Below, one piece after another: positions 1-64,000 of a DNA stretch of 64,000 nucleotides. The stretch spans positions 682,001 to 746,000 of the forward strand of contig NZ_CP016761.1 in assembly GCF_001642935.1 (NCBI RefSeq), in the 5' to 3' direction. Position numbers and translations under genes: made by a program. This DNA is from Fictibacillus arsenicus. Lineage in GTDB: Bacteria; Bacillota; Bacilli; Bacillales; Fictibacillaceae. The notes beneath the pieces were generated by a model. The model was not told the DNA's origin. It searched no databases and worked only from the letters and a program-made list of their open reading frames with translations. Positions within the stretch are counted from its first letter, which is position 1. The number at the start of each line of letters is the position of its first letter.

Positions 1-610
1 TGTACTTGCTCCGCATTATTCTACGTTCAGTGTTAAATCTTACAACGGACGTGCAGTAGAAGAGTCAGCGAAAATCGGCGGTCCTGATTTTGTTACAATT
101 GACAGCTGGTATGACGAGCCTAAGTATATTCAATACTGGGCAGAAGGAATTAAACGAACGTTTAATAACATTCCTGAAGGCGAACATGACAAAACGGTTG
201 TTATCTTTTCTGCACACAGTCTTCCAGAGAAAATTTTACAAATGGGAGATCCCTACCCGGTTCAATTGCAGGAAACAGCTGATTTGATCGCGAAAGAAGC
301 CAGCGTTCCCCATTATACAATCGGATGGCAAAGTGCAGGAAATACGCCGGAGCCATGGATTGGACCAGATGTTCAGGATCTTACACGTGACCTTTACAAT
401 GAACAAGGCTACAAGCATTTCATCTATTGCCCTGTAGGATTTGTTGCAGATCACTTAGAGGTTCTGTATGACAATGACTATGAGTGCAAAGTAGTAACGG
501 ACGAATTAGGCGTTAACTATTACCGACCTGAAATGCCAAATGCAAAACCTGAATTTATTGACTGTCTGGCAACAACAGTTGAAAAAGCACTAGCAAAAGA
601 AAGAATGTGA
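1..610 (+). CDS. hemH: Ferrochelatase (coproporphyrin ferrochelatase), 3' part
   Basis: The gene enters from the left edge, so its start is not visible; the reading frame begins at base 2 and covers about 202 codons. It inserts ferrous iron into a porphyrin, which is coproporphyrin III in the Firmicutes pathway. Family marks are [14 protein letters not shown] near the visible start, SAHSLPEKI with the active-site His, and the [12 protein letters not shown] block with the conserved Glu. The TGA stop overlaps the GTG start of hemY, so the two are translationally coupled. Same order as hemEHY in B. subtilis. Confidence 0.95.
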
Positions 611-2022
611 ATCAGATGAGCGAGCGAAAGCACGTGATCATTTTAGGCGGCGGCATTACAGGTTTAGCCGCTGCCTTTTATGTGCAAAAGTATGCAAAAG
701 AAACAGGGAAGCTTGTAACATTTACATTGCTTGAAAGCAGCAGCAGGCTTGGCGGAAAGATTGAAACGATCAAGGAAAATGGATTTGTAATCGAGCGGGG
801 GCCGGATTCCTATCTGGCTCGAAAAACGGTAATGACCGAACTGGCTAAAGAGGTTGGTCTTGAAAAAGAACTGGTTTCCAATGAAACAGGACAAGCTTAT
901 ATTTTGCATAATATGAGATTGCATCCTATTCCGGAGGGAGCGGTAATGGGTGTTCCGACAAAAGTAATGCCGTTTGTATTCACTCCGCTCTTTTCAATTT
1001 TTGGAAAAACGAGAGCAGTTTTTGACCTTGTCCTTCCTAAGCGTTCAGATTCTAGTAAAGATATATCGGTGGGGCACTTTTTTAGAAGACGTCTTGGTGA
1101 TGAAGTAGTAGACCGTCTGATCGAACCATTGCTGTCAGGAATCTATGCTGGTAAGATCGATCAATTAAGCTTGCAGTCTACTTTTCCTCAATTTGTTGAA
1201 ACAGAAAAAAAGCATAGAAGTTTAATTGTTGGCATGAAAAAATCACAGCCAAAGCTTGTGAAAACTCAGAAAACGGAAAAGAAAAAAGGCGCATTCTTAA
1301 CATTTAAAAACGGGCTGTCCTCTTTTGTATCAGCTCTTAAAGCATCTCTCCCTGAAGAACATATAAAAACAGGTGTGAAAGCTGAATCTGTAGAGCGTTT
1401 AGAAGACGGGACTTACTCTGTTAAAATGGAAGATGGGTCAATTTTAGCTGCTGACCACGTGATCGTAACCACGCCTTATGCAGTCACGAAAAAATTATTT
1501 AACGAAAAGCTGTTTCCGGCAGATTTTCATAAAACGAAACCTACATCTGTTGCAACAGTTGCGATGGAATTTAATGAAGATGAAGTATCATTTTCATTAG
1601 ATGGTACCGGATTTGTTATCGCAAAAAGCGAGAAAACTTCTATCACAGCATGTACTTGGACAAGCCGCAAATGGCCGCATACGACACCTAAAGGTAAGGT
1701 ACTTCTAAGATGCTATGTTGGCCGGGCTGATGACCAGGGAATCGTTCATGAGTCAGATGAAGTGATTTTGAACAAAGTTTTGGATGATCTTAAAAAGATA
1801 ATGGGTGTAGTTGAAAAGCCTGAAAAATATTATGTTTCCCGTATGATCGATTCGATGCCGCAGTACGAAGTGGGGCATAAAGAATACGTGAAACAGCTTA
1901 GAGGGACATTTGAAAAAGAGCTCCCAGGTGTACTTCTTGCAGGTGCTCCGTATGATGGTGTGGGACTTCCGGATTGTGTGAATTCAGCAAAAAGAGCTGT
2001 TGAATCTCTTTTTACCAAATAA
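607..2022 (+). CDS. hemY: Coproporphyrinogen III / protoporphyrinogen oxidase (CgoX/HemY)
   Basis: A 471-residue FAD-dependent oxidase that removes six electrons from the porphyrinogen before iron insertion by HemH. The N-terminus carries the Rossmann FAD motif [12 protein letters not shown] followed by the ERGPDSY segment typical of the family. The C-terminus has the second FAD contact region ([15 protein letters not shown]). Translation can start at GTG 607, overlapping the hemH stop, or at ATG 616; the overlap suggests coupling. Cytoplasmic or peripheral to the membrane. An intrinsic terminator follows at once, so the hem operon ends here. Confidence 0.95.
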
Positions 2023-2047
2023 AAGAACAAATTCTATAATCTTTGTT

Positions 2048-2085
2048 AAACGGCAAATGGATAAGTTTGTCGTTTTTCTTATTTT
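2048..2085 (+). terminator. Intrinsic terminator after hemY
   Basis: A 10-bp stem (AAACGGCAAA with TTTGTCGTTT, one G-U pair) has an 8-base loop and is followed by a T-rich tail. It separates the hem operon from the kinase gene. Confidence 0.7.
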
Positions 2086-2139
2086 CTTGTAGAATGATTC
2101 TGCTATACTGAAGAAAGAAAAAAGGGAAGGGGGAGCATC

Positions 2140-3417
2140 ATGCAAGCATTTATTGAACCATTATTCGTTAATATTGCAATCGTTTTCTCGTTTACTCACC
2201 TCTTGAATATGTTCTTCCCTCTTCACCCAGGTGTAATACCAAGCTTGAAAAACAAGGTTATTTTTGGGGTAATAAGCGGAATAGGCGCTCTCGTTTGTAT
2301 GATGTTCCCGATTGAAACGCTTAAAGATTCTTTTTTTGACCTCAGAAATGTACCTATTATGATAGTGACCCTTTATGCTGGCTGGCTGCCCGGAGCCATC
2401 TGTTCTTTGTTTGTTATAGTTGCAAGAAGCGGTATGGGCGGGGACTTTGCATGGCTCGGTGTCGTATTAACTTTGCTAGCTTATGTGGTTGCATTAATTT
2501 ATCAAGGATTCTTTGACGAAGATAAACGCAGGTGGGTTTCAGCGATCTATATAGCTGTTATCTATACTTTATTTTATATCTTGTTCATCCACTCGTATCT
2601 GGAATTTTTAACAATCGATTTTTATCTTGTTTATTTTTCAAGTTTTCTTATCGCTTTCTTTTCTTGTATTTTTCTTATCGAGAGGCTTGTTAAGATCAAT
2701 ATGCAATTAAAAGAAACGGTTTATCTGGATAAATTAGCGGTTGCTGGCCAAATGGCAGCAGCGATCGCACATGAAGTCAGAAATCCGATGACAACCATCC
2801 GAGGTATGATTCAGTTTTTGGGAAGTACAACAAGTGATGAAAAATTGAAAGAGCATTCCCCGTTACTAATTGAGGAGCTGGACCGGACGAATAAAATCAT
2901 TACAGATTACTTATCAATGGTGAAACCCGATATTCCCAAACTGGAAAGTATCGATGTCGAAACCATTTTAATTGATGTAGTTTCAATTACCGCTCCGTAT
3001 GGATCAATACACAATGTGGAAGTGTCTTTAAGAGAGATTGGATCATACTTGATCTGTACAGACGAACCGAAACTCAAACAAGGACTCATAAACATTATTA
3101 AGAACGGAATTGAAGCAATTGATCATGCAGGTACTATCAATATCTATAAATATAAAGTTACCAAAAAATATATAACTATTGCGATTGAGGATAATGGAAA
3201 AGGAATGACTGAAAAAGAGCTTGAGCAGATTGGTCTTCCGTTTTATACAACGAAAGCAAAAGGGACAGGTTTAGGTATGATGGTAACCTTTAAACTGATT
3301 AAAGATATGAGCGGGAAACTCCGCTATGAAAGTGAGTTGAATGAAGGTACTAGAGTGCTTTTAACTCTGCCGTTAAGTACGAATTCTGATCAGCTGCAAA
3401 AAGAGGTGGTAATGTAA
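2140..3417 (+). CDS. Membrane sensor histidine kinase, KinB-like
   Basis: 425 residues. Residues 1 to about 190 form several membrane helices resembling the 5TM-5TMR_LYT sensor of KinB and LytS kinases. A HisKA dimerisation domain follows, with the phospho-acceptor His in IAHEVRNP (about residue 211), then a HATPase domain with an N box (NIIKNGIEAI), DNGKGM, and a G box at GTGLGM. There is no response regulator beside it, which fits kinases that feed the Spo0 phosphorelay; the match in size and layout to KinB (428 residues) supports that role. RBS is AGGGGGAG. It overlaps the next gene by one base (TAATG), so kinase and TetR gene are co-transcribed. In B. subtilis no kinase lies between hemY and yhgD. 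Confidence 0.85.
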   Translation: MQAFIEPLFVNIAIVFSFTHLLNMFFPLHPGVIPSLKNKVIFGVISGIGALVCMMFPIETLKDSFFDLRNVPIMIVTLYAGWLPGAICSLFVIVARSGMGGDFAWLGVVLTLLAYVVALIYQGFFDEDKRRWVSAIYIAVIYTLFYILFIHSYLEFLTIDFYLVYFSSFLIAFFSCIFLIERLVKINMQLKETVYLDKLAVAGQMAAAIAHEVRNPMTTIRGMIQFLGSTTSDEKLKEHSPLLIEELDRTNKIITDYLSMVKPDIPKLESIDVETILIDVVSITAPYGSIHNVEVSLREIGSYLICTDEPKLKQGLINIIKNGIEAIDHAGTINIYKYKVTKKYITIAIEDNGKGMTEKELEQIGLPFYTTKAKGTGLGMMVTFKLIKDMSGKLRYESELNEGTRVLLTLPLSTNSDQLQKEVVM

Positions 3418-3989
3418 TGGATCGGAGACAAAGCATATTAGAAGCAGCTGAACGTTCCTTTTCAATGTTTGGCTATAAGGCGAGTACGGTTGACCAGATC
3501 GCGAAAATTGCGAATGTAGGCAAAGGGACCATCTACACTTTTTTCGCAAATAAAGAAGAGCTGTTTTCTGAGATTATTACGAACCTAGTAAAAGAAACAA
3601 AGATTGCAGCTTCAAAGGCGATTAAAGAAGACCGGCCATTTTATGAAAATCTGCATTATGCCTTATATGAAGTGATTGAGTTCCGAAAAACGCATCAATT
3701 AGCTGTAAAACTTTCACAGGAAGTAAAAGAAATGAATACATCACCTGTAACGGATGCCCTGCAAAGAATCGAAAAAGCGGTACTGAGTTTTGTTCAAAGG
3801 GAACTGGATAAAGCGATTGAAAAAGGTGAAATCAAGGACTGTCCTACAGATATCGTGGCATTTATGATGGTCAAACTGTACCTGGCTCTTATTTTTGATT
3901 GGGAAAGGGATAATCCCGCGATCCAAAAAGAAAAGATGCTCGAAGTTCTTGAAATGTTCGTTATGGATGGGCTTCGAAAAGAAGTATGA
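3417..3989 (+). CDS. yhgD: TetR-family transcriptional regulator, YhgD-like
   Basis: 190 residues with an N-terminal TetR helix-turn-helix (about residues 24-45, VDQIAKIANVGKGTIYTFF) and a helical effector domain. The equivalent B. subtilis gene also sits between hemY and yhgE. It probably represses yhgE: two matching inverted repeats lie between the two genes. Coupled to the kinase gene through a TAATG overlap. The effector is unknown. Confidence 0.88.
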   Translation: MDRRQSILEAAERSFSMFGYKASTVDQIAKIANVGKGTIYTFFANKEELFSEIITNLVKETKIAASKAIKEDRPFYENLHYALYEVIEFRKTHQLAVKLSQEVKEMNTSPVTDALQRIEKAVLSFVQRELDKAIEKGEIKDCPTDIVAFMMVKLYLALIFDWERDNPAIQKEKMLEVLEMFVMDGLRKEV

Positions 3990-4026
3990 TGTTGCAGAAA
4001 TAAATAAAACGTGATAGATTTATTTG

Positions 4027-4049
4027 TGACCAGAATTCGATTTTGGTCA
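4027..4049. promoter_or_regulatory. Candidate TetR operator 1 upstream of yhgE
   Basis: TGACC-N13-GGTCA inverted repeat. The same spacing and arms recur at 4097-4119. It lies between yhgD and yhgE, so YhgD is the likely ligand; this is inferred from position only. Confidence 0.5.
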
Positions 4050-4096
4050 TTTTCAGAAGAAAGAAGGCTGAACGAGGTCTTTTTTTTATAGCAAAT

Positions 4097-4119
4097 TGAC
4101 CGAATGACTAAAATGGTCA
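4097..4119. promoter_or_regulatory. Candidate TetR operator 2 upstream of yhgE
   Basis: Second TGACC-N13-GGTCA copy, centred 70 bp from the first (about 6.7 helical turns). It contains an inner TGACT-N5-GGTCA arrangement as well. It sits about 30 bp before the yhgE start, where binding could block transcription. Confidence 0.5.
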
Positions 4120-4147
4120 ACCGGTATTTAATAAGGAGTGAAATCAT

Positions 4148-6286
4148 TTGTTAAAGAGTATAGGTGCTCAGTTTAAAGCGGTATTTTCGAACAAGAAGAT
4201 AGCGATACCAGTCTTTGCGGTTCTTTTTATACCCGTGCTGTATACCGGAATGTTCTTATGGGCGTTTTGGGATCCATATGACCAGATGGAGGATCTGCCG
4301 GTTGCAGTCGTTAACCTTGATGAAGGTTATGAATATAACGGAGACAACCTTGATGTAGGGGATGAGTTTGTAAGAAAGCTGAAAGAAAAGCCGCAGTTTG
4401 AGTGGAAGTTCGTCGGCGAGAATGAAGCTAGGCAAGGGCTTGAAAATAATGATTATTACATGATGATCGAGATCCCTGAGAATTTTTCCGAGAAAGCGAC
4501 ATCGTTATCAGGAAATGAAAAAGATAAGCCGGAACTCATCTACACACCAAATGCCGGTTTCAACTTTCTTGCTGCGCAAATCGGAGGTACAGCTGTTGAT
4601 AAGATGAAGGAAAGTCTCTCAAATGAGCTGACAAAAACGTATGCTGAAGTGATGTTTGGTCAGGTTGAGCAGCTTGCTGGAGGTTTGGAACAAGCGGCTG
4701 ATGGATCAAATCAAGTGACAGTCGGCTTAAAAAAGGCGTCTTCTGGAAGTGGTGAGCTTGCAGCGGGAATGACTGAAAAAACTCCTCAGATTAAAGAATT
4801 AGAAAGCGGGGCAGCTTTATTTAATTCTAAAATGACGGAGTTTGAGAGCGGCATGGATCAATTGCTTGCTGCACATAAAAAGTTAGCTGCTGGTACAGGA
4901 GAGCTCAACACAGGAGCACAATCATTAAAAAGCGGACTCAGTCAAGCGACAGCGGGTTCTGAGAAGATTAAGGAAGGAAGTTTTGCTTTAAAAGGCGGAG
5001 CTGAAAAGCTTTCAGCGGGTGCTGGCAGTTTAGCAAGTTCTGTGAACGAATGGAACGCAGGAGCTCAAAAGGCTGCTGCAGGTTCAAAACAGGTTGAACA
5101 ACAGATCAACAACTTAATTCAAAATCAAAGCAGCATGTCTGATGAAGAAATAGCATCTGCATTAAAACAACTTGCCGCTATTAGCGGTGGTGTGAATAAT
5201 GGGCTGGACGGCTTAACGGCTGCATCCGGCAAAATTGCAGGGGGAGCCAATGAACTATCAGCTGGTGCCAAAAAATTAAGCGATTCACAAACCGCTGTGG
5301 CACAAGGGGCAGAACAGCTGCATAATGGACAGTCGAAATTGGAGGATGGCGTTGACCAGCTTGCGAGAGGCCAGGCTAGAGTAAACGCAGGAACGGAAAC
5401 ATTTCAATCCAAACTAGGTGAAGCGGCGGCTGGCTCACAACAATTACTTGCAGCTAGCGGCAAGATTGTAGATGGAACGGCAACTGTATCTTCAGGCTGG
5501 CAAGAGGTAACAGGTCATGTAAACGAAATTCATGAGGGGGAACAAAAACTCCTTGAAGGCAGCGGGCAATTATCTTCTAAATTGAGTGAAGCAACAGACA
5601 AAACAGGCGAGCTTGATCCAGATAGTGAAATGTTTGAACGAATCGCCAACCCTGTTTCGGTAAAAACAAAAAGCTTCTCTGATGTACCGAACTACGGGAC
5701 TGGTTTTGCTCCTTATTTCTTATCGTTAGGTTTATTTGTCGGTGCATTATTGATGTCGATTGTGTTCCCATTGCGTGATAAAGCAGGAGAACCGCGTTCA
5801 GGTTTTGGATGGTTTGCGAGCAAGTTTTCATTTTTAGCTGCAGTTGGTGTTGTTCAAGCATTGATTGCTGATGCAGTGCTGCTATTCGGTTTGAATATCG
5901 AAGTAAGCGATCTGTCTGCGTTTATCGGACTTAGCGTAATCACAAGTCTTACGTTTTTAGCACTTGTTCAATTGCTCGTAACCGTTTTAGGGGATCCTGG
6001 ACGATTTGCTGCGATTATTATTTTGATTCTTCAGCTGACTACGAGTGCAGGTACATTCCCGCTGGAACTTATCCCAGACGGACTGCAAATCTTCAACACA
6101 TGGCTTCCGATGACTTACTCTGTATCAGGCTTTAAAGCAGTAATCTCAAGCGGAGACATGAACAGTTTTATTTTCAACGTATGGGTATTAGCAGGATTTA
6201 TGGTTCTATGCATGGTGGGAACATGGGCTTATTTTTCAGCTCATATTAGAAAAAAGAATAGACAAACAGATGAGCTTGCAGCTTAG
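4148..6286 (+). CDS. yhgE: YhgE/Pip family membrane protein
   Basis: 712 residues from a TTG start preceded by AAGGAG. One membrane helix lies near residues 18-40. A long external region of about 470 residues follows, and then five or six membrane helices from about residue 520 with ABC-2-permease-like character. The middle region is a chain of degenerate Gly-Ala/Leu repeats (L..GA..L..G...L) that should form long helices or a fibre-like rod. Members of this family act as phage receptors in lactococci (Pip) and are related to EsaA/YueB proteins of type VII secretion; the role here is unknown. A strong terminator follows at 6296. Confidence 0.9.
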   Translation: MLKSIGAQFKAVFSNKKIAIPVFAVLFIPVLYTGMFLWAFWDPYDQMEDLPVAVVNLDEGYEYNGDNLDVGDEFVRKLKEKPQFEWKFVGENEARQGLENNDYYMMIEIPENFSEKATSLSGNEKDKPELIYTPNAGFNFLAAQIGGTAVDKMKESLSNELTKTYAEVMFGQVEQLAGGLEQAADGSNQVTVGLKKASSGSGELAAGMTEKTPQIKELESGAALFNSKMTEFESGMDQLLAAHKKLAAGTGELNTGAQSLKSGLSQATAGSEKIKEGSFALKGGAEKLSAGAGSLASSVNEWNAGAQKAAAGSKQVEQQINNLIQNQSSMSDEEIASALKQLAAISGGVNNGLDGLTAASGKIAGGANELSAGAKKLSDSQTAVAQGAEQLHNGQSKLEDGVDQLARGQARVNAGTETFQSKLGEAAAGSQQLLAASGKIVDGTATVSSGWQEVTGHVNEIHEGEQKLLEGSGQLSSKLSEATDKTGELDPDSEMFERIANPVSVKTKSFSDVPNYGTGFAPYFLSLGLFVGALLMSIVFPLRDKAGEPRSGFGWFASKFSFLAAVGVVQALIADAVLLFGLNIEVSDLSAFIGLSVITSLTFLALVQLLVTVLGDPGRFAAIIILILQLTTSAGTFPLELIPDGLQIFNTWLPMTYSVSGFKAVISSGDMNSFIFNVWVLAGFMVLCMVGTWAYFSAHIRKKNRQTDELAA

Positions 6287-6295
6287 GTTTGTAAG

Positions 6296-6332
6296 AAAAA
6301 CACTTGGAGACGTAAATCCAAGTGTTTTTTTG
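6296..6332 (+). terminator. Intrinsic terminator after yhgE
   Basis: Stem AAAACACTTGG with CCAAGTGTTTT, followed by a run of seven T. Confidence 0.85.
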
Positions 6333-6544
6333 TACGAATACATGTGTAGGTAGGTTGTTAGGAATGGGAAGGACATTAGGATTTAAACGGTTATTTAAAT
6401 GGAGTGATTTCTGTCCACAATTAGGCCTTCTGCAAAGAAAAACTGAATGATCGTCTCTAGTTTTAAAAGTTTCATTGAAATTATGTAAGAGAATAAGGGT
6501 TGTATCTTTGGAAAAAAGGTTTGGTTGAAGAAGTAAAACCTTGT

Positions 6545-6653
6545 TTTGAGCGCAGGTGGGAAAAGTTGAGCGGTCAGGAACTTTTTTGAGCGGAACTAGT
6601 ACTGATTTGAGCGTAACTCAGACATTTTGAGCGAAAAACGAGAATTTTGAGCG
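6545..6653 (+). repeat. Period-20 intergenic array, core TTTGAGCG (6 units)
   Basis: Core TTTGAGCG (second unit GTTGAGCG) begins at 6545, 6565, 6585, 6606, 6626 and 6646, giving steps of 20, 20, 21, 20 and 20. The 12 bases between cores are not conserved. One of seven such arrays in the window. Confidence 0.9.
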
Positions 6654-6715
6654 AACGTGTAATAAATAAAAGAACACGTACCGTAAAACCTAGGAAATGG
6701 GTTTTATTGGAAGTC

Positions 6716-6802
6716 TGATTGAAGTGCAAGGTCGAGAATCACGCGGACACACCGCACCACTCGCAGAAAGTGAGCAGCCTGGAAAGGAAATCAACCACTT
6801 CC
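6716..6802 (-). repeat. Interspersed repeat, decayed reverse copy
   Basis: It retains both ends of the family (a GCAAGGT-CGAGA segment at the left, a CCTGGA-GGAAATCAACCACTT segment at the right) but has lost the centre. A short open frame running through it is not a gene. Confidence 0.7.
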
Positions 6803-6926
6803 AATTTGCAGCGAATTTTTACGAACAGCCTTAAAAAAGTGGTTTTTAAGCAAGCAAGCAAGGGAAAGATAATAATTGGACATTCTAATGGATGCAGCTT
6901 ATTTTACGTAAAGGAGAGAACCGCAC

Positions 6927-8078
6927 TTGATTACTTTCAAAAACGTAGGGAAAACGTTCCCTGACGGTTTTGAGGCTTTGAAGAACATTGACTTTCAGGT
7001 AAAACAAGGGGAGTTAGTCGCGTTAATCGGGCCTAGTGGTTGTGGTAAAACAACAACCATGCGAATGATAAACCGTTTGATAGAACCATCAAAGGGAACA
7101 ATTTTAATTGATGATGAGGACATTGCAAACCAAAACCCCGTTGAGCTGAGAAGGAATATCGGATACGTGATTCAGCAGATCGGACTTCTGCCTCACATGA
7201 CGATTGAAGACAATATTTCTCTCGTTCCGCGCTTAAAAGGCTGGGAGAAAGAAAAATATGATGGCAGAGTAGATGAATTGCTTGATTTAGTAGGTTTAGA
7301 TCCTAAAACCTTCAGAAAACGCTATCCTTCTGAGCTAAGCGGCGGTCAGCAGCAGCGTATAGGAGTTATTCGTGCCCTGGCAGCCGAGCCTCCTATCATC
7401 TTGATGGATGAACCGTTCTCAGCACTTGATCCTATCAGCAGAGAACAGCTTCAAGATGAACTTGTTAAATTGCAGGATACGATTAAGAAAACGATCGTAT
7501 TTGTAACGCATGATATGGATGAAGCGATTAAGATTGCAGACCGGATCGCAATTTTAAATAAAGGGGAAATCATTCAGTTCGATACGCCTGAACGAATTCT
7601 TCGTCATCCTGCTAATGATTTTGTTAAAGGGTTTATTGGAGAGAACAGGCTCTCTTCAGAGGCTGCCATGCCTGAAGCGATTGATCTGATGAGAAAGCAC
7701 CCTATTACATCGAAACATTCGAGAGGGCTTGCTGAAGCTTTGAAAATGATGAAACGTTATGGGGTAGACAGCCTTCTTATTACCGACCAGCAAAATAAGC
7801 TGCTTGGCATTATTACACTTGAAAGCATCGAAAGACATTATGCGGAAGAAGATAAGACAGTTGGAGATCTAATGGAGAAAGAAATTACCACGCTCACACC
7901 AGATGCATCGTATACAGAAGTGGCAGAAATTTTTGCGACCAATCATGTAAACATGATTCCTGTATTAGAAGATGGGAAACTTTTAGGAATCATCACGCGT
8001 GCGACAATGATGAGGGGACTTGCTGGATTAAACATCACCGCACAAAAACCTCTTGAAGGGGGTAAGGGTGATGAATAA
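6927..8078 (+). CDS. opuCA: Glycine betaine/carnitine/choline-type ABC transporter ATPase
   Basis: 383 residues, TTG start behind AAAGGAG. The ABC domain has Walker A GPSGCGKTT (about residues 35-43), signature LSGGQQQR and Walker B ILMDEP. The C-terminal third (about 255-370) holds a pair of CBS domains, as in OpuCA/OpuAA-type ATPases, where they sense ionic strength or nucleotides. It powers import of compatible solutes for osmoprotection. Its stop overlaps the permease gene by eight bases. The substrate is not fixed by sequence; quaternary amines are most likely. Confidence 0.9.
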   Translation: MITFKNVGKTFPDGFEALKNIDFQVKQGELVALIGPSGCGKTTTMRMINRLIEPSKGTILIDDEDIANQNPVELRRNIGYVIQQIGLLPHMTIEDNISLVPRLKGWEKEKYDGRVDELLDLVGLDPKTFRKRYPSELSGGQQQRIGVIRALAAEPPIILMDEPFSALDPISREQLQDELVKLQDTIKKTIVFVTHDMDEAIKIADRIAILNKGEIIQFDTPERILRHPANDFVKGFIGENRLSSEAAMPEAIDLMRKHPITSKHSRGLAEALKMMKRYGVDSLLITDQQNKLLGIITLESIERHYAEEDKTVGDLMEKEITTLTPDASYTEVAEIFATNHVNMIPVLEDGKLLGIITRATMMRGLAGLNITAQKPLEGGKGDE

Positions 8079-9615
8079 TTTACTTGAAACTCTAGTTAAC
8101 CGGTGGCCTGAAATTTTAATAGGATTGCAGCAGCATTTATTCTTATCTCTTGTTTCAATTCTAATTGCTACTGTCATTGCAATTCCGCTTGGGATTTTTA
8201 TTTCTAGACAAAAAAGAGTTGCAGAACCAATTATTGGGATAACAGCTATTTTTCAAACGATACCGAGTTTGGCTTTGTTTGGATTCTTGCTCCCTGTCTT
8301 TGGGATCGGAAGCACTACGGCTATCATCGCACTGACGGTTTATGCCCTATTGCCGATTTTACGCAATACTTACACAGGTATTACGGGAGTAGACAAATCA
8401 GTCGTTGAAGCAGGTAAAGGAATGGGAATGACCAATTCTCAAATTTTAAGAATGATCGAACTGCCATTAGCACTGCCTATCATTATGGCAGGTCTGAGAA
8501 CCGCAACAGTTTTAACCATTGGTGTGGCTACGTTAGCAGCATTCATTGGTGCAGGCGGACTTGGAGATCTGATCTACCGCGGTCTATCGACAACACGTAA
8601 CGAACTTGTTTTAGCAGGAGCCATTCCAGCGGCATTATTAGCAATCCTTTTTGATTTTATATTGCGCAGAATTGAAATGGCTACAGAGCCTAAAACATCA
8701 GCAAAAAAGCGTGGTTCGTGGAAACTTCCGCTATTTATCGGTATTCCTATTGCAGCTCTCGTTCTATTCTTTGCATTGCGCGGAGGCGGAGACGAAGATG
8801 CCATTGTAATTACAGGTAAGAAATGGACAGAGCAATATATACTTCCATACATCATTTCAGAATATATAAAAGATAAAACGGATTATCCCGTAACCGTTAA
8901 AGAAGCGATTGGGGAGACGCCTATCTTAACAGAAGCAATTAAAAAGGGCGACATTGATATGTATGTTGAGTACACCGGAACAGGGTATTTAACCATCTTA
9001 AAAGAAAAGTATGATCCAGGCATGAGTCCTGAAGAAATCTACGACACTGTTAAAAAAGGCTATGCGAAAAAATATAACCTGAAGTGGACAAAGCCATTAG
9101 GATTTGAGAACACCTATGCATTAGCTTTAAATCCTGACAAAGCAAAACAAATAAATGTAAAGACGATCTCAGAATTAGCACCTATTTCAAATGAAGTATC
9201 TTTTGGCGGACCAACAGAGTTTTTTGAACGTGAAGACGGATACAAACCGTTTGTAAAAACGTATGGCTTAAACTTTAAAGTGAAAAGAAGCCTCGATCCG
9301 AACTTAATGTATACTGCAGTAAAAGAAGGAAAAGTAGACGCGGTTCCAGCGTTTACAACGGACGGAAGGATTGTCCGCTTTAATTTAGAGACATTAAAAG
9401 ATGACAAGAAGTTCTTCCCGCCTTATTTCGCTGCACCGATCGTTAGAGAGGATACATTGAAAGAATATCCGAAGCTTGAAGGCGTGTTAAATGAACTTGA
9501 AGGAAAGATTACTGAGAAAGAAATAGCTGAAATGAACGCGAAGGTTGACTTGGATAAAGAAGATCCGCGGAAAGTAGCTAAAGATTTCTTAGAGAGTAAA
9601 GGTTTAATTAACTAA
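8071..9615 (+). CDS. Compatible-solute ABC permease fused to its substrate-binding domain
   Basis: 514 residues from ATG 8071 (RBS GAAGGGGG). An in-frame TTG lies upstream at 8053 but is poorly placed. Residues 1 to about 210 are a six-helix permease of the OpuCB/ProW type. A further helix (about 225-243) anchors an external OpuCC/OpuAC-like binding domain that fills residues 250-514 (KKWTEQYILPYIISEYI, then IDMYVEYTGTGY). The fusion replaces the separate permease and lipoprotein of B. subtilis OpuC and resembles the one-piece permease-binder of BusAB and Listeria BilEB. With the upstream ATPase it makes a two-gene importer. Confidence 0.9.
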   Translation: MNNLLETLVNRWPEILIGLQQHLFLSLVSILIATVIAIPLGIFISRQKRVAEPIIGITAIFQTIPSLALFGFLLPVFGIGSTTAIIALTVYALLPILRNTYTGITGVDKSVVEAGKGMGMTNSQILRMIELPLALPIIMAGLRTATVLTIGVATLAAFIGAGGLGDLIYRGLSTTRNELVLAGAIPAALLAILFDFILRRIEMATEPKTSAKKRGSWKLPLFIGIPIAALVLFFALRGGGDEDAIVITGKKWTEQYILPYIISEYIKDKTDYPVTVKEAIGETPILTEAIKKGDIDMYVEYTGTGYLTILKEKYDPGMSPEEIYDTVKKGYAKKYNLKWTKPLGFENTYALALNPDKAKQINVKTISELAPISNEVSFGGPTEFFEREDGYKPFVKTYGLNFKVKRSLDPNLMYTAVKEGKVDAVPAFTTDGRIVRFNLETLKDDKKFFPPYFAAPIVREDTLKEYPKLEGVLNELEGKITEKEIAEMNAKVDLDKEDPRKVAKDFLESKGLIN

Positions 9616-9627
9616 ATAATGAAGATG

Positions 9628-9662
9628 AAAAACTGGATTCCTGTTGGGATCCAGTTTTTTGT
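9628..9662 (+). terminator. Intrinsic terminator after the importer
   Basis: Stem AAAACTGGAT with ATCCAGTTTT, then TTTTG. Confidence 0.85.
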
Positions 9663-9723
9663 TAAGGAAAATTCAGGACTGGTGTGAGGGGTGTTTTTAA
9701 ATATGACCAGCGCCTAGTTTGTC

Positions 9724-9821
9724 AAAAAGTCTATAAATGGTGAATTACAGCTTATAATATTTTTTTACGGTTTAGAAAAATGTTTTACGGCTTATAAATG
9801 TTCAATTACAGTCTATAAACT
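9724..9821 (-). repeat. Period-20 intergenic array, core TTTATAAGCYGTAA on the minus strand (about 5 units)
   Basis: On the plus strand the word TTACRG begins at 9745, 9765, 9785 and 9806 (steps 20, 20, 21), each followed by a TATAAA-like stretch; a degenerate unit starts near 9725. Read on the minus strand the unit is TTTATAAGCCGTAA-like, close to the array core at 62409. Confidence 0.85.
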
Positions 9822-9871
9822 TCATTTTATACCAACGCAGGTATTCAACAGCGAATCTCTAGAATTCAAAA

Positions 9872-9906
9872 AAAACCAGCTCCCATAATGCAGAAAGCTG
9901 GTTTCA
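9872..9906 (-). terminator. Intrinsic terminator after glnQ (minus strand)
   Basis: Inverted repeat AAACCAGCT with AGCTGGTTT. Read leftwards it is followed by a T run (the plus-strand A run at about 9867-9874), so it serves the ATPase gene. Confidence 0.75.
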
Positions 9907-9916
9907 CCTCGATTTT

Positions 9917-10639
9917 TTATAACACCTTACTTAAAAACAGCTTCGTACGTTCATGCTGAGGGTCTCCAAACAATTCAGAAGGAACATTTTCCTCAACAAT
10001 GTACCCGCCGTCCATGAAAATCACTCGGTCGCCAACTTCGCGAGCAAAGCCCATTTCGTGAGTCACAACGATCATCGTCATTCCTTCCCGTGCGAGATCC
10101 TTCATTACTTCTAAAACTTCACCGACCATTTCTGGATCAAGTGCGGAAGTTGGTTCATCAAAAAGCATGATTTTTGGGTCCATTGCCAGTGCGCGTGCAA
10201 TCGCGACACGCTGTTTTTGCCCTCCGCTCAATTGGGAAGGATAGGCGTTCGCTTTATCCTGCAAACCTACCTTTGCGAGCAGTTTCAATGCTTTGTCCCT
10301 AGCTTCTTCTTTGTTTGCATTCCTTACTTTGAGTGGAGCAAGTGTAACGTTCTCTAGTACTGTTTTATGCGGAAAGAGGTTGAACTGCTGGAATACCATG
10401 CCAACATCTTCCCTTATCTTATTAATGTTTGTTTTGGGATCAGTAATATCTGCTCCATCTACTAAAACTTGACCGCCTGTAATTTCCTCCAGCTTATTGA
10501 TGCAGCGGAGAAAGGTACTCTTTCCTGAGCCAGAGGGACCGATTACACATACTACTTCTTGTGGTTTTATTTCAGCGTTGATGTCCTTGAGTACTTCGAG
10601 ATCGCCGAAGGACTTTTTTAAGTTTTTTACTTTAATCAT
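9917..10639 (-). CDS. glnQ: Polar amino acid ABC transporter ATPase, GlnQ-like, without partners
   Basis: 240 residues with Walker [10 protein letters not shown], signature LSGGQKQR and Walker [13 protein letters not shown], the layout of GlnQ/ArtP-type ATPases for amino acid uptake. The RBS is AAAGGAG on the minus strand. No permease or binding protein of this class lies on either side: its neighbours are a compatible-solute importer and a sugar operon. It must energise a permease encoded elsewhere, or be what remains of a broken operon. All nucleotide-binding motifs are intact. Confidence 0.88.
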
Positions 10640-10756
10640 TGTCCGGCTCCTTTCATGTAACTAATCGTTTATGTATTTTATCATAAGTTCGTTTGTTTCG
10701 ATTAAACTCCTGCTTTAAATCAAATCTTTAAATACAAAACTTTCTGAAAAAAGGCA

Positions 10757-10786
10757 TTGACCTGCAGTTAATAGTTGAACTATACT
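10757..10786 (+). promoter_or_regulatory. Sigma-A promoter of the LacI-type regulator gene
   Basis: TTGACC (10757-10762), 18-bp spacer, TATACT (10781-10786). The cre-type operator at 10794 covers the start region. Confidence 0.75.
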
Positions 10787-10793
10787 CTGAATA

Positions 10794-10807
10794 TGAAAAC
10801 GATTTCA
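10794..10807. promoter_or_regulatory. cre / LacI-family operator before the regulator gene
   Basis: TGAAAACGATTTCA fits TGWNANCGNTNWCA at every position and is nearly palindromic. It sits just downstream of the -10 box, where binding would block transcription. It could be bound by CcpA, by the encoded LacI-type protein, or by both. Confidence 0.75.
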
Positions 10808-10845
10808 TGATTTCGATTCCAGAAAGTTCTAAAGAGGAGAATCTG

Positions 10846-11832
10846 ATGGCAACCATTCAAGATGTGGCGAAATTGGCAGGGCTGTCCCGCACAACTGTTT
10901 CAAGGGTGATCAACCAGCATCCGTATGTAACAGAAGAAAAAAAGCGGCTTGTGTCAAATGCTATGCAAGAACTCAACTATGTTCCGAATTCATCAGCAAG
11001 AAGATTGCGAAGACAGCAAACAGAAACGATTGCCGTCTATGTTCCTCGCATCACGAATCCCTTTTTCAGTCATTTAGTTGAAGTGATGGAAAAAGAGGCT
11101 GCCAAAAAAGGCTATCAGCTGATTTTGTGTCAAACACGTTATAAAAAGGAACAAGAGCGCAACTTTTTGGAGCTTTTAAAAACAAAACAGGTAGATGGTT
11201 TGATTCTGACGTCAATCGAAAATGACTGGAGTAAGATTGAACCATATTTGGCTTACGGTCCTATTGTTGTATGCAACGAATACTCTGACTCGGCACAAGT
11301 TCCCCTTGTTTTTTTAGACCAGATCAAAGGCGGCTATATAGGAACGAAGCACTTGATCGAACAGGGATATACAAAGCTTGGGTATTGTACGGGTGACCAT
11401 AAGAGTTCAAGAGTGGCGCATGACAGAAGAATCGGATTTTTGAAGGCACTGAATGAAGCTGGGCTTCAGATGAAGGATGAATGGTATTTCGGTGGTGCTT
11501 ACAGTGTGCAAGACGGTAAAAGGACGTTCGAGGCCCTGAAGAAACTGTCAGATCCGCCACAAGCCCTTTTTACTGGAAGTGATGAGGTAGCTGCAGGAAT
11601 TGTTAAGGCTGCATCAGATGCGGGGTGGAAGGTGCCTGAAGATCTAGCCGTTATTGGATTTGATAATCAGCCTCTGGCAGAACTCATGGAATTGACTACT
11701 ATTGAGCAGCCGATTGAGACAATTGCACGGCAGGCGATGGAATTAATGATTGAATCAATTAAATCAAAGAGGACATCGGTTAGAAAAGAAGTCATTTTGC
11801 CTTTAAAACTGATTCAACGTTGTTCCACATAA
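10846..11832 (+). CDS. LacI/GalR-family regulator of the sugar importer operon
   Basis: 328 residues from ATG 10846, chosen because AGAGGAGA lies just before it; an upstream in-frame ATG at 10807 overlaps the operator. The N-terminus has the LacI helix-turn-helix and hinge (TIQDVAKLAGLSRTTVSRVI). The rest is a periplasmic-binding-protein-like effector domain (VDGLILTSIE, VIGFDNQPLAE). Matching operators flank the gene at 10794 and 11838, so it probably controls itself and the downstream importer. The effector sugar is unknown. Confidence 0.88.
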   Translation: MATIQDVAKLAGLSRTTVSRVINQHPYVTEEKKRLVSNAMQELNYVPNSSARRLRRQQTETIAVYVPRITNPFFSHLVEVMEKEAAKKGYQLILCQTRYKKEQERNFLELLKTKQVDGLILTSIENDWSKIEPYLAYGPIVVCNEYSDSAQVPLVFLDQIKGGYIGTKHLIEQGYTKLGYCTGDHKSSRVAHDRRIGFLKALNEAGLQMKDEWYFGGAYSVQDGKRTFEALKKLSDPPQALFTGSDEVAAGIVKAASDAGWKVPEDLAVIGFDNQPLAELMELTTIEQPIETIARQAMELMIESIKSKRTSVRKEVILPLKLIQRCST

Positions 11833-11837
11833 CAAAA

Positions 11838-11851
11838 TGAAATCGTTTACA
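11838..11851. promoter_or_regulatory. cre / LacI-family operator before the sugar-binding protein gene
   Basis: TGAAATCGTTTACA is a full match to TGWNANCGNTNWCA, 26 bases before the binding-protein start. It is paired with the site at 10794. Confidence 0.75.
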
Positions 11852-11876
11852 AAACAGGAGAGTAGGGGGATAAAAC

Positions 11877-13178
11877 ATGAAAAAGCTTAAGAAGATTTCA
11901 AAAGTGATTTCGACTTCGCTTGCGCTTTCACTTGTGCTTGCAGCTTGCTCAGACAAAGAGGAAGGCAGCAGCAATTCTGGCGGCGGGGATAAAGACGAAA
12001 AAGTAAAAATCGTTTATGCGCGTGGTAAGGATGATACACAAGGGACTACAGCAATGGTGGAAGCTTTTGAAAAAAAATACCCTAACATTGATGTAGAGTT
12101 TAAAGAAATGCCTGCAGATACTGGAAAACAGCATGATGCTTACGTAACTGCATTTAATGCAAATTCCGATGAGATCGATGTTATTGACCTGGATGTTATC
12201 TGGCCTGCTGAATTCGCACAAGCTGGATTCTTGATGCCGCTTGATCGTTTTATCGAAAAAGATGGTGTTGACGTAGGAGCCTATAACGAAGGTGCGATCA
12301 GCGCTGCCAAGTTTAAGGGCAAGCAGTGGGCACTTCCTAAGTTCATTGATGCAGGAATGCTTTTCTACCGTACAGATCTAGTTCCAGAAGGTGAAGTTCC
12401 AAAAACGTGGGACGAGCTTTTAGCGAAAGCGAAAGAAACAAAAGGTCAAGGCGGAACACAGTTCGGTTACTTGATGCAAGCGAAGCAGTATGAAGGACTT
12501 GTATGTAACGCTGTTGAATTCATCGCTTCTTACGGCGGAGAAATCATCGACGAAAATGGTGAAGTAAAAGTAGATTCTCCAGAAGCGATCAAAGGGATCT
12601 CTAAGCTAGTAGAGATCGTAAACTCTGATGTTGTACCGCAAAACATCACAACATTTGCTGAGCCAGAATCTCATACAGCATTCATCAACGGTCAAGCTGG
12701 TTTGATTCGTAACTGGCCATATCAATATGCGTTAGCAAACGATGAGTCGCAATCTAAAATCGCAGGTAAAGTAGCAGCTGCTCCACTTCCAGCTGGAGAT
12801 GCAGGATCTGCGGCAACACTTGGCGGATGGATGGCTGGTATTAACAAGAACACGAAGCATCCTGAAGAAGCATGGAAGTTCTTAAGCTTTATGGCTGGTG
12901 AAGAAGGACAGAAGATCGACGCGATCAAAGGCGGACATGCACCAACGATTCTTTCTCTTTACGAAGATGAAGAAATTCTAAAAGCAAACCCTTACTACAA
13001 GGATGAAGGATTTGTAAAAGCTCTTGAAGCTGCGGTATCTCGTCCGGTAGCACCGAACTACCCTGAGATTTCTGACATCATCCAAGTTCAGGTATCTCAA
13101 GCTATCGCTAAAAAGATTACACCTGAAGAAGCTGCAAAGAATATGCAAAAAGAAATTTCAGAGAAACTTGAAAAATAA
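11877..13178 (+). CDS. Sugar ABC transporter binding lipoprotein (maltose/trehalose class)
   Basis: 433 residues. The signal peptide ends in the lipobox LAAC, with Cys24 as the lipidation site, so the protein is tethered outside the membrane. The body is a family-1 solute-binding fold (VYARGKDDTQGTT, IDVIDLDVIWPAEFA, ATLGGWMAGINKNTKHPEEAW), resembling trehalose/maltose binders. It delivers sugar to the two permeases downstream. No ATPase is encoded here; bacilli often share an MsmX-type ATPase among such systems. Confidence 0.9.
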   Translation: MKKLKKISKVISTSLALSLVLAACSDKEEGSSNSGGGDKDEKVKIVYARGKDDTQGTTAMVEAFEKKYPNIDVEFKEMPADTGKQHDAYVTAFNANSDEIDVIDLDVIWPAEFAQAGFLMPLDRFIEKDGVDVGAYNEGAISAAKFKGKQWALPKFIDAGMLFYRTDLVPEGEVPKTWDELLAKAKETKGQGGTQFGYLMQAKQYEGLVCNAVEFIASYGGEIIDENGEVKVDSPEAIKGISKLVEIVNSDVVPQNITTFAEPESHTAFINGQAGLIRNWPYQYALANDESQSKIAGKVAAAPLPAGDAGSAATLGGWMAGINKNTKHPEEAWKFLSFMAGEEGQKIDAIKGGHAPTILSLYEDEEILKANPYYKDEGFVKALEAAVSRPVAPNYPEISDIIQVQVSQAIAKKITPEEAAKNMQKEISEKLEK

Positions 13179-13194
13179 TCAATAATTTTGGAAA

Positions 13195-13230
13195 TAGGGG
13201 CTGGCCTTCTGTGGTGAAGGCTCCCCTTTC
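13195..13230 (+). terminator. Intercistronic stem-loop between binding protein and permease genes
   Basis: AGGGG-CCTTC pairs with GAAGG-CCCCT; the following bases are only weakly T-rich. This looks like a partial terminator or 3'-end stabiliser that lets the lipoprotein mRNA outnumber the permease mRNA. Confidence 0.55.
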
Positions 13231-13323
13231 TCTATAGCTGGTATCGATTCCATAAGAGTGAAATGGATGGACGTTTCAACGCCCGTCCGTCGATTGCATT
13301 CGAAAAGCAAGGAGCTGACCCTT

Positions 13324-14667
13324 TTGAAACCTAACTTAATGCCTAATAACCCAAAACCTATTGAGGCAAAGACGAAATCAAAGAGCAAAAAGAAGCTGTC
13401 TGAACGTTCAATCGGCTATCTGCTTATTGCCCCTGCCATGATTCTTATTTTTGTCATTGCGATTTGGCCGGTTTTTCAATCTTTTTACTACAGCATGTTT
13501 GACTTAAGGCTGAACAACCCAGGGAAATCTGAAGCTCATACTTCATACAGTGTGAATCTCCATACTTACCTGGATAACTATCCTTTTTTAATGAATTCTC
13601 TTGATGAAGAAATAGGAGAGGCTTCTGGAAAAACAAAAGAAGAACTAGAGGCGATTCAGGCTAATCTTGAAAAAATAGATTCAGAATTAAAGAAAGACGG
13701 TGAGCTGAAGGATCAATATGATCAGGTTGATGAAAAGCTGATGGTCATGAAGCCTGTCAGTGAGGATCTTGCAGTTGCAGAGTTAGATAAAGAAGTAGCT
13801 CTTGATCTTGAAAAGACAGTAGACGAAACGACAGTTCAAGTACGGGAACTGAAGGATGAACTGAAAAATCCAGATGATGTGATCGGATTATCCTCATCGT
13901 TAAGCGACTCTGTCATCACACCGAACTTTATCGGGCTTAAACATTATAAAGAGAATCTATCTGACGGACGTATGTGGAAGGCGATCTCAAATACTACGGT
14001 CTTTACTGTAATCTCTGTTTTCGCTGAGCTTGTAATTGGCCTAGCAATTGCGATCCTGATTAACAAGGCGTTCTTCGGAAGAGGGCTTGTCCGTGCGACA
14101 ATCCTCATACCATGGGCGATTCCGACAGCTGTTTCGGCGTTCATGTGGAAATACTTATACGATGGTCAAAACGGGATCGTAGCGAAAGCATTTGAAAGTG
14201 TTGGTCTTTTTGACCGAATGACAGATCTATTAACAAGCAGCAATGGTGCGATGTTCTCGGTAATTTTTGCGGATGTTTGGAAAACAACACCTTATATGGC
14301 ATTGCTCTTGTTGGCTGGATTACAGACGATTCCGAGTTCTCTGTATGAAGCAGCAGCCATTGATGGAGCGAGTAAGTGGAAGCAATTTTTGAAAATCACA
14401 TTGCCTTTATTAAAATCTAGCATTCTTGTAGCATTATTGTTCCGTACACTGGATGCGTTCCGTGTGTTTGATTTGATCTACGTTTTAACAGGCGGAGGCC
14501 CAGCAAACTCTACTGAAACAATCTCAATACTTGCTTATAAAGTTATGTTTGCACAAACCAATTTCGGTGAAGGTTCGGCGTTGTCCGTCATTGTGTTTAT
14601 CTGTGTGGCGATCATCTCGATGATCTATATTAAGTTTTTAGGTCGAGATCTTTTAAATGATAAGTAA
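13324..14667 (+). CDS. Sugar ABC permease, MalF-like, with large extracytoplasmic insert
   Basis: 447 residues from TTG 13324, preceded by AAGGAG; the in-frame ATG at 13339 is an alternative. The first membrane helix is at about residues 30-52. An insert of about 135 residues (58-193), rich in Glu, Lys, Asp and Leu and probably coiled coil, follows before helix 2. The permease core starts at about 216 and holds the EAA loop (EAAAIDGASKWKQF, about 341), which docks the ATPase. The insert is reminiscent in position of the P2 loop of E. coli MalF but is a different, helical sequence. Confidence 0.88.
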   Translation: MKPNLMPNNPKPIEAKTKSKSKKKLSERSIGYLLIAPAMILIFVIAIWPVFQSFYYSMFDLRLNNPGKSEAHTSYSVNLHTYLDNYPFLMNSLDEEIGEASGKTKEELEAIQANLEKIDSELKKDGELKDQYDQVDEKLMVMKPVSEDLAVAELDKEVALDLEKTVDETTVQVRELKDELKNPDDVIGLSSSLSDSVITPNFIGLKHYKENLSDGRMWKAISNTTVFTVISVFAELVIGLAIAILINKAFFGRGLVRATILIPWAIPTAVSAFMWKYLYDGQNGIVAKAFESVGLFDRMTDLLTSSNGAMFSVIFADVWKTTPYMALLLLAGLQTIPSSLYEAAAIDGASKWKQFLKITLPLLKSSILVALLFRTLDAFRVFDLIYVLTGGGPANSTETISILAYKVMFAQTNFGEGSALSVIVFICVAIISMIYIKFLGRDLLNDK

Positions 14668-14697
14668 AAAACGGAAAACATAAGGAGTGAATAGGAA

Positions 14698-15525
14698 ATG
14701 AACAAAAAAGCGGGTCCAATGTTTTACGTATTTCTAACATTGTTTGTCTTCCTTGTCATGTTTCCGTTTTTATGGGTACTGGCAAGTTCAATTAAACCGG
14801 TTGCCGAGCTGTTTGGCGATCGTGCGTTCATACCGTTTACGGATAATATGACTCTTGAAAATTACGAATCTGTATTTGTGAACTATCCCTTTTTAAAATA
14901 TCTGTGGAACAGCTTGGTGGTTTCAACGATTACAACGGTCTATGCCGTACTTGTTGCGAGCTTTGCGGCTTATGCGATCGCACGCTTAAAGTTTAAAGGA
15001 AAAACATTTATCTTAGGTTTGGTGCTTTCGGTATCGATGTTTCCGCAGATCGCAACGATCTCGCCTATCTATATTGTATTGAAGAACCTTGGATTGACGA
15101 ACAGTTATCTTGGTTTGATCATTCCTTATACGACTTTTACCTTGCCGCTTTCAATCTGGCTGCTTGTAACTTTCTTCCGTAAGATACCGTTTGATTTAGA
15201 AGAAGCGGCGAAGATCGACGGAGCGTCCTTGATGCAAACCTATTGGAGAGTTATCCTGCCGCTTGCAATCCCAGGGATTTTCACAACAGCGATCCTTGTG
15301 TTCATCTCGGCATGGAACGAGTTCCTGTTTGCGTTAACGATCAACACAGATGATGCTTATAAAACCGTTCCTGTAGGTATCGCGATGTTTGAAGGACAAT
15401 TCACGATTCCGTGGGGTGAAGTTACGGCTGCAACAGTTATCGTAACAGTGCCTCTTGTAATAATGGTTCTAGCGTTCCAGCGTAAGATTGTATCTGGTCT
15501 GACATCTGGTGCGGTAAAAGAATAG
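14698..15525 (+). CDS. Sugar ABC permease, MalG-like
   Basis: 275 residues, six predicted membrane helices, with the EAA loop EEAAKIDGASLMQTYW near residue 167. RBS is TAAGGAG. It is the second half of the permease heterodimer and the last gene of the operon; a very strong terminator follows within 20 bases. No glycosidase or kinase is included in the operon, so the substrate is not revealed by context. Confidence 0.9.
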   Translation: MNKKAGPMFYVFLTLFVFLVMFPFLWVLASSIKPVAELFGDRAFIPFTDNMTLENYESVFVNYPFLKYLWNSLVVSTITTVYAVLVASFAAYAIARLKFKGKTFILGLVLSVSMFPQIATISPIYIVLKNLGLTNSYLGLIIPYTTFTLPLSIWLLVTFFRKIPFDLEEAAKIDGASLMQTYWRVILPLAIPGIFTTAILVFISAWNEFLFALTINTDDAYKTVPVGIAMFEGQFTIPWGEVTAATVIVTVPLVIMVLAFQRKIVSGLTSGAVKE

Positions 15526-15540
15526 AAGTCTTATTTTTGG

Positions 15541-15576
15541 AATCCCTGCAGCTTAAATTAGCTGCAGGGATTTTTG
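15541..15576 (+). terminator. Intrinsic terminator of the sugar operon
   Basis: Stem AATCCCTGCAGCT with AGCTGCAGGGATT, a 5-6 base loop, then a T run. Confidence 0.9.
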
Positions 15577-15765
15577 TTTCACTTTTAAAAATCATAACTT
15601 GGTAAGCGGATGATGATCGACGCAGCGGAACAAGTTTATGAACAAAGTATAAGGGCAACTAAGGCTGACCGAAAGGCTTGGCGTCAATCAAGTTTTCTTT
15701 ATGTATTTTTTGAAAACACGTACATAGAAATAGGAGAGATAATATGTAAGGAAGGAGGAAGTATT

Positions 15766-16095
15766 GTGCACGATCATGAGATTGAACAAATGAAATGGAT
15801 GGGCAGAAACGTACATGTTCACCAATATTCTACGCAGACTTCAGTTAATGATGGGCATTCGCATACTGTCCAAGGGACGACAAGTCCAGTCAAAAACACA
15901 ATGGGGCATGTTCATAACTATGAAGGAACAACCACCTTTGATGACGGGCATGTTCATCGTTTCTCTGGAACCACCGGACCTCCCATCTATTCTGCGGATG
16001 GAACACATTATCATATGCTAACAGGAACAACTACTTTTAATGATGGGCATACACATCAATATACAGGTTGGACTGGGAAAAATGTTTCTGGTTGA
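15766..16095 (+). CDS. ymaF: YmaF-family His-rich repeat protein
   Basis: 109 residues from GTG 15766, chosen because GGAAGGAGGAAG lies immediately before; a longer in-frame extension upstream has no RBS. The protein is a series of about five short repeats of the form DGHxHxYxGTT (VNDGHSHTVQGTT, FDDGHVHRFSGTT, FNDGHTHQYTGWT). The paired histidines suggest metal binding and a beta-rich fold. B. subtilis YmaF has the same repeat. Its function is unknown. No signal peptide is seen. Confidence 0.82.
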   Translation: MHDHEIEQMKWMGRNVHVHQYSTQTSVNDGHSHTVQGTTSPVKNTMGHVHNYEGTTTFDDGHVHRFSGTTGPPIYSADGTHYHMLTGTTTFNDGHTHQYTGWTGKNVSG

Positions 16096-16107
16096 TAATT
16101 AAATTTT

Positions 16108-16391
16108 TTTAAAAGGCTGTTTTTGTAAACTTAGTAGCTTTTGTAAGAGGTTAATTTCCGCTACAGAACTCGCTTTCCGCAGGGTGTGCGGTGAGCCCAC
16201 TCGTCGCCCAGCGACATTGAGTGGTCTCGCCTGTCCCACTCATCCTGCAGGACAAGGAAGGCTGCGACAGCGTTATATCGCACGAAGAAAATGTGATTTT
16301 CATTTTCGAGGAGTCTCGTCCTTTCGCTCCAATTAACTATTCAATGAAGAATTTAAAAAACTCTCAGTTGCAACAATTTTTTAGAAAAGAG
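16108..16391 (+). repeat. Interspersed repeat copy with a private internal module
   Basis: The forward copy begins with the TTTGTAA-GGTTAATTTCCGC end and finishes with the GCAACAATTTTTTAGAAAAGAGC end. Its inner hairpin uses CCACTC with GAGTGG where other copies use CTCCT with AGGAG. About 70 bases (16252-16320) between the CTGCAGGA and GGAGTCTCG blocks are not shared with other copies. It fills most of the gap between ymaF and yhfI; nothing else is evident there. Confidence 0.8.
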
Positions 16392-16497
16392 CGTAATAAA
16401 CACCGATTCTTTACGGTGTTTTTTATTTTGTAAAATGGAAGACTAAACTTGATTCTGATACTCTGAAGATATCCAAATAAAATCGGAGGAATTTTAC

Positions 16498-17232
16498 ATG
16501 AAACTTACTGTTTTAGGCTACTGGGGCGGATATCCTGGTGCAGGGGAAGCAACATCAGGCTATCTTTTACAAAGTGAAGGTTTTAACCTTCTTGTGGATT
16601 GCGGAAGCGGCGTGCTTTCCCAGTTGCAAAAGTACATAAAACCAGAAGAGTTGGATGCAGTGGTTATTTCTCATTATCATGCTGACCATGTGGCGGATAT
16701 TGGAGTACTTCAATATAGCAGGCTCATTCAGTCTTTTTTGCAAGAAGGGATTAAGACGCTTCCGATCTATGGCCATAACGAAGATGAAGCTGGATTGCTT
16801 TCTTTGACTCATCTTCAGCATACAAAAGGAATCGCTTATGATCCTTCTGGTGAATTAAAAGTGGGTCCGTTTACGATTACATTTCAGCTGACGAAGCATG
16901 CAGCCGTTTGTTATGCGATGCGTATAACAGATGGGAAAGATACGATAGTCTATACAGCGGATACTGCACTTATTCCTGAACTGGTACCTTTCAGCCATAA
17001 TGCTGATCTTCTTATTGCTGAATGCAACTTTTATAAGGGAATGGATGGAAGCGGTCCTGGTCATATGACTTCTGAAGATTGCGGTAAGCTTGCTCATCAA
17101 TCAGAAGCCCGACAGCTGCTGCTCACACATCTTCCTCATTTTGGTCAGTTATCACAGCTTGTCACAGAGGCAAAAGAGGTGTATAACAATAAAGTGGAGC
17201 TTGCCTCATCCGGCTGGACGTGGGGAGCTTAA
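16498..17232 (+). CDS. yhfI: Metallo-beta-lactamase-fold hydrolase, YhfI-like
   Basis: 244 residues with the metal-binding signature SHYHADH at about residue 58, and further ligands in VYTADTA and LLLTHLPHFG. The fold and spacing resemble RNase Z and arylsulfatase-type hydrolases. In B. subtilis yhfI directly precedes lplJ, as here, which supports orthology. RBS is ATCGGAGGA. No signal peptide, so cytoplasmic. The substrate is not known. Confidence 0.9.
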   Translation: MKLTVLGYWGGYPGAGEATSGYLLQSEGFNLLVDCGSGVLSQLQKYIKPEELDAVVISHYHADHVADIGVLQYSRLIQSFLQEGIKTLPIYGHNEDEAGLLSLTHLQHTKGIAYDPSGELKVGPFTITFQLTKHAAVCYAMRITDGKDTIVYTADTALIPELVPFSHNADLLIAECNFYKGMDGSGPGHMTSEDCGKLAHQSEARQLLLTHLPHFGQLSQLVTEAKEVYNNKVELASSGWTWGA

Positions 17233-17259
17233 AGATAGGGACTGAAAGAGGAGAAAACT

Positions 17260-18249
17260 ATGCTTTTTATTGATAATGAAAATATTACAGACCCAAGAGT
17301 GAATTTGGCGATAGAAGAATTCGCTTTGAAGCATTTGGACATCAATGAAACGTATTTGCTTTTTTATATAAATGAACCATCCATCATCATCGGCAAGAAC
17401 CAGAATACGGTTGAAGAGATAAACGCAGAGTACGTGCGTGATCAGGGGATTCATGTAGTACGCCGTTTATCTGGAGGCGGAGCTGTGTATCACGACCTTG
17501 GTAACTTGAACTTCAGCTTCATCACAAAGGATGATGGAAACTCTTTTCATGATTTTAAAAAGTTCACTGATCCAGTAGTAAAAGCCTTGAAAAAGCTTGG
17601 TGTGAACGCTGAATTAAGCGGACGGAACGATATCTTGGCTGAAGGCAAGAAGATATCGGGCAATGCGCAGTTCTCAACAAAAGGGCGTATGTTCAGCCAT
17701 GGAACTTTATTGTTTGATTCTGAGATTGAAAATGTAGTATCAGCTTTAAACGTCCGCATGGACAAGATTGAATCTAAAGGGATCAAGTCCATCCGAAGCC
17801 GTGTTACGAATATTCGTGAGCACTTGAATGAAGACATGACAATGAAAGAATTTAAAGAAATACTTCTTACTTACTTGTTTGAAGAGTTCGATTCGATTCC
17901 AAAATACGAGTTAACAGAAAGTGACTGGGCTGAGATCCGCAAAATCTCCAGAGAGCGTTATGCGAACTGGGATTGGAACTACGGTAAGTCGCCAAAGTTT
18001 AACGTTGAATTATCTAATCGTTTTGCAGCAGGCTCAATTGATATCCGCCTTCACATCGTAAAAGGAATTATCCAAGAAAGTAAGATTTTTGGAGACTTCT
18101 TCGGTGTAGGAGATGTATCAGATATCGAGAATAAGCTGAACGGTGTGCGTTACGATCGCGAAGAAATTGAAAAAGTTCTGGAAGATATCGATTTGAAACA
18201 CTATTTTGGTAATGTTTCCCGTCAGGAATTTCTGGATCTTCTGTATTAA
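17260..18249 (+). CDS. lplJ: Lipoate-protein ligase
   Basis: 329 residues. It activates free lipoate and attaches it to lysines of E2 subunits and GcvH. Key marks are RRLSGGGAVYHDLGN (about residues 72-86) and the catalytic lysine block KKISGNAQF. The C-terminal accessory domain (about 250-329) completes the LplA architecture. It lies 27 bases after yhfI, as in B. subtilis. The 2-oxoacid dehydrogenase E2 encoded at 39288 is an obvious client. Confidence 0.93.
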   Translation: MLFIDNENITDPRVNLAIEEFALKHLDINETYLLFYINEPSIIIGKNQNTVEEINAEYVRDQGIHVVRRLSGGGAVYHDLGNLNFSFITKDDGNSFHDFKKFTDPVVKALKKLGVNAELSGRNDILAEGKKISGNAQFSTKGRMFSHGTLLFDSEIENVVSALNVRMDKIESKGIKSIRSRVTNIREHLNEDMTMKEFKEILLTYLFEEFDSIPKYELTESDWAEIRKISRERYANWDWNYGKSPKFNVELSNRFAAGSIDIRLHIVKGIIQESKIFGDFFGVGDVSDIENKLNGVRYDREEIEKVLEDIDLKHYFGNVSRQEFLDLLY

Positions 18250-18265
18250 TAGATAAATTGATGGA

Positions 18266-18297
18266 AAACCGCCTTCTTGTGAGGGCGGTTTTTTGTA
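18266..18297 (+). terminator. Intrinsic terminator after lplJ
   Basis: Stem AAAACCGCC with GGCGGTTTT, followed by TTTTTT. Confidence 0.9.
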
Positions 18298-18350
18298 ATT
18301 TGGAGCCGATGAAGCATGTCGGTAGTGGAAATTAGGCACTAAATTTGTTT

Positions 18351-18437
18351 TATCAGCAAAAATTTCATTTTATCAGCGAATATCAAATTTTATCAGCAAA
18401 AAAATAAATATATCAGCGAATTTGGAAATATATCAAT
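18351..18437 (+). repeat. Period-20 intergenic array, core TTTTATCAGCRAA (5 units)
   Basis: TATCAGC begins at 18351, 18371, 18391 and 18411, and a decayed unit (TATCAAT) at 18431: four steps of exactly 20. It starts about 55 bases after the lplJ terminator. The remaining gap up to paaK holds a TTGACA hexamer at 18479 without a clear -10 box, and the cre site at 18576. Confidence 0.9.
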
Positions 18438-18575
18438 AATTAGCCTTATTGGCTTGCATGTCCAGCACCCAAATCTATTTGACAGAAAATTAATATAAAT
18501 GATAAGCTTAAATCAAATTACATTACACTAATATTCAATAACGCTATAAAAACGTCATATTTTTTTATTTCTAAA

Positions 18576-18589
18576 TGTAATCGCTTACA
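18576..18589. promoter_or_regulatory. cre site upstream of paaK
   Basis: TGTAATCGCTTACA matches TGWNANCGNTNWCA at all positions and lies 26 bases before the paaK start. It would allow CcpA to repress the phenylacetate operon in the presence of preferred sugars. Confidence 0.75.
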
Positions 18590-18615
18590 TAATCGTAAAA
18601 GGAGATGAACAATGA

Positions 18616-19944
18616 ATGATTCTTCATCCTAATGTGGAGTGCATGAATGGAGATGAGAAACAAGAGTTTCAGCTTCACCGTTTAAAGCAGACAGTACAAA
18701 CAGTTTACGAAAATGTGCCCTTTTACAAAAATGCATTTGACGAAAAAGAAATTCATCCATCATCAATAAACTCACTGGAAGATTTGCAAAAGCTCCCGTT
18801 CACTGTAAAAAAGAATCTCCGTGATCACTATCCATTCGGACTTTTTGCGGTTCCGCAAGACCATCTAGTCCGGCTTCACGCATCCTCTGGTACAAGCGGG
18901 AAACCTACCGTTGTCGGTTATACAGAAGGTGACATTGAAAGATGGAGTGACATGGTAGCGCGGTCTATAGCAATAGCGGGCGGTGAGCCGGGCAATGTCC
19001 TGCACAACGCTTATGGATATGGACTTTTTACTGGCGGACTAGGTCTTCATAACGGATCAGAACGGCTGGGGATGGTTACGGTTCCTGTATCTGGAGGTAA
19101 CACAGAGCGTCAGATTTTACTTATTGAAGATTTCAAACCGCAAGTGATTTGCGGAACACCATCCTACATTTTAACCATTGCGGAAAAGATGGAAGAGCTC
19201 GGAAAAGATCCAAGAGAAACTTCACTTCAATACGGTATATTTGGTGCGGAGCCTTGGTCGGAAGAGATGCGGGCAACGCTCGAAGAAAAGCTCGGAATCA
19301 AGGCTATGGATATTTACGGGCTCAGCGAAGTGATGGGGCCTGGAGTAGCGATGGAGTGTCACGAAGCACAGAACGGATTGCATATTATGGATGACCACTT
19401 TATAGCTGAAATTATTAATCCGGATACGCTCGAACCAATGCCGGACGGAGAATATGGGGAACTTGTTTTTACGAGCTTAACGAAAGAAGCTTTTCCGATC
19501 ATCCGCTATCGTACAGGTGATATCGCTTCGCTTGACCGTACACCTTGCAGCTGTGGCAGGACTTCGGTCCGGATGAGCAGGGTGAAGGGGCGGATCGACG
19601 ATATGATCATTGTCAGAGGGGTTAATGTTTTCCCTTCAGAGATCGAGAATTGCCTGCTTGCCAATGAGGATATCGTCCCTCATTACCAGGTGCATATACA
19701 GACAGAAGGATTCAGGGAGCACATCGAACTTCATGTGGAGATGAGTGAAAAACTTTATGCAATAACGAACGGTGATGAAGCACATTCCGCAACAGAGCTG
19801 CTTAAACAAACCATCTCTAAAAAAATTAAAGATACTTGCCTTGTAACAATGAAGATAAAAGTGTTTCCGCCAAAAACTATTCCGCGTTCAGAAGGAAAGG
19901 CGATCAGAGTTGTGAGGCACTCTCAGAAAAAAATGGGTGTTTAA
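18616..19944 (+). CDS. paaK: Phenylacetate-CoA ligase
   Basis: 442 residues. It activates phenylacetate with ATP and CoA, the entry step of the pathway. Seen are the nucleotide loop SSGTSGKPTVVGYT (about residue 89), YGLSEVMGPGVAMEC, the Cys cluster TPCSCGRTS, and the C-terminal hinge GRIDDMIIVRGVNVFPSEIE typical of PaaK. RBS AGGAGATG fits ATG 18616; the ATG four bases upstream is in a frame that stops at once. First gene of the paa cluster and directly behind a cre site. Confidence 0.94.
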   Translation: MILHPNVECMNGDEKQEFQLHRLKQTVQTVYENVPFYKNAFDEKEIHPSSINSLEDLQKLPFTVKKNLRDHYPFGLFAVPQDHLVRLHASSGTSGKPTVVGYTEGDIERWSDMVARSIAIAGGEPGNVLHNAYGYGLFTGGLGLHNGSERLGMVTVPVSGGNTERQILLIEDFKPQVICGTPSYILTIAEKMEELGKDPRETSLQYGIFGAEPWSEEMRATLEEKLGIKAMDIYGLSEVMGPGVAMECHEAQNGLHIMDDHFIAEIINPDTLEPMPDGEYGELVFTSLTKEAFPIIRYRTGDIASLDRTPCSCGRTSVRMSRVKGRIDDMIIVRGVNVFPSEIENCLLANEDIVPHYQVHIQTEGFREHIELHVEMSEKLYAITNGDEAHSATELLKQTISKKIKDTCLVTMKIKVFPPKTIPRSEGKAIRVVRHSQKKMGV

Positions 19945-20014
19945 CCATTGTTTAAAAGTATGACGTTATTTTATAATTACGGTAATAAAACGTAATACAA
20001 CAGGAGGGAATAAC

Positions 20015-20980
20015 ATGACAGTTGGTGTGAGCTTTAATCAACTTAGTGAAGAAGAAAAGATGCAGCATTTCTTAGATCGTATCAATGCTGGCGAAAAGAT
20101 TGAACCCGATGACTGGATGCCCGATGATTATCGTCTGCAGCTGATTCGTTTGATTTCAATGCATGGGATTTCGGAAATTATGGGAGCGCTTCCAGAGAAA
20201 GAATGGGTACCTAAAGCACCTTCCTTGCACCGCAAGCTTGCAATCATGGCTAAGGTACAGGACGAAATGGGTCATGGCCAATTGCTGCTTCGTGTAGCAG
20301 AAGACTTGATGGCTCCGCTAGGAAAGACACGCCATGATATCATGGAAGACCTTTTTTCAGGGAAACTGAAGTTCCATAACGTTTTCCATATGGATGCTCC
20401 TACTTGGGGAGACGCTGGAATCATTGCATGGCTTGTAGATGGAGCTGCAATCATCTCTCAAAGTATGATGCTTGATTCTTCTTATGGTCCGTACGCTCGA
20501 GCGCTAAAGCGTATTTGTGCAGAAGAAGTATTCCACGCACAGCATGGAGAGAGCATTATTTTAGCGATGGCAGAAGGTTCTCCTGAACAGCGCCAGATGC
20601 TGCAGGATGCTCTTAACCGCTGGTGGGAATCACTTATCATGTTCTTCGGACCGAAATCGGCTAAAGAAACGGGCAACTCTAATGCGGATAAGAACATTAT
20701 GTACAAAATCCGTACAAAAACGAATGAAGATCTAAGGCAAGAATTCTTTATAAAATACATTCCGCGTATTTGGTCGCTCGGACTAACGATTCCGGATGAT
20801 ACGATCCGTTTTGATGAAGAAACACAAATGTGGATCTATAAGGATGCTGATTGGAGCAAGTTTAAGCAGATCGTTTCCGGAAACGGGCCACAATCTCAAA
20901 ATCGCTTAGACCTTCGCCGCCGCTCATACAAAAATAACGAGTGGGTACGCGAGGCATTGGCTGCTAAAAAAGCGATCTAA
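20015..20980 (+). CDS. paaA: Phenylacetyl-CoA epoxidase catalytic subunit
   Basis: 321 residues. It is the di-iron subunit that epoxidises the aromatic ring of phenylacetyl-CoA. Iron ligands are visible in QDEMGHGQ (about residue 82) and EEVFHAQH (about 169). The RBS AGGAGGGA is strong. Forms the PaaABC(D) complex with the next genes. The 70-base gap after paaK has a TTGTTTAA half-site and an ACGTTA/TAAAACGT inverted element that may be regulatory. Confidence 0.95.
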   Translation: MTVGVSFNQLSEEEKMQHFLDRINAGEKIEPDDWMPDDYRLQLIRLISMHGISEIMGALPEKEWVPKAPSLHRKLAIMAKVQDEMGHGQLLLRVAEDLMAPLGKTRHDIMEDLFSGKLKFHNVFHMDAPTWGDAGIIAWLVDGAAIISQSMMLDSSYGPYARALKRICAEEVFHAQHGESIILAMAEGSPEQRQMLQDALNRWWESLIMFFGPKSAKETGNSNADKNIMYKIRTKTNEDLRQEFFIKYIPRIWSLGLTIPDDTIRFDEETQMWIYKDADWSKFKQIVSGNGPQSQNRLDLRRRSYKNNEWVREALAAKKAI

Positions 20981-21004
20981 CAGCGGAAGGGAGAGACAAC
21001 CAAC

Positions 21005-21349
21005 GTGAACGAAACGAAAAATGAGTTTTACAACGTATATGAAGTATTTAGCAAAAAAACAGATAAATCACCGTTTCAGCACAGCTTCAGCCTTTTAGCT
21101 CCTAACGCTGATATGGCACTCATCATGGCAAAAGAGAACTTTTTCAGAAGAGAGACGGTTGCTGACATCTGGGTTGTAAAAAGAGAGAACATCCGCGGTC
21201 TGAATCAGGATGAGAGAGAGATGCTCAAAAGGCTTGATAAGGAGTATAGAGAAACAAAAGGATACGGTTATTTAAAGAAGAAATGGCGTGACTACAACCA
21301 GGAGCAGTTTACAGAACAGCACATCCTTGGCGGAAGGGGAGACAATTAA
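21005..21349 (+). CDS. paaB: Phenylacetyl-CoA epoxidase subunit B
   Basis: 114 residues, GTG start behind GGAAGGGAGAG. Small structural subunit of the epoxidase that bridges PaaAC heterodimers. The sequence FYNVYEVFSKKTDKSPFQHS and the central NADMALIMAKENFFRRE segment are typical of the family. The stop overlaps the paaC start by one base (TAATG), indicating coupling. Confidence 0.93.
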   Translation: MNETKNEFYNVYEVFSKKTDKSPFQHSFSLLAPNADMALIMAKENFFRRETVADIWVVKRENIRGLNQDEREMLKRLDKEYRETKGYGYLKKKWRDYNQEQFTEQHILGGRGDN

Positions 21350-22155
21350 TGACACAGGAAACATTGAAGCCACAAGAGAAAGCCGCATTGATCGAGCTTC
21401 TCTATCAGATGGGAGACGATGATTTTATTCTTTCGTTCCGTGGATCTGAATGGCTCGGACTTGCGCCGCATATTGAAGAGGATGTTGCGTTCTCATCCAT
21501 CTCTCAGGACATGATGGGTCATGCAAACCTTTACTATCGTCTATTAGAGGATCTTGGAGAAGGGGAAGCAGATAGAATTGCTCATTTGCGTACACCTGAT
21601 CAATTCCGCAATGCCATCATTTTAGAAGAAGTGAACGGACCTGGCACGTATTTAAAAGAACCTGATTATGACTGGGCATTTGCTGTAGTCCGCAATTACT
21701 TTTATGCGGTGCATAAACAGATTCGTTTAGATTCGCTTCGCCATTCTTCTTATGAGCCATTAGCTGAGGCAGCAAGAAAAATCATGACCGAACAATACTA
21801 TCACCTCATGCACTGGGAAGTTTGGTTTAAGCAGCTGATGACGAGTACAGATGAAGCGATCGAGCGTATGAACGCAGCTATTGAAAAAGTCTGGAAGGAT
21901 TTCGGCGGTGTTCTTACACTTGTTCCTTCATACGCAGAGATCGTGAAAGCGAACTTGATCGATGATGAAGCAGTCATGAAAAAACGCTGGACGAACAAGA
22001 TGGAAGCAGTGTTTAAAGAAGTGGGAGCAGAATATCCTGGCGAGCCTCGAATGGAAAGAGGCAACGGGAGAAACGGTGTTCACACAGATGATTTAAAACA
22101 AGCATTATCTACACTTTCAGAAGTGTATGCTACAAATCCTGCAACTGGCTGGTAA
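21349..22155 (+). CDS. paaC: Phenylacetyl-CoA epoxidase structural subunit C
   Basis: 268 residues of ferritin-like fold. PaaC partners PaaA and shapes the active site but has lost the full iron-ligand set; here SQDMMGHANLYYRLLED replaces the DExxH helix of PaaA. It overlaps paaB by one base. Seen in every complete paa cluster beside PaaA and PaaB. Confidence 0.94.
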   Translation: MTQETLKPQEKAALIELLYQMGDDDFILSFRGSEWLGLAPHIEEDVAFSSISQDMMGHANLYYRLLEDLGEGEADRIAHLRTPDQFRNAIILEEVNGPGTYLKEPDYDWAFAVVRNYFYAVHKQIRLDSLRHSSYEPLAEAARKIMTEQYYHLMHWEVWFKQLMTSTDEAIERMNAAIEKVWKDFGGVLTLVPSYAEIVKANLIDDEAVMKKRWTNKMEAVFKEVGAEYPGEPRMERGNGRNGVHTDDLKQALSTLSEVYATNPATGW

Positions 22156-22181
22156 GACGATCTAGAAAGGAGATGAACCAC

Positions 22182-22682
22182 GTGTCCGAAATAAAAAACA
22201 GCATGACCGATACCGTTATGGACGCGCTTGGGGATGTTAAAGATCCTGAAATCGCCTCCGTCAGCATATTGGACCTGGGTATGATACACGAAGTAGAAGT
22301 GACAGATGGAAATGTGAAAGTTTCCGTACTGCCTACCTTTTCGGGGTGTCCTGCCTTGCATATCATCGAAAGAGATATTAAAAAAGCCTTAGAAACAGTA
22401 GAAGGAATTGAATCGGCAGAAGTGAATTTTGTATTTACACCCTCATGGACAACAGACCGAATCACACCAGAGGGACGTGAGAGATTAAAAGAATTCGGAA
22501 TCTCTCCGCCGCCGGCGAACCATGTAATGGGTGAGCCATGGGAGATCGACTGTCCATATTGCGGGTCAACCTATGTGACGATGGAAAACATTTTTGGTCC
22601 GACAGCATGCCGAAGCATCCTGTATTGCAAGTCGTGCAAAAACCCGTTTGAAGCAATGAAACCAGTTGCTGATATGGGGTAG
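22182..22682 (+). CDS. paaD: PaaD, epoxidase maturation protein
   Basis: 166 residues from GTG 22182; AAAGGAG at 22166-22172 is correctly spaced for it and would abut the ATG at 22173. The N-terminal two thirds is a MIP18/DUF59 domain as used in iron-sulphur or di-iron centre assembly (DPEIASVSILDLGMI). The C-terminus has a four-Cys zinc-ribbon-like pair, CPYCGS and CKSC. PaaD is needed for epoxidase activity in E. coli. It is followed by an EthD gene rather than by paaE. Confidence 0.92.
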   Translation: MSEIKNSMTDTVMDALGDVKDPEIASVSILDLGMIHEVEVTDGNVKVSVLPTFSGCPALHIIERDIKKALETVEGIESAEVNFVFTPSWTTDRITPEGRERLKEFGISPPPANHVMGEPWEIDCPYCGSTYVTMENIFGPTACRSILYCKSCKNPFEAMKPVADMG

Positions 22683-22723
22683 CCACAAAAAAATATGAGG
22701 TTAAAAATAGGGAGGAAACACAC

Positions 22724-23029
22724 ATGGTAAAATTAATCGCACTTTACAAAACACCGGAAAACATTGATCAATTCGACGAGCACTATTTTGGACATCATAC
22801 AGAGATTACAAAAAAGATTCCTGGACTTCGCAAAATGGAAGTAACTAAGATTGTTGGTTCTCCAATGGGGAAAAGCGAGTACCATATTCTTTGTGAAATG
22901 TACTACGATGATCATGACGCACTAAAAGCAGCGATGAAGTCAGACGAAGGTAAAGCTTCTGGTAAAGACTTAATGAGCTTTGCAGCAGAACTTGTAACGC
23001 TCATGATCGGTGAGGAAATCAATGAGTAA
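22724..23029 (+). CDS. EthD-family small protein in the paa operon
   Basis: 101 residues with the EthD ferredoxin-like fold, including the HYFGHHTEITKKIPGLRK segment. RBS is AGGGAGGAA. Family members are dimeric alpha-beta barrel proteins, some of which act on or shield reactive aromatic intermediates; none has a general reductase fold. It occupies the place of paaE in enteric clusters, and it overlaps the crotonase gene by eight bases, so it is part of the pathway operon. Its role is not known. Confidence 0.88.
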   Translation: MVKLIALYKTPENIDQFDEHYFGHHTEITKKIPGLRKMEVTKIVGSPMGKSEYHILCEMYYDDHDALKAAMKSDEGKASGKDLMSFAAELVTLMIGEEINE

Positions 23030-23798
23030 TTACGAAACAATCATAACCTCAGTTGAAGATGGGATTGCCTTAATTCAATTAAACAGGCCGCGTGTTCTAA
23101 ACGCGATCAACCGGCCGATGGTTACGGAGCTTTTAGATGCTTTTGAAGGATTTGACCGTAATGATGAGGTGAAAGCAATTGTTTTAACAGGTAACCAGCG
23201 TGCATTTGCTGCTGGTGCAGACATTGATGAAATGAAAGAAGACGACAGCGTTTCTCTTGAACTATTAAACCAGTTCAAAGAATGGGATCGTCTCGCAACG
23301 ATAAAGAAACCGATTATCGGTGCTGTTAACGGCTATTGTTTCGGCGGGGGGTTTGAGCTTGCTCTTTGTGCAGATATTCTTTTTGCGGCAGAGAACGCAC
23401 AGTTCGGATTCCCTGAAATCAAACTTGGGGTAATGCCAGGTGCTGGAGGAACAGTAAAGCTCACTAAGCTTATGGGACAGAAGAAAGCACTGGAATGGCT
23501 GTGGCTCGGTGATCCGATGACAGCAGATGAAGCGCTCCAATATGGAGTGATCAACCGCGTTATCGCACCTGAACTTGTTTTAGAAGAAGCGAAAAAGTAT
23601 GCAAGAATTGTAGCTTCAAGAGCTCCATTATCGACTCGTTTAATTAAAGAAACCGTCTATAAATCTATCGATTATTCAACATATGAAGGCATGCAGTTTG
23701 AAAGAAAAAACTTTTACCTATTATTCTCATCGCAGGACCAAAAAGAAGGCATGAAAGCATTTGTTGAAAAACGTCCTGCAGAGTTTAAAGGGAAGTAG
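23022..23798 (+). CDS. paaF: Enoyl-CoA hydratase, PaaF-like
   Basis: 258 residues from ATG 23022, which overlaps the previous stop (ATGAGTAA). Crotonase fold with the oxyanion-hole segments FAAGADIDEM and GYCFGGGFELALCADI. Both Glu positions of true hydratases appear present (GFPEIKLGVMPGAGG), consistent with hydration of 2,3-dehydroadipyl-CoA. Three crotonases occur in this cluster, so assignment of the individual steps is by similarity and order only. Confidence 0.85.
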   Translation: MSNYETIITSVEDGIALIQLNRPRVLNAINRPMVTELLDAFEGFDRNDEVKAIVLTGNQRAFAAGADIDEMKEDDSVSLELLNQFKEWDRLATIKKPIIGAVNGYCFGGGFELALCADILFAAENAQFGFPEIKLGVMPGAGGTVKLTKLMGQKKALEWLWLGDPMTADEALQYGVINRVIAPELVLEEAKKYARIVASRAPLSTRLIKETVYKSIDYSTYEGMQFERKNFYLLFSSQDQKEGMKAFVEKRPAEFKGK

Positions 23799-23808
23799 GG
23801 GGATAACC

Positions 23809-24582
23809 ATGTTTGAAACGATTAGCTACGAAACAAGAGGAAAGACAGCATGGATTACACTGAACCGTCCGGATAAACTAAATGCTTTTACATCACTCAT
23901 GCATAAGGAAATGGTGTCGGCGGTTAAAGAGGCGAACAAAGACAGCAAGGTAAGAGCAGTAGTCATTACTGGAGCTGGGCGTGCATTCTGTTCCGGACAG
24001 GACTTAACTGGTTCGACAGATTCTACGGATTATGGTGAAGTTCTCCGCAAAGGGTATAACCCGATGGTGCAAGCACTTGTGGCGATGGAAAAGCCAGTGA
24101 TCGCAGCGGTAAACGGTGTGGCAGCAGGTGCAGGGATGAGCTTGGCATTGGCGTGCGATTTCCGTATCGCGAGCGAGAAAGCGAGTTTTATTGAGGCGTT
24201 CATTCACGTGGGCTTAGTTCCAGACTCAGGGAACCTATACTTCTTGCCGCGTTTAGTCGGGCATGCGAAAGCGATGGAGCTTGCAGTACTCGGTGAAAAG
24301 ATTACAGCACAGCAAGCTAAAGAGTTCGGTCTCGTTACAAAAACAGTGAGCGAAGAAGAGTTCATGCTTGAAGTTGAAACGTTCGCGGAAAAATTGGCAA
24401 ACATGCCTACGAAAGCAATCGGGCTTATTAAACGTTATTTAAATAAAACCTGGGAAAGCGATCTGAACGAAGTGCTCGAATATGAAGCACAAGCACAGAA
24501 GATCGCAGGAGAGTCTGAAGATCATCAAGAAGGACTGCATGCATTTTTAGAAAAGAGAAAACCTGCATTCACAGGAAAATAG
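23809..24582 (+). CDS. paaG: Enoyl-CoA hydratase/isomerase, PaaG-like
   Basis: 257 residues from ATG 23809 (RBS GGGGGA). Crotonase fold with FCSGQDLTGS and GVAAGAGMSLALACDFRIAS. The AFIHVGLVPDSG segment carries Asp where PaaF has Gly-Ala, a pattern seen in PaaG isomerases that convert the ring epoxide to oxepin-CoA. The C-terminus ends HAFLEKRKPAFTGK as in PaaG. It lies 10 bases after paaF. Confidence 0.86.
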   Translation: MFETISYETRGKTAWITLNRPDKLNAFTSLMHKEMVSAVKEANKDSKVRAVVITGAGRAFCSGQDLTGSTDSTDYGEVLRKGYNPMVQALVAMEKPVIAAVNGVAAGAGMSLALACDFRIASEKASFIEAFIHVGLVPDSGNLYFLPRLVGHAKAMELAVLGEKITAQQAKEFGLVTKTVSEEEFMLEVETFAEKLANMPTKAIGLIKRYLNKTWESDLNEVLEYEAQAQKIAGESEDHQEGLHAFLEKRKPAFTGK

Positions 24583-24608
24583 ACATCTAAGAAAAGGGAG
24601 TGGAGAGT

Positions 24609-26117
24609 ATGAGTACAGCAAAAATGGAAGTTAAAGCAGTGAAGCGTGATCAATACGATATGATTATTGGCGGTCAAAGTACGGCCGGTTCGGAAGGGGA
24701 GTATTTTGTTACGTACAACCCAGCGACTGGTGAACCGTTAGCGAAGGTAGCTAAAGCGACGAAGGCTGATGTTGACCGTGCAGTACAAGCCGCACGAACT
24801 GCATTCGAAACAGGTAAATGGAAGCGCTCTCCTGTAAATAAGCGTTCACGCACGATGAACAAAATCGCGAGCATCATGCGTTCTCGTTTCAATGAACTTG
24901 TTGAGCTTGAAATCCTTAACAGCGGGAAATCGTTAAGCGCTGCACAAGGACAAGTAATGCAGGCAATCGAAGACTTCGAATTCTATGCAGGTGCAATCGT
25001 AAGCCATCGCGGTGCAGTGAACCCGATGCCAGGGCCGTTTATGAACTATACGTTAAAAGAGCCTCTTGGTGTTTGTGCACAGATCATTCCTTGGAACTAT
25101 CCGATGATGATGGCAGCGTGGAAGATTGCTCCGGCTATCGCAACAGGATGCTCTGTGATCTTAAAGCCTGCGAGCTTAACACCATTAACAGCGATTGTTA
25201 TGACAGAGATCTGCCACGAAGCTGGAGTTCCTGAAGGTGTTGTAAACATCATTACAGGTGATGGAGCTACTGTTGGTTCGTACCTTGCTGAGCATGAAGG
25301 TGTTGATAAAGTCGCGTTCACAGGTGAAACAGGAACAGGAAAAGACATCATGGCGAAAGCATCACAGACGATTAAACGTGTGACGCTTGAGCTTGGCGGA
25401 AAATCCCCTAACCTTGTTTTTGAAGATACAGATATCGATGCTGCTGTAGATGGCTCATTGTTCGGTATTTTCTATAACACGGGTCAATCATGTGAAGCAC
25501 GCTCTCGTCTTTACATTCAGGAAAGTGTTTATGAAGCATTTATGGAAAAGTTCGTTGAAAAAGCGAAGAAACTTGTTCTTGGAAATCCGCTAGATCAAGG
25601 AACGCATGTTGGTGCGATCATCTCTGAGCGCCAGCTTGAAGTAATCGACGGTTATGTGAAATCTGCTGAAGAAGAAGGAGCAACCATTGCTTTAGGAGGC
25701 GGCCGTGCTAAAGTGGATGGTTTTGAAAATGGCCACTGGTACTTGCCGACGATCATTACGGATGTAAACGAAGAAATGAAAGTGGTTAAGGAAGAAATCT
25801 TTGGTCCTGTTGTCGTTGTATCCACATTTAAGGATGAAAAAGAAGCGGTTCGTTTAGCAAATAATACAGACTTCGGTTTAGCTGCTGCGATCTGGACTAA
25901 GGATCATGCAAAAGCAACTCGTGTAGCGGGCATGATTCAAGCTGGAACGATCATGATCAATTCTCCGTTCTCAGCATTCCCAGGTACGCCGTTCGGGGGC
26001 TACAAGCAATCTGGATTCGGCCGCGAGCTTTGTATTGAAACGCTAGACCTTTATACAGAAACAAAGAGTGTAGTGTCATATACAGGATCTCGTCCATTGA
26101 ATCCTTTTAATCTGTAA
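24609..26117 (+). CDS. Aldehyde dehydrogenase of the paa cluster (stand-alone PaaZ-type step)
   Basis: 502 residues from ATG 24609 (RBS AAGGGAG); an in-frame GTG at 24600 overlaps the RBS. Catalytic Glu in ELGGKSP (about residue 260) and catalytic Cys in TGQSCEA (about 295), with IIPWNYP for NAD binding. There is no C-terminal MaoC hydratase domain, so it is not a fused PaaZ (about 680 residues). It may oxidise the semialdehyde left after oxepin-CoA ring opening, or feed phenylacetaldehyde into the pathway. The operon position favours the first role. Confidence 0.9.
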   Translation: MSTAKMEVKAVKRDQYDMIIGGQSTAGSEGEYFVTYNPATGEPLAKVAKATKADVDRAVQAARTAFETGKWKRSPVNKRSRTMNKIASIMRSRFNELVELEILNSGKSLSAAQGQVMQAIEDFEFYAGAIVSHRGAVNPMPGPFMNYTLKEPLGVCAQIIPWNYPMMMAAWKIAPAIATGCSVILKPASLTPLTAIVMTEICHEAGVPEGVVNIITGDGATVGSYLAEHEGVDKVAFTGETGTGKDIMAKASQTIKRVTLELGGKSPNLVFEDTDIDAAVDGSLFGIFYNTGQSCEARSRLYIQESVYEAFMEKFVEKAKKLVLGNPLDQGTHVGAIISERQLEVIDGYVKSAEEEGATIALGGGRAKVDGFENGHWYLPTIITDVNEEMKVVKEEIFGPVVVVSTFKDEKEAVRLANNTDFGLAAAIWTKDHAKATRVAGMIQAGTIMINSPFSAFPGTPFGGYKQSGFGRELCIETLDLYTETKSVVSYTGSRPLNPFNL

Positions 26118-26134
26118 AACTTATAGTTTAAGCT

Positions 26135-26310
26135 TTGTTGCTCATGGGAGTAGTTGATTTCCGTTTCAGGATGCTCGCTTTCCGCGGGGCGTGCGGTGAG
26201 CCTCCTGCCGCTTTGCGCCGTTAGGAGTCTCCACCTGACCGCTCGTCCCGCAGGAGTCTCGCACCTTGCGCTCCAATCAACTTGCAACGAAGATCCAATA
26301 GCAACAACCT
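26135..26310 (+). repeat. Interspersed repeat, canonical forward copy
   Basis: The core 26153-26282 runs from TTGATTTCCG through GCTCGCTTTCCGCGGGGC and CCGCAGGAGTCTCGCACC to CTCCAATCAACT. Flanks carry the outer TTTGTTGCTC and AGCAACAACC ends. It splits the paa operon between the aldehyde dehydrogenase gene and paaH. Confidence 0.85.
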
Positions 26311-26371
26311 TATAGAAAAGTGTCATACAAAACAAAAGCGGGCATTCGTGCTCGCTTTTTACACACAAAAG

Positions 26372-26387
26372 TTAAACACTTGTTTAA
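26372..26387. promoter_or_regulatory. Palindrome TTAAACA-N2-TGTTTAA upstream of paaH
   Basis: Perfect 7-bp arms separated by CT, 20 bases before the paaH start. The same arms with spacer GC occur at 42048, just after the 2-oxoacid dehydrogenase operon, and a near copy occurs at 53791. Likely an operator for an unidentified repressor. Confidence 0.5.
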
Positions 26388-26407
26388 AAAGAAAGGCAGG
26401 AGAGACC

Positions 26408-27280
26408 ATGTTGCAAAATGCAGTAGTCATCGGATCTGGTGTAATGGGGAGAGGAATTGCTTACGTTTGTGCGGTTGGAGGATTTGATGTTCAGCTTGTT
26501 GATGTAAAGCAAGATCAGCTGGAAAACGCAAAAAAAGAAATCGATTCTATTTTTTCAAAAGCGGTATCTCGCGGAAAGCTGTCACAAGAAGATGCAAGCG
26601 CAGCTCAAGGAAGACTTTCTTATACTGTGCATCTAACAGCAGCTGCCAGCGGTGCAGACATAGTAATTGAAGCTGTTCCAGAAAATATAGAGATCAAGCG
26701 TGCTGTTTTTGAAGAATTAGACCATTCGGCACCAAGTCATTGCGTGCTTGCTACAAATACGTCGACGATGAGCCCTACAGAAATTGGGTCATTTACTAAG
26801 CGGCCAGAAAAAGTAATTGCGATGCATTTCTTTAACCCTGTGCATAGAATGCCGCTTGTAGAAATCGTGCGCGGCCATGAAACGGATGACGAAACGGTTG
26901 AGCTTGCAAAAGAAGCTGCTGTAAAAATGGGCAAGGAAACGGTTACGGTAAACGAGTTTCCTGGTTTCGTAACGAGCCGTATCTCTGCCATGATCGGTAA
27001 CGAAGCGTTTTACATGCTTCAAGAAGGTGTGGGTACACCTGAAGATATCGATAAAGCTATTAAGCTAGGATTGAACTTCCCGATGGGACCTTTCGAACTT
27101 GGTGACCTGGTAGGACTCGACACACGATTGAATAACTTAAACTATCTTCATAAAACATTAGGTGAAAAATACCGCCCTGCTCCTCTTCTTGTCAAGTATG
27201 TCAAAGCAGGAAGACTTGGACGTAAATCAGGCAAAGGGGTTTATGATTACACCAATGAAGGCAGCGGGGTGAAGAAGTAA
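26408..27280 (+). CDS. paaH: 3-hydroxyacyl-CoA dehydrogenase, PaaH-like
   Basis: 290 residues from ATG 26408 (RBS GGCAGGAGAG). NAD-binding motif GSGVMGRGIAY at residues 8-18 and the catalytic His in HFFNPVHRMPLVEIV (about 140). It oxidises 3-hydroxyadipyl-CoA to 3-oxoadipyl-CoA in the lower pathway; 3-hydroxybutyryl-CoA is an alternative substrate for the family. Its stop overlaps the thiolase start (TAATG). Confidence 0.9.
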   Translation: MLQNAVVIGSGVMGRGIAYVCAVGGFDVQLVDVKQDQLENAKKEIDSIFSKAVSRGKLSQEDASAAQGRLSYTVHLTAAASGADIVIEAVPENIEIKRAVFEELDHSAPSHCVLATNTSTMSPTEIGSFTKRPEKVIAMHFFNPVHRMPLVEIVRGHETDDETVELAKEAAVKMGKETVTVNEFPGFVTSRISAMIGNEAFYMLQEGVGTPEDIDKAIKLGLNFPMGPFELGDLVGLDTRLNNLNYLHKTLGEKYRPAPLLVKYVKAGRLGRKSGKGVYDYTNEGSGVKK

Positions 27281-28485
27281 TGAAAGAGGTTGTTATTGTT
27301 GACGCTGTCCGAACACCGATCGGCCGCTATAAAGGTGTTCTAAAGTCAGTAAGACCGGACGATCTTGGTGCAGTCGTTATTTCAGCTCTATTAGAAAGAA
27401 ATTCAGCATTGCCTCCATCGGACATTGAAGAAGTTATTTTTGGGAATGCAAACGGAGCTGGTGAAGACAATCGAAACGTAGCCCGTATGTCTGCGCTTTT
27501 GGCAGGACTGCCTGTTGAGGTTGGCGGAACAACGATCAATCGCCTTTGCGGATCAGGAATGGATGCGGTAATCTATGCTGCGCGTGCCATCATGGCAGGT
27601 GAAGGCGATGTATTTATTGCTGGAGGAACAGAGAGCATGACGAGGGCACCTTTAGTTATGGGTAAACCGGAAGTCGAATATCCGCGCGGCGATATGAAGA
27701 TGTTCGATACGACGATCGGCTGGCGTTTTGTTAATCCGCTTATGCATGAAAAATTCGGAACAGATTCTATGCCTGAAACGGCAGAGAATGTAGCGAAGAA
27801 ATATGACATCTCAAGAGAAGCACAAGATCAGTTCGCATTCAGTTCTCAGCAAAAAGCTAAAAAAGCGATGGAACAAGACCGATTTAAAGATGAGATCGTA
27901 CCCGTGAGATTAGTTGACCGAAAAGGAAATGAAACGTGGGTGACAGAAGATGAGCATCCTCGTCCAGAAACTTCACTGGAGAAGCTCGGGACACTTAAAC
28001 CGTTGTTTAAAGACGGAACTGTGACGGCAGGAAACGCTTCAGGGGTAAATGATGGAGCATCCGCACTTTTATTAATGAGCCGTGAAAAAGCGGATGAGCT
28101 AGGTCTTAAACCGTTAGCAAGGTATGTATCTTCAGGTGTGGCTGGATTAGAACCTGCGATCATGGGTGTTGGACCGATCGAAGCATCACGTAAAGCATTA
28201 AAACGTGCAGGCTTATCTGTGACTGATTTGGACTTGATCGAATTGAATGAGGCATTTGCTTCACAATCATTGGCATGCATGTACGAACTTGGACTAGATT
28301 CAGAAAAAGTAAACGTAAACGGCGGTGCCATTGCATTCGGTCATCCGCTTGGAGCAAGCGGTGCAAGGATTTTGACGACGCTGATCCATGAAATGAAAAA
28401 GCAAGGTTCGCGCTACGGTCTTGCGACAATGTGTATTGGTGTAGGGCAGGGAATCGCTTCTGTTGTTGAAGCCATTAATGAGTAG
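27280..28485 (+). CDS. paaJ: Thiolase, PaaJ-like (3-oxoadipyl-CoA thiolase)
   Basis: 401 residues. Nucleophilic Cys in NRLCGSGMDA (about residue 90), His in GHPLGASG (about 354) and second Cys in CIGVGQG (about 385). It cleaves 3-oxoadipyl-CoA to succinyl-CoA and acetyl-CoA, ending the pathway. The start overlaps the paaH stop. The family also includes acetoacetyl-CoA thiolases; context decides for PaaJ. Confidence 0.9.
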   Translation: MKEVVIVDAVRTPIGRYKGVLKSVRPDDLGAVVISALLERNSALPPSDIEEVIFGNANGAGEDNRNVARMSALLAGLPVEVGGTTINRLCGSGMDAVIYAARAIMAGEGDVFIAGGTESMTRAPLVMGKPEVEYPRGDMKMFDTTIGWRFVNPLMHEKFGTDSMPETAENVAKKYDISREAQDQFAFSSQQKAKKAMEQDRFKDEIVPVRLVDRKGNETWVTEDEHPRPETSLEKLGTLKPLFKDGTVTAGNASGVNDGASALLLMSREKADELGLKPLARYVSSGVAGLEPAIMGVGPIEASRKALKRAGLSVTDLDLIELNEAFASQSLACMYELGLDSEKVNVNGGAIAFGHPLGASGARILTTLIHEMKKQGSRYGLATMCIGVGQGIASVVEAINE

Positions 28486-28497
28486 GAGGATTATCCG

Positions 28498-29274
28498 ATG
28501 AGTGCCATTTTATATGAAGTAAAAGACCATGTTGCCTATGTAACATTGAACCGTCCTGAGGTATTGAACTGTTTTAACTATGCAACGCTAAAAGAACTAG
28601 AAGAGACAGTCGAAGACATTCATCACAACAATGACGTCCGTGTTGTTATTTTTACAGGAGCAGGAGAGAAAGCATTCAGTGCAGGGGCTGATTTAAAAGA
28701 GCGCCGTACACTGACAGAATCTGAAGTTCGACGCAACGTACGTAAGATCCGTGATGTGTTTTCTGCGGTAGAAGCTTTGCCTCAGCCTACAATCTGTGCG
28801 ATCAACGGCCACGCGTTTGGCGGAGGATTTGAGCTTGCGCTAGCTTGTGATCTTCGCGTTTCTGTAAGAGAAGCTTCCATGGGGTTAACAGAACTTAGCT
28901 GGGCAATCATTCCAGGAGCTGGTGGAACGCAGCGCTTGCCAAGACTGATCGGTCAGGCAAAAGCGATGGAGCTAATTTTAACAGCGAAAAAGATGATGGC
29001 AGAAGAGGCATTTTCTTATGGTATCTTAAACCAGGTAACATCCAGAGAAGAATTGAAGGCTGTCTGTGAGAACTATGCGTCGCTTATTATGAAGAATGGA
29101 CCTGTTGCGGTACAGCAAGCAAAATATGCGATCAAATATGGAAGCGAAGTTGATCTTCAGACAGGCTTGGCTATCGAGGCTAAAGCGTATGAAGTGACGA
29201 TTCCTACAAAAGACCGAATGGAAGCACTTGTTGCTTTTGGAGAAAAAAGACCACCTGTATTCAAAGGAGAGTAA
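28498..29274 (+). CDS. Third crotonase of the paa cluster
   Basis: 258 residues, RBS TAGGAGGA. Crotonase fold with FSAGADLKERR and GHAFGGGFELALACDLRVS; the ELSWAIIPGAGGTQRLPR segment supplies a catalytic Glu/Gly pattern typical of enoyl-CoA hydratases. It is one more crotonase than the PaaF and PaaG steps require. Because no MaoC-type PaaZ domain is present, it could be the oxepin-CoA hydrolase; that is inference. Confidence 0.87.
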   Translation: MSAILYEVKDHVAYVTLNRPEVLNCFNYATLKELEETVEDIHHNNDVRVVIFTGAGEKAFSAGADLKERRTLTESEVRRNVRKIRDVFSAVEALPQPTICAINGHAFGGGFELALACDLRVSVREASMGLTELSWAIIPGAGGTQRLPRLIGQAKAMELILTAKKMMAEEAFSYGILNQVTSREELKAVCENYASLIMKNGPVAVQQAKYAIKYGSEVDLQTGLAIEAKAYEVTIPTKDRMEALVAFGEKRPPVFKGE

Positions 29275-29343
29275 CTTGTTTTCGCTCATATTGTTCTGGT
29301 AGGATTATACAGACAATTACAGGTACAAATGAGGTTAAATACA

Positions 29344-30237
29344 ATGCAAAACAGTTTAAACACACGTTCCATGATTTTTACCCTTTATGGGGATTATATA
29401 AGGCATTATGGAAGTGAAATATGGATCGGCAGCCTGATTCGTCTTTTAGAAGAGTTTGGCCATAATGAACAAGCTGTAAGGGCAGCTATTTCAAGAATGA
29501 ACAAACAGGGATGGATCGCTGCCAGAAAGCAAGGAAACAAAAGTTATTATTACTTAACCGAACGCGGTAAAAAGCGGATGGATGAGGCTGCAAAAAGAAT
29601 ATTTAAAGTGCAGCAGGAACCATGGAACGGGGAATGGCTGATGTTCACCTACACCATTCCTGAAGAAAAAAGAAGCATTAGGGATGAACTTCGTAAAGAG
29701 CTTGTATGGAGCGGCTTCGGGCTCCTCGCAAACAGCTTTTGGATTTCGCCTCATCAGTCTTCTGAACAGGTTCAGTTGATGATCGATAAATATCAGATCG
29801 AAGACTACGTTCATTCATTTACGGCCGTTTATAATGGTCCTAATGAGAATGAAAAGCTCGTTTCTGAGTGCTGGGATCTCAATGATATCAACACGAAATA
29901 CAATGAGTTTATCGTGACTTATTCACAAAAATATGTGATCGATAAGAACAAGATCGAAAAAGGCGAAATGACGGACGGGGAATGCTTTGTTGAACGGACG
30001 AAGCTTGTTCATGAATACCGGAAGTTCCTTTTTATCGATCCAGGTTTGCCACAGGAACTTCTGCCTGCTGAATGGCTCGGCGATCATGCGGCATCTTTGT
30101 TCAGTGATTATTATCGCGCACTTGCAGGACCTGCAAGCCGTTTCTTTGAAAGTATCTATTCAGATGGAAATGCCCTAAAAAAGAATTCGGAATTTGATGC
30201 ACTGAATCATCCGTTGATTCAGGAGAATCGGTCTTAG
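29344..30237 (+). CDS. paaX: PaaX-family repressor
   Basis: 297 residues from ATG 29344, with GAGG eight bases upstream; ATG 29329 is in frame but has a poorer RBS. The N-terminus (about 1-90) is a winged helix (GSLIRLLEEFGHNEQAVRA, then KQGNKSYYYLTERG). The rest is the PaaX C-terminal domain (FGLLANSFWISPHQ). PaaX proteins repress paa genes and are released by phenylacetyl-CoA. It is the last plus-strand gene of the cluster. Confidence 0.92.
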   Translation: MQNSLNTRSMIFTLYGDYIRHYGSEIWIGSLIRLLEEFGHNEQAVRAAISRMNKQGWIAARKQGNKSYYYLTERGKKRMDEAAKRIFKVQQEPWNGEWLMFTYTIPEEKRSIRDELRKELVWSGFGLLANSFWISPHQSSEQVQLMIDKYQIEDYVHSFTAVYNGPNENEKLVSECWDLNDINTKYNEFIVTYSQKYVIDKNKIEKGEMTDGECFVERTKLVHEYRKFLFIDPGLPQELLPAEWLGDHAASLFSDYYRALAGPASRFFESIYSDGNALKKNSEFDALNHPLIQENRS

Positions 30238-30279
30238 TAAATTCATTTTCAAAAGAGTAATTGCCTACAAAACTTTTAA

Positions 30280-30450
30280 AAGTCATCATTGATAAGTTGA
30301 TTGGAGCGCAAGGTGCGAGACTCCTGCGGGATCAGTGGGACAGGTGAGACTCCTAAGGGCGCAAAGCGCCTTGGAGGCTCACCGCACACCCCGCGGAAAG
30401 CGAGTACCTGGAGCGGAAATCAACCACTTTCAATAGCAACAAAGGTTAAC
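30280..30450 (-). repeat. Interspersed repeat, reverse copy
   Basis: Core 30296-30434 reads TTGATTGGAGCGCAAGGT, GCGAGACTCCTGCGGGAT ... CCCCGCGGAAAGCGAG and GCGGAAATCAACCACTT. The inner hairpin is GGGCGC with GCGCCTT. It lies between paaX and the convergent paaY-like gene. Confidence 0.85.
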
Positions 30451-30452
30451 TA

Positions 30453-30486
30453 AAAAGCACTTTCGCATCTATGAACGAAAGTGCTT
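30453..30486 (-). terminator. Terminator of the gamma-carbonic-anhydrase gene
   Basis: Stem AAGCACTTTCG with CGAAAGTGCTT; on the minus strand it is followed by TTTTT. Confidence 0.8.
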
Positions 30487-30495
30487 GCTAGTGGA

Positions 30496-31011
30496 CTACT
30501 TTTTAAGTTCAGCGGCAAATTGCTTTCCTTTTTCGTAATACGTGTCGATTGTAAGCTGGATTAGCTTTAAGTCCTCATCGTTCAGTTCACGGATGACTTT
30601 GCCGGGTGAACCCATAACCATGACCCGCGGCGGAATTTTTTTGCCTGGGGGAATCAATGTGTTTGCACCGATAAAGGCTTGTTCACCGATTTCGACACCA
30701 TCGAGGATCGTGGAGCCCATGCCTACGAGCGCACCTTTTTTTATCGTACATCCATGGAGGATGACGTTATGCCCGATTGAAACTTCATCTTCAAGAACAA
30801 GCGGGTATCCTTCATAAAGGTGAAGTGTACAGTTATCTTGAACGTTTGTTTTTTTACCGATTGAGATAGGACCTTCATCACCGCGAAGGACGCTGTTAAA
30901 CCAGATGCTTGCCCCTTCACCGATTGTTACGTCACCAATGACGTGAGCACCTGGAGCTATAAAAGCGCTTTCATGAACTTCTGGCGTTTTTCCGTTAAAT
31001 GAATATTTCAT
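30496..31011 (-). CDS. Left-handed beta-helix protein, PaaY/gamma-carbonic anhydrase family
   Basis: 171 residues made of hexapeptide repeats (IGEGASIWFNSVL, IGHNVILHGC, IGEQAFIGANT), giving a trimeric left-handed beta-helix with His ligands for zinc at subunit interfaces. In other bacteria PaaY of this family is a thioesterase that salvages CoA from dead-end adducts of the pathway. B. subtilis YtoA is also similar, so the assignment to the paa pathway rests on its position beside paaX. Confidence 0.85.
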   Translation of the reverse strand: MKYSFNGKTPEVHESAFIAPGAHVIGDVTIGEGASIWFNSVLRGDEGPISIGKKTNVQDNCTLHLYEGYPLVLEDEVSIGHNVILHGCTIKKGALVGMGSTILDGVEIGEQAFIGANTLIPPGKKIPPRVMVMGSPGKVIRELNDEDLKLIQLTIDTYYEKGKQFAAELKK

Positions 31012-31077
31012 ATGAGCCTCCCTGGAAATAGGTTGATAGGTTCAGTATAACAAAGGAACAAAAGGGAGGTGGAAAAT

Positions 31078-32028
31078 TTGAATCCGGTTTGTGAAAAGTT
31101 AAATATCGAGTTCCCAATTATTCAAGGCGGGATGGGAAATGTGAGCAATGCTGAACTTGCTTCAGCTATCTCGAACGCTGGGGGATTAGGGACGATCGGT
31201 GCCGGAACAATGCCGGCAGATGAGGTTGAAAAGCTGATTGTTGCAACAAAAGGGATGACAGAGCGCCCATTTGCTGTTAATGTACCTTTAACTGTAGCAT
31301 CAGACGTAAAGGAAATTCTTAAGCTTCTCATAAAACACAACGTTCAAGTCGTTTCCCTTTCAGCAGGCAATCCAGCGCCTTACATACCGAAATTAAAGGA
31401 ACACGGAATTAAAGTGATTACGGTGATCGCTTCAGTCTATCATGCGAAAAAAGCAGAAGCAGCAGGTGCAGATCTGCTGGTTGCAGAAGGTTATGAAGCG
31501 GCAGGGTTAAACTCGCCGTATGAAACGACAACGATGGTTCTGCTTCCGCAAGTCAGCAGAAGTGTTTCCATTCCTGTCATAGCAGCAGGAGGAATAGCTG
31601 ATGGAAGCGGGTTAGCAGCAGCTTTTGCTCTTGGTGCTCAAGGTGTACAGATGGGAACTCGTTTTATTGCGACAAAAGAAGCTCCGTTTCATGAAGTCTA
31701 TAAGACATCTCTCTTGCAGGCCGATGATACGAAAACGATGATCGTCGGACGTTCAATAGGAAAGATCCGGAGAATTTACGATACGCCTTATGCCCAGAAG
31801 CTGATACAGCTTGAAAAAAACGGCGTTACATCAGAAGAGTTTCTTGAACATACAACGGAAGACCGTCATATTTTAGGGGCAGTAAAAGGTGATCTTGAGA
31901 ATGGTTTTATTAACAGCGGGCAGGTTGCGGGTGCGATTACAGACATTCCAACCGTGAAAGAACTGCTTGAAACTATGATGAAAGAAGCGAAAGAAACAGT
32001 TAGTTTATTAAACAAACGTTTAATATAG
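31078..32028 (+). CDS. Nitronate monooxygenase / FabK-like flavoenzyme
   Basis: 316 residues. TTG 31078 is preferred over GTG 31069 because AAAGGGAGG ends eight bases before it. TIM-barrel FMN enzyme with IEFPIIQGGMGNVSNAELA, the AGGIADGSGLAAA phosphate-binding loop and QGVQMGTRFIAT. Family members oxidise nitronates or reduce enoyl-ACP (FabK). It is divergent to the PaaY-like gene and followed by a transporter. Near its stop lies an imperfect copy of the TTAAACA palindrome. Confidence 0.86.
   Translation: MNPVCEKLNIEFPIIQGGMGNVSNAELASAISNAGGLGTIGAGTMPADEVEKLIVATKGMTERPFAVNVPLTVASDVKEILKLLIKHNVQVVSLSAGNPAPYIPKLKEHGIKVITVIASVYHAKKAEAAGADLLVAEGYEAAGLNSPYETTTMVLLPQVSRSVSIPVIAAGGIADGSGLAAAFALGAQGVQMGTRFIATKEAPFHEVYKTSLLQADDTKTMIVGRSIGKIRRIYDTPYAQKLIQLEKNGVTSEEFLEHTTEDRHILGAVKGDLENGFINSGQVAGAITDIPTVKELLETMMKEAKETVSLLNKRLI
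32008..32023. promoter_or_regulatory. Near-match to the TTAAACA-N2-TGTTTAA palindrome
   Basis: TTAAACA-AA-CGTTTAA, 13 of 14 arm positions matching. It overlaps the end of the upstream coding region and lies 43 bases before the transporter start. Codon use may explain it, so confidence is low. Confidence 0.25.
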
Positions 32029-32065
32029 GCTAGTTGTATTTGTAATAGAGGGGGAAGTTTAGATT

Positions 32066-33415
32066 ATGAATCAGCAAGATCAGTGGACGTCGAAGTTAGC
32101 CTTTATTTTAGCAGCAGCAGGATCCGCAATCGGACTCGGAGCAATTTGGAAGTTTCCTTATGTAGTCGGGACAAGCGGTGGAGGAGCGTTTTTCCTTATC
32201 TTTTTATTGTTTACTTTTTTAGTAGGTTTTCCGCTTTTAATGGCTGAATTTGTAATCGGCCGCGGAGCGCAGAAAGAAGCTGTCTCTGCTTACCGAACAC
32301 TTGCGCCTGGATCTGCATGGCCATGGCTTGGACGCATGGGTGTAGCAACTGCATTTATTCTATTATCCTTTTACAGTGTAATCGGCGGATGGATCGTCCT
32401 TTATCTAGGTAAGAGTTTTTCAGGTGATTTTTTCAAAAATGATTTTGGGGCAATGTTCGGAGAGTCGATCTCAAGCCCTTGGCCGGTACTGATTTCACAG
32501 TTTATCTTTATGATCATAACTATCTATGTCGTTAGCCGCGGAATCAAAAACGGTATCGAGAAAGCAAACCAGATTATGATGCCTGCTCTTTTCGTTTTGT
32601 TTGTTGTGCTGATTGTGCGTTCATTGACTTTGGACAATGCGATGGAAGGTGTAAAATTCTTCTTGCTTCCTGACTTTTCAGAGATCGGCGGAGACGATAT
32701 TCTATTCGCGCTTGGCCAGTCATTCTTCTCTTTAAGTGTCGGTATTTCAGTAATGGTAACGTACAGCTCGTATTTAGGTAAGAATGAAAGCTTAACGAAA
32801 TCAGCTACAACCATCGTTTTGCTTAACGTATTAATTTCATTGCTTGCTGGATTGGCAATCTTCCCAGGAGTATTCTCGCTAGGACTTGAGCCTGCAGAAG
32901 GACCGGGATTATTGTTCGTAGTACTGCCGGCAGTGTTTGATCAGATCGTATTTGGACAATTTTTCTTTATCATTTTCTTAGCTCTTTTCTTGTTCGCAAC
33001 ATTAACATCAGCGTTCTCTATGCTTGAAATCATTGTTGCATCGATCACAAAAGGGACTTTAACGAACCGTGCAAAATGGTCTTGGATCATCGGATTGCTT
33101 ATCTTTGCTGCAGGTATTCCTTCAGCGCTATCAATGGGTGTGCTGTCTGATGTGACTCTGTTCGGCAAGACGATCTTTGATCTATTAGACTACTTGGTTA
33201 GTAATATCTTGCTTCCGCTTGGTGCTCTATTTATCGCACTATTCGTTGGATATCGATATCCAAAGGATCTATTGCTTCAAGAGTTTAAAGCAGGGTCATC
33301 CGTTACGGTTAAAGGATTTGCATTATGGCTCATGTTAGTCCGTTATATTGTTCCAGTTATTATTTTCATTGTTTTCCTTAACACGCTTGGCGTATTTAAA
33401 ATGATCACAGGCTGA
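32066..33415 (+). CDS. Sodium-dependent transporter of the NSS (SNF) family
   Basis: 449 residues with eleven or twelve membrane helices. The N-terminal sodium/substrate motif reads AGSAIGLGAIWKFPY, and GGAFFLIFLLFT follows, as in bacterial LeuT/TnaT-like carriers; B. subtilis YocR and YhdH are similar. Substrates in the family are amino acids, including aromatic ones. Its position between a phenylacetate cluster and a phenylalanine dehydrogenase operon makes aromatic amino acid uptake an attractive but unproven role. Confidence 0.88.
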   Translation: MNQQDQWTSKLAFILAAAGSAIGLGAIWKFPYVVGTSGGGAFFLIFLLFTFLVGFPLLMAEFVIGRGAQKEAVSAYRTLAPGSAWPWLGRMGVATAFILLSFYSVIGGWIVLYLGKSFSGDFFKNDFGAMFGESISSPWPVLISQFIFMIITIYVVSRGIKNGIEKANQIMMPALFVLFVVLIVRSLTLDNAMEGVKFFLLPDFSEIGGDDILFALGQSFFSLSVGISVMVTYSSYLGKNESLTKSATTIVLLNVLISLLAGLAIFPGVFSLGLEPAEGPGLLFVVLPAVFDQIVFGQFFFIIFLALFLFATLTSAFSMLEIIVASITKGTLTNRAKWSWIIGLLIFAAGIPSALSMGVLSDVTLFGKTIFDLLDYLVSNILLPLGALFIALFVGYRYPKDLLLQEFKAGSSVTVKGFALWLMLVRYIVPVIIFIVFLNTLGVFKMITG

Positions 33416-33422
33416 TCTAATT

Positions 33423-33456
33423 GACGCAGACCATATTTGGTTCTGCGTCTTTTTTA
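33423..33456 (+). terminator. Intrinsic terminator after the NSS transporter
   Basis: Stem GACGCAGA with TCTGCGTC, then seven bases rich in T. Confidence 0.85.
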
Positions 33457-33502
33457 TGCTTATAATAGAGCAGAGTACTAAAGTGAAAGGATGATTTTTA
33501 AG

Positions 33503-34222
33503 ATGCTACAAAATAAAGTTGCTGTTATAACAGGCGCTACCCGCGGATGCGGTAAGGCCATTGCAGAAAAATTAGGAACTCTTGGTGCAAAATTAACGTT
33601 AGTAGGTTCATCTGAGGGTATTTATGAAACAGCGGACGAACTGAAAAATAGAGGTTATGATGTTCTTGCAGTAAAAGCTGACGTATCAAATGAAACAGAT
33701 GTAGCTGATCTTTTTAAACAAACGTTTGATCATTTCGGAAAAATAGATATTTTGGTAAACAACGCAGGTGTTGGACAGTTTAAATTGGCCGAGGAGCACT
33801 CTTTAGCAGACTTTCAAAAGATGTTTGAAGTAAACGTTCAAGGTGTTTTCCTTTGCAGCACAGCAGTAGTTCCGCACATGAAAGAGCGCAAGGAAGGAAC
33901 GATCATTACGATTTCTTCTGATGTTGGACGAAGAACAATTGCAAACGGTTCTGTATACACCGCTACAAAATATGCTGTACAAGGTTTCTCTGGTTCGCTA
34001 GCTCAAGAGCTTCGCGAGTTTGGTGTACGAGTAGGTACGGTAAATCCAGGGGCAATTGATACGTATTTTGCAGATAGTGAACCGGGCCTTGATTTTAAAG
34101 AAGACTGGCTGAAGGTGACAGACATCGCAGAAGCAGTTGCATATATGGCAAGTGCACCAAAGCATATGGTCGTTGACGAGATCATGCTTCATCCACTTTC
34201 ACAGGAATATCCAAACGTATAA
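33503..34222 (+). CDS. Short-chain dehydrogenase/reductase
   Basis: 239 residues from ATG 33503 (AAAGGATG upstream); ATG 33491 would abut the RBS. Classical SDR: cofactor motif TGATRGCGKAIA, NNAG, catalytic Ser in ISSDVG and YTATK with Tyr and Lys. Substrate unknown. It ends 16 bases before the selenocysteine-type peroxiredoxin gene, which has its own strong RBS, so the two are probably one operon and may share a redox role. Confidence 0.88.
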   Translation: MLQNKVAVITGATRGCGKAIAEKLGTLGAKLTLVGSSEGIYETADELKNRGYDVLAVKADVSNETDVADLFKQTFDHFGKIDILVNNAGVGQFKLAEEHSLADFQKMFEVNVQGVFLCSTAVVPHMKERKEGTIITISSDVGRRTIANGSVYTATKYAVQGFSGSLAQELREFGVRVGTVNPGAIDTYFADSEPGLDFKEDWLKVTDIAEAVAYMASAPKHMVVDEIMLHPLSQEYPNV

Positions 34223-34238
34223 AAAGGAGGCTGTTCCC

Positions 34239-34802
34239 ATGGACTTGAATCAAAAATTGATTTCAATTGATCGTTCTGAGGCTGTAGTCCTGCGTGATTT
34301 GTTAGGTAAAGATAAGACATTCGTGGCTTTAGTCAGACACCTTGGCTGACCGTTCTGTCAGCATTTCCTTGCGCAGTTGCGCAAGTCATTCGATGAGTTT
34401 GAAGCGCGTTCGGTTAAGGTAGTCATTGTTTCACCTGCCGATCGGGAACAGATTGAAAAGTTTTTAGAAGTTCATGGTCCGTACCCTTTTAACATTTATG
34501 GAGATCCACAAATGAATGTATATAAGGAGATGGGAAATCACCGGTTCTCTACTTTGAAGAGCCTGGCCTATGTAGGCGCTGGGATTTTGAGCGGTAAAGC
34601 GAAGATAAGCGACATTATTCCGAAAGAAGAGAAGAAAAGAAAGCTTTTCTTTAGTGCAGTCAAGAATCAGGACGTAAATGTTCAAGGAAGTTCATGGCTG
34701 TTTGACCGCGACGGTGAAGTCTTGTGGAAGCACATGGATGATTCACCGAAAGATCATGCACGAGTGAAGGAGATTTTGAAGCAGGTCAGCGAAAACAAAT
34801 AA
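34239..34802 (+). CDS. AhpC/TSA-like (peroxiredoxin-like) protein with in-frame TGA, probable selenoprotein
   Basis: 187 residues if TGA 34347-34349 is read as selenocysteine at position 37. The frame is the same before and after the TGA, RBS AAAGGAGG precedes ATG 34239, and the residues around it, VRHLG-U-PFCQHFLAQLRK, match the redox loop of AhpC-TSA_2-like proteins, in which that position is Cys, giving a U-x-x-C pair with Cys40. Downstream motifs (VIVSPADREQIEKF, FNIYGDPQMNVYKEMG, SSWLFDRDGEVLW) are intact. A 7-bp hairpin lies 18 bases after the TGA. A stop mutation or sequencing error is the alternative. If it were read as a stop, a 36-residue fragment and a start-less remainder would result. 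Confidence 0.8.
34368..34385 (+). promoter_or_regulatory. Candidate bacterial SECIS element
   Basis: CTTGCGC and GCGCAAG form a perfect 7-bp stem with tetraloop AGTT. It starts 18 bases after the TGA and the loop is about 26-29 bases after it, within the window known for SelB-recognised hairpins, and the loop has a G at position two. Confidence 0.65.
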
Positions 34803-34819
34803 GGTTTGAAGTTGAAAGG

Positions 34820-34846
34820 ACCCTGTCACATGGAAAGTGGCAGGGT
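34820..34846 (+). terminator. Terminator after the peroxiredoxin-like gene
   Basis: Ten-bp stem ACCCTGTCAC with GTGGCAGGGT (one G-U pair), loop of seven, then a broken T-rich tail. Confidence 0.65.
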
Positions 34847-34910
34847 TCTTGGCTTATTTTAGGCAAATGGAAAGTAATTTAAGCTGTTAAAGTTCGCTTG
34901 AATGAGTTTA

Positions 34911-35003
34911 TTACATAAAAAGTTGTATCCATCACATAAAAAACCAGCTTCATCACATAAAAAACTGCTGTAATTACATAAAAAAGGAGTGTCATCACAT
35001 AAT
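34911..35003 (-). repeat. Period-21 intergenic array, core TTTTTATGTGAT on the minus strand (5 units)
   Basis: On the plus strand ACATAA begins at 34913, 34934, 34955, 34976 and 34997: four steps of exactly 21. The core is (A)T(C/T)ACATAAAAA and the nine or so intervening bases vary. It lies between two convergent genes. Confidence 0.9.
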
Positions 35004-35035
35004 TTAACATAATATGTAAAATGACATAGATCGGA

Positions 35036-35458
35036 TTACTTCACTTCAGCCTCAATCTCAATCTTCCTGCTTGGCCGGCGGTTCGCTTCCGATTTAATCC
35101 ACGCACGGATACCTTTACCGGCAAACGGCTCATCTGCAAAACGAGGAATGATATGAAAGTGGGCGTGAGGTATGCTCTGTCCGCCAACGGGCTTAACGTT
35201 CCAACCGGTACTGTAACCATCAGGTCCGTACGTTTCATCCAGCAGTTTCTTCGCTTTTTGCATTAATTCATATGTATCCATCCACTCTTTTTCACTTAAA
35301 TCAAATACGGTTTCAACATGGGCTTTTGAGATGACTAAGCCCGCACCTTCCAAAATATCCTGTGCTTTCGGACTTTGGATAAAATAACAGCTTTCATTCT
35401 CAAAGACTATTTTCTGTTCTGGAAAATTCATAGGATTGCAAAATAAACATTCTTTCAT
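35036..35458 (-). CDS. HIT-family hydrolase
   Basis: 140 residues from ATG 35458 (minus-strand RBS GGAGGTG); a longer upstream frame lacks an RBS. The histidine triad reads HAHFHIIPR near residue 98, and a CxxC (CLFC) near the N-terminus may bind zinc. HIT proteins hydrolyse nucleotide conjugates. Divergent from the thioesterase gene. Confidence 0.85.
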   Translation of the reverse strand: MKECLFCNPMNFPEQKIVFENESCYFIQSPKAQDILEGAGLVISKAHVETVFDLSEKEWMDTYELMQKAKKLLDETYGPDGYSTGWNVKPVGGQSIPHAHFHIIPRFADEPFAGKGIRAWIKSEANRRPSRKIEIEAEVK

Positions 35459-35611
35459 TGAAAAAACACCTCCGCCTTTATTTTTGCATATTTTCCACAT
35501 TTCTTACAAATGGAACAATTCGGGCGATTCATTGACCGCTTATCACACAAAATGCTATGATATCGTTAAGAAAACGTTATATAAATTAGATGAAAGATAT
35601 GAGGTGTATGC

Positions 35612-36007
35612 ATGAAACCAGGCATGGAGGTTGGTCAAAAAGCCACCATTACAGCTACAGTGACACCCGATATGTTTGCTCAATTTGAAGGTAAGCTGGT
35701 TCACCCGGCATATTCAACGGTCAGCATGGTCTACCATATGGAATGGGCAGCAAGACAGATCATATTGCCATATCTTGAAGATCATGAAGAAGGTATTGGC
35801 GGAGGTGTAGCCGCAAAACATATGTCGCCGACACCTGAAGGCGCAGAACTAATTGTCACAGCTACATTACGCGAAATAAAAGGTAAAGCAGTTATATGCG
35901 ATGTTACCGTTCATAATGGAAAAGCACTTGCAGGTGAAGGTGAAGTTACTCAATATATCCTGCCAAGAACAGCGATCTCACAAAAAATTGAAGAAATGAA
36001 AGTTTAA
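35612..36007 (+). CDS. Hot-dog thioesterase, FlK-like
   Basis: 131 residues: MKPGMEVGQKATITATVT at the start, then HPAYSTVSMVYHMEWAAR and a beta-rich second half. This resembles the fluoroacetyl-CoA thioesterase (FlK) family of hot-dog proteins, which hydrolyse small acyl-CoA esters. It precedes the phenylalanine dehydrogenase operon by 93 bases; release of phenylacetate from phenylacetyl-CoA or protection from a toxic CoA ester would fit, but the substrate is unknown. Confidence 0.8.
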   Translation: MKPGMEVGQKATITATVTPDMFAQFEGKLVHPAYSTVSMVYHMEWAARQIILPYLEDHEEGIGGGVAAKHMSPTPEGAELIVTATLREIKGKAVICDVTVHNGKALAGEGEVTQYILPRTAISQKIEEMKV

Positions 36008-36024
36008 ATTTTTTTAACTGAAAA

Positions 36025-36038
36025 TGAAAGCGCTTTCA
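36025..36038. promoter_or_regulatory. cre site upstream of the phenylalanine dehydrogenase operon
   Basis: TGAAAGCGCTTTCA, a perfect palindrome and full match to TGWNANCGNTNWCA, 62 bases before the start codon. Confidence 0.8.
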
Positions 36039-36100
36039 CTTTAAAGCAGCAAAGCAAAAAAGAATCAAAGCGAAATAGAGACACACTAGGGGGATTCAGC

Positions 36101-37201
36101 ATGTTTGAAAAAATATCACAGCACGAGCAAGTCGTATTTTGTAATGATCCATCCACAGGTCTTAATGCGATTATCGCAATACATAATACAACCCTTGGAC
36201 CAGCTCTTGGCGGATGCAGAATGAGACCTTATTCATCTGTTGATGAGGCACTTGAAGATGTACTGCGCCTTTCAAAGGGCATGACGTACAAATGTGCAGG
36301 AGCGGATGTTGACTTTGGAGGAGGGAAGTCCGTTATTATTGGCGACCCTACATCAGAAAGAACTCCAGAATTGTTCCGTGCATTCGGCCAGTTCGTTGAT
36401 TCATTAAACGGACGTTTTTATACGGGTACTGACATGGGAACGACGCCAGACGATTTTGTTCATGCTCTAAAAGAAACAAACTGCATCGTTGGTGTTCCTG
36501 AAGAATATGGCGGCAGCGGTGACTCTTCGGTACCTACAGCACAAGGGGTTATCTATGGACTGCAAGCTACGATTCAAACCCTTGAAGGAACTGACGAGCT
36601 CGCAGGAAAATCTTACTCCATTCAAGGCTTAGGAAAAGTTGGATTTAAAGTAGCAGAGCAGCTATTGGCAGCTGGTGCACAAATTTACGTAACAGACATT
36701 AACGAAAAAGCACTGAAACAGATTCAAGAAAGAGCTGAACTGCTTCCAGGCAATGCAGAAGTGGTTGATGGCAGTGACATCTACGGAGTAGACGCAGATA
36801 TTTTCATTCCTTGCGCACTTGGCGGAATCATCCATGACGAGACGATTGAACAGCTTAAGGTTAAAGCGATTGTTGGGAGTGCGAACAACCAGCTTCTAGA
36901 AGATAAGCATGGCTTATACCTGCAGCAAAAAGGAATTCTATATGGTCCTGACTATATCGTAAATGCAGGCGGATTGATCCAGGTTGCAGATGAACTTTAC
37001 GGACCAAACAAAGCTCGTGTACTGACAAAGACGAGAGCGATTTATGACAGCTTGATCCAGATTTACAGCGAAAGCACGAAGAACAGTATTTCGACTATGG
37101 AAGCGGCTAACCGTTTTTGTGAAGAAAAATTAGCAGCCCGTTCAAAACGAAACAGCTTCTTTGCTCATAACAGAAGACCTAAATGGCAGGTTCGAAACTA
37201 A
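36101..37201 (+). CDS. pdh: Phenylalanine dehydrogenase
   Basis: 366 residues of the Glu/Leu/Phe/Val dehydrogenase family. It deaminates L-phenylalanine to phenylpyruvate with NAD. Marks include [32 protein letters not shown] with the catalytic lysines, the NAD motif GLGKVG (about residue 176) and [18 protein letters not shown]. The C-terminal NSFF-RRPKW ending is what I recall for bacillar phenylalanine dehydrogenases rather than leucine dehydrogenases. It heads an operon with a 2-oxoacid dehydrogenase complex, 14 bases upstream of E1 alpha. Confidence 0.85.
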
Positions 37202-37215
37202 GGAGGGATTCATTC

Positions 37216-38280
37216 ATGGAAAAGCTATTTCCGAAATTGCAGATTATTAATGAAAACGGGGAATGGAACGACGAAACATACCGAAGTGAAATAACAGAAG
37301 AACTGACAAAAGAACTTTATAAAAAAATGCTTCGTTCCCGTCTGTTTGACCGTAAAGGTGTTAACCTGCAGCGTCAAGGGCGAATCGGGACATATGTACC
37401 TTTTGAAGGACAGGAAGCTTCACAGATTGGCAGTGCTTTGGCGATGGGAGAAGGCGACTGGATGTTCCCGACTTATCGTGATCATGCGGCGACGATGACA
37501 TTTGGCCACTCATTAAAAACACTTTTTCTTTATTGGAAAGGCCGTCAAGAAGGCTGTATCCCTCCTGAAGGAAAGAACATATTCCCGCCGGCGGTCCCGA
37601 TCGCATCTCAGCTTTTACATGCGACGGGTACTGCGTGGGCTGAAAAGCTTAAAGGAACGGACCGGGCTTCCATCGTTTATTTTGGAGACGGTGCAACATC
37701 AGAAGGAGATTTTCATGAAGGATTGAACTTTGCGAGTGTATTCAATGCTCCTGTTGTTTTCTTTAATCAAAACAACGGTTTTGCGATTTCAGTTCCGATC
37801 GAAAAACAGATGAAAAGTAAAACGATCGCTCAAAAAGCGGTTGCTTATGAGATGGAAGGAGTACGTTTGGATGGCAACGATGTGTTTGCGGTCTACTTCC
37901 ACACACGCACAGCGGTTGAACGTGCAAGAAAAGGCGAAGGCCCGACATTGATCGAGTCTGTTACTTGGCGTTATGGAGCGCATACGACAGCTGATGACCC
38001 CTCGAAGTATAGAGACCAGAACGAGTCAGCGACAAGGCGTGAAAAGACAGATCCTATTCTTCGACTTGAGCGCTTTATGAAAAATGAAAACATTTGGGAT
38101 GAAAAATGGGCAGAAGAGCTGCACGAGTCTTTAACAGCTGAGATTGAAGCAGCAGTAAAAGAGATGGAAGAGACTCCGGCACCACATTATAACGATGTAT
38201 TTGATCATGTGTTTGCGGAGAATCCTTGGCCGATTGAAAGCCAAAAAGAAGCATATGCACATTCAAGAGGTGATCGCTAA
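37216..38280 (+). CDS. 2-oxoacid dehydrogenase E1 alpha subunit
   Basis: 354 residues from ATG 37216 (RBS AAGGAGGGA). Thiamine diphosphate motif GDGATSEGDFHEGLNFASV to NQNN begins near residue 158, with the loop regions YGAHTTADDPSKYRD after it. Sequence type is pyruvate or branched-chain 2-oxoacid dehydrogenase E1 alpha. The preceding phenylalanine dehydrogenase gene suggests phenylpyruvate as substrate. One-base overlap with E1 beta (TAATG). Confidence 0.9.
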   Translation: MEKLFPKLQIINENGEWNDETYRSEITEELTKELYKKMLRSRLFDRKGVNLQRQGRIGTYVPFEGQEASQIGSALAMGEGDWMFPTYRDHAATMTFGHSLKTLFLYWKGRQEGCIPPEGKNIFPPAVPIASQLLHATGTAWAEKLKGTDRASIVYFGDGATSEGDFHEGLNFASVFNAPVVFFNQNNGFAISVPIEKQMKSKTIAQKAVAYEMEGVRLDGNDVFAVYFHTRTAVERARKGEGPTLIESVTWRYGAHTTADDPSKYRDQNESATRREKTDPILRLERFMKNENIWDEKWAEELHESLTAEIEAAVKEMEETPAPHYNDVFDHVFAENPWPIESQKEAYAHSRGDR

Positions 38281-39275
38281 TGACAACGGCAGTAGATACG
38301 AAAAAGTTAACGATGGTTCAAGCCGTGACAGACGGCATGCGCGTCATGATGAAAGAACATGAAAATGTAATTGTGCTTGGAGAAGACGTTGGGCAGAATG
38401 GCGGCGTATTCCGGGCAACTGACGGACTGGTTAGTGAGTTCGGCGAGAAAAGAGTAATAGATACACCGCTTGCAGAGTCTGGAATTATTGGTACGTCGAT
38501 CGGTCTTGCGATGAACGGGTTTAAACCAATCGCTGAAATGCAGTTCTTAGGGTTCATCTATCCAGCCTTTAACCAGATCATGACACACGCTTCGAGAATC
38601 CGTGCAAGAACGCTAGGTCATTTTACAGTACCTATGGTTATCCGTGCACCGTTTGGAGCAGGAGTGCGTGCACCTGAAATCCACTCTGATTCTGTTGAAG
38701 CACTTTTTACCGGAATGCCTGGAATGAAAGTTGTTGTTCCATCTAATCCTTATGATGCAAAAGGAATGCTGATCTCTGCAATCGAAGATCCTGATCCAGT
38801 GCTATTCCTGGAGCCGATGCGTTGCTACAGAAGCACGAAGATGGATGTGCCTGAAGGAAAGTACAATGTTCCTCTAGGGAAAGCTGCTCGTCTGCAAGAG
38901 GGAAGCGACGTTTCCGTTTTTGCATATGGAGCCATGATTGACGTTGTGACAAAAGCAGCAAAATCCGCAGAAGAAAAGGGGATCAAGTGTGATGTGATCG
39001 ATCTTCGCACGCTTTATCCGCTTGATAAAGACATGATTGCAGAGAGTGTCCAGAAGACTGGCCGCGCTGTTATCGTTCACGAAGCACCGGGAACTGGCGG
39101 ACTTGGTGAGACGATCATGTCACTGATTAACGATACTTCATTCTTATACATGAAAGCACCTGTTGAGCGTGTGACTGGTTTTGATACACCAGTACCGATG
39201 TTCGCTCTTGAAGACCACTACCTGCCGAGTGCAGATCGTGTAGTTCAGGCAATCGAGAAAGTCACTCAATTTTAG
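38280..39275 (+). CDS. 2-oxoacid dehydrogenase E1 beta subunit
   Basis: 331 residues. Transketolase-like pyrimidine domain (VLGEDVGQNGGVFRATDGL, then DTPLAESGIIGTSIGLA) and C-terminal transketolase domain. With E1 alpha it forms the decarboxylating alpha2-beta2 enzyme. Coupled by overlap to E1 alpha and 12 bases before E2. Confidence 0.92.
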   Translation: MTTAVDTKKLTMVQAVTDGMRVMMKEHENVIVLGEDVGQNGGVFRATDGLVSEFGEKRVIDTPLAESGIIGTSIGLAMNGFKPIAEMQFLGFIYPAFNQIMTHASRIRARTLGHFTVPMVIRAPFGAGVRAPEIHSDSVEALFTGMPGMKVVVPSNPYDAKGMLISAIEDPDPVLFLEPMRCYRSTKMDVPEGKYNVPLGKAARLQEGSDVSVFAYGAMIDVVTKAAKSAEEKGIKCDVIDLRTLYPLDKDMIAESVQKTGRAVIVHEAPGTGGLGETIMSLINDTSFLYMKAPVERVTGFDTPVPMFALEDHYLPSADRVVQAIEKVTQF

Positions 39276-39287
39276 GAGGTGGAACAA

Positions 39288-40565
39288 ATGGTAGAAGTGA
39301 AACTGCATGATATTGGAGAAGGCATGCATGAAGGGGAAGTCATCCACTTTTTCGTAAAAGCGGGGGATACGGTTAAGATCGACCAGCCGCTTGTCGAAGT
39401 GCAAACGGACAAAGTGACCGCTGAACTTCCTTCACCTGCAGCAGGCACCATTAAGGACATCAAAGTAAAAGAAGGAGACGTTGTGACAGTAGGTTCTGTT
39501 ATATTAACGATCGAAGCGTCTTCATCAGCACCATCTGAGAAAAGAGCAGAAGAACCTGCGAACGTTCAGGAACAGCCTGTAGTAGATAAGATCGTAGCTG
39601 TACCTAAGAATACAGTATTTGCAGGTGGAATCGCTACGCTTAACAAACGTGTTCTCGCTGCGCCTTTTACAAGAAAGATCGCACGTGAAAACGGTGTTGA
39701 TATCGAACAGATCCTCGGCACTGGACCTGGAGGACGCGTTACGGATCAGGACGTTAATAACTTTATTGAGAATGGTTCTGCCTCTACAGTTAAAGAGGAA
39801 GCTGGAAACCATACTGCAGACGACAGTAAGACTGAAGCACCTTCTTATACTGCAAAAGATGCAGAGGAGATTCCGTTTAAAGGACGCAGAAAACAGATTG
39901 CGAAAAAGATGGTTCAATCTCTTGCGACAATTCCGCATGTTACACACTTTGAAGAAATCGATGTAACAGCTGTAATGGATCTGAAGAAGCAGCTGAAAGC
40001 GATGGACCCAGAGAATAAGCGGGGAATGAACGTTTCTGTTGCGGCATTTTTCGTAAAAGCGATTCAGATTGCTCTGAAGGACTTCCCGATTTTCAATGCG
40101 AAGCTTGATGAAGAAAAAGAAGTGATCCGACTTGAGAAGAACGTGAATATCGGAATCGCAACAGATTCTGATGAAGGCTTGATCGTACCGGTTATATCAC
40201 ATGTGGAGCAGCGCAACGTAAGAGACATTGCAGTGGATATGAAAGATAAGATCACAAGAGCGAAAACAAACAAGTTAAAAGGATCAGATATGACTGGCGG
40301 AACATTTACGATTTCGAACGTTGGGCCTCTTGGATCAATCGCAGCAACACCGATTATTAACCATCCGGAAGTTGCGCTGATGGCTTTCCATAAAACGAAG
40401 AAAACGCCTGTTGTGCTTGGAAACGAGATTGTGATTCGTTCGATGATGAATGTATCTATGTCGTTTGACCACCGTGTAGCAGATGGGGCGACTGCTGTTA
40501 TGTTCACGAACCGTGTAAAAGAACTCATCGAGAACCCTTACTTCATGACACTGGAGCTGATATAA
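39288..40565 (+). CDS. Dihydrolipoamide acyltransferase (E2)
   Basis: 425 residues from ATG 39288 (RBS TAGGAGGTGG). Lipoyl domain 1-80 with the lipoylated Lys in QTDKVTAELPSP. Then a short linker, an E3-binding domain (AAPFTRKIARENGVDIEQI to GPGGRVTDQDV) at about 125-160, and the acyltransferase domain with the HxxxDG motif HRVADG near residue 395. It transfers the acyl group to CoA; with phenylpyruvate this would give phenylacetyl-CoA. LplJ, encoded at 17260, could lipoylate it. Confidence 0.92.
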   Translation: MVEVKLHDIGEGMHEGEVIHFFVKAGDTVKIDQPLVEVQTDKVTAELPSPAAGTIKDIKVKEGDVVTVGSVILTIEASSSAPSEKRAEEPANVQEQPVVDKIVAVPKNTVFAGGIATLNKRVLAAPFTRKIARENGVDIEQILGTGPGGRVTDQDVNNFIENGSASTVKEEAGNHTADDSKTEAPSYTAKDAEEIPFKGRRKQIAKKMVQSLATIPHVTHFEEIDVTAVMDLKKQLKAMDPENKRGMNVSVAAFFVKAIQIALKDFPIFNAKLDEEKEVIRLEKNVNIGIATDSDEGLIVPVISHVEQRNVRDIAVDMKDKITRAKTNKLKGSDMTGGTFTISNVGPLGSIAATPIINHPEVALMAFHKTKKTPVVLGNEIVIRSMMNVSMSFDHRVADGATAVMFTNRVKELIENPYFMTLELI

Positions 40566-41999
40566 ATGGTTGTAGGTGACTTTGCAACAAAACGACAGCT
40601 GGTTATTATCGGAGGAGGACCTGGCGGCTATCATGCTGCGATCCGTGCGGCTCAGCTGGGACTCGAAGTAACGCTGATCGAAAAAGAAAAGCTTGGCGGC
40701 GTTTGTCTTCATAAAGGATGCATCCCTTCAAAGAGCTTAACTCAAACAGCGGCTAATTTTTCCGGGCTGTCTCATTATAAACTAATGGGCATATCGGTAC
40801 CTGAAGCGACTTTCGAATATGGAACCTTTACAAACTACTATTCTTCTGTTGTAACGGGACTGCAAAAAGGTGTTGAAGCACTTATTAAAGCTAATAAGAT
40901 TGAACACTTAACAGGTTCAGCTTCCTTCATGTCAGGTGAGAGAATCGGCATCGATTCCGGTCACCATTTTGAGATGTATGAATTTGAACATGCATTGATC
41001 GCAACGGGAAGCAGTCCGTTATTGCCGAAACAGACAAAACTATCAAACCGGGTAATGACGCCTCATACTTTATGGGAGTTGAATGAGCTGCCAGCGAGTC
41101 TTGTCGTTTACGGTGAAGATTATTTCGCATTGGAAGCGGCAATGGCTTATAAACAGCTCGGAAGTGAAGTTACCTTGATTACTCCGGCTGATGGATTCAG
41201 CTTAGACAGCGGGATCGAAAAAGAACTGCTGCGAGTTTTAAAGAAAAGTAAGGTTAAAGTGTTCAAGAATCATCAGTGGGAAAGTGCAGAGGAAACGGCT
41301 GATACTGTTGCAGTGACATTGACAAAGGATGCTGAAGAAAAAGTTTCTATAGATGCTTCTCATGTGCTTTATGCAGCCGGTTATTCACCAAATGTTGAGG
41401 GACTTGGGCTCGAAGCAATCAATGTGGAACGTGATGAGAACGGATTTATCGTCGTAAATGAGCACAGCCAGACGAGTGTATCCAATATCTATGCAGCAGG
41501 TGATTGTACGATTGGCATGAAGCTCGCTTCAAAAGCAATCAAACAAGGAAAAACAGCAGCTGAACATATGTCAGGTCTATCTTCGGCATTCAATTTGAGT
41601 TTAGTACCTTATGTGGTTCATACAAATCCGCCGATCGCAACAGTAGGTCTGACGGAAGAACAAGCAAAGAGTGAAGGATATGAAGTTAAAACCGGTCAGT
41701 TCTCAATGAGCGGAAACGGATTTGCTTCTATTCTAGGTCAAAAAGAAGGTCTTGCGAAGATGATAATCGACGCAAAGACAGATGTAATTCTCGGAATTCA
41801 CATGATGGGTGCAGGTGCTGTTGATATGATTCAAGCAGGAACTTACGCACTGGAGATGGTTGCGCGTGAGGAAGATCTTGCTTATCCGGTCTATGCGCAT
41901 CCAGCTTTAAATGAAGCATGGCTTGAGGCTATTGAAAGTGTGAGCGGAAAAGCAATTCATGTTCCGCCAGCACGGAAAAAAGAGAAAAGTACAGTCTAA
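40566..41999 (+). CDS. Dihydrolipoamide dehydrogenase (E3), unusual NAD motif
   Basis: 477 residues starting at the base after the E2 stop. FAD motif GGGPGGYHAA (16-25), redox-active disulfide GGVCLHKGCIPSK (Cys43 and Cys48), second FAD site IYAAGDC and the C-terminal His-Glu of the active site in HPALNE. The internal NAD-binding motif, normally GGGxIGLE, is here YGEDYFALEAA, lacking the glycines. It may be a diverged E3 with low activity or altered cofactor use; the genome probably has another E3. A terminator follows. Confidence 0.9.
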   Translation: MVVGDFATKRQLVIIGGGPGGYHAAIRAAQLGLEVTLIEKEKLGGVCLHKGCIPSKSLTQTAANFSGLSHYKLMGISVPEATFEYGTFTNYYSSVVTGLQKGVEALIKANKIEHLTGSASFMSGERIGIDSGHHFEMYEFEHALIATGSSPLLPKQTKLSNRVMTPHTLWELNELPASLVVYGEDYFALEAAMAYKQLGSEVTLITPADGFSLDSGIEKELLRVLKKSKVKVFKNHQWESAEETADTVAVTLTKDAEEKVSIDASHVLYAAGYSPNVEGLGLEAINVERDENGFIVVNEHSQTSVSNIYAAGDCTIGMKLASKAIKQGKTAAEHMSGLSSAFNLSLVPYVVHTNPPIATVGLTEEQAKSEGYEVKTGQFSMSGNGFASILGQKEGLAKMIIDAKTDVILGIHMMGAGAVDMIQAGTYALEMVAREEDLAYPVYAHPALNEAWLEAIESVSGKAIHVPPARKKEKSTV

Positions 42000-42000
42000 G

Positions 42001-42027
42001 AAAAGCGGTCTTATAGGCCGCTTTTTT
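42001..42027 (+). terminator. Intrinsic terminator of the 2-oxoacid dehydrogenase operon
   Basis: Stem AAAAGCGG with CCGCTTTT, then T run. Confidence 0.85.
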
Positions 42028-42047
42028 ATATGTTGTTTCGAAAGATA

Positions 42048-42063
42048 TTAAACAGCTGTTTAA
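42048..42063. promoter_or_regulatory. Perfect 16-bp palindrome TTAAACAGCTGTTTAA
   Basis: Same arms as the site at 26372 (TTAAACA-N2-TGTTTAA). It lies 113 bases before the MurG-like start, in the promoter region. Candidate operator. Confidence 0.5.
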
Positions 42064-42175
42064 CAGTAAAGAATCATACAGCTGCTATTTTCTTTTTTCG
42101 GCAACATATATTAAAATGGCGATAAGATTAAATCCGCTGCAGCTTGCGGATAAACAAAGAAGTGAGGAATGCAGT

Positions 42176-43240
42176 TTGAAGAAACTAGTTTTAACCGGCG
42201 GTGGTTCTGCTGGACACGTAACCCCGCATTTAGCATTAATACCTAAATTAAAAAAAATGGGATGGGACCTTCATTACATCGGTTCTGTTGATGGAATAGA
42301 GAAAAGTTTAATAGAAGAAGGAACGAATGTACCGTATTACGGAATTTCAAGCGGTAAATTAAGGCGTTATTTTGATTTGAAAAATATAAAAGATCCGTTT
42401 AAAGTAGCCGCAGGTGTGGCCCAGGCTTATTTGAAACTTGGAAAGATCAAACCTGATGCAGTATTTTCTAAAGGAGGATTCGTTGCAGTGCCTGTAGTTA
42501 TTGCGGCATGGCTGCGAAAGATTCCTGTGTACATTCATGAATCGGATATTACCCCAGGACTTGCTAACAAGATCTCATCTAAATTTGCTTCTAAGATTTT
42601 TGTGACATTTGATGAAGCGAAAAAGCATTTTGCTGCAGGGCAAGCCATAGTAACGGGTTCACCTATTCGTGATGAGCTTCTGCAAGGATCAAATGAGAAA
42701 GGTCTATCTTTCTTAGGGTTTAGAAGCCACTTGCCAGTATTAACGATAATGGGAGGAAGCTTAGGTGCCCGCAAGATCAATGAAGCAGTAAGAGAATCTC
42801 TCCCTGAGCTGCTTCGTTCTTATCAGATCGTGCATATATGCGGAAAAGGAAACTTGGATCAGAATCTAAATCATACAGAAGGATACCGCCAGTTTGAGTA
42901 CATTCAAAAAGAATTGCCGGATGTAGTGGCGGCAACAGATTTTGTGATTTCACGTGCGGGTTCAAATAGTATTTTTGAATGGCTCACACTAAAAATTCCA
43001 ATGCTGTTAATCCCTTTGACAAGAGCCGCGAGCCGCGGTGACCAGATTTTAAATGCACAATCTTTTGAAAAACAAGGATTTTGCCACGTGCTGTACGAAG
43101 AAGATTTAACAAAAGAAACGCTCCTGCAGTCTTTAAAGCAGCTTAAAGCTGATAAAGACAACATGCAGCGAAACATGGAGAGCTTCAAAGCCTCTGATAG
43201 CGTAGACCTTATTTTGCGAACAATCACTAGCGGTAAATAA
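42176..43240 (+). CDS. MurG-like UDP-GlcNAc transferase paralogue
   Basis: 354 residues from TTG 42176 (GTGAGGAATG upstream). GT28 fold: the N-terminal loop [16 protein letters not shown], then [15 protein letters not shown], the C-terminal [11 protein letters not shown] and the donor site [12 protein letters not shown] with [10 protein letters not shown]. MurG adds GlcNAc to lipid I. The gene is not in a division-cell-wall cluster, so it is probably the second MurG found in some bacilli rather than the main one. Motifs are intact. Confidence 0.88.
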
Positions 43241-43251
43241 ATTGTTTGAGA

Positions 43252-43290
43252 ATTGAAGGGGGTCTGTCCCCGGGACAGACCCCCTTCAAT
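43252..43290. repeat. Perfect 19-bp inverted repeat, hairpin after the MurG-like gene
   Basis: Arms of 19 bp run from ATTGAAGGGGG through TCTGTCCC and back with one central base. It begins 11 bases after the stop codon. It can act as a bidirectional terminator or mRNA 3' stabiliser although the T tail is weak. The size and GC content differ from ordinary terminators here. Confidence 0.85.
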
Positions 43291-43338
43291 TTATACACAA
43301 TTCCTGCACAAATCACACAGAATACGGAGATGAAGATT

Positions 43339-44064
43339 ATGTTGCCTAGTCCTGCAATTTCTAGCGAACAAACCCATGGTCTTTGGAAAAAGGGTATTCA
43401 AGCTGGACTGCCAATAGCAATCGGCTATATGCCCGTTGCTTTTACATTCGGTTTGCTTGCCAAAGCCGCGGGTTTAAGCCTTTTTGAAACGGTTGGCATG
43501 AGTATTATTGTATTTGCTGGTGCTTCACAATATATCGCTTTATCTATGATCGCGGCCGCAAGCGGGGCTGCTGAACTAATTCTAACGACTTTTATTATGA
43601 ACATCCGTCATTTGCTGATGAGTGCTTCTCTGAAAGAGCGTGCGGAAGATGAGCCAAAATGGCTTAAAGCAATATACGCTTTTTTTATAACCGACGAAAC
43701 CTTTTCAGTAGCGGCAACGTCTCAAGAAAAAAAATTAACGGGAAGCTATTTATTAGGACTCGGTCTAGCAGCATACAGCTCCTGGGTAGTATTTTCAGGT
43801 GCAGGGTATGTGATGGGCTCGGGACTGCCGGAATCACTTCAGGCCAGCATGGGTATTGCTCTGTATGCGATGTTCATCGCTCTGCTTGTACCTGCAGCTA
43901 AAAAAAGCCGTAAAGTCATTGCTCTAGCAGGAACAGCTGCAGTTCTGAACTCTTTATTTTCATTTATCCCTTTTCTTAGCGGCGGCTGGGGAATTATTTT
44001 ATCTACATTGATTGCAGCCGTTTCAATTGAGTTTTTTGTGAAGGGGGATGAGAGGAATGAATGA
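43339..44064 (+). CDS. azlC: AzlC-family branched-chain amino acid exporter, large subunit
   Basis: 241 residues from ATG 43339, with GGAGATGA upstream; ATG 43330 abuts the RBS. Family start GLPIAIGYMPVAFTFGLLA followed by membrane helices. With AzlD it exports branched-chain amino acids or related compounds. The azlD start overlaps its stop by eight bases. Confidence 0.9.
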   Translation: MLPSPAISSEQTHGLWKKGIQAGLPIAIGYMPVAFTFGLLAKAAGLSLFETVGMSIIVFAGASQYIALSMIAAASGAAELILTTFIMNIRHLLMSASLKERAEDEPKWLKAIYAFFITDETFSVAATSQEKKLTGSYLLGLGLAAYSSWVVFSGAGYVMGSGLPESLQASMGIALYAMFIALLVPAAKKSRKVIALAGTAAVLNSLFSFIPFLSGGWGIILSTLIAAVSIEFFVKGDERNE

Positions 44065-44362
44065 TAATCTGATTTGGGTAATTATAGGTATGGGCCTTGT
44101 TACGTACATTCCAAGAATGCTTCCACTCGTCCTGTTTCACACAAATAACTTGCATCCAAGAGTACAGGGGATATTGAAAAATGTTCCGTTTGCTATCTTA
44201 GGAGCGCTCATATTTCCAGGGGTGCTGACGATTAATCCGGATTCTGTGTTGTATGGTGTCATAGGGGCAGCAGCTGCCTTTATTGCAGCATGGCTGAACC
44301 TAAATGTTATTATCGTGGTGTTAGCCTCGATCTTAGTTTTATACGGTTATACATTTTTGTAG
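44057..44362 (+). CDS. azlD: AzlD-family exporter small subunit
   Basis: 101 residues from ATG 44057 (GGGGGA at 44043), three or four membrane helices, with GLVTYIPRMLPLVLF typical of AzlD. Overlaps azlC, so the two are coupled. Confidence 0.9.
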   Translation: MNDNLIWVIIGMGLVTYIPRMLPLVLFHTNNLHPRVQGILKNVPFAILGALIFPGVLTINPDSVLYGVIGAAAAFIAAWLNLNVIIVVLASILVLYGYTFL

Positions 44363-44404
44363 ACAATTGTCATAATTTACTTTATAAATAATTAACCTTA
44401 TTAA

Positions 44405-44434
44405 TTGATTTTCGGAAAACAGTGGGCGTATAAT
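44405..44434 (+). promoter_or_regulatory. Sigma-A promoter of the small membrane protein gene
   Basis: TTGATT, 18-bp spacer, TATAAT; 25 bases before the start codon. Confidence 0.7.
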
Positions 44435-44459
44435 CACAAGTAAAAGGAGGAGATTACTG

Positions 44460-44591
44460 ATGCCTCATTTACTTAGATTTGTACTTATAGGTTTATTTTC
44501 TATCTCAGCGCTTTCTGTATTATCATTTCAAGCCGTTGAAATTTTCCACGCTGTAACGGATATGGTACAATCATTTATCTACAAAGATTAA
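44460..44591 (+). CDS. Small membrane protein, 43 residues, unknown
   Basis: It begins MPHLLRFVLIGLFSISALS, a single hydrophobic helix, and continues into a possibly amphipathic tail (FQAVEIFHAVTDMVQSF). Support is strong for such a short gene: AAAGGAGG six bases before the ATG, a consensus promoter at 44405 and an intrinsic terminator starting 20 bases after the stop. I do not recognise the family. A monocistronic single-helix peptide could be a stress peptide, a regulator of a membrane protein or a toxin. Confidence 0.75.
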   Translation: MPHLLRFVLIGLFSISALSVLSFQAVEIFHAVTDMVQSFIYKD

Positions 44592-44610
44592 TGCTAAAAT
44601 TGTTTTTAAA

Positions 44611-44637
44611 GGGAGCTTCTAAAGCTCTTTTTTTATT
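44611..44637 (+). terminator. Terminator of the small membrane protein gene
   Basis: GAGCTT-CTA-AAGCTC followed by about eight T. Confidence 0.8.
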
Positions 44638-44647
44638 TTAAAATCTA

Positions 44648-44915
44648 TTGAAAGTAGTTGATTTCCGCTCCAGGATGCTCGCTTTCCGGGCGGCGTGCGG
44701 TGAGCCTCCTCTGCGCTTTGCGCCGGTAGGAGTCTCACCTGTCCCGCTTCATGGAAGTATCCTTGCTCCTGCGTCTACAAGTAAAAACTACCGATGTGAG
44801 CTTCCTCGTCGCATGCCCAACAAGAAGCTTCTCAGGTGGTAGGCACGCACCTTACGCTCCAATCAACTAGTCAACGAAGGCAAAAACGACTCAAAAGCAA
44901 CAATCTTTTAGAAAA
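44648..44915 (+). repeat. Interspersed repeat, forward copy with extra internal module
   Basis: Canonical ends plus an insert of about 100 bases (about 44765-44850) that is shared with the copy at 45920: GCTCCTGCGTCTACA, CTCGTCGCATGCC and a hairpin AGCTTC/GAAGCT. Together with the flanking tails it accounts for the gap up to the HAD gene. A short open frame in it is not a gene. Confidence 0.82.
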
Positions 44916-45003
44916 GTACTTTTTAATAACACATAAGTTAATTTTGAATTATTGTACTTATGGGTAAACTTACTAATGGACTAAGCAATAAAGGATGATA
45001 TTA

Positions 45004-45864
45004 ATGAAACTGATCGCAATAGATATGGATGGAACACTAGTTAATAAACAGTTAAAAGTTACGAAAGAGAACAGTAAGGTCATTTCACAAGCAGTAAAAG
45101 ATGGACATCATGTTGTCATTGCAACCGGGCGTTCTTATGATGAAGCAAGGCATACATTAGAAGAAGCAGAATTGCATCTGCCTCTTATCTGTGTAAACGG
45201 AGCTGAAATCAGGTCTGCTGAATGGGAGATTCTTTCTTCAACACCTCTAGAGTTCTCACAATATGAAGAAATCAAAAGTATTCTAGATAAAGAGGACATC
45301 TATTACGAATTGTATACAAGTAAGGGAACGTATACGGATAATCGTGAAAAAGCCTATGAGGTTATGAAGGATATTGTTATTACTTCAAATCCTGAAGCAA
45401 CGGATGATGATGTTCAAAAGGCAGCTTTACGCCGTTTTCGTTTAGGACTTGTAAGTGTAGTAGGAGATTTTGAAAAACTTTTGGATCAAAAAGATATAGA
45501 GGTCTATAAGTTCCTTGCTTTTTCAAGTGATACAGAAAAACTTAAGCGTGCGTTTCAGCATCTGCAAGCGGTTGATGATCTAGCAGTCAGCTCGTCAGCT
45601 GATAATAACTTGGAGATTACAAATAGTGAAGCGCAAAAAGGTGTGGCTTTAAAAAGGTTTGCAGAAATAAAAGGAATCCCTATGGATAACACGATGGCAA
45701 TCGGAGATAACTACAATGATGTTTCGATGCTCGAAATTGCGGGTTTTCCTGTAGCCATGGGAAATGCGGTGGACGAGGTAATAGATATGGCTGCTTTCGT
45801 AACAAAAGAGAATGACCAAAGCGGAGTAGCGTTTGCTATTCAAAGATTTTTAGAAACAAAATAA
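45004..45864 (+). CDS. HAD-superfamily phosphatase, Cof type
   Basis: 286 residues from ATG 45004 (AAAGGATG). Motif I AIDMDGTLV, motif II VIATGRSY, Lys of motif III in the AQKGVALKRF block and motif IV AIGDNYNDVSML. A Cof-type (class IIB) cap lies between motifs II and III. Such enzymes dephosphorylate sugar phosphates, FMN or PLP; the substrate is not evident. It stands alone between two copies of the interspersed repeat. Confidence 0.9.
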   Translation: MKLIAIDMDGTLVNKQLKVTKENSKVISQAVKDGHHVVIATGRSYDEARHTLEEAELHLPLICVNGAEIRSAEWEILSSTPLEFSQYEEIKSILDKEDIYYELYTSKGTYTDNREKAYEVMKDIVITSNPEATDDDVQKAALRRFRLGLVSVVGDFEKLLDQKDIEVYKFLAFSSDTEKLKRAFQHLQAVDDLAVSSSADNNLEITNSEAQKGVALKRFAEIKGIPMDNTMAIGDNYNDVSMLEIAGFPVAMGNAVDEVIDMAAFVTKENDQSGVAFAIQRFLETK

Positions 45865-45919
45865 CGTTTACAGAAGCTAGTTCGAAAATGTCGAGCTGGC
45901 TTTTTTATTTTAGCTGATT

Positions 45920-46212
45920 GGAAAACTTGTAGCTCTTGAAAGGAGTTAATTTCCGTTCCAGGATGCTCGCTTTCCGCGGGGCGTGCGGTGAGCCTCCTCG
46001 CGCTTTTGTGCCATTAGGAGTCTCAATGGAGTTAGTGTGCTCCTGCGTCTACATGTAAATTCTGACGAAGTGTATTCCTCGTCGCATGCCTTGCGAGAAG
46101 AATACTCAGGTAGCTGGCACGCTGATCCCGCCGGAGTCTCGCACCTTGCACTCCAATCAACTTGCCAAAGAAGAGAATGAAAAAAATCAAGGCAACAATT
46201 TTTTAGAGAAGA
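45920..46212 (+). repeat. Interspersed repeat, forward copy with extra internal module
   Basis: Same composite type as the copy at 44648. The inner hairpin here is GTATTC with GAATAC where the other has AGCTTC with GAAGCT, so the pairing is kept while the bases differ. It fills most of the 460-base gap before glpQ. Confidence 0.82.
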
Positions 46213-46325
46213 GCCCTTATTAATAATTTCTTTACTTCAGATTTACGCAGGTGTAAACAATTCTTCAAACTCCCTTGTTAATGTGAGAGAGTACTTCACT
46301 GACAACAAAGGGAGAGTGTAATATC

Positions 46326-47171
46326 ATGTTCAAAGCTACTATTGGTGCTCTTGCGTTAAGCCTTACAGTTATGGGATCAGGACTTACAGCAGATGCAGCT
46401 GAAAAAGAGAAAGAGATATTGAATGTAGCACATCGGGGTGCTTCTGGTTATGCACCGGAACATACTTTAATGTCATACAAGATGGGTGAACAAATGCACG
46501 GGGACTACATAGAGGTAGATCTTCAGATGACAAAAGACGGTGAGCTTATCGCCATGCATGATGAAACACTTGATCGTACTACGAATGGAACAGGACAGGT
46601 TAAAGATTACACGCTAGAAGAAATTAAAGAGCTTGATGCAGGCAGCTGGTTCAATGAGAAATATCCGGAAAAAGCAAAAACTGAGTATGAAGGTCTTAAA
46701 GTGCCAACATTAGAAGAAGTGTTTCAAACGTTCGGAAAGAATGCGAACTATTATATCGAAACAAAATCACCTGAGGTCTACCCTGGGATGGAAGAAAAAC
46801 TCGCAGAGATGGTTGATGAATATGGAATTAACAAAGATACATTACTAGTGCAGTCGTTCAGCTCTGCAAGTTTATTGAAAATGAACGAGATCGACCCCTC
46901 TATGAAACTAGTACAGCTAATGTGGTATACATCACCAGCTGCCATTTCTGATGCAGAAGTTGAAGCTATTAAACAATATGCAGTCGGAATCGGACCAAAC
47001 AGTGCTATGATCGACAAGGCGTATGTTCAGAAAACGGTTCAAAACGGACTTGAGATACATCCTTATACAGTGAATGAAAAAGAAGAAATGCAAAAGCTAA
47101 TCGAATGGGGCGTAACCGGAATATTCACAAACTTTCCAGACCTGTTGAATGAAGTGAAAAAAGGACGATAA
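46326..47171 (+). CDS. glpQ: Secreted glycerophosphodiester phosphodiesterase
   Basis: 281 residues with a signal peptide ending near ADAAEK (about residue 22). Catalytic motifs AHRGASGYAPEHT, EVDLQMTKDGELIAMHDETLDRTTNG split as usual, and YIETKSPE; the two catalytic histidines and metal-binding Glu/Asp are present. It releases glycerol-3-phosphate from phosphodiesters or teichoic acid. RBS AAGGGAGAG. Slightly shorter than B. subtilis GlpQ (293). Confidence 0.92.
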   Translation: MFKATIGALALSLTVMGSGLTADAAEKEKEILNVAHRGASGYAPEHTLMSYKMGEQMHGDYIEVDLQMTKDGELIAMHDETLDRTTNGTGQVKDYTLEEIKELDAGSWFNEKYPEKAKTEYEGLKVPTLEEVFQTFGKNANYYIETKSPEVYPGMEEKLAEMVDEYGINKDTLLVQSFSSASLLKMNEIDPSMKLVQLMWYTSPAAISDAEVEAIKQYAVGIGPNSAMIDKAYVQKTVQNGLEIHPYTVNEKEEMQKLIEWGVTGIFTNFPDLLNEVKKGR

Positions 47172-47210
47172 AAAAAAGCAGCTGGCATATATGCGTCAGC
47201 TGCTTTTTTC
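47172..47210 (+). terminator. Terminator after glpQ
   Basis: AAAAAAGCAGCTG with CAGCTGCTTTTTT. Confidence 0.88.
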
Positions 47211-47220
47211 TGTTTCAACA

Positions 47221-47250
47221 AAAAAAGAGCGGAAGTTGATCCGCTCTAAG
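47221..47250 (-). terminator. Terminator of the minus-strand ABC operon
   Basis: AGAGCGGA with TCCGCTCT; a run of T follows on the minus strand. Confidence 0.8.
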
Positions 47251-47251
47251 T

Positions 47252-48319
47252 TTATTTGCTTAACCCTAATCGAATATTCATGATCTTTCTTAACACGAAG
47301 TAACTAAGGACTGCGCCGATCGAAGCTGAAAAATAATAGCTGATTAAAGACGTGTTATTATAAGAACCAAATAGATTTCCGCCCGCCATACCAAACGCAA
47401 GAGCAAAGCAAAGTATTACACCAAAGCTGAAGAAACGCTTTCCTTTTTCAAAAACAAGTAATCTTCCATTATTTTCGTTCTTCGTAGAGCTGAAAAACCA
47501 AATCCCGAGTGGAAATGTTACTGCAAAATAAATAAGCGGAGAGAGCAGTGTAAGATAATTTGGCATTCTTGTATGATCTGCAACAGAACCATAAATATTA
47601 TCAACGACATCCGTATAATAGGCGAATTCGAAAACAGTCACAGGGAGTGTAGCTGTTGCAATAAAATCTCCAAATGTATTTAAGGATCCGCCGTTCAGAC
47701 CAGTCATCATATCTAATTGAACCCCGTGAAACATCAGAAATGTTCCTATTAGAGAAAAGAAACCAACCGGGAAGAACAAGAAAATAAAACTTAGAATAAA
47801 CTGTGATATTATGCTGCCGGCGATCGTTCCTATAAACATACTAAAAGTGAATATGGCGATAGAAAAAGGGATTACTAAACTCATGAATTCCAGTAAAAAT
47901 GATGCATCGGCAATTTCATTAAGAATCGTAAACCTTACAATGAGCATACATAATAATAGATTAACTAAAAGTCCAGTAGTGATATGTACTGCACCAAACA
48001 TCCATTTTGAAAGAAAAATATCTTTTCTTTTAAAAGGAAGCGAAAATGTCAGATCAGTAGAATGTGTTGTTCTCTCCGGCCCGATGAGCAAAGAGGCAAA
48101 CCCTACCAGAATCAGCGTCATAAACAAGGCGATTTGAACACCATGAAAACTAAAGTTTAATTGTGATGTTTTTAAATGAAATTCGTCTACCTGTGTTTGA
48201 AGATTTTGTGCTTCCCCAAAAAAGAAAAAAGGAAGAAAAAAGAATAAAGAAAGATAAACGGCCCAAACAGCCGGCGCCGCTAATTTTTGATTTCTCATCC
48301 ATAATGCTTTATGAAACAT
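47252..48319 (-). CDS. ABC transporter permease of a YtrA-type operon
   Basis: 355 residues from ATG 48319 (minus-strand RBS TGGAGGGGAA). Eight or so membrane helices, with an ABC-2-like fold and no ATPase domain. The start overlaps the ATPase stop by 11 bases. Works with the ATPase encoded just upstream. The operon is GntR-ATPase-permease, the pattern of envelope-stress transporters such as YtrABCDEF, but the cargo is unknown. Confidence 0.82.
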   Translation of the reverse strand: MFHKALWMRNQKLAAPAVWAVYLSLFFFLPFFFFGEAQNLQTQVDEFHLKTSQLNFSFHGVQIALFMTLILVGFASLLIGPERTTHSTDLTFSLPFKRKDIFLSKWMFGAVHITTGLLVNLLLCMLIVRFTILNEIADASFLLEFMSLVIPFSIAIFTFSMFIGTIAGSIISQFILSFIFLFFPVGFFSLIGTFLMFHGVQLDMMTGLNGGSLNTFGDFIATATLPVTVFEFAYYTDVVDNIYGSVADHTRMPNYLTLLSPLIYFAVTFPLGIWFFSSTKNENNGRLLVFEKGKRFFSFGVILCFALAFGMAGGNLFGSYNNTSLISYYFSASIGAVLSYFVLRKIMNIRLGLSK

Positions 48320-49193
48320 GTGATTCCCCTCCAAGCGATGAAATAAATATATCTTCAAGTGTCATCGGAAGCTCTTCTAACAATAAAGGCTGCTCTTGCT
48401 GCATCTTTTCCATTGTTGCCTCAATATTGCCTTTGATCATCAGCGTATACACTCTTCCGGTCTGAGAAAGTATGCTTACGTTGTTTAAGTTTGCAATTTT
48501 CTCAGGAAGAGAATGCTTGTAAACGGCTTGAACTTTCCTGAATGATGATTTAGCATCTTCAATCGAAGTAGTTGACTCGATCTGACCATCCTTCATCATA
48601 ATAAGTACGTCAGCTATCTTTTCAACTTCCTCAAGGTGATGGGTGGAAATAAGAACACTTAATTGACGTTCACTTACTTCTTCAATAATAAATTGAAGAA
48701 TATTTCGTTTTACGATCGGATCCAGCCCGTTTGTTGGTTCATCCAAAATAATAAAATCAGCTTTTGTAGAGAATGAAAGAATCATAAGAAATAAAGCTTT
48801 CATCCCTTTGGAATAGGTTCTAAGCTTTCTGTTTTTTGGGAGCTTAAAACGATCCATTAAAGAGTAAAAATACATAACATCAAAATCTTCATAGATCGCA
48901 TCATACAGTTTCACAATCTCTTTTACGTTGTAGGATTTTAAAATTTCAGTAGAATCAGGAACATAAGTAAGCTTTTGCTTAACTTCAGGCTGGCGGTGGA
49001 TATTGATTTCATTAAATGTTACTTCGCCTTCGTCTGGGTCGAGAATCCCGGCAAGTGTTCTGAGCAAAGTAGATTTACCGACACCGTTTCGGCCAACAAT
49101 ACCTGCAATCATACCGGGCTCAAGAGTAATATTGACATGTTCTAAAACCTGGCGTCCATCTATCTTTTTACTAACATTAATCATTTTTAACAT
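48309..49193 (-). CDS. ABC transporter ATPase of a YtrA-type operon
   Basis: 294 residues from ATG 49193, ten bases after GGAGG; the frame extends further but without an RBS. Walker A GRNGVGKSTLL, Walker B FIILDEPTNGLDP and the H loop STHHLEEVEKIAD; the signature is the weak form TYSKGMKALF, as in drug or lantibiotic-type exporters. It overlaps the GntR gene by 17 bases. Confidence 0.88.
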   Translation of the reverse strand: MLKMINVSKKIDGRQVLEHVNITLEPGMIAGIVGRNGVGKSTLLRTLAGILDPDEGEVTFNEINIHRQPEVKQKLTYVPDSTEILKSYNVKEIVKLYDAIYEDFDVMYFYSLMDRFKLPKNRKLRTYSKGMKALFLMILSFSTKADFIILDEPTNGLDPIVKRNILQFIIEEVSERQLSVLISTHHLEEVEKIADVLIMMKDGQIESTTSIEDAKSSFRKVQAVYKHSLPEKIANLNNVSILSQTGRVYTLMIKGNIEATMEKMQQEQPLLLEELPMTLEDIFISSLGGESHVS

Positions 49194-49581
49194 GGTCGTT
49201 ATGCCCTCCAAGCTCATCAGAAAACTTTTTTATCCATAGTGTCAACGTTTGCTGGTCGATTCCTAAATAAGAAGCATCAATGACAAGCTGTTTGATTTGC
49301 TGCTTCATCTCGGCAATCTTCTGCTCATCGGCTCTGGGGGTTATGGAAGCAGAAACGAAAGTGCCTTTTCCCCGCAGAGTCTCGATGATTCCTTGCCGCT
49401 CTAGTTCTTGGTACGCTTTACTTACTGTGTTTGGATTTATCAATAATGTTCCTGATAGTTCTCTTACCGAAGGCAACTTATCTTCGGGCTGCAGGATCTC
49501 CTTCAAAATCAGCTCTTTAATTTGATGGACGACTTGCTCCCATATTGGCGTATTGCTTCGGGGATCTAAATTTAAAATCAT
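49177..49581 (-). CDS. GntR-family regulator, YtrA subfamily
   Basis: 134 residues. Short YtrA-type GntR: winged helix (PSVRELSGTLLINPNTVSKAYQELERQG) in the first 75 residues and only a small C-terminal dimer helix, so no large effector domain. First gene of the ATPase-permease operon and a likely autorepressor through the operator at 49607. Such regulators respond to cell-wall antibiotics in B. subtilis. Confidence 0.9.
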   Translation of the reverse strand: MILNLDPRSNTPIWEQVVHQIKELILKEILQPEDKLPSVRELSGTLLINPNTVSKAYQELERQGIIETLRGKGTFVSASITPRADEQKIAEMKQQIKQLVIDASYLGIDQQTLTLWIKKFSDELGGHNDHVKND

Positions 49582-49606
49582 ATTATCCCACCTTTAAATA
49601 CTATGT

Positions 49607-49629
49607 GTGTATTACTCTATATAGTACAC
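49607..49629. promoter_or_regulatory. Candidate YtrA-type operator
   Basis: GTGTA-N13-TACAC inverted repeat 26 bases before the GntR start, in its promoter region. Confidence 0.55.
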
Positions 49630-49722
49630 TTATAACATACAGGATTAGTAAATTCCTGTCAATGTACTTTTCTTTACTTTTTATAATGCAGGAACCTACA
49701 ATAATTGCAGGAGGTGTTCAGC

Positions 49723-50550
49723 ATGAAACAATTGATTGATGAAGCAAAACTGCTGATTTTTGATCTGGACGGAACTCTTTATGAAGACACGGATCATTTT
49801 GATTATTATTGCAGGCTGATGCAGCAGCGTGTTGCAGATGATAAGAAACAGGCATTTTGGGATACATATGAGAACATGAAAAAGGGGACACATCCTGTTG
49901 CGATCGGGAAGGTATATGATATTAAAAATGATACGAGTGTAACAGTGGATCCTATGACACTGCAAGTAACAAAGGTCACATCATTTGATGGGGAAGACTG
50001 GCAAGAAGAAAGGATAAAACAGGAATATGCCGGCGAACTTGTATATGATTTTGAACGCCTGATTGCAATTGGTGATGGCTGGTGGCTGCCCTATGCGACA
50101 GCTATGCATTTTGGGCTGAAGCAAAGCGATACATGGGAATGTTATAACGCTACGAAAGAATATATGGTTACGGATCAATTTAATTTAACAAAAACACCTG
50201 GGCTGAAAGATGGTTTGATTCGTCTAAAAGAGGAAAAGAAGCTTGTCCTGCTCACGAACAGCGAAAGAGAAGATGTAAAAAGACTGCTAAACGAACTTGA
50301 GCTTGAGGGGATATTTCATGCCCTTTTTACAGAAGGACACAAGCCCTTAAAAACAAAAGAAAAGATGCAAACTATCCTGGACGAATTTGGTGTGCAGCCT
50401 CATGAGGCCGTTTCAATCGGCGATAATTTTATTAATGAAATTGCACCGGCTCTGTTAATGGGATTAAAAGCTATCTACATACAGCCTAACCGTATAGAAG
50501 TTGATCACGAAAATCTTATTATTATCCCTACCTTGACGAACGCTTTATAA
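49723..50550 (+). CDS. HAD-superfamily hydrolase
   Basis: 275 residues from ATG 49723 (RBS GGAGGTG). Motif I LIFDLDGTLYEDTDHF, motif II LLTNSERED, Lys in HKPLKTKEKM and motif IV SIGDNFINEIAPAL. Helical cap after motif I as in class I HAD enzymes (pyrimidine nucleotidase-like). Divergent from the GntR operon. Substrate unknown. Confidence 0.87.
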   Translation: MKQLIDEAKLLIFDLDGTLYEDTDHFDYYCRLMQQRVADDKKQAFWDTYENMKKGTHPVAIGKVYDIKNDTSVTVDPMTLQVTKVTSFDGEDWQEERIKQEYAGELVYDFERLIAIGDGWWLPYATAMHFGLKQSDTWECYNATKEYMVTDQFNLTKTPGLKDGLIRLKEEKKLVLLTNSEREDVKRLLNELELEGIFHALFTEGHKPLKTKEKMQTILDEFGVQPHEAVSIGDNFINEIAPALLMGLKAIYIQPNRIEVDHENLIIIPTLTNAL

Positions 50551-50627
50551 AAAATAATCTCATGACTTGTTCTAAATAGGACAAATCCCCTTACAATTTA
50601 TAGTAGGTATAAAAGGGGGCATGTATT

Positions 50628-51911
50628 TTGAAAAAATCCATGTGGTTTATGCTGGGCTTTGGCATATACGGTGCATTGATGTGGTATTACTTGTTTCACG
50701 GAGCCGATTCGGCACTGCCAGTAGACCTTAAGGGATCCGCGGCGGACCCGGCAATGTTTATGACGGACAGAGAGCTGGAGTTGAGTACTGATTTCTCAAG
50801 GATAAAGGACTTTTTGTACTTTATTTCTGTACCGCTCGAATGGATGATCTACTTATTTGTTCTAGGTTTTGGACTGTCAAAATGGTTTCGAAAAGCATCA
50901 AGCGGGCTAACAAGATTTTCTATCGTTCATACGGCGGTCTATGTTTTGCTACTGTCGTTTGCGAGCTGGGTGTTAACATTTCCCCTCCGCTATTACAGCT
51001 TTACAGTATCAAAAAGCTATAACATATCCGTCCAATCCTTTCATAGCTGGATGAGGGACGGTCTTGTGGATTTCTGGATCAGCTGGGCACTGACAACGCT
51101 CATGGTTGGAGTCATGTATTGGCTGATCAAAAAATATGAAAAAAGATGGTGGCTGTTTGCATGGCTGCTCTCCATTCCTTTTACTGTGTTTTTATACTTT
51201 ATTCAGCCTGTCGTGATTGATCCGTTGTACAACAAGTTCTACCCGCTGCAGGATGAAGCTTTAAAAGAAAAGATCCTTAACATTGCCGAAAAAGCGGAAA
51301 TACCGGCTGAAAATGTGTATGAAGTGAACATGTCTGAAAAGACGAATGCATTAAACGCATATGTTAACGGAATCGGTTCTAACTTGAGAATTGTCTTATG
51401 GGATACAACGTTAAATAAATTGAGTGATAACCAAGTGTTGTTTGTCATGGCTCATGAGATCGGACATTATGTGATGAATCACCTGTATTGGAACTTGATT
51501 TCTTCGATTGTTCTTTCATTCTTGGGCTTGTGGCTTGGTAATATCATCTATCGCAAGTGGATTGTGAAATACGGTAAGACGTGGGGTATTAAAGGAGTGG
51601 GGGACCTCGCCGCTCTTCCTGCTTTGCTTCTGATATTCTCGCTCCTAAGCTTCGTGGTTTCTCCAGTGGAAAATGCTGTTTCTAGAAAAGCGGAACGTGA
51701 TGCTGATCAGTACGCGATTCAGATGACAAAGAATCCTGAAGCAGCAGTTGGCGCTTTTCAGCAGCTGGCAACCGTGTCTTTGAGTGAAGTGAATCCGCCT
51801 AAAATTGTAAAGTGGTTCTTGTATGGCCATCCGACAATGCTTGAGCGTATCCACTTTTTAGACAGCTATAATACAGGGAAAACATTGGATAAGGAGCAGT
51901 TACCTTATTAA
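50628..51911 (+). CDS. yhfN: M48-family membrane metalloprotease, YhfN-like
   Basis: 427 residues from TTG 50628 (RBS AAAAGGGGG). Ste24/CAAX-prenyl-protease type: several membrane helices, zinc motif HEIGH (about residues 275-279) and third ligand Glu in ENAVSRKAERDAD. B. subtilis YhfN has nearly the same length and lies in the same hem-yhf neighbourhood. Probably acts in membrane protein quality control. Terminator directly after. Confidence 0.9.
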   Translation: MKKSMWFMLGFGIYGALMWYYLFHGADSALPVDLKGSAADPAMFMTDRELELSTDFSRIKDFLYFISVPLEWMIYLFVLGFGLSKWFRKASSGLTRFSIVHTAVYVLLLSFASWVLTFPLRYYSFTVSKSYNISVQSFHSWMRDGLVDFWISWALTTLMVGVMYWLIKKYEKRWWLFAWLLSIPFTVFLYFIQPVVIDPLYNKFYPLQDEALKEKILNIAEKAEIPAENVYEVNMSEKTNALNAYVNGIGSNLRIVLWDTTLNKLSDNQVLFVMAHEIGHYVMNHLYWNLISSIVLSFLGLWLGNIIYRKWIVKYGKTWGIKGVGDLAALPALLLIFSLLSFVVSPVENAVSRKAERDADQYAIQMTKNPEAAVGAFQQLATVSLSEVNPPKIVKWFLYGHPTMLERIHFLDSYNTGKTLDKEQLPY

Positions 51912-51914
51912 TTT

Positions 51915-51968
51915 TAAAAAAAGCTGGCCGAGAGTGGTTGAAATCCACTTTCACGGACCAGCTTTTTC
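51915..51968 (+). terminator. Terminator after yhfN
   Basis: Outer stem AAAAAGCTGG(CC) with (GG)ACCAGCTTTTT, and an inner AGTGG/CCACT hairpin. Functions on both strands in principle. Confidence 0.75.
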
Positions 51969-51970
51969 GT

Positions 51971-52099
51971 GTTTATGAGCGTTTCTCGAGATTTATGAGC
52001 GGTTCTCAAGATTTACGAGCGGTTCTCAGGATTTATGAGCGTTTCTCGAGATTTATGAGCGGTTCTCGAAATTTACGAGCGAAACTCAGATTTACAAGT
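51971..52099 (+). repeat. Period-20 intergenic array, core TTTAYGAGCG (7 units)
   Basis: The ten-base word (A/G)TTTAYGAGC begins at 51971, 51991, 52011, 52031, 52051 and 52071: five steps of exactly 20. A decayed seventh begins at 52090. The spacer halves are also alike (GTTCTC plus two or three bases). It lies between the convergent yhfN and motB genes. Confidence 0.92.
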
Positions 52100-52110
52100 T
52101 AACCTGAGTA

Positions 52111-52884
52111 TTATTTCACTGCCTGCAAGCTTACGTTCGGAAGAATCAAAACTTCTACTCGGCGGTTCTTCGCTCTGCCTTCAGCCGTTTTATTATCAGC
52201 TTTCGGCCGGTATTCGCCATAGCCGCTTGCACTTACTTGATTTGGTTTTAACGCGGGATTCTCAAGCAGAACTCGCATAAAATTAATTCCGCGGAATGCG
52301 CTCAGTTCCCAGTTGGACTGGAAATTAGCTGTACTGATCGGTACATTGTCAGTATGTCCTGCAATTACAATATTGCGCGGAGGGTTCGTAACAAGGAGAT
52401 CAGAAAGCTTCTTGCCGATTTCTCTAGACCCAGGCTTAACTGTTGCACTTCCGGAATCAAACAGGGCATTATCTAGAATGGTGATCAAAAGACCGTTTTC
52501 CGTTAGCTGCGTTTGGAGGCTTGTTGTAAGATTGTTAGCCTGAATGAATGCATTAATTCTTTTTTCTAAGTTTTCTAGAGCTTCAAGTTCTTTTTTAGCT
52601 TCCTCGAGACGTTCTTTTTCTTCCTTAGATATGATTTCTTTTTGCGTTTCAGGAATCGGCGTTGAATCTGGAGTAGGGATTGGCGCCTGTTCCTCCATTA
52701 CACCCGTACCGCTTGTGAATTCATTTCGGAATGCACTTGCCATTTGCTTAAACTTTTGGGCATCAATCTCACTCATTGCAAATAGAACAATAAATAGAGC
52801 TAAAAGCAGTGTGAGCATGTCAGCATAGGGTATGAGCCATGACTCATCTACATGATCTTCATGATGCTTCTTCTTTTTAGCCAA
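52111..52884 (-). CDS. motB: Flagellar motor stator protein MotB
   Basis: 257 residues from TTG 52884, overlapping the motA stop by eight bases; the reading LAKKKKHHEDHVDESWLIPY parallels known MotB starts. One membrane helix (about 20-40) with the proton-carrying Asp in PYADMLTLLLALFIVL. The C-terminal OmpA-like domain (about 130-245) binds peptidoglycan (VIAGHTDNVPI, ASGYGEYRP). Forms the stator with MotA. Confidence 0.93.
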   Translation of the reverse strand: MAKKKKHHEDHVDESWLIPYADMLTLLLALFIVLFAMSEIDAQKFKQMASAFRNEFTSGTGVMEEQAPIPTPDSTPIPETQKEIISKEEKERLEEAKKELEALENLEKRINAFIQANNLTTSLQTQLTENGLLITILDNALFDSGSATVKPGSREIGKKLSDLLVTNPPRNIVIAGHTDNVPISTANFQSNWELSAFRGINFMRVLLENPALKPNQVSASGYGEYRPKADNKTAEGRAKNRRVEVLILPNVSLQAVK

Positions 52885-53662
52885 CTGTACCACCCGCTTT
52901 ATATTGGTCGCGTTCACTAGTCGGAATATACGTTAACAGCTTTTCTTCTAAAATCTTTGGTGATGTGCCATCTTGAATGGATAATAATCCTTCAATCATA
53001 ATTTCTTTAATCATGACTTCTTTCTTTGATTTGCGTTTTAATTTATTGGCGAATGGATGCCAAAGTACATAACCGGTAAAGATCCCGAACAATGTTGCGA
53101 TGAATGCTGCTGAAATCGCGGAGCCTAGTGCAACGATGTCTGCCATATTGCTTAATGCAGCAACAAGTCCAACAACTGCTCCCAATACACCAAGAGTAGG
53201 AGCATAAGTACCAGCTTGTGTGAAGATTGTGGCGTTAGATGCATGACGTTCTTCCATTGTTTCCAAGTCTTTTAATAGCACATCTTTTATAAATTCAGGA
53301 GGCTGGCCGTCAACAATCATTTTGATTCCTTGCTGTAAAAATGGATCATCTACTTCTTCTGCTTTAGGTTCAAGGGCAAGAAGACCTTCTTTTCTGGCGA
53401 TTGTAGCCCATTCGATAAAGATCGTCACAAGGTCCTTCATATCAATGAGTTTCTGTTCTTGAAAAAGCACTTTAAACAATGCTGGTATTTTTTTTATTTC
53501 ACTCATAGGAAATGCAATTAGAATGGCTGCAGCAGTACCAGCAAAAATAATTAACAGTGCTGCAGGATTGAGTAAAGAAACCGGACTGACACCTTTTAAT
53601 ACCATCCCGACTCCGATTGCAATAATTCCAAGAATAACCCCTATTAAACTTGAGCGATCCAT
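52877..53662 (-). CDS. motA: Flagellar motor stator protein MotA
   Basis: 261 residues, four membrane helices and the conserved cytoplasmic loop with charged residues that contact FliG. Family marks: GVISPVSLLNPAALLIIF-like start region and GTYAPTLGVLGAVVGLVAAL. RBS GTGGGGAA. A sigma-D-like promoter lies upstream. Confidence 0.94.
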   Translation of the reverse strand: MDRSSLIGVILGIIAIGVGMVLKGVSPVSLLNPAALLIIFAGTAAAILIAFPMSEIKKIPALFKVLFQEQKLIDMKDLVTIFIEWATIARKEGLLALEPKAEEVDDPFLQQGIKMIVDGQPPEFIKDVLLKDLETMEERHASNATIFTQAGTYAPTLGVLGAVVGLVAALSNMADIVALGSAISAAFIATLFGIFTGYVLWHPFANKLKRKSKKEVMIKEIMIEGLLSIQDGTSPKILEEKLLTYIPTSERDQYKAGGTVG

Positions 53663-53725
53663 AAGATGTTCCCCACTTTATCTTTTATTTCTGTAGCTAA
53701 TTTCGTGTATGCCAGATATTCTTTT

Positions 53726-53752
53726 ATATCGGAAAGATAAGGGGAAACTTAA
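53726..53752 (-). promoter_or_regulatory. Sigma-D-type promoter of motAB
   Basis: On the minus strand TAAG, 14 bases, then TCCGATAT, against the consensus TAAA-N15-GCCGATAT. It is 64 bases before the motA start. Confidence 0.6.
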
Positions 53753-53790
53753 TGATAAATGATGGAAAAAACACAATCAGGCAATAAATT

Positions 53791-53806
53791 TTAAACAAAT
53801 GTTTAG
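53791..53806. promoter_or_regulatory. Near-match to the TTAAACA-N2-TGTTTAA palindrome
   Basis: TTAAACA-AA-TGTTTAG, 13 of 14 arm bases, intergenic, 84 bases before the TlpA/ResA-like start. Confidence 0.35.
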
Positions 53807-53889
53807 TAAAGCGGCACCTGCAAAAGACAACTGCTGCCTATCTTTGATATGATGAAAGTTGATAAAATGATGTGAAAAGAGGAATTTAG

Positions 53890-54438
53890 TTGAAGCTCAA
53901 GCCTGTTATTCTCACACTTATATTTGCAGGTTTAATTGGTCTTGCATTATATACATCACAAAAAGAAAATGAAGAGGCGAAAAAGCAGACACCAGCTGCA
54001 CAAAATACCGGTTTAAAACCAGGAAGTATGGCGCCTGATTTTACCCTTCATTCACTCGATGGAAAACAAATCTCACTTAAAGAATATAGGGGAAAAAAAG
54101 TAATATTAAATTTCTGGGCAACGTGGTGTCCGCCATGCCGTGAAGAAATGCCTGAGATGCAGAAGTTTTATCAAGATTATAAACAGAAGGATGTAGAGAT
54201 CCTCGCGGTTAACCTGGAATACTCTGAGACAAAACCGGAGAAAGTCAGGGATTTTGTAAAAGAATATGAACTTGCTTTTCCGGTTCCGCTCGATGAAAAA
54301 AACACAACTGGAAAACAGTTCAGAGCGGTCTCAATTCCGACTAGCTATTTTATTGACAAAGAAGGAACCATCACGAAAATGCATATAGGACCGATGGACT
54401 ATGAACTAATGGAGAATGAAATAAAGAAGATGAATTAA
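53890..54438 (+). CDS. Membrane-anchored thioredoxin-like protein, TlpA/ResA family
   Basis: 182 residues from TTG 53890 (AGAGGAAT upstream). One N-terminal membrane anchor (about 4-22), then an outward-facing thioredoxin fold with FWATWCPPCREEMPE; active-site CPPC near residue 79-82 and the cis-Pro in SIPTSYFID. Likely a reductant of extracytoplasmic disulfides, as in cytochrome c maturation (ResA) or spore formation (StoA). Not in a res operon here. Confidence 0.88.
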   Translation: MKLKPVILTLIFAGLIGLALYTSQKENEEAKKQTPAAQNTGLKPGSMAPDFTLHSLDGKQISLKEYRGKKVILNFWATWCPPCREEMPEMQKFYQDYKQKDVEILAVNLEYSETKPEKVRDFVKEYELAFPVPLDEKNTTGKQFRAVSIPTSYFIDKEGTITKMHIGPMDYELMENEIKKMN

Positions 54439-54494
54439 ATGAAGTGATGTTTAAAACCTTTGTCGAATAGTGACATAGGTTTTTTATTTGATTT

Positions 54495-54690
54495 TAGGAG
54501 TTGTTGATTTCCGCTCCAGGATGCTCGCTTTCCGCGGGGCGTGCGGTGAGCCACCTAGGCTCTATAAGCCTGCCGGGGTCTCACCTGTCCCGCTAATCCC
54601 CAGGAGTCTCGCACCTTGCGCTCCAATCACCTAGTCAGAGAAGCGTACTCCACAAAAAATATTCCAAAGCAACAATCTTTTAGAAATAAG
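54495..54690 (+). repeat. Interspersed repeat, forward copy
   Basis: Canonical ends. The inner hairpin reads AGGCT-CTATA-AGCCT where others have GGCGC/GCGCC-type sequence. It occupies most of the gap before the PAS kinase. Confidence 0.85.
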
Positions 54691-54790
54691 CCATTTTAAT
54701 TGTTAAAGTTTCAATTAAAAAAGTAATTCTAAAGACCCGTATCCTCTTTCTGAAAAAATGGGAAAGTTGACCAATAGGGAAGATGTTCTT

Positions 54791-54799
54791 TTTGTCGAA
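54791..54799. promoter_or_regulatory. Possible Spo0A box upstream of the PAS kinase
   Basis: TTTGTCGAA matches the TGTCGAA core. It is 90 bases before the chosen start. A second TGTCGAA at 54461 falls in a terminator, so chance is possible. Confidence 0.35.
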
Positions 54800-54888
54800 T
54801 TTAGGTATTAGTGGAACTTACTGATTGTCAGGACTATTGATTGCAATTAAAGCCCGTAACAGATTATGTAAGAGAAGGGGACTGCTTA

Positions 54889-56301
54889 ATGAACAAGCAA
54901 TATGAAGAAATTGATATAAAACGTATTGCAGATTTTCAAAGTACACTTTCACATTGCCCCATCCATCTATTTGGACTGAAAAGAGAAGACAAAGGTGATT
55001 ATATATTTACTCATTCTTCTGGTGCGATGTATGATGCTCTTGGAGTTTCCGATAAACCAGTACCCGGGACCAAGCTTTATGAACTGCATTCAAAAGAACT
55101 AGTATCAAGCTGGACGCCTCAAATAGAAAAAGCTTTCTCAGGAGAAACGCAGACAGCAGATATAGAAGTAGCAGCTCATACAGTCCGCACTACATTGTAT
55201 CCTGTTTCAGGTGAGAATCGAGTTATTGGCACTTCTTACATGGTATCTTTAAGAGATCAGTCTGAGAGTATTCGTGATAATAAATTTAAACAGTTGTTTA
55301 ATCATGCACTTGAGGCAATTATTTTATGCCGTTCAAATATGGAAATCGCAGAAGTAAACGAAAGAGCTTGTGAGTTATTGGAACTATCCAGAGAAGAATT
55401 GATAGGAAAGAATGCCGAGACCTTTTTTATGGAGAATGGCAGAGATGTTATCCAAAAAAAATGGGGAGAGGTTATGCACGGCAAAAAAATCTCAGGGGAG
55501 TTTCGGTATAGAACGCCTGGAGGTTATTTTAAAGAGATAGAATACTCTTGTGAAAAAGATATGGTCGATTTTTTGCATGTGACGATTCTTAAAGACGTTA
55601 CAGATCAAAAATTAACAGAACAAAAACTCTTGAAAGCAGAAACACTAAATGTTGTGGGAGAACTTGCGGCAGGGGTGGCTCATGAGATTCGTAATCCATT
55701 AACTTCCTTAAAGGGATTTGTTCAGCTTATCCAAAATCAAACGGATGATTTTAATCAGTATTTATCCATTATTTTATCTGAGGTTGATAGGATTGAACAT
55801 ATCATCAAGGAATTTTTGGTTTTATCCAAAAGCAATTCACAAAACTTTGAATTGACTTGTATTAAGGCGATTATAAAAGATACAGTTGATCTATTGAACA
55901 CACAGGCCATAATGAAGAACATCGAGATCTTAACTGAATTCGAAGATGGAATCCCGCTTTTATTTTGTGATTCAATGCAATTAAAACAAGTTTTTATCAA
56001 CTTTATTAAAAACGCAATTGAAGCTTCTTCGATAGGGAATAAAGTAGATGTGACAATAAAGATGTGCCCGGATTCAGAATATGTTCAGATAAAAATATGT
56101 GATTACGGATGCGGTATGGAAGAATCGGTTTTAAAAAAGATCGGAAAACCCTTTTTCACAACTAAGGATGAAGGAACAGGGCTAGGTTTAATGGTCAGCA
56201 ATAACATTATTAAACATCATAACGGCAAGCTTGATGTGCAGAGCGAAAAAGGGATCGGAACAAAATTTATTATCTCTTTGCCTATAAATCAGCAAAATTA
56301 A
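54889..56301 (+). CDS. PAS-domain sensor histidine kinase, sporulation-kinase-like
   Basis: 470 residues from ATG 54889 (AGAAGGGGA upstream); the frame also allows TTG 54841. No membrane helix, so soluble. Two PAS-like segments (about 10-120 and 135-250), HisKA with AAGVAHEIRNPLTSLKGFVQ, then HATPase with FINFIKNAIEA, CDYGCGM and GTGLGLM. No adjacent response regulator. The layout resembles KinA/KinE-type phosphorelay kinases. Confidence 0.87.
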   Translation: MNKQYEEIDIKRIADFQSTLSHCPIHLFGLKREDKGDYIFTHSSGAMYDALGVSDKPVPGTKLYELHSKELVSSWTPQIEKAFSGETQTADIEVAAHTVRTTLYPVSGENRVIGTSYMVSLRDQSESIRDNKFKQLFNHALEAIILCRSNMEIAEVNERACELLELSREELIGKNAETFFMENGRDVIQKKWGEVMHGKKISGEFRYRTPGGYFKEIEYSCEKDMVDFLHVTILKDVTDQKLTEQKLLKAETLNVVGELAAGVAHEIRNPLTSLKGFVQLIQNQTDDFNQYLSIILSEVDRIEHIIKEFLVLSKSNSQNFELTCIKAIIKDTVDLLNTQAIMKNIEILTEFEDGIPLLFCDSMQLKQVFINFIKNAIEASSIGNKVDVTIKMCPDSEYVQIKICDYGCGMEESVLKKIGKPFFTTKDEGTGLGLMVSNNIIKHHNGKLDVQSEKGIGTKFIISLPINQQN

Positions 56302-56332
56302 AAAGCTTTCCCGAATCGGGAAAGCTTTTTGT
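56300..56332. terminator. Bidirectional terminator
   Basis: AAAAAGCTTTCCCG-AAT-CGGGAAAGCTTTTT between the convergent kinase and CAP-protein genes. Confidence 0.9.
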
Positions 56333-56343
56333 ATCAGAGTATA

Positions 56344-56985
56344 TTACCCTTTGAATAATTGAACGAACATTTTACCATATTGTCCACCGTCAACTACACC
56401 GATACCAACGTTTGTGTAGTCAGATTTTAAGATGTTTTCACGGTGACCTTGAGAGTTCATTAAGCTAGTGTGAGCACCATCAACAGAAGAGTTTCCTGCT
56501 AGGTTTTCGCCAGCTGTCTTATATTCCACACCAAACTGCTTCAACATATCAAATGGAGAACCATAAGTAGGTGAGTTGTGATCGAAATAGTTGTTGTCGA
56601 TCATGTCTTTTGCTTTAACACGAGCTACTTTTGTTAATTCTGGATCAGCTTTTAATGCTGGTAAACCTTGCTTTTCACGTTCTTGGTTTACAAGATTAAG
56701 CATTTGCTGCTCATCTGCAGTAAGTTCTGCACTTGTTTCAGCTTTTGGTGCTTCTTCAGCTGGAGCTTTAGTCTGCTCTTGCTGAGGTGCTGGAGCCGGA
56801 GCTGGAGCCGGTGCCGGAGCCGGTGCAGCTTGTTGCTCTTGTTGTTGTGGAGCTGGTGCAGCTTGTGCTTGCTGCTGATTATTATTTAAAGAAGCAAATG
56901 GGCATGTAGATGCCGCTTCTGAGATTCCTGCGTTTGCGCCGAATAGGGAAGCGCCCAATACTGATGCTACTACTAATTTTTTCAT
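56344..56985 (-). CDS. Secreted CAP-domain protein, YkwD-like
   Basis: 213 residues: signal peptide (about 1-25, ending GISEAAS), a Gln/Ala/Pro-rich linker with an uninterrupted Ala-Pro stretch (about 45-75), and a CAP/SCP domain (about 90-213) with NQEREKQGLPALK, DHNSPTYGSPFDML, GENLAG and GHRENIL. The His and Glu of the CAP cavity are present. Similar to YkwD/YlbC proteins of bacilli, found in spores or wall; function unknown. Confidence 0.9.
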   Translation of the reverse strand: MKKLVVASVLGASLFGANAGISEAASTCPFASLNNNQQQAQAAPAPQQQEQQAAPAPAPAPAPAPAPQQEQTKAPAEEAPKAETSAELTADEQQMLNLVNQEREKQGLPALKADPELTKVARVKAKDMIDNNYFDHNSPTYGSPFDMLKQFGVEYKTAGENLAGNSSVDGAHTSLMNSQGHRENILKSDYTNVGIGVVDGGQYGKMFVQLFKG

Positions 56986-57074
56986 AAGATGTTTCCCCTC
57001 CTAATAAATTATCTTACGTGTACATGTTTCGGGACTTTTGTAGGAGGGCTGGGGGTCTGGAATTATGTACCAGT

Positions 57075-57614
57075 TTATTTGACCCACAAGTTGGTTACAT
57101 CATTATTTTGAACATCAATCATGAATACATCAGGGTTATTTAAGAGTTCCCATTCTTTAAATCCAAAGGACGGCTCGTATAAATTAATTAATAAACTCAT
57201 TAAGTTTCCATGTGTTACAAGCAATACAGAATTATGGCCGGCATCCTTTAGTTCATGTATGAGTGACTGAATTCTCTGTTTTGCTTCAAATGTAGATTCT
57301 CCGCCAGGAAACTTTAAATGTTCTTCATTATATGTCCGTTTTAAATGAGATCTCCAATCCCAATCTGGATCTGTTTGAGTGGAAAGGATACGCTCGGATA
57401 ACCGGTCATCCGTTTTAATTTTGGTATGAGTTAATTCGGCGTATGGTTTTATGGTATCTGCAGCTCTCTTGAAAGGACTCGATATTACACAGTCGAATTG
57501 ATATCCTTTAAGAAAACGTGCAAGTTCCTTTGCTTGCTGCAAGCCTTCTTCCGTTAATGGCGCTTCAATTTCTTGTCCTGTTGCCTTACAATGTCTAACA
57601 GCTATAATTTTCAT
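57075..57614 (-). CDS. Histidine phosphatase family protein
   Basis: 179 residues. The N-terminal motif is VRHCKATGQ, so the usual RHG is RHC. Second catalytic His in LVTHGNLMSLL, with SSPFKRAADT between. Phosphoglycerate-mutase-like fold; substrates range from phosphosugars to small phosphates. Ends near the CAP gene but is separately transcribed. Confidence 0.88.
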   Translation of the reverse strand: MKIIAVRHCKATGQEIEAPLTEEGLQQAKELARFLKGYQFDCVISSPFKRAADTIKPYAELTHTKIKTDDRLSERILSTQTDPDWDWRSHLKRTYNEEHLKFPGGESTFEAKQRIQSLIHELKDAGHNSVLLVTHGNLMSLLINLYEPSFGFKEWELLNNPDVFMIDVQNNDVTNLWVK

Positions 57615-57654
57615 TACATATCCTCACTTATATAGATGTTGTTTTTTTGGGGGG

Positions 57655-57930
57655 CTGTTTGGCAATCTTTGTTGCTCTTGTAAGTGGTTGATTTCCGCTG
57701 CAGGATGAAAAAAGCCACAATCTTTTGGATAGGCTCATTTCAACATTTTTTGTTGAGTAGGATTCTTTGACTAGTTGATGAGAGAGCAAGGTGCGAGACT
57801 CCTACGGGATTAGCGGGACAGGTGAGACTCCTAATGGCGCAAAGCGCGAGGTGGCTCACCGCACGCCCCGTGGAAAGCGAGCATCCTGGAGCGGAAATCA
57901 ACATCTACAAAGGGCAACATTGATTACGAA
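57655..57930 (-). repeat. Interspersed repeat, broken forward end plus complete reverse copy
   Basis: 57670-57707 is the left end of a forward copy, cut after GCAGGATG. From about 57719 a reverse copy runs to 57930, with core 57775-57905 (GCAAGGTGCGAGACTCCT ... GCGGAAATCAAC). A copy seems to have landed in, or recombined with, an older one. Confidence 0.82.
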
Positions 57931-58026
57931 AACAGCCTTTGGATAAGACCCTTATTTTTTCATTCGAGACGTTAAACCTGATTCCTTCCCGAATACTATA
58001 ATGGTGAAAGACGAAGGGAGATTGTT

Positions 58027-58665
58027 ATGTATCCTGAATTAAATCATTTTAAACAAATGAAAAAAGAATACGATGATGCTATAGCCCGTGCACAAGAAAA
58101 GTGGCAGCAGCTGAATAAACAGAAAGAATGGGCTTCTACTGAATATGAAGGTTTATTGAATGAGTATGGTGCAAGGAATACAAAAGTTACGATGGAACAT
58201 TTAACGGAAGCAAAAAAAAGTTATCTTGCAGCGATGGAAAAAGAACGTGAGGCCATGGATCATTTAGATGAGTTAAAAGAGAATAGAGATGACAGGCTTT
58301 CAGAATACATAAAAACGGTTTACACATCCCGAGATCGTGAGCTCGATGCTGCGAAAGGCAGTATGGAGAAAAAAATCGATCAATTAGAACGGCTGAAGGC
58401 GGAGTACTTAATGATGGTTCAGCAGATTCAAGAAATCCATGCATATCGAATTTCAGTTGAGAAGGAAACAAATGAGGCGGTCAACAGCTATCATCATTCC
58501 TATGAACCAAAAGAAATCTTGCCGCTATACCCTGCACTGGCACGTTTGGAGATTCCTTTATCAGATATTCAGTATGTATTCCAAAAAGGAGAGCTTCCCG
58601 GCCACTTAAATAAATATCTGCAATTTAACGAAACACGCTCTCCATTTTCAATAAAAAAGCCATAA
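58027..58665 (+). CDS. Coiled-coil protein of unknown function
   Basis: 212 residues, strongly charged, almost wholly helical up to about residue 160 with heptad-like spacing of Leu and Met (MEKKIDQLERLKAEYLMMV). The last 50 residues are a different, Pro-containing segment (EILPLYPALARLEIPLSDIQ). No signal peptide or membrane helix. RBS GAAGGGAG. I do not recognise the family. Flanked by the repeat cluster and a structured noncoding region. Confidence 0.8.
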   Translation: MYPELNHFKQMKKEYDDAIARAQEKWQQLNKQKEWASTEYEGLLNEYGARNTKVTMEHLTEAKKSYLAAMEKEREAMDHLDELKENRDDRLSEYIKTVYTSRDRELDAAKGSMEKKIDQLERLKAEYLMMVQQIQEIHAYRISVEKETNEAVNSYHHSYEPKEILPLYPALARLEIPLSDIQYVFQKGELPGHLNKYLQFNETRSPFSIKKP

Positions 58666-58840
58666 TCCTAAAAAAGGATTATGGTAAAGAAAACCGAACG
58701 CATGATGAAGAAATGGGGGTAGGGAATTGCTCTGCTGACTTCTTGTCAGCAGGAGAGATTTGTATCTCACAATCCTACTATATGTCCTGAAGATACAAAT
58801 GGTATGGACAAGTGCCATGGGCATTCATGTATTTTTTACT
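58658..58840 (+). other. Structured intergenic region, possible RNA element
   Basis: Three hairpins: CATAATCC/GGATTATG at the stop of the coiled-coil gene; CTGCTGAC-TTCTT-GTCAGCAG at 58732-58752; and a 10-bp pair ATTTGTATCT (58758-58767) with AGATACAAAT (58791-58800) that competes with a local GAGAT-TTGT-ATCTC hairpin (58755-58768). A TGCC-ATG-GGCA hairpin and a T run end it near 58836. No open frame with an RBS lies inside. Confidence 0.45.
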
Positions 58841-58844
58841 TCAT

Positions 58845-58897
58845 TAAAAAAAGCCGGCTCATTTAGGATGGAAATCCTCCTGTGCCAGCTTATTTTT
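58845..58897 (-). terminator. Terminator after the epimerase gene (minus strand)
   Basis: AAGCTGGC pairs with GCCGGCTT around an inner AGGATTTC-type hairpin; T run on the minus strand. Confidence 0.8.
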
Positions 58898-59887
58898 TTA
58901 CTCCACTTTTTGCTTCCACTTCTTCAGTAAGGTGGCCTCTTTATCAGGATGTAACCCGGCTTTCCATTGGTCAGAATCTATATCTCTTGATCGTGACCAA
59001 GCAGCTGTATCCTGAATAGTTTCTTCCATTGGACGAAAAACGAGTCCTTTATTTATGGCTTTAGAGTCATCAGCGTAATCAAGTCCCCGATATTCCTCAC
59101 TTGCGATCCAAAGGGGCATCTCAACCCATTCTCCTACTTTTTCTTCCAATAAAAAAGATTCTGGAACAGGCACAATGCTTGCATCGTTTTGATCAGTGAT
59201 ACACTTTTGAACGAAATGATTAAAGTTATAACAACCGCCAACCGCTTGATACACACCATTTTCCTGATTTTCTGCCATACGTACTGTCCAATCCGCCAAA
59301 TCTCGTGCATCTATAAAACGAATTGTCGGATCTTTCATTTCTGGTACAAGAATTTCTCCGCCGCGCGTCCCCCTGTGTGGCCAATAGGTAAAGCGGTCGG
59401 TATAATCATGAGGACCAACAATCAATCCAGGACGAATGATCAATGCATTTTCGCCAAATACGTTTAGGACTTCTTTTTCGCAAGCAGCTTTCAATGCCCC
59501 ATAATTTTCACCCATTTCAGTTGTGTCCGGATCTTTTAGGACAGCTGTTTTAGCTTCTTCTGTTAAATAACGGACAGATTGATCTTCATATACGGATACA
59601 GATGACACAAATATATAAGAAGAAACATTGTGATGAAGTGCTTCTGCAGTTTTCCTTACTTGTCTCGGAAAATACCCGCAAGTATCTAGTACTGCGTCCC
59701 AGTTTTTATTTTCTAGAAGGGAAAGATCGTGTTCACGGTCTCCGATAATTTCTTCTACTCCTTGAAAAAAACCAGGGGCTGCGGTTTTTCCTCTATGAAA
59801 CAAAGTGACTTCATGTTTATTTTTTAAAAAAGATTCCGCCAAGTGCCTGCCTAAAAAACGTGTTCCGCCAATGATCAATACTTTCAT
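58898..59887 (-). CDS. NAD-dependent epimerase/dehydratase family protein
   Basis: 329 residues from ATG 59887 (GGCGGTG upstream). Extended SDR: IIGGTRFLGRHLAESF, catalytic ENYGALKAACE with Tyr and Lys, and IIRPGLIVGPHDYTDRF. Resembles isoflavone-reductase-like and plastid RNA-binding-type epimerases of bacilli. Substrate unknown. It follows the MFS gene by 12 bases, so it lies in the regulator-pump operon. Confidence 0.87.
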   Translation of the reverse strand: MKVLIIGGTRFLGRHLAESFLKNKHEVTLFHRGKTAAPGFFQGVEEIIGDREHDLSLLENKNWDAVLDTCGYFPRQVRKTAEALHHNVSSYIFVSSVSVYEDQSVRYLTEEAKTAVLKDPDTTEMGENYGALKAACEKEVLNVFGENALIIRPGLIVGPHDYTDRFTYWPHRGTRGGEILVPEMKDPTIRFIDARDLADWTVRMAENQENGVYQAVGGCYNFNHFVQKCITDQNDASIVPVPESFLLEEKVGEWVEMPLWIASEEYRGLDYADDSKAINKGLVFRPMEETIQDTAAWSRSRDIDSDQWKAGLHPDKEATLLKKWKQKVE

Positions 59888-59899
59888 CAAGTACACCGC

Positions 59900-61144
59900 C
59901 TATTCCATTTTTCTTAATGCAGGAAGTTTCCACATGATTATCGTGTTAACAATAATTAAAGAGAGTGCTCCGCCAGCCATAATGTTATCAATTGTAAAAC
60001 CGTATGAGATCAGCATGGAAGTAACAGCTAGAGATAAGGGGGCAAGCCCCATGCTTGCCATAGTTAAAAGTCCCATCAGCCTTCCAAGCAGCTTTTTATC
60101 TACAGAAGACTGAACCGCTGAGATGAGAGGAATATTGGTCGCAGGGAAGGTAACCCCGATAAAAAAGATCGCCATCATACAAACATATAGTGAAGAGCTC
60201 TGGCTAAACCAGAAAAAGAAAATGTTCATTGTAAACAAAGAGAAGGTAACCATTAAGCCTCTTCTTTTTTTGATGTTAAGAATACCGATAATAACTGAAC
60301 TGATGAGCATCCCTGCAGCCATAGAGCCTTCAATGAAACTAAAATCAAGTGCACTGCCGTCGAGGATATTCTTAACGAAAATAGGAAGCCCCATCATTAA
60401 CGGACCTACAACAAAAACGTTAAGAAAGATGGTGCTTAAAAATAAAGCTTTTAGAAAAGAAGACTGTTTTACAACATCGATTCCTTCCATAATGGACTGC
60501 CACATACCTGGCTTCTTTGTTCCTGAACTTTCAGAAGCGGGAATATTTAATAAATAGGCAAGGATCGCTGAGATCAGTAACATGACTGCTGGTACACCAA
60601 AGGAGAGCATATAGCCGCCGCTTGAGGCAACGAGCAATCCGCCGATCATCGGTCCAAGTATAAGCGAGCTTTGCTGTGTAGTTTGGATTACCGAATTAGC
60701 ACGTGTTAACTGAGAGTTATCAACGACATTTGGCAGCAGGGAGCCATTTGCCGGCCATACAAAAGCATCCAAGGCACCGAATAGAAAACCGAAAATGATA
60801 AAAGACAAGAGGGATAGATGCCCTGTTGCCAGCATGACGAGCAGACTGCACAGCACAATCGTTCTTAGAAAATTTGCTGCGTATAAGATTTTTGTCCTGC
60901 TGATCCTATCTGCTAAAACACCTCCGATCGCCATAAATAAAATACGAGGTACGTTTGCAGCTATAAAAACGATTCCCAATGATGCTTCTTTATCAAGAGT
61001 TTTAACTACGTACCAGCTTTGTGAAAATTGAAAAATTGCGATAGAGAAAGAAGAACAAATGGTTATTGCCCAAATAAACAAAAAGGAACGCTGTTTAAAA
61101 AGCGATTCTAATTTATGTTCAGCTAATGCAGTGGCTTGTGCCAT
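59900..61144 (-). CDS. MFS exporter (EntS/MFS_3-like)
   Basis: 414 residues from ATG 61144, just after the regulator stop (a TTG at 61153 is in frame). Twelve membrane helices; loop motif GGVLADRISRTKIL between helices 2 and 3 is the MFS signature, and LGPMIGGLLVASSGG lies in helix 5, as in drug exporters. Immediately downstream of an ArsR-type regulator that probably controls it. Drug or metabolite efflux likely. Confidence 0.88.
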   Translation of the reverse strand: MAQATALAEHKLESLFKQRSFLFIWAITICSSFSIAIFQFSQSWYVVKTLDKEASLGIVFIAANVPRILFMAIGGVLADRISRTKILYAANFLRTIVLCSLLVMLATGHLSLLSFIIFGFLFGALDAFVWPANGSLLPNVVDNSQLTRANSVIQTTQQSSLILGPMIGGLLVASSGGYMLSFGVPAVMLLISAILAYLLNIPASESSGTKKPGMWQSIMEGIDVVKQSSFLKALFLSTIFLNVFVVGPLMMGLPIFVKNILDGSALDFSFIEGSMAAGMLISSVIIGILNIKKRRGLMVTFSLFTMNIFFFWFSQSSSLYVCMMAIFFIGVTFPATNIPLISAVQSSVDKKLLGRLMGLLTMASMGLAPLSLAVTSMLISYGFTIDNIMAGGALSLIIVNTIIMWKLPALRKME

Positions 61145-61145
61145 C

Positions 61146-61742
61146 TCAATCAATCTCCTCTTCTGGGTAAGGTGTATCTTTTAATGGAAACGAAAGCATG
61201 AAGTAGTGGTACATTTCACCTTCTTCCTGTTCATTCTTTTTAAATTCCGAAATTAGCTCTGAAATTTCTTTTGCTTTTTCATGAAGCTGTTTTACTTGAT
61301 CCGGAGAGAGCTTAACGTGCCTATATCCAAATTTGAGTGGAGAATCGGTGTACGCTAGAACTTCAGGATCCAGCTTTCTAATCATAGATTTTGTTTTATC
61401 CAATGAAACGAGAATATTCTCCTTTAATGCATCAGAAAGTTCATCTTTTACAGCATTACGCTGATCAGGCAGGATTTCCGTAATTGAAAAAGATTGAGCG
61501 ACAGGTCTGTAGAACTTTTGTATAATTCCATTCTTTTCTTCGGTTCTTTCCACAATTAATAAGCCAACGCGTTCCATCTCTTTCAGATGATAATGAATCT
61601 TTGGAGCAGGTATTTCCAGGATATCGGCAAGCATTTTGCCGGTCTTTGCCTCGTCAAGTATCTCCCAAAGAATTTTAATGCGCAGCGGATCACTGATTAC
61701 CTTTAATTGTTCGATCTCACGAATGTGATATATTTCTTGCAT
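61146..61742 (-). CDS. ArsR-type winged-helix regulator of the MFS operon
   Basis: 198 residues from ATG 61742 (AGGAG upstream). Winged helix at about 10-80: LKVISDPLRIKILWEILDE, then LEIPAPKIHYHLKEMERVGL. The longer C-terminal part (about 90-198) is helical and may bind effector or dimerise. No metal-site Cys pair. A strong palindrome overlaps its upstream region, so it probably represses itself and the pump. Confidence 0.87.
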   Translation of the reverse strand: MQEIYHIREIEQLKVISDPLRIKILWEILDEAKTGKMLADILEIPAPKIHYHLKEMERVGLLIVERTEEKNGIIQKFYRPVAQSFSITEILPDQRNAVKDELSDALKENILVSLDKTKSMIRKLDPEVLAYTDSPLKFGYRHVKLSPDQVKQLHEKAKEISELISEFKKNEQEEGEMYHYFMLSFPLKDTPYPEEEID

Positions 61743-61758
61743 GTTTAACACTCCTAAA

Positions 61759-61780
61759 ACGTTCAAATATATTTGAATGT
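61759..61780. promoter_or_regulatory. Operator palindrome of the ArsR-type regulator
   Basis: Central 16 bp TTCAAATATATTTGAA is perfect; it extends to 22 bp with one mismatch. A half-site TTCAAAT recurs at 61840 near the divergent MarR promoter. Confidence 0.7.
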
Positions 61781-61914
61781 ATCATAATGTAATAATATGC
61801 CAAACGTCAATTGTTTTGCACATTATTTGTAAAAAATAGTTCAAATGTTATGAAAATTCTTGTATAATCTTAGTATAATATTCGCATTACAACTAGAGGC
61901 TGGAGGTTCACAGT

Positions 61915-62382
61915 ATGGGGGATAAGGATCTAAAATCCTATGTGGAGAGGTTAGAAAGAGTACATTACATTGTTTCAAAGCGGCTGCACCCGGAAATTGC
62001 GATTGAAAAAGAATTAACGAAGACACAATTTGTTCTTTTGAAAACATTATGTGTAAGAAATAAGTGGACAGTTTCAAAATTAGCCGAATATATGGGTGTT
62101 AAGCCAAGTGCAATTACTGTGGGGGCAGATCGATTGTACAAGCGTGGTTTTGTACGCCGATACCGAAGTGAACTGGACCGTCGAATTGTATATCTTGAAA
62201 TCACAGACGAAGGACATGAAATTTTGAGAGAAGCTGAAAATGAGAGAGTGAACTCTATCAGTGACTACCTTAATCATTTGTCATCAGAAGAACTAGGAAC
62301 TTTTATAGATATTTATGAAAAGCTTGCTAACGGTACACAGCCAGCCACAGATGATTATGTGCTTTCCTCGAAGACCAGCTGA
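61915..62382 (+). CDS. MarR-family regulator
   Basis: 155 residues, RBS TGGAGG. Winged helix with WTVSKLAEYMGVKPSAITVGADRLYKRGFVRR and the wing SELDRRIVYLEITDEG. Divergent from the ArsR-MFS operon with TATAAT-like boxes at 61863 and 61874. No neighbouring target gene on its own strand, so its regulon is unknown. Confidence 0.88.
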   Translation: MGDKDLKSYVERLERVHYIVSKRLHPEIAIEKELTKTQFVLLKTLCVRNKWTVSKLAEYMGVKPSAITVGADRLYKRGFVRRYRSELDRRIVYLEITDEGHEILREAENERVNSISDYLNHLSSEELGTFIDIYEKLANGTQPATDDYVLSSKTS

Positions 62383-62399
62383 TCAGGGCTGGTTTTTTT
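62374..62399 (+). terminator. Terminator after the MarR gene
   Basis: ACCAGC with GCTGGT and a run of seven T; it overlaps the stop codon region. Confidence 0.85.
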
Positions 62400-62406
62400 G
62401 TGTAGA

Positions 62407-62443
62407 TTTATAAGCGGCAAACCTTTTCTATAAGCGGCAAACC
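62407..62443 (+). repeat. Period-20 array, core TATAAGCGGCAAACC (2 units)
   Basis: The 15-base word begins at 62409 and 62429, step 20, right after the MarR terminator. Core resembles the minus-strand unit of the array at 9724. Confidence 0.75.
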
Positions 62444-62483
62444 TCTTCGTCATTTTTTCTCTATTATTTTTTCATAGATTTCA

Positions 62484-62512
62484 TTCTATTTGAAATTTTT
62501 CGTGCATAGGAT
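62484..62512 (+). promoter_or_regulatory. Possible sigma-E promoter of spoIIP
   Basis: TTCTATT, 14-base spacer, CATAGGAT; compare the sigma-E consensus of an ATATT-like -35 and CATACAAT-like -10. It lies 35 bases before the start codon. Confidence 0.4.
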
Positions 62513-62547
62513 GTGATAGAAACGAATTAAGAAGTGGAGGACGACAA

Positions 62548-63702
62548 ATGTTTACCCCGCAATTAAATATGAAACGTTTACCGCTTTTATTAGTTGGAGC
62601 CATGCTTTTTATTGTCATTGCCACTAGTTTCATCACATCCTTTGAGCACAAGTACAGGCTGAGCTCGTCCACCATGCATAAGTGGTTAACCGAGTTTTCA
62701 GGGGAAGCACTCGTATATTTTATAGGCTGGGAAAATCGATATTTCACACAGGAACTGCCGAAAGAGAGTGAACCTCCAGCCTTATCCAGTATCTTGCTTG
62801 AGCTTTCTACAAGTATTAAGCCTGGTGATATTAGAAGCTTGCTTGGAAATGAGCTGCCCGGGTTTGCACTTTATGATTCAACGATCATTGTTGCAGGGGA
62901 AGGGACAGACTATACAAACATCGGTTATGAATCACCGCCGCCGATGGAGCTGCTCTTGAGCGGTGAAGATGCGGAAGTAAAGGATATCGAAAGGCTCGAG
63001 GATCCGGAACCATCTGAACCTCAAAATCCTCCAGGACAAACAACGGATGGGAAAAAAGTAGCCTACATTTATCATTCTCACAGCTGGGAATCATTCTTGC
63101 CGCATCTAAAGGGAGTGACAAACCCTGATCATGCCATTCATTCTAAGGTGAACATCACGATGGTAGGGAAGAAGCTCGGTGAAGAGCTTGAATCCAGAGG
63201 AATCGGAGCAGCAGTTGATATGACAGACATGACTGAGTTCCTAAGAAAGAACAATGCGGATTACCGCAAGAGCTATCCGATGTCGAGGACTCTTGTGGAA
63301 AGTGCGATGGCAAACAATAACGATTTGGAATTAATCTTTGACCTGCATCGGGATTCTTCACGCAGGAAGACCACCACAGCCACGATAGATGGGAAATCTT
63401 ATGCAAAAGTGCTGTTTGTCATCGGTAAAGGGAATCCGAATTACGAGAAGAACCAAGCAGCAGCTCAAGAGATTCACAAAATACTAAATGAAAAGTACCC
63501 CAGCCTAAGCAGGGGAGTCATCGGAAAAAATAAATCTGAGGGAACTAATGGGGTGTACAACCAAGACATGCATGAAAATGCGCTATTGATCGAATTTGGC
63601 GGAGTCGATAATAACATGGATGAATTGTACAGAAGTGCTGAAGCGATCGCGGAAGCAGTCGCAGAATACTATTGGAAGCAAAAAGATGTGAAAGCTGAAT
63701 AA
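62548..63702 (+). CDS. spoIIP: Stage II sporulation protein P (engulfment amidase/endopeptidase)
   Basis: 384 residues, RBS GTGGAGGA. N-terminal membrane anchor (about 12-30), then an external region and the SpoIIP catalytic domain from about residue 165: YIYHSHSWESFLPHL and FDLHRDSSRRKTT supply the zinc-binding His and Glu/Asp residues, and ALLIEFGGVDN a further Glu. It degrades septal peptidoglycan with SpoIID and SpoIIM during engulfment. The usual neighbour gpr is absent upstream, so it may be a second copy. Confidence 0.92.
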   Translation: MFTPQLNMKRLPLLLVGAMLFIVIATSFITSFEHKYRLSSSTMHKWLTEFSGEALVYFIGWENRYFTQELPKESEPPALSSILLELSTSIKPGDIRSLLGNELPGFALYDSTIIVAGEGTDYTNIGYESPPPMELLLSGEDAEVKDIERLEDPEPSEPQNPPGQTTDGKKVAYIYHSHSWESFLPHLKGVTNPDHAIHSKVNITMVGKKLGEELESRGIGAAVDMTDMTEFLRKNNADYRKSYPMSRTLVESAMANNNDLELIFDLHRDSSRRKTTTATIDGKSYAKVLFVIGKGNPNYEKNQAAAQEIHKILNEKYPSLSRGVIGKNKSEGTNGVYNQDMHENALLIEFGGVDNNMDELYRSAEAIAEAVAEYYWKQKDVKAE

Positions 63703-63708
63703 ACTTGC

Positions 63709-63748
63709 AGGCTCTAGAGGGTGTTGAATTCTCTGGAGTCTTTTTATA
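63709..63748 (+). terminator. Terminator after spoIIP
   Basis: Imperfect stem GGCTCTAGAGG with CTCTGGAGTC, then TTTTTAT. Confidence 0.7.
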
Positions 63749-63789
63749 TGGCGGGTATTTGAGCGAGAGGGCCTGTCGACGTATGTCGA

Positions 63790-63884
63790 CTCGTGGATAC
63801 ATGACTAAATCTCATGGATTGGAGCTTGAAATTTTTGGATTGACGGCCAAAACTCGTGGATAAATCTCCTGAATTTGTGGATTC
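63790..63884 (+). repeat. Period-21 intergenic array, core CTCGTGGAT (5 units)
   Basis: TGGAT begins at 63794, 63815, 63836, 63857 and 63878: four steps of exactly 21. The full core is CTCGTGGAT with variation; spacers vary. It begins about 45 bases after the spoIIP terminator. Confidence 0.88.
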
Positions 63885-63916
63885 CCACTGCAGGATGTCT
63901 CTAATACCCAGTAAGG

Positions 63917-63951
63917 TATAATTAGGGAACAGTTTCGATCCTTCGAAACTG
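63917..63951 (+). promoter_or_regulatory. Leader hairpin at the right edge
   Basis: TATAAT at 63917, then CAGTTTCGA-TCCT-TCGAAACTG (63930-63951), a perfect 9-bp hairpin placed where a transcript from that -10 box would start. The downstream gene is beyond the window. No clear -35 box. Confidence 0.4.
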
Positions 63952-64000
63952 AACGAAATTTAAGAAAGAAGTACTTAGAACTCGTTAGAGGGAGTTTTCT

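Follow-up and report, generated by a model that had tools for sequence, protein, structure and literature searches.

A predicted selenoprotein of AhpC-TSA_2/PRXL2 type encoded across an in-frame TGA in Fictibacillus and related Bacillaceae

Described selenoproteins and the Fictibacillus gene

Most families of bacterial selenoproteins include numerous versions with Cys. In animals, SelU carries selenocysteine (Sec) in a UxxC-type motif within the same Pfam domain as the protein described here, with Sec inserted by the eukaryotic system. For prokaryotes, the sections available to us of a review (PMC9312934) count 16 verified and 71 predicted selenoprotein families or subfamilies, the same domain with a different Sec motif being treated as a different subfamily. 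These sections have one AhpC-TSA_2 entry, with the motif UxxS, and they also list pfam00578 peroxiredoxin (Prx)-like UxxC/UxxU, pfam00578 UGC and Redoxin UxxC subfamilies. Selenoproteins of the Prx-like UxxC kind are already known, and hundreds of such sequences appear in the available text of the GOS survey (PMC2398784); the corresponding text of a 2006 survey (PMC1794560) records three selenoproteins in Bacillales. The open-licence literature yielded no account of the present Bacillaceae family among the matches listed, which is weak evidence of absence, and nothing joining Fictibacillus with selenocysteine or on a 'SelL-related redox protein'.

The window, the whole 64,000-nucleotide stretch of Fictibacillus arsenicus DNA that was analysed, carries on its forward strand (34239–34802) a gene that we assign, from its frame, Pfam matches, relatives and dN/dS, to an AhpC-TSA_2/PRXL2-like selenoprotein of 187 residues with Sec at position 37. 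Frame 1 runs from an ATG at 34239 to a TAA at 34800–34802 and has a single internal TGA, at 34347–34349 (+), read here as Sec37; a ribosome-binding site, AAAGGAGG, was read from the sequence at 34223–34230 (+), 8 bases ahead of the ATG. The protein around the TGA reads VRHLG-U-PFCQHFLAQLRK. An earlier note on this DNA had described one frame crossing the TGA with family-like sequence on either side, and had placed the TGA at the first Cys of a C-x-x-C pair. The frame was confirmed, Cys40 is present (codon 34356–34358, +), and a profile alignment with human prostamide/prostaglandin F (PGF) synthase agrees with the pairing: Sec37 falls on the first Cys of that enzyme's CxxC and Cys40 on the second. 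The TGA almost certainly inserts selenocysteine into a small peroxiredoxin-like enzyme.

Conservation of the TGA and of the frame beyond it

A pattern scan of an 84,980-species collection gave 49 named loci, and 20 further loci came from genomes with G handles, which include the window's own genome and otherwise overlap the named set. The site could be read in 67 of these 69 loci (47/49 named, 20/20 G), L107 and L108 being partial or broken, and all 67 have TGA, with no TGT or TGC, at the position where the earlier note had proposed aligning homologues. The readable loci reduce to 54 distinct 120-base stretches, every one with TGA. Named loci are of Bacillaceae type except for three odd names; these (L077, Chryseobacterium sp. 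ISL-80; L079, Paenibacillus sp. FSL R5-0490; L089, Pseudomonas sp. ISL-84) group with Mesobacillus/Cytobacillus in the tree, and their record names may be wrong.

No close Cys form was found in the 84,980-species scan, though one of its two patterns had Cys at the site (presumably matching Cys codons only), and very distant Cys orthologues would escape these searches. A search of 397 genomes of the order gave 69 matches at E ≤ 1e-50, the window's own genome among them, and each contains a single TGA; the next matches are G204, partial with a TGA and a TAG, and G309, a fragment outside the site. Among 398 genomes of the phylum, a strong match occurred only in the window's genome and in one already found, and other Sec proteins, as well as Cys proteins, were among the weaker matches. 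Cys in the position of Sec was seen only in distant proteins, for example PDB 9us9 and a Sinorhizobium plasmid protein with an ordinary CxxC, the one translated of three distant matches in the plasmid search. Other TGA-containing genes were encountered as well: two more genes for thioredoxin-fold proteins, L023 (G048) and L026 (G036), come from genomes of this order and have TGA at the active site; in other Bacillota, L144, L146–L153, L155–L157 and L161 encode distant AhpC-like proteins and have an in-frame TGA at U-x-x-C (U-x-x-G in L146).

The distribution of the gene was also compared with that of the Sec machinery. In 60 near genomes, any match was found in 25, and 20 of these have a full-length relative with one TGA (the match in L019 extends across a terminal TAG as well); the remaining five have distant thioredoxin-fold proteins only, one with its own TGA. 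Genes for selA, selB and tRNA-Sec each exceed the cut-off in 46 of the 60, so that the Sec trait is common among these relatives, for which the earlier statement that selenoproteins are uncommon in Bacillaceae does not hold. The gene occurs in 20 of the 46 near genomes with selA over the cut-off and in none of the 14 without, and all 20 near genomes that have it also have selA, selB and tRNA-Sec over the cut-off. Within the genus it is present in 15 of 18 genomes. Three sel-positive congeners (G007, G012 and G017) lack it, which indicates that the gene is dispensable and that other selenoproteins must sustain the machinery there. Both G007 and G012 keep the upstream gene for a short-chain dehydrogenase/reductase (SDR) and the right flank, with no trace of the seleno gene between them; a search for a near SDR orthologue in G017 found none. 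The G012 locus (L164; G012:C35) is also without most of the neighbouring HIT-family gene.

Substitution rates were estimated on either side of the TGA. Downstream, dN/dS was 0.048–0.135 in 13 finite pairs with the window sequence, ten of which have dS >1 and therefore give rough ratios, and 0.065–0.097 in the three pairs with dS <1; one of 14 pairs was saturated. Upstream, over 35 codons, the range was 0.11–0.44. Judged by these ratios, the sequence downstream of the TGA is under purifying selection, and the general decay among relatives that the earlier note had named as grounds for abandoning its reading was not observed.

A SECIS-like hairpin and the Sec machinery

A SECIS-like hairpin, CTTGCGC-AGTT-GCGCAAG (34368–34385, +), begins 18 bases past the TGA. 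Bases coding LAQLRK form its perfect 7-bp stem, the AGTT loop lies at 34375–34378, and the loop G at 34376 is 27 bases past the A of the TGA; direct reading and conservation thus bear out the stem, loop and spacing of about 27 bases claimed earlier. The available text of PMC1088965 gives a small apical loop with a G, just after the UGA, as a criterion for bacterial SelB-type hairpins, and a hairpin of this description, as expected for a SelB-dependent selenoprotein, was found. A search of Rfam with the hairpin, up to E 10, returned three matches (E 1.2 to 8.2), with no SECIS family among them.

Chance is an unlikely origin of this hairpin. The next 20 codons were replaced 50,000 times by synonymous ones, sampled according to codon usage in the window, and 41 of these versions (0.08%) reached an equally good stem, defined as a perfect stem of at least 7 pairs, a G at the first or second loop position, and a loop lying 15–37 bases after the TGA. 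Such a stem is present at 6 of 1518 TGA triplets on the + strand of the window. Conservation over the 54 distinct sequences is far stronger evidence than the recoding odds. In all 54, the Gln codon within the hairpin is CAG and the Leu codon is TTG, and at codon +8 Ala is encoded by GCG in 32/32 cases and Thr by ACG in 21/21. Among 15 Fictibacillus sequences, the two lowest values of synonymous change in 177 six-codon segments are those starting at +5 (0.085) and +8 (0.10), compared with 0.36 for the whole gene; a similarly low value (0.11) recurs near codon +94, outside the hairpin.

Pairing itself was assessed over 48 distinct rows, in which 333 of 336 stem cells (99.1%) hold standard pairs and 17 cells are changed on both sides. 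The covariation score was matched by none of 500 shuffles, and stems shifted from the true register pair in only 13–65%; the number of pair types was no higher than in the shuffles (5 versus 5.0). In L106, both arms are altered (TGC AGTT GCA), and Met stands where others have Ala/Thr, His where they have Arg; the RNA thus retains its stem although two amino acids differ. The AGTT hairpin core and the TGA stand at the same site in all of the 30 best of the 69 strong matches in the order, own genome included.

The window's genome, a single contig of 4.06 Mb, encodes the factors that such a hairpin would serve. Matches to selA (538 bits), selB (361), selD (408) and tRNA-Sec (58) are all above cut-off and lie within about 9 kb, and the tRNA-Sec was called by ARAGORN with anticodon TCA; the search for selA, selB, selC and selD proposed in the earlier note therefore found all four. 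The selD gene has a TGA of its own, as do all 20 selD genes fetched (18 of the genus and 2 others), and 26 bases past it is the hairpin GGCGCAA-GTT-TTGCGTC. This hairpin was spotted by eye, after which its pairing was checked in the 20 genes and it was folded alone; it is kept in 20/20, with 7 pairs in 19 and 6 in one and with the loop GTT in 19 and GTG in one. When the 72 bases that follow the selD TGA are folded together, a different pairing has the lowest energy. A third TGA gene of the genome has the hairpin TCAGCTG-GTT-CAGCTGA after its TGA. The similarity of the hairpins in the three TGA genes fits one SelB reading all of them.

Two further features of this genome were recorded. The third TGA gene (L162:1241; G000:C1 about 1495740), the second of Prx/Trx-like kind in the genome, encodes, by eye, a lipoprotein-like thioredoxin-fold protein (FTTAG-U-GLCQAQL) and is followed by a gene that we take to be cupredoxin-like; it occurs with its hairpin also in the congener G014, and similar TGA-holding matches are present in more Fictibacillus genomes. 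The interval between selB and selD (L109:5095-8527) holds a GT4 glycosyltransferase (best NF038229, 231 bits versus a cut-off of 400) and a PhnCDE-type ABC transporter, whose binding protein is similar, too, to members of a putative selenate-binding family (189 bits versus a cut-off of 250). This transporter perhaps serves selenium uptake.

We considered how else the interrupted frame might be read. Under table 11 the TGA ends the frame, as it would if a nonsense mutation or sequencing error had turned a Cys codon into TGA. The same TGA in loci of many species and genera and the low dN/dS behind it led us to reject such a pseudogene as next to inconceivable; moreover, two congeners that lack the gene show complete absence rather than decay, and decayed copies are rare (L107 and L108 of the 49 named loci, perhaps also G204 and G309). 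It is also very improbable that the gene is expressed without selenium, the UGA being read through by a near-cognate tRNA, or the halves translated separately, with the hairpin slowing the ribosome. The TTG at 34377 could start a downstream ORF of 141 residues, but no sense codon stands at the site in 67 loci, every one of the near genomes with the full-length form has the Sec genes above cut-off, and the hairpin occupies the position of a SelB element, with similar loops in selD and another TGA gene. We are highly confident that the gene encodes a thioredoxin-fold selenoenzyme of AhpC-TSA_2/PRXL2 type, with Sec presumably inserted at UGA37 via SelB and the hairpin and with a presumed role in redox chemistry.

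Fold, neighbours and proposed chemistry

Profile searches place the protein in Pfam AhpC-TSA_2 (PF13911; 50 bits, gathering cut-off 27), with AhpC-TSA (PF00578) at 43.9 bits against a cut-off of 26 and Redoxin at 29.1 against 26.6; PF13911 matches 15 of 15 family members at E ≤ 0.001. An AlphaFold model, computed from 43 rows and with Sec replaced by Cys, has a mean pLDDT of 89.6 and a pTM of 0.86, residues 101–130 being the least sure. The predicted model has a thioredoxin fold like that of PRXL2B, and Foldseek ranks human prostamide/PGF synthase first among its matches (TM 0.68/0.78), followed by 1-Cys peroxiredoxins and Bcp proteins. From sequence and model, then, this is a bacterial selenoprotein with a predicted AhpC-TSA_2 (PRXL2/prostamide-synthase-like) fold. 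No signal peptide is evident by eye, and the protein is probably cytosolic.

Residues R33, G36, Sec37, P38, L44, Q46 and L47, among others, are invariant over the 43 rows, and H34 is nearly so. By contrast, the position +3 from Sec is Cys in 45 of the 54 distinct sequences and Tyr in nine, all from Fictibacillus. These nine of the 15 Fictibacillus sequences are UxxY forms that lack Cys altogether, both in the 36 residues preceding Sec and in all that follow, and the Cys-to-Tyr replacement is one change on the 43-row tree (support 96/86; five of the nine Tyr rows included). The distant TGA protein L146 has Gly at this position. Position +3 thus varies while Sec does not: Sec is fixed, and the second Cys assists without being required. 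The U-x-x-C pair of the earlier note therefore stands for the window protein, in which Cys40 is the probable resolving Cys, and not as a general requirement.

An SDR-family oxidoreductase gene lies directly upstream (33491–34222, +; PF00106, 195 bits), as it does in all 10 named Fictibacillus loci, and is probably co-transcribed with the selenoprotein gene. An intrinsic terminator-like hairpin follows the pair (34816–34850, +); it is weak evidence alone (2 sites versus 1.1 in shuffles), and a stretch 79% identical to it follows the SDR gene in the congener G012, which lacks the seleno gene. The SDR neighbour pointed out earlier is thus borne out within Fictibacillus and fails in the 37 other named loci, 35 of which have no near SDR and two only weak matches; as a general partner, the SDR was rejected outside Fictibacillus. 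In L072 and 12 other named loci of Cytobacillus type, two genes stand upstream in place of the SDR, one that we take to be MscL-like and a second that also encodes a membrane protein.

In the mechanism that we propose, SelB with Sec-tRNA would bind the hairpin, whose loop holds G-U-U, and Sec would be inserted at residue 37, just ahead of the first active-site helix. The Sec37 selenolate may then attack a peroxide or a disulfide. Cys40 would resolve the oxidised Sec as a selenenylsulfide, and thioredoxin-type reductants would reopen the bond; in the sister clade with Tyr, which has no Cys, an outside thiol such as bacillithiol or thioredoxin would have to resolve the oxidised Sec.

Which substrate predominates is a matter of tentative ranking. 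It is quite possible, though the less likely case, that the main job of the selenoprotein is thiol-disulfide or other reductase chemistry rather than peroxide reduction: both the fold and the profile search rank prostamide/PGF synthase first, the protein has no T-x-x-U motif, and the available sections of PMC9312934 name the pfam00578 UxxC class thiol:disulfide oxidoreductase. However, the AhpC-TSA and Redoxin models score above their cut-offs, the fold matches include 1-Cys peroxiredoxins and Bcp, and the SDR, as a redox partner, is not general, being missing beside most non-Fictibacillus loci and persisting without the gene in two congeners. On these predictions, peroxidase-type chemistry may be ranked a little above other thiol chemistry.

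Beyond the single gene, we lean towards the view that this is a lineage-wide obligate selenoenzyme: Sec would never be swapped for Cys, and a genome would either retain the gene, UGA included, or lose it. One Fictibacillus clade would have Sec as the sole chalcogen nucleophile of the entire protein, making a one-selenol catalyst with an outside reductant, and selection on the hairpin could override the protein sequence. A widespread Sec-only family in easily grown bacilli would allow a direct test of why Sec is not swapped for Cys, and the natural switch from UxxC to a Cys-free UxxY lets one test what replaces the resolving Cys. Searches resting on TGA/Cys pairs, as in the available text of PMC1088965, would tend to miss a family without Cys versions, and databases may well list its genes as truncated or broken.

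Several described systems are close to the window protein. The canonical Sec peroxiredoxin motif TxxU (Table 1 of PMC9312934, in the part available) is absent, the residues here being H34-L35-G36-U37. The NCBIfam model for SelL-related redox protein (NF040769) matches 15 of 15 members scanned, but the window protein scores 92.8 bits against a curated cut-off of 120, and membership was dropped; SelL itself has two Sec residues according to the available text of PMC3316567. Human prostamide/PGF synthase (PRXL2B; PDB 9us9/9usa) is the best profile match (E 5.9e-8) as well as the best structural one, with its CxxC aligned with UxxC, yet it is a human enzyme with Cys rather than Sec and 20–23% identity. 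The pfam00578 Prx-like UxxC group shares the motif, and because the window protein exceeds the PF00578 cut-off it could be filed near those entries; the two could be the same broad group. It is set apart, by description, in that PF13911 scores higher here and that UxxY and the Cys-free form are unlisted in the available sections of the review. Nearest in domain is the AhpC/TSA family selenoprotein CAB1081847.1 (Table 1 of PMC9312934), likewise bacterial, of pfam13911 (AhpC-TSA_2) and with an active-site Sec; compared by description only, it has UxxS where the present proteins have UxxC or UxxY. As far as the open-licence literature shows, the apparently Sec-only and partly Cys-free subfamily described here looks new.
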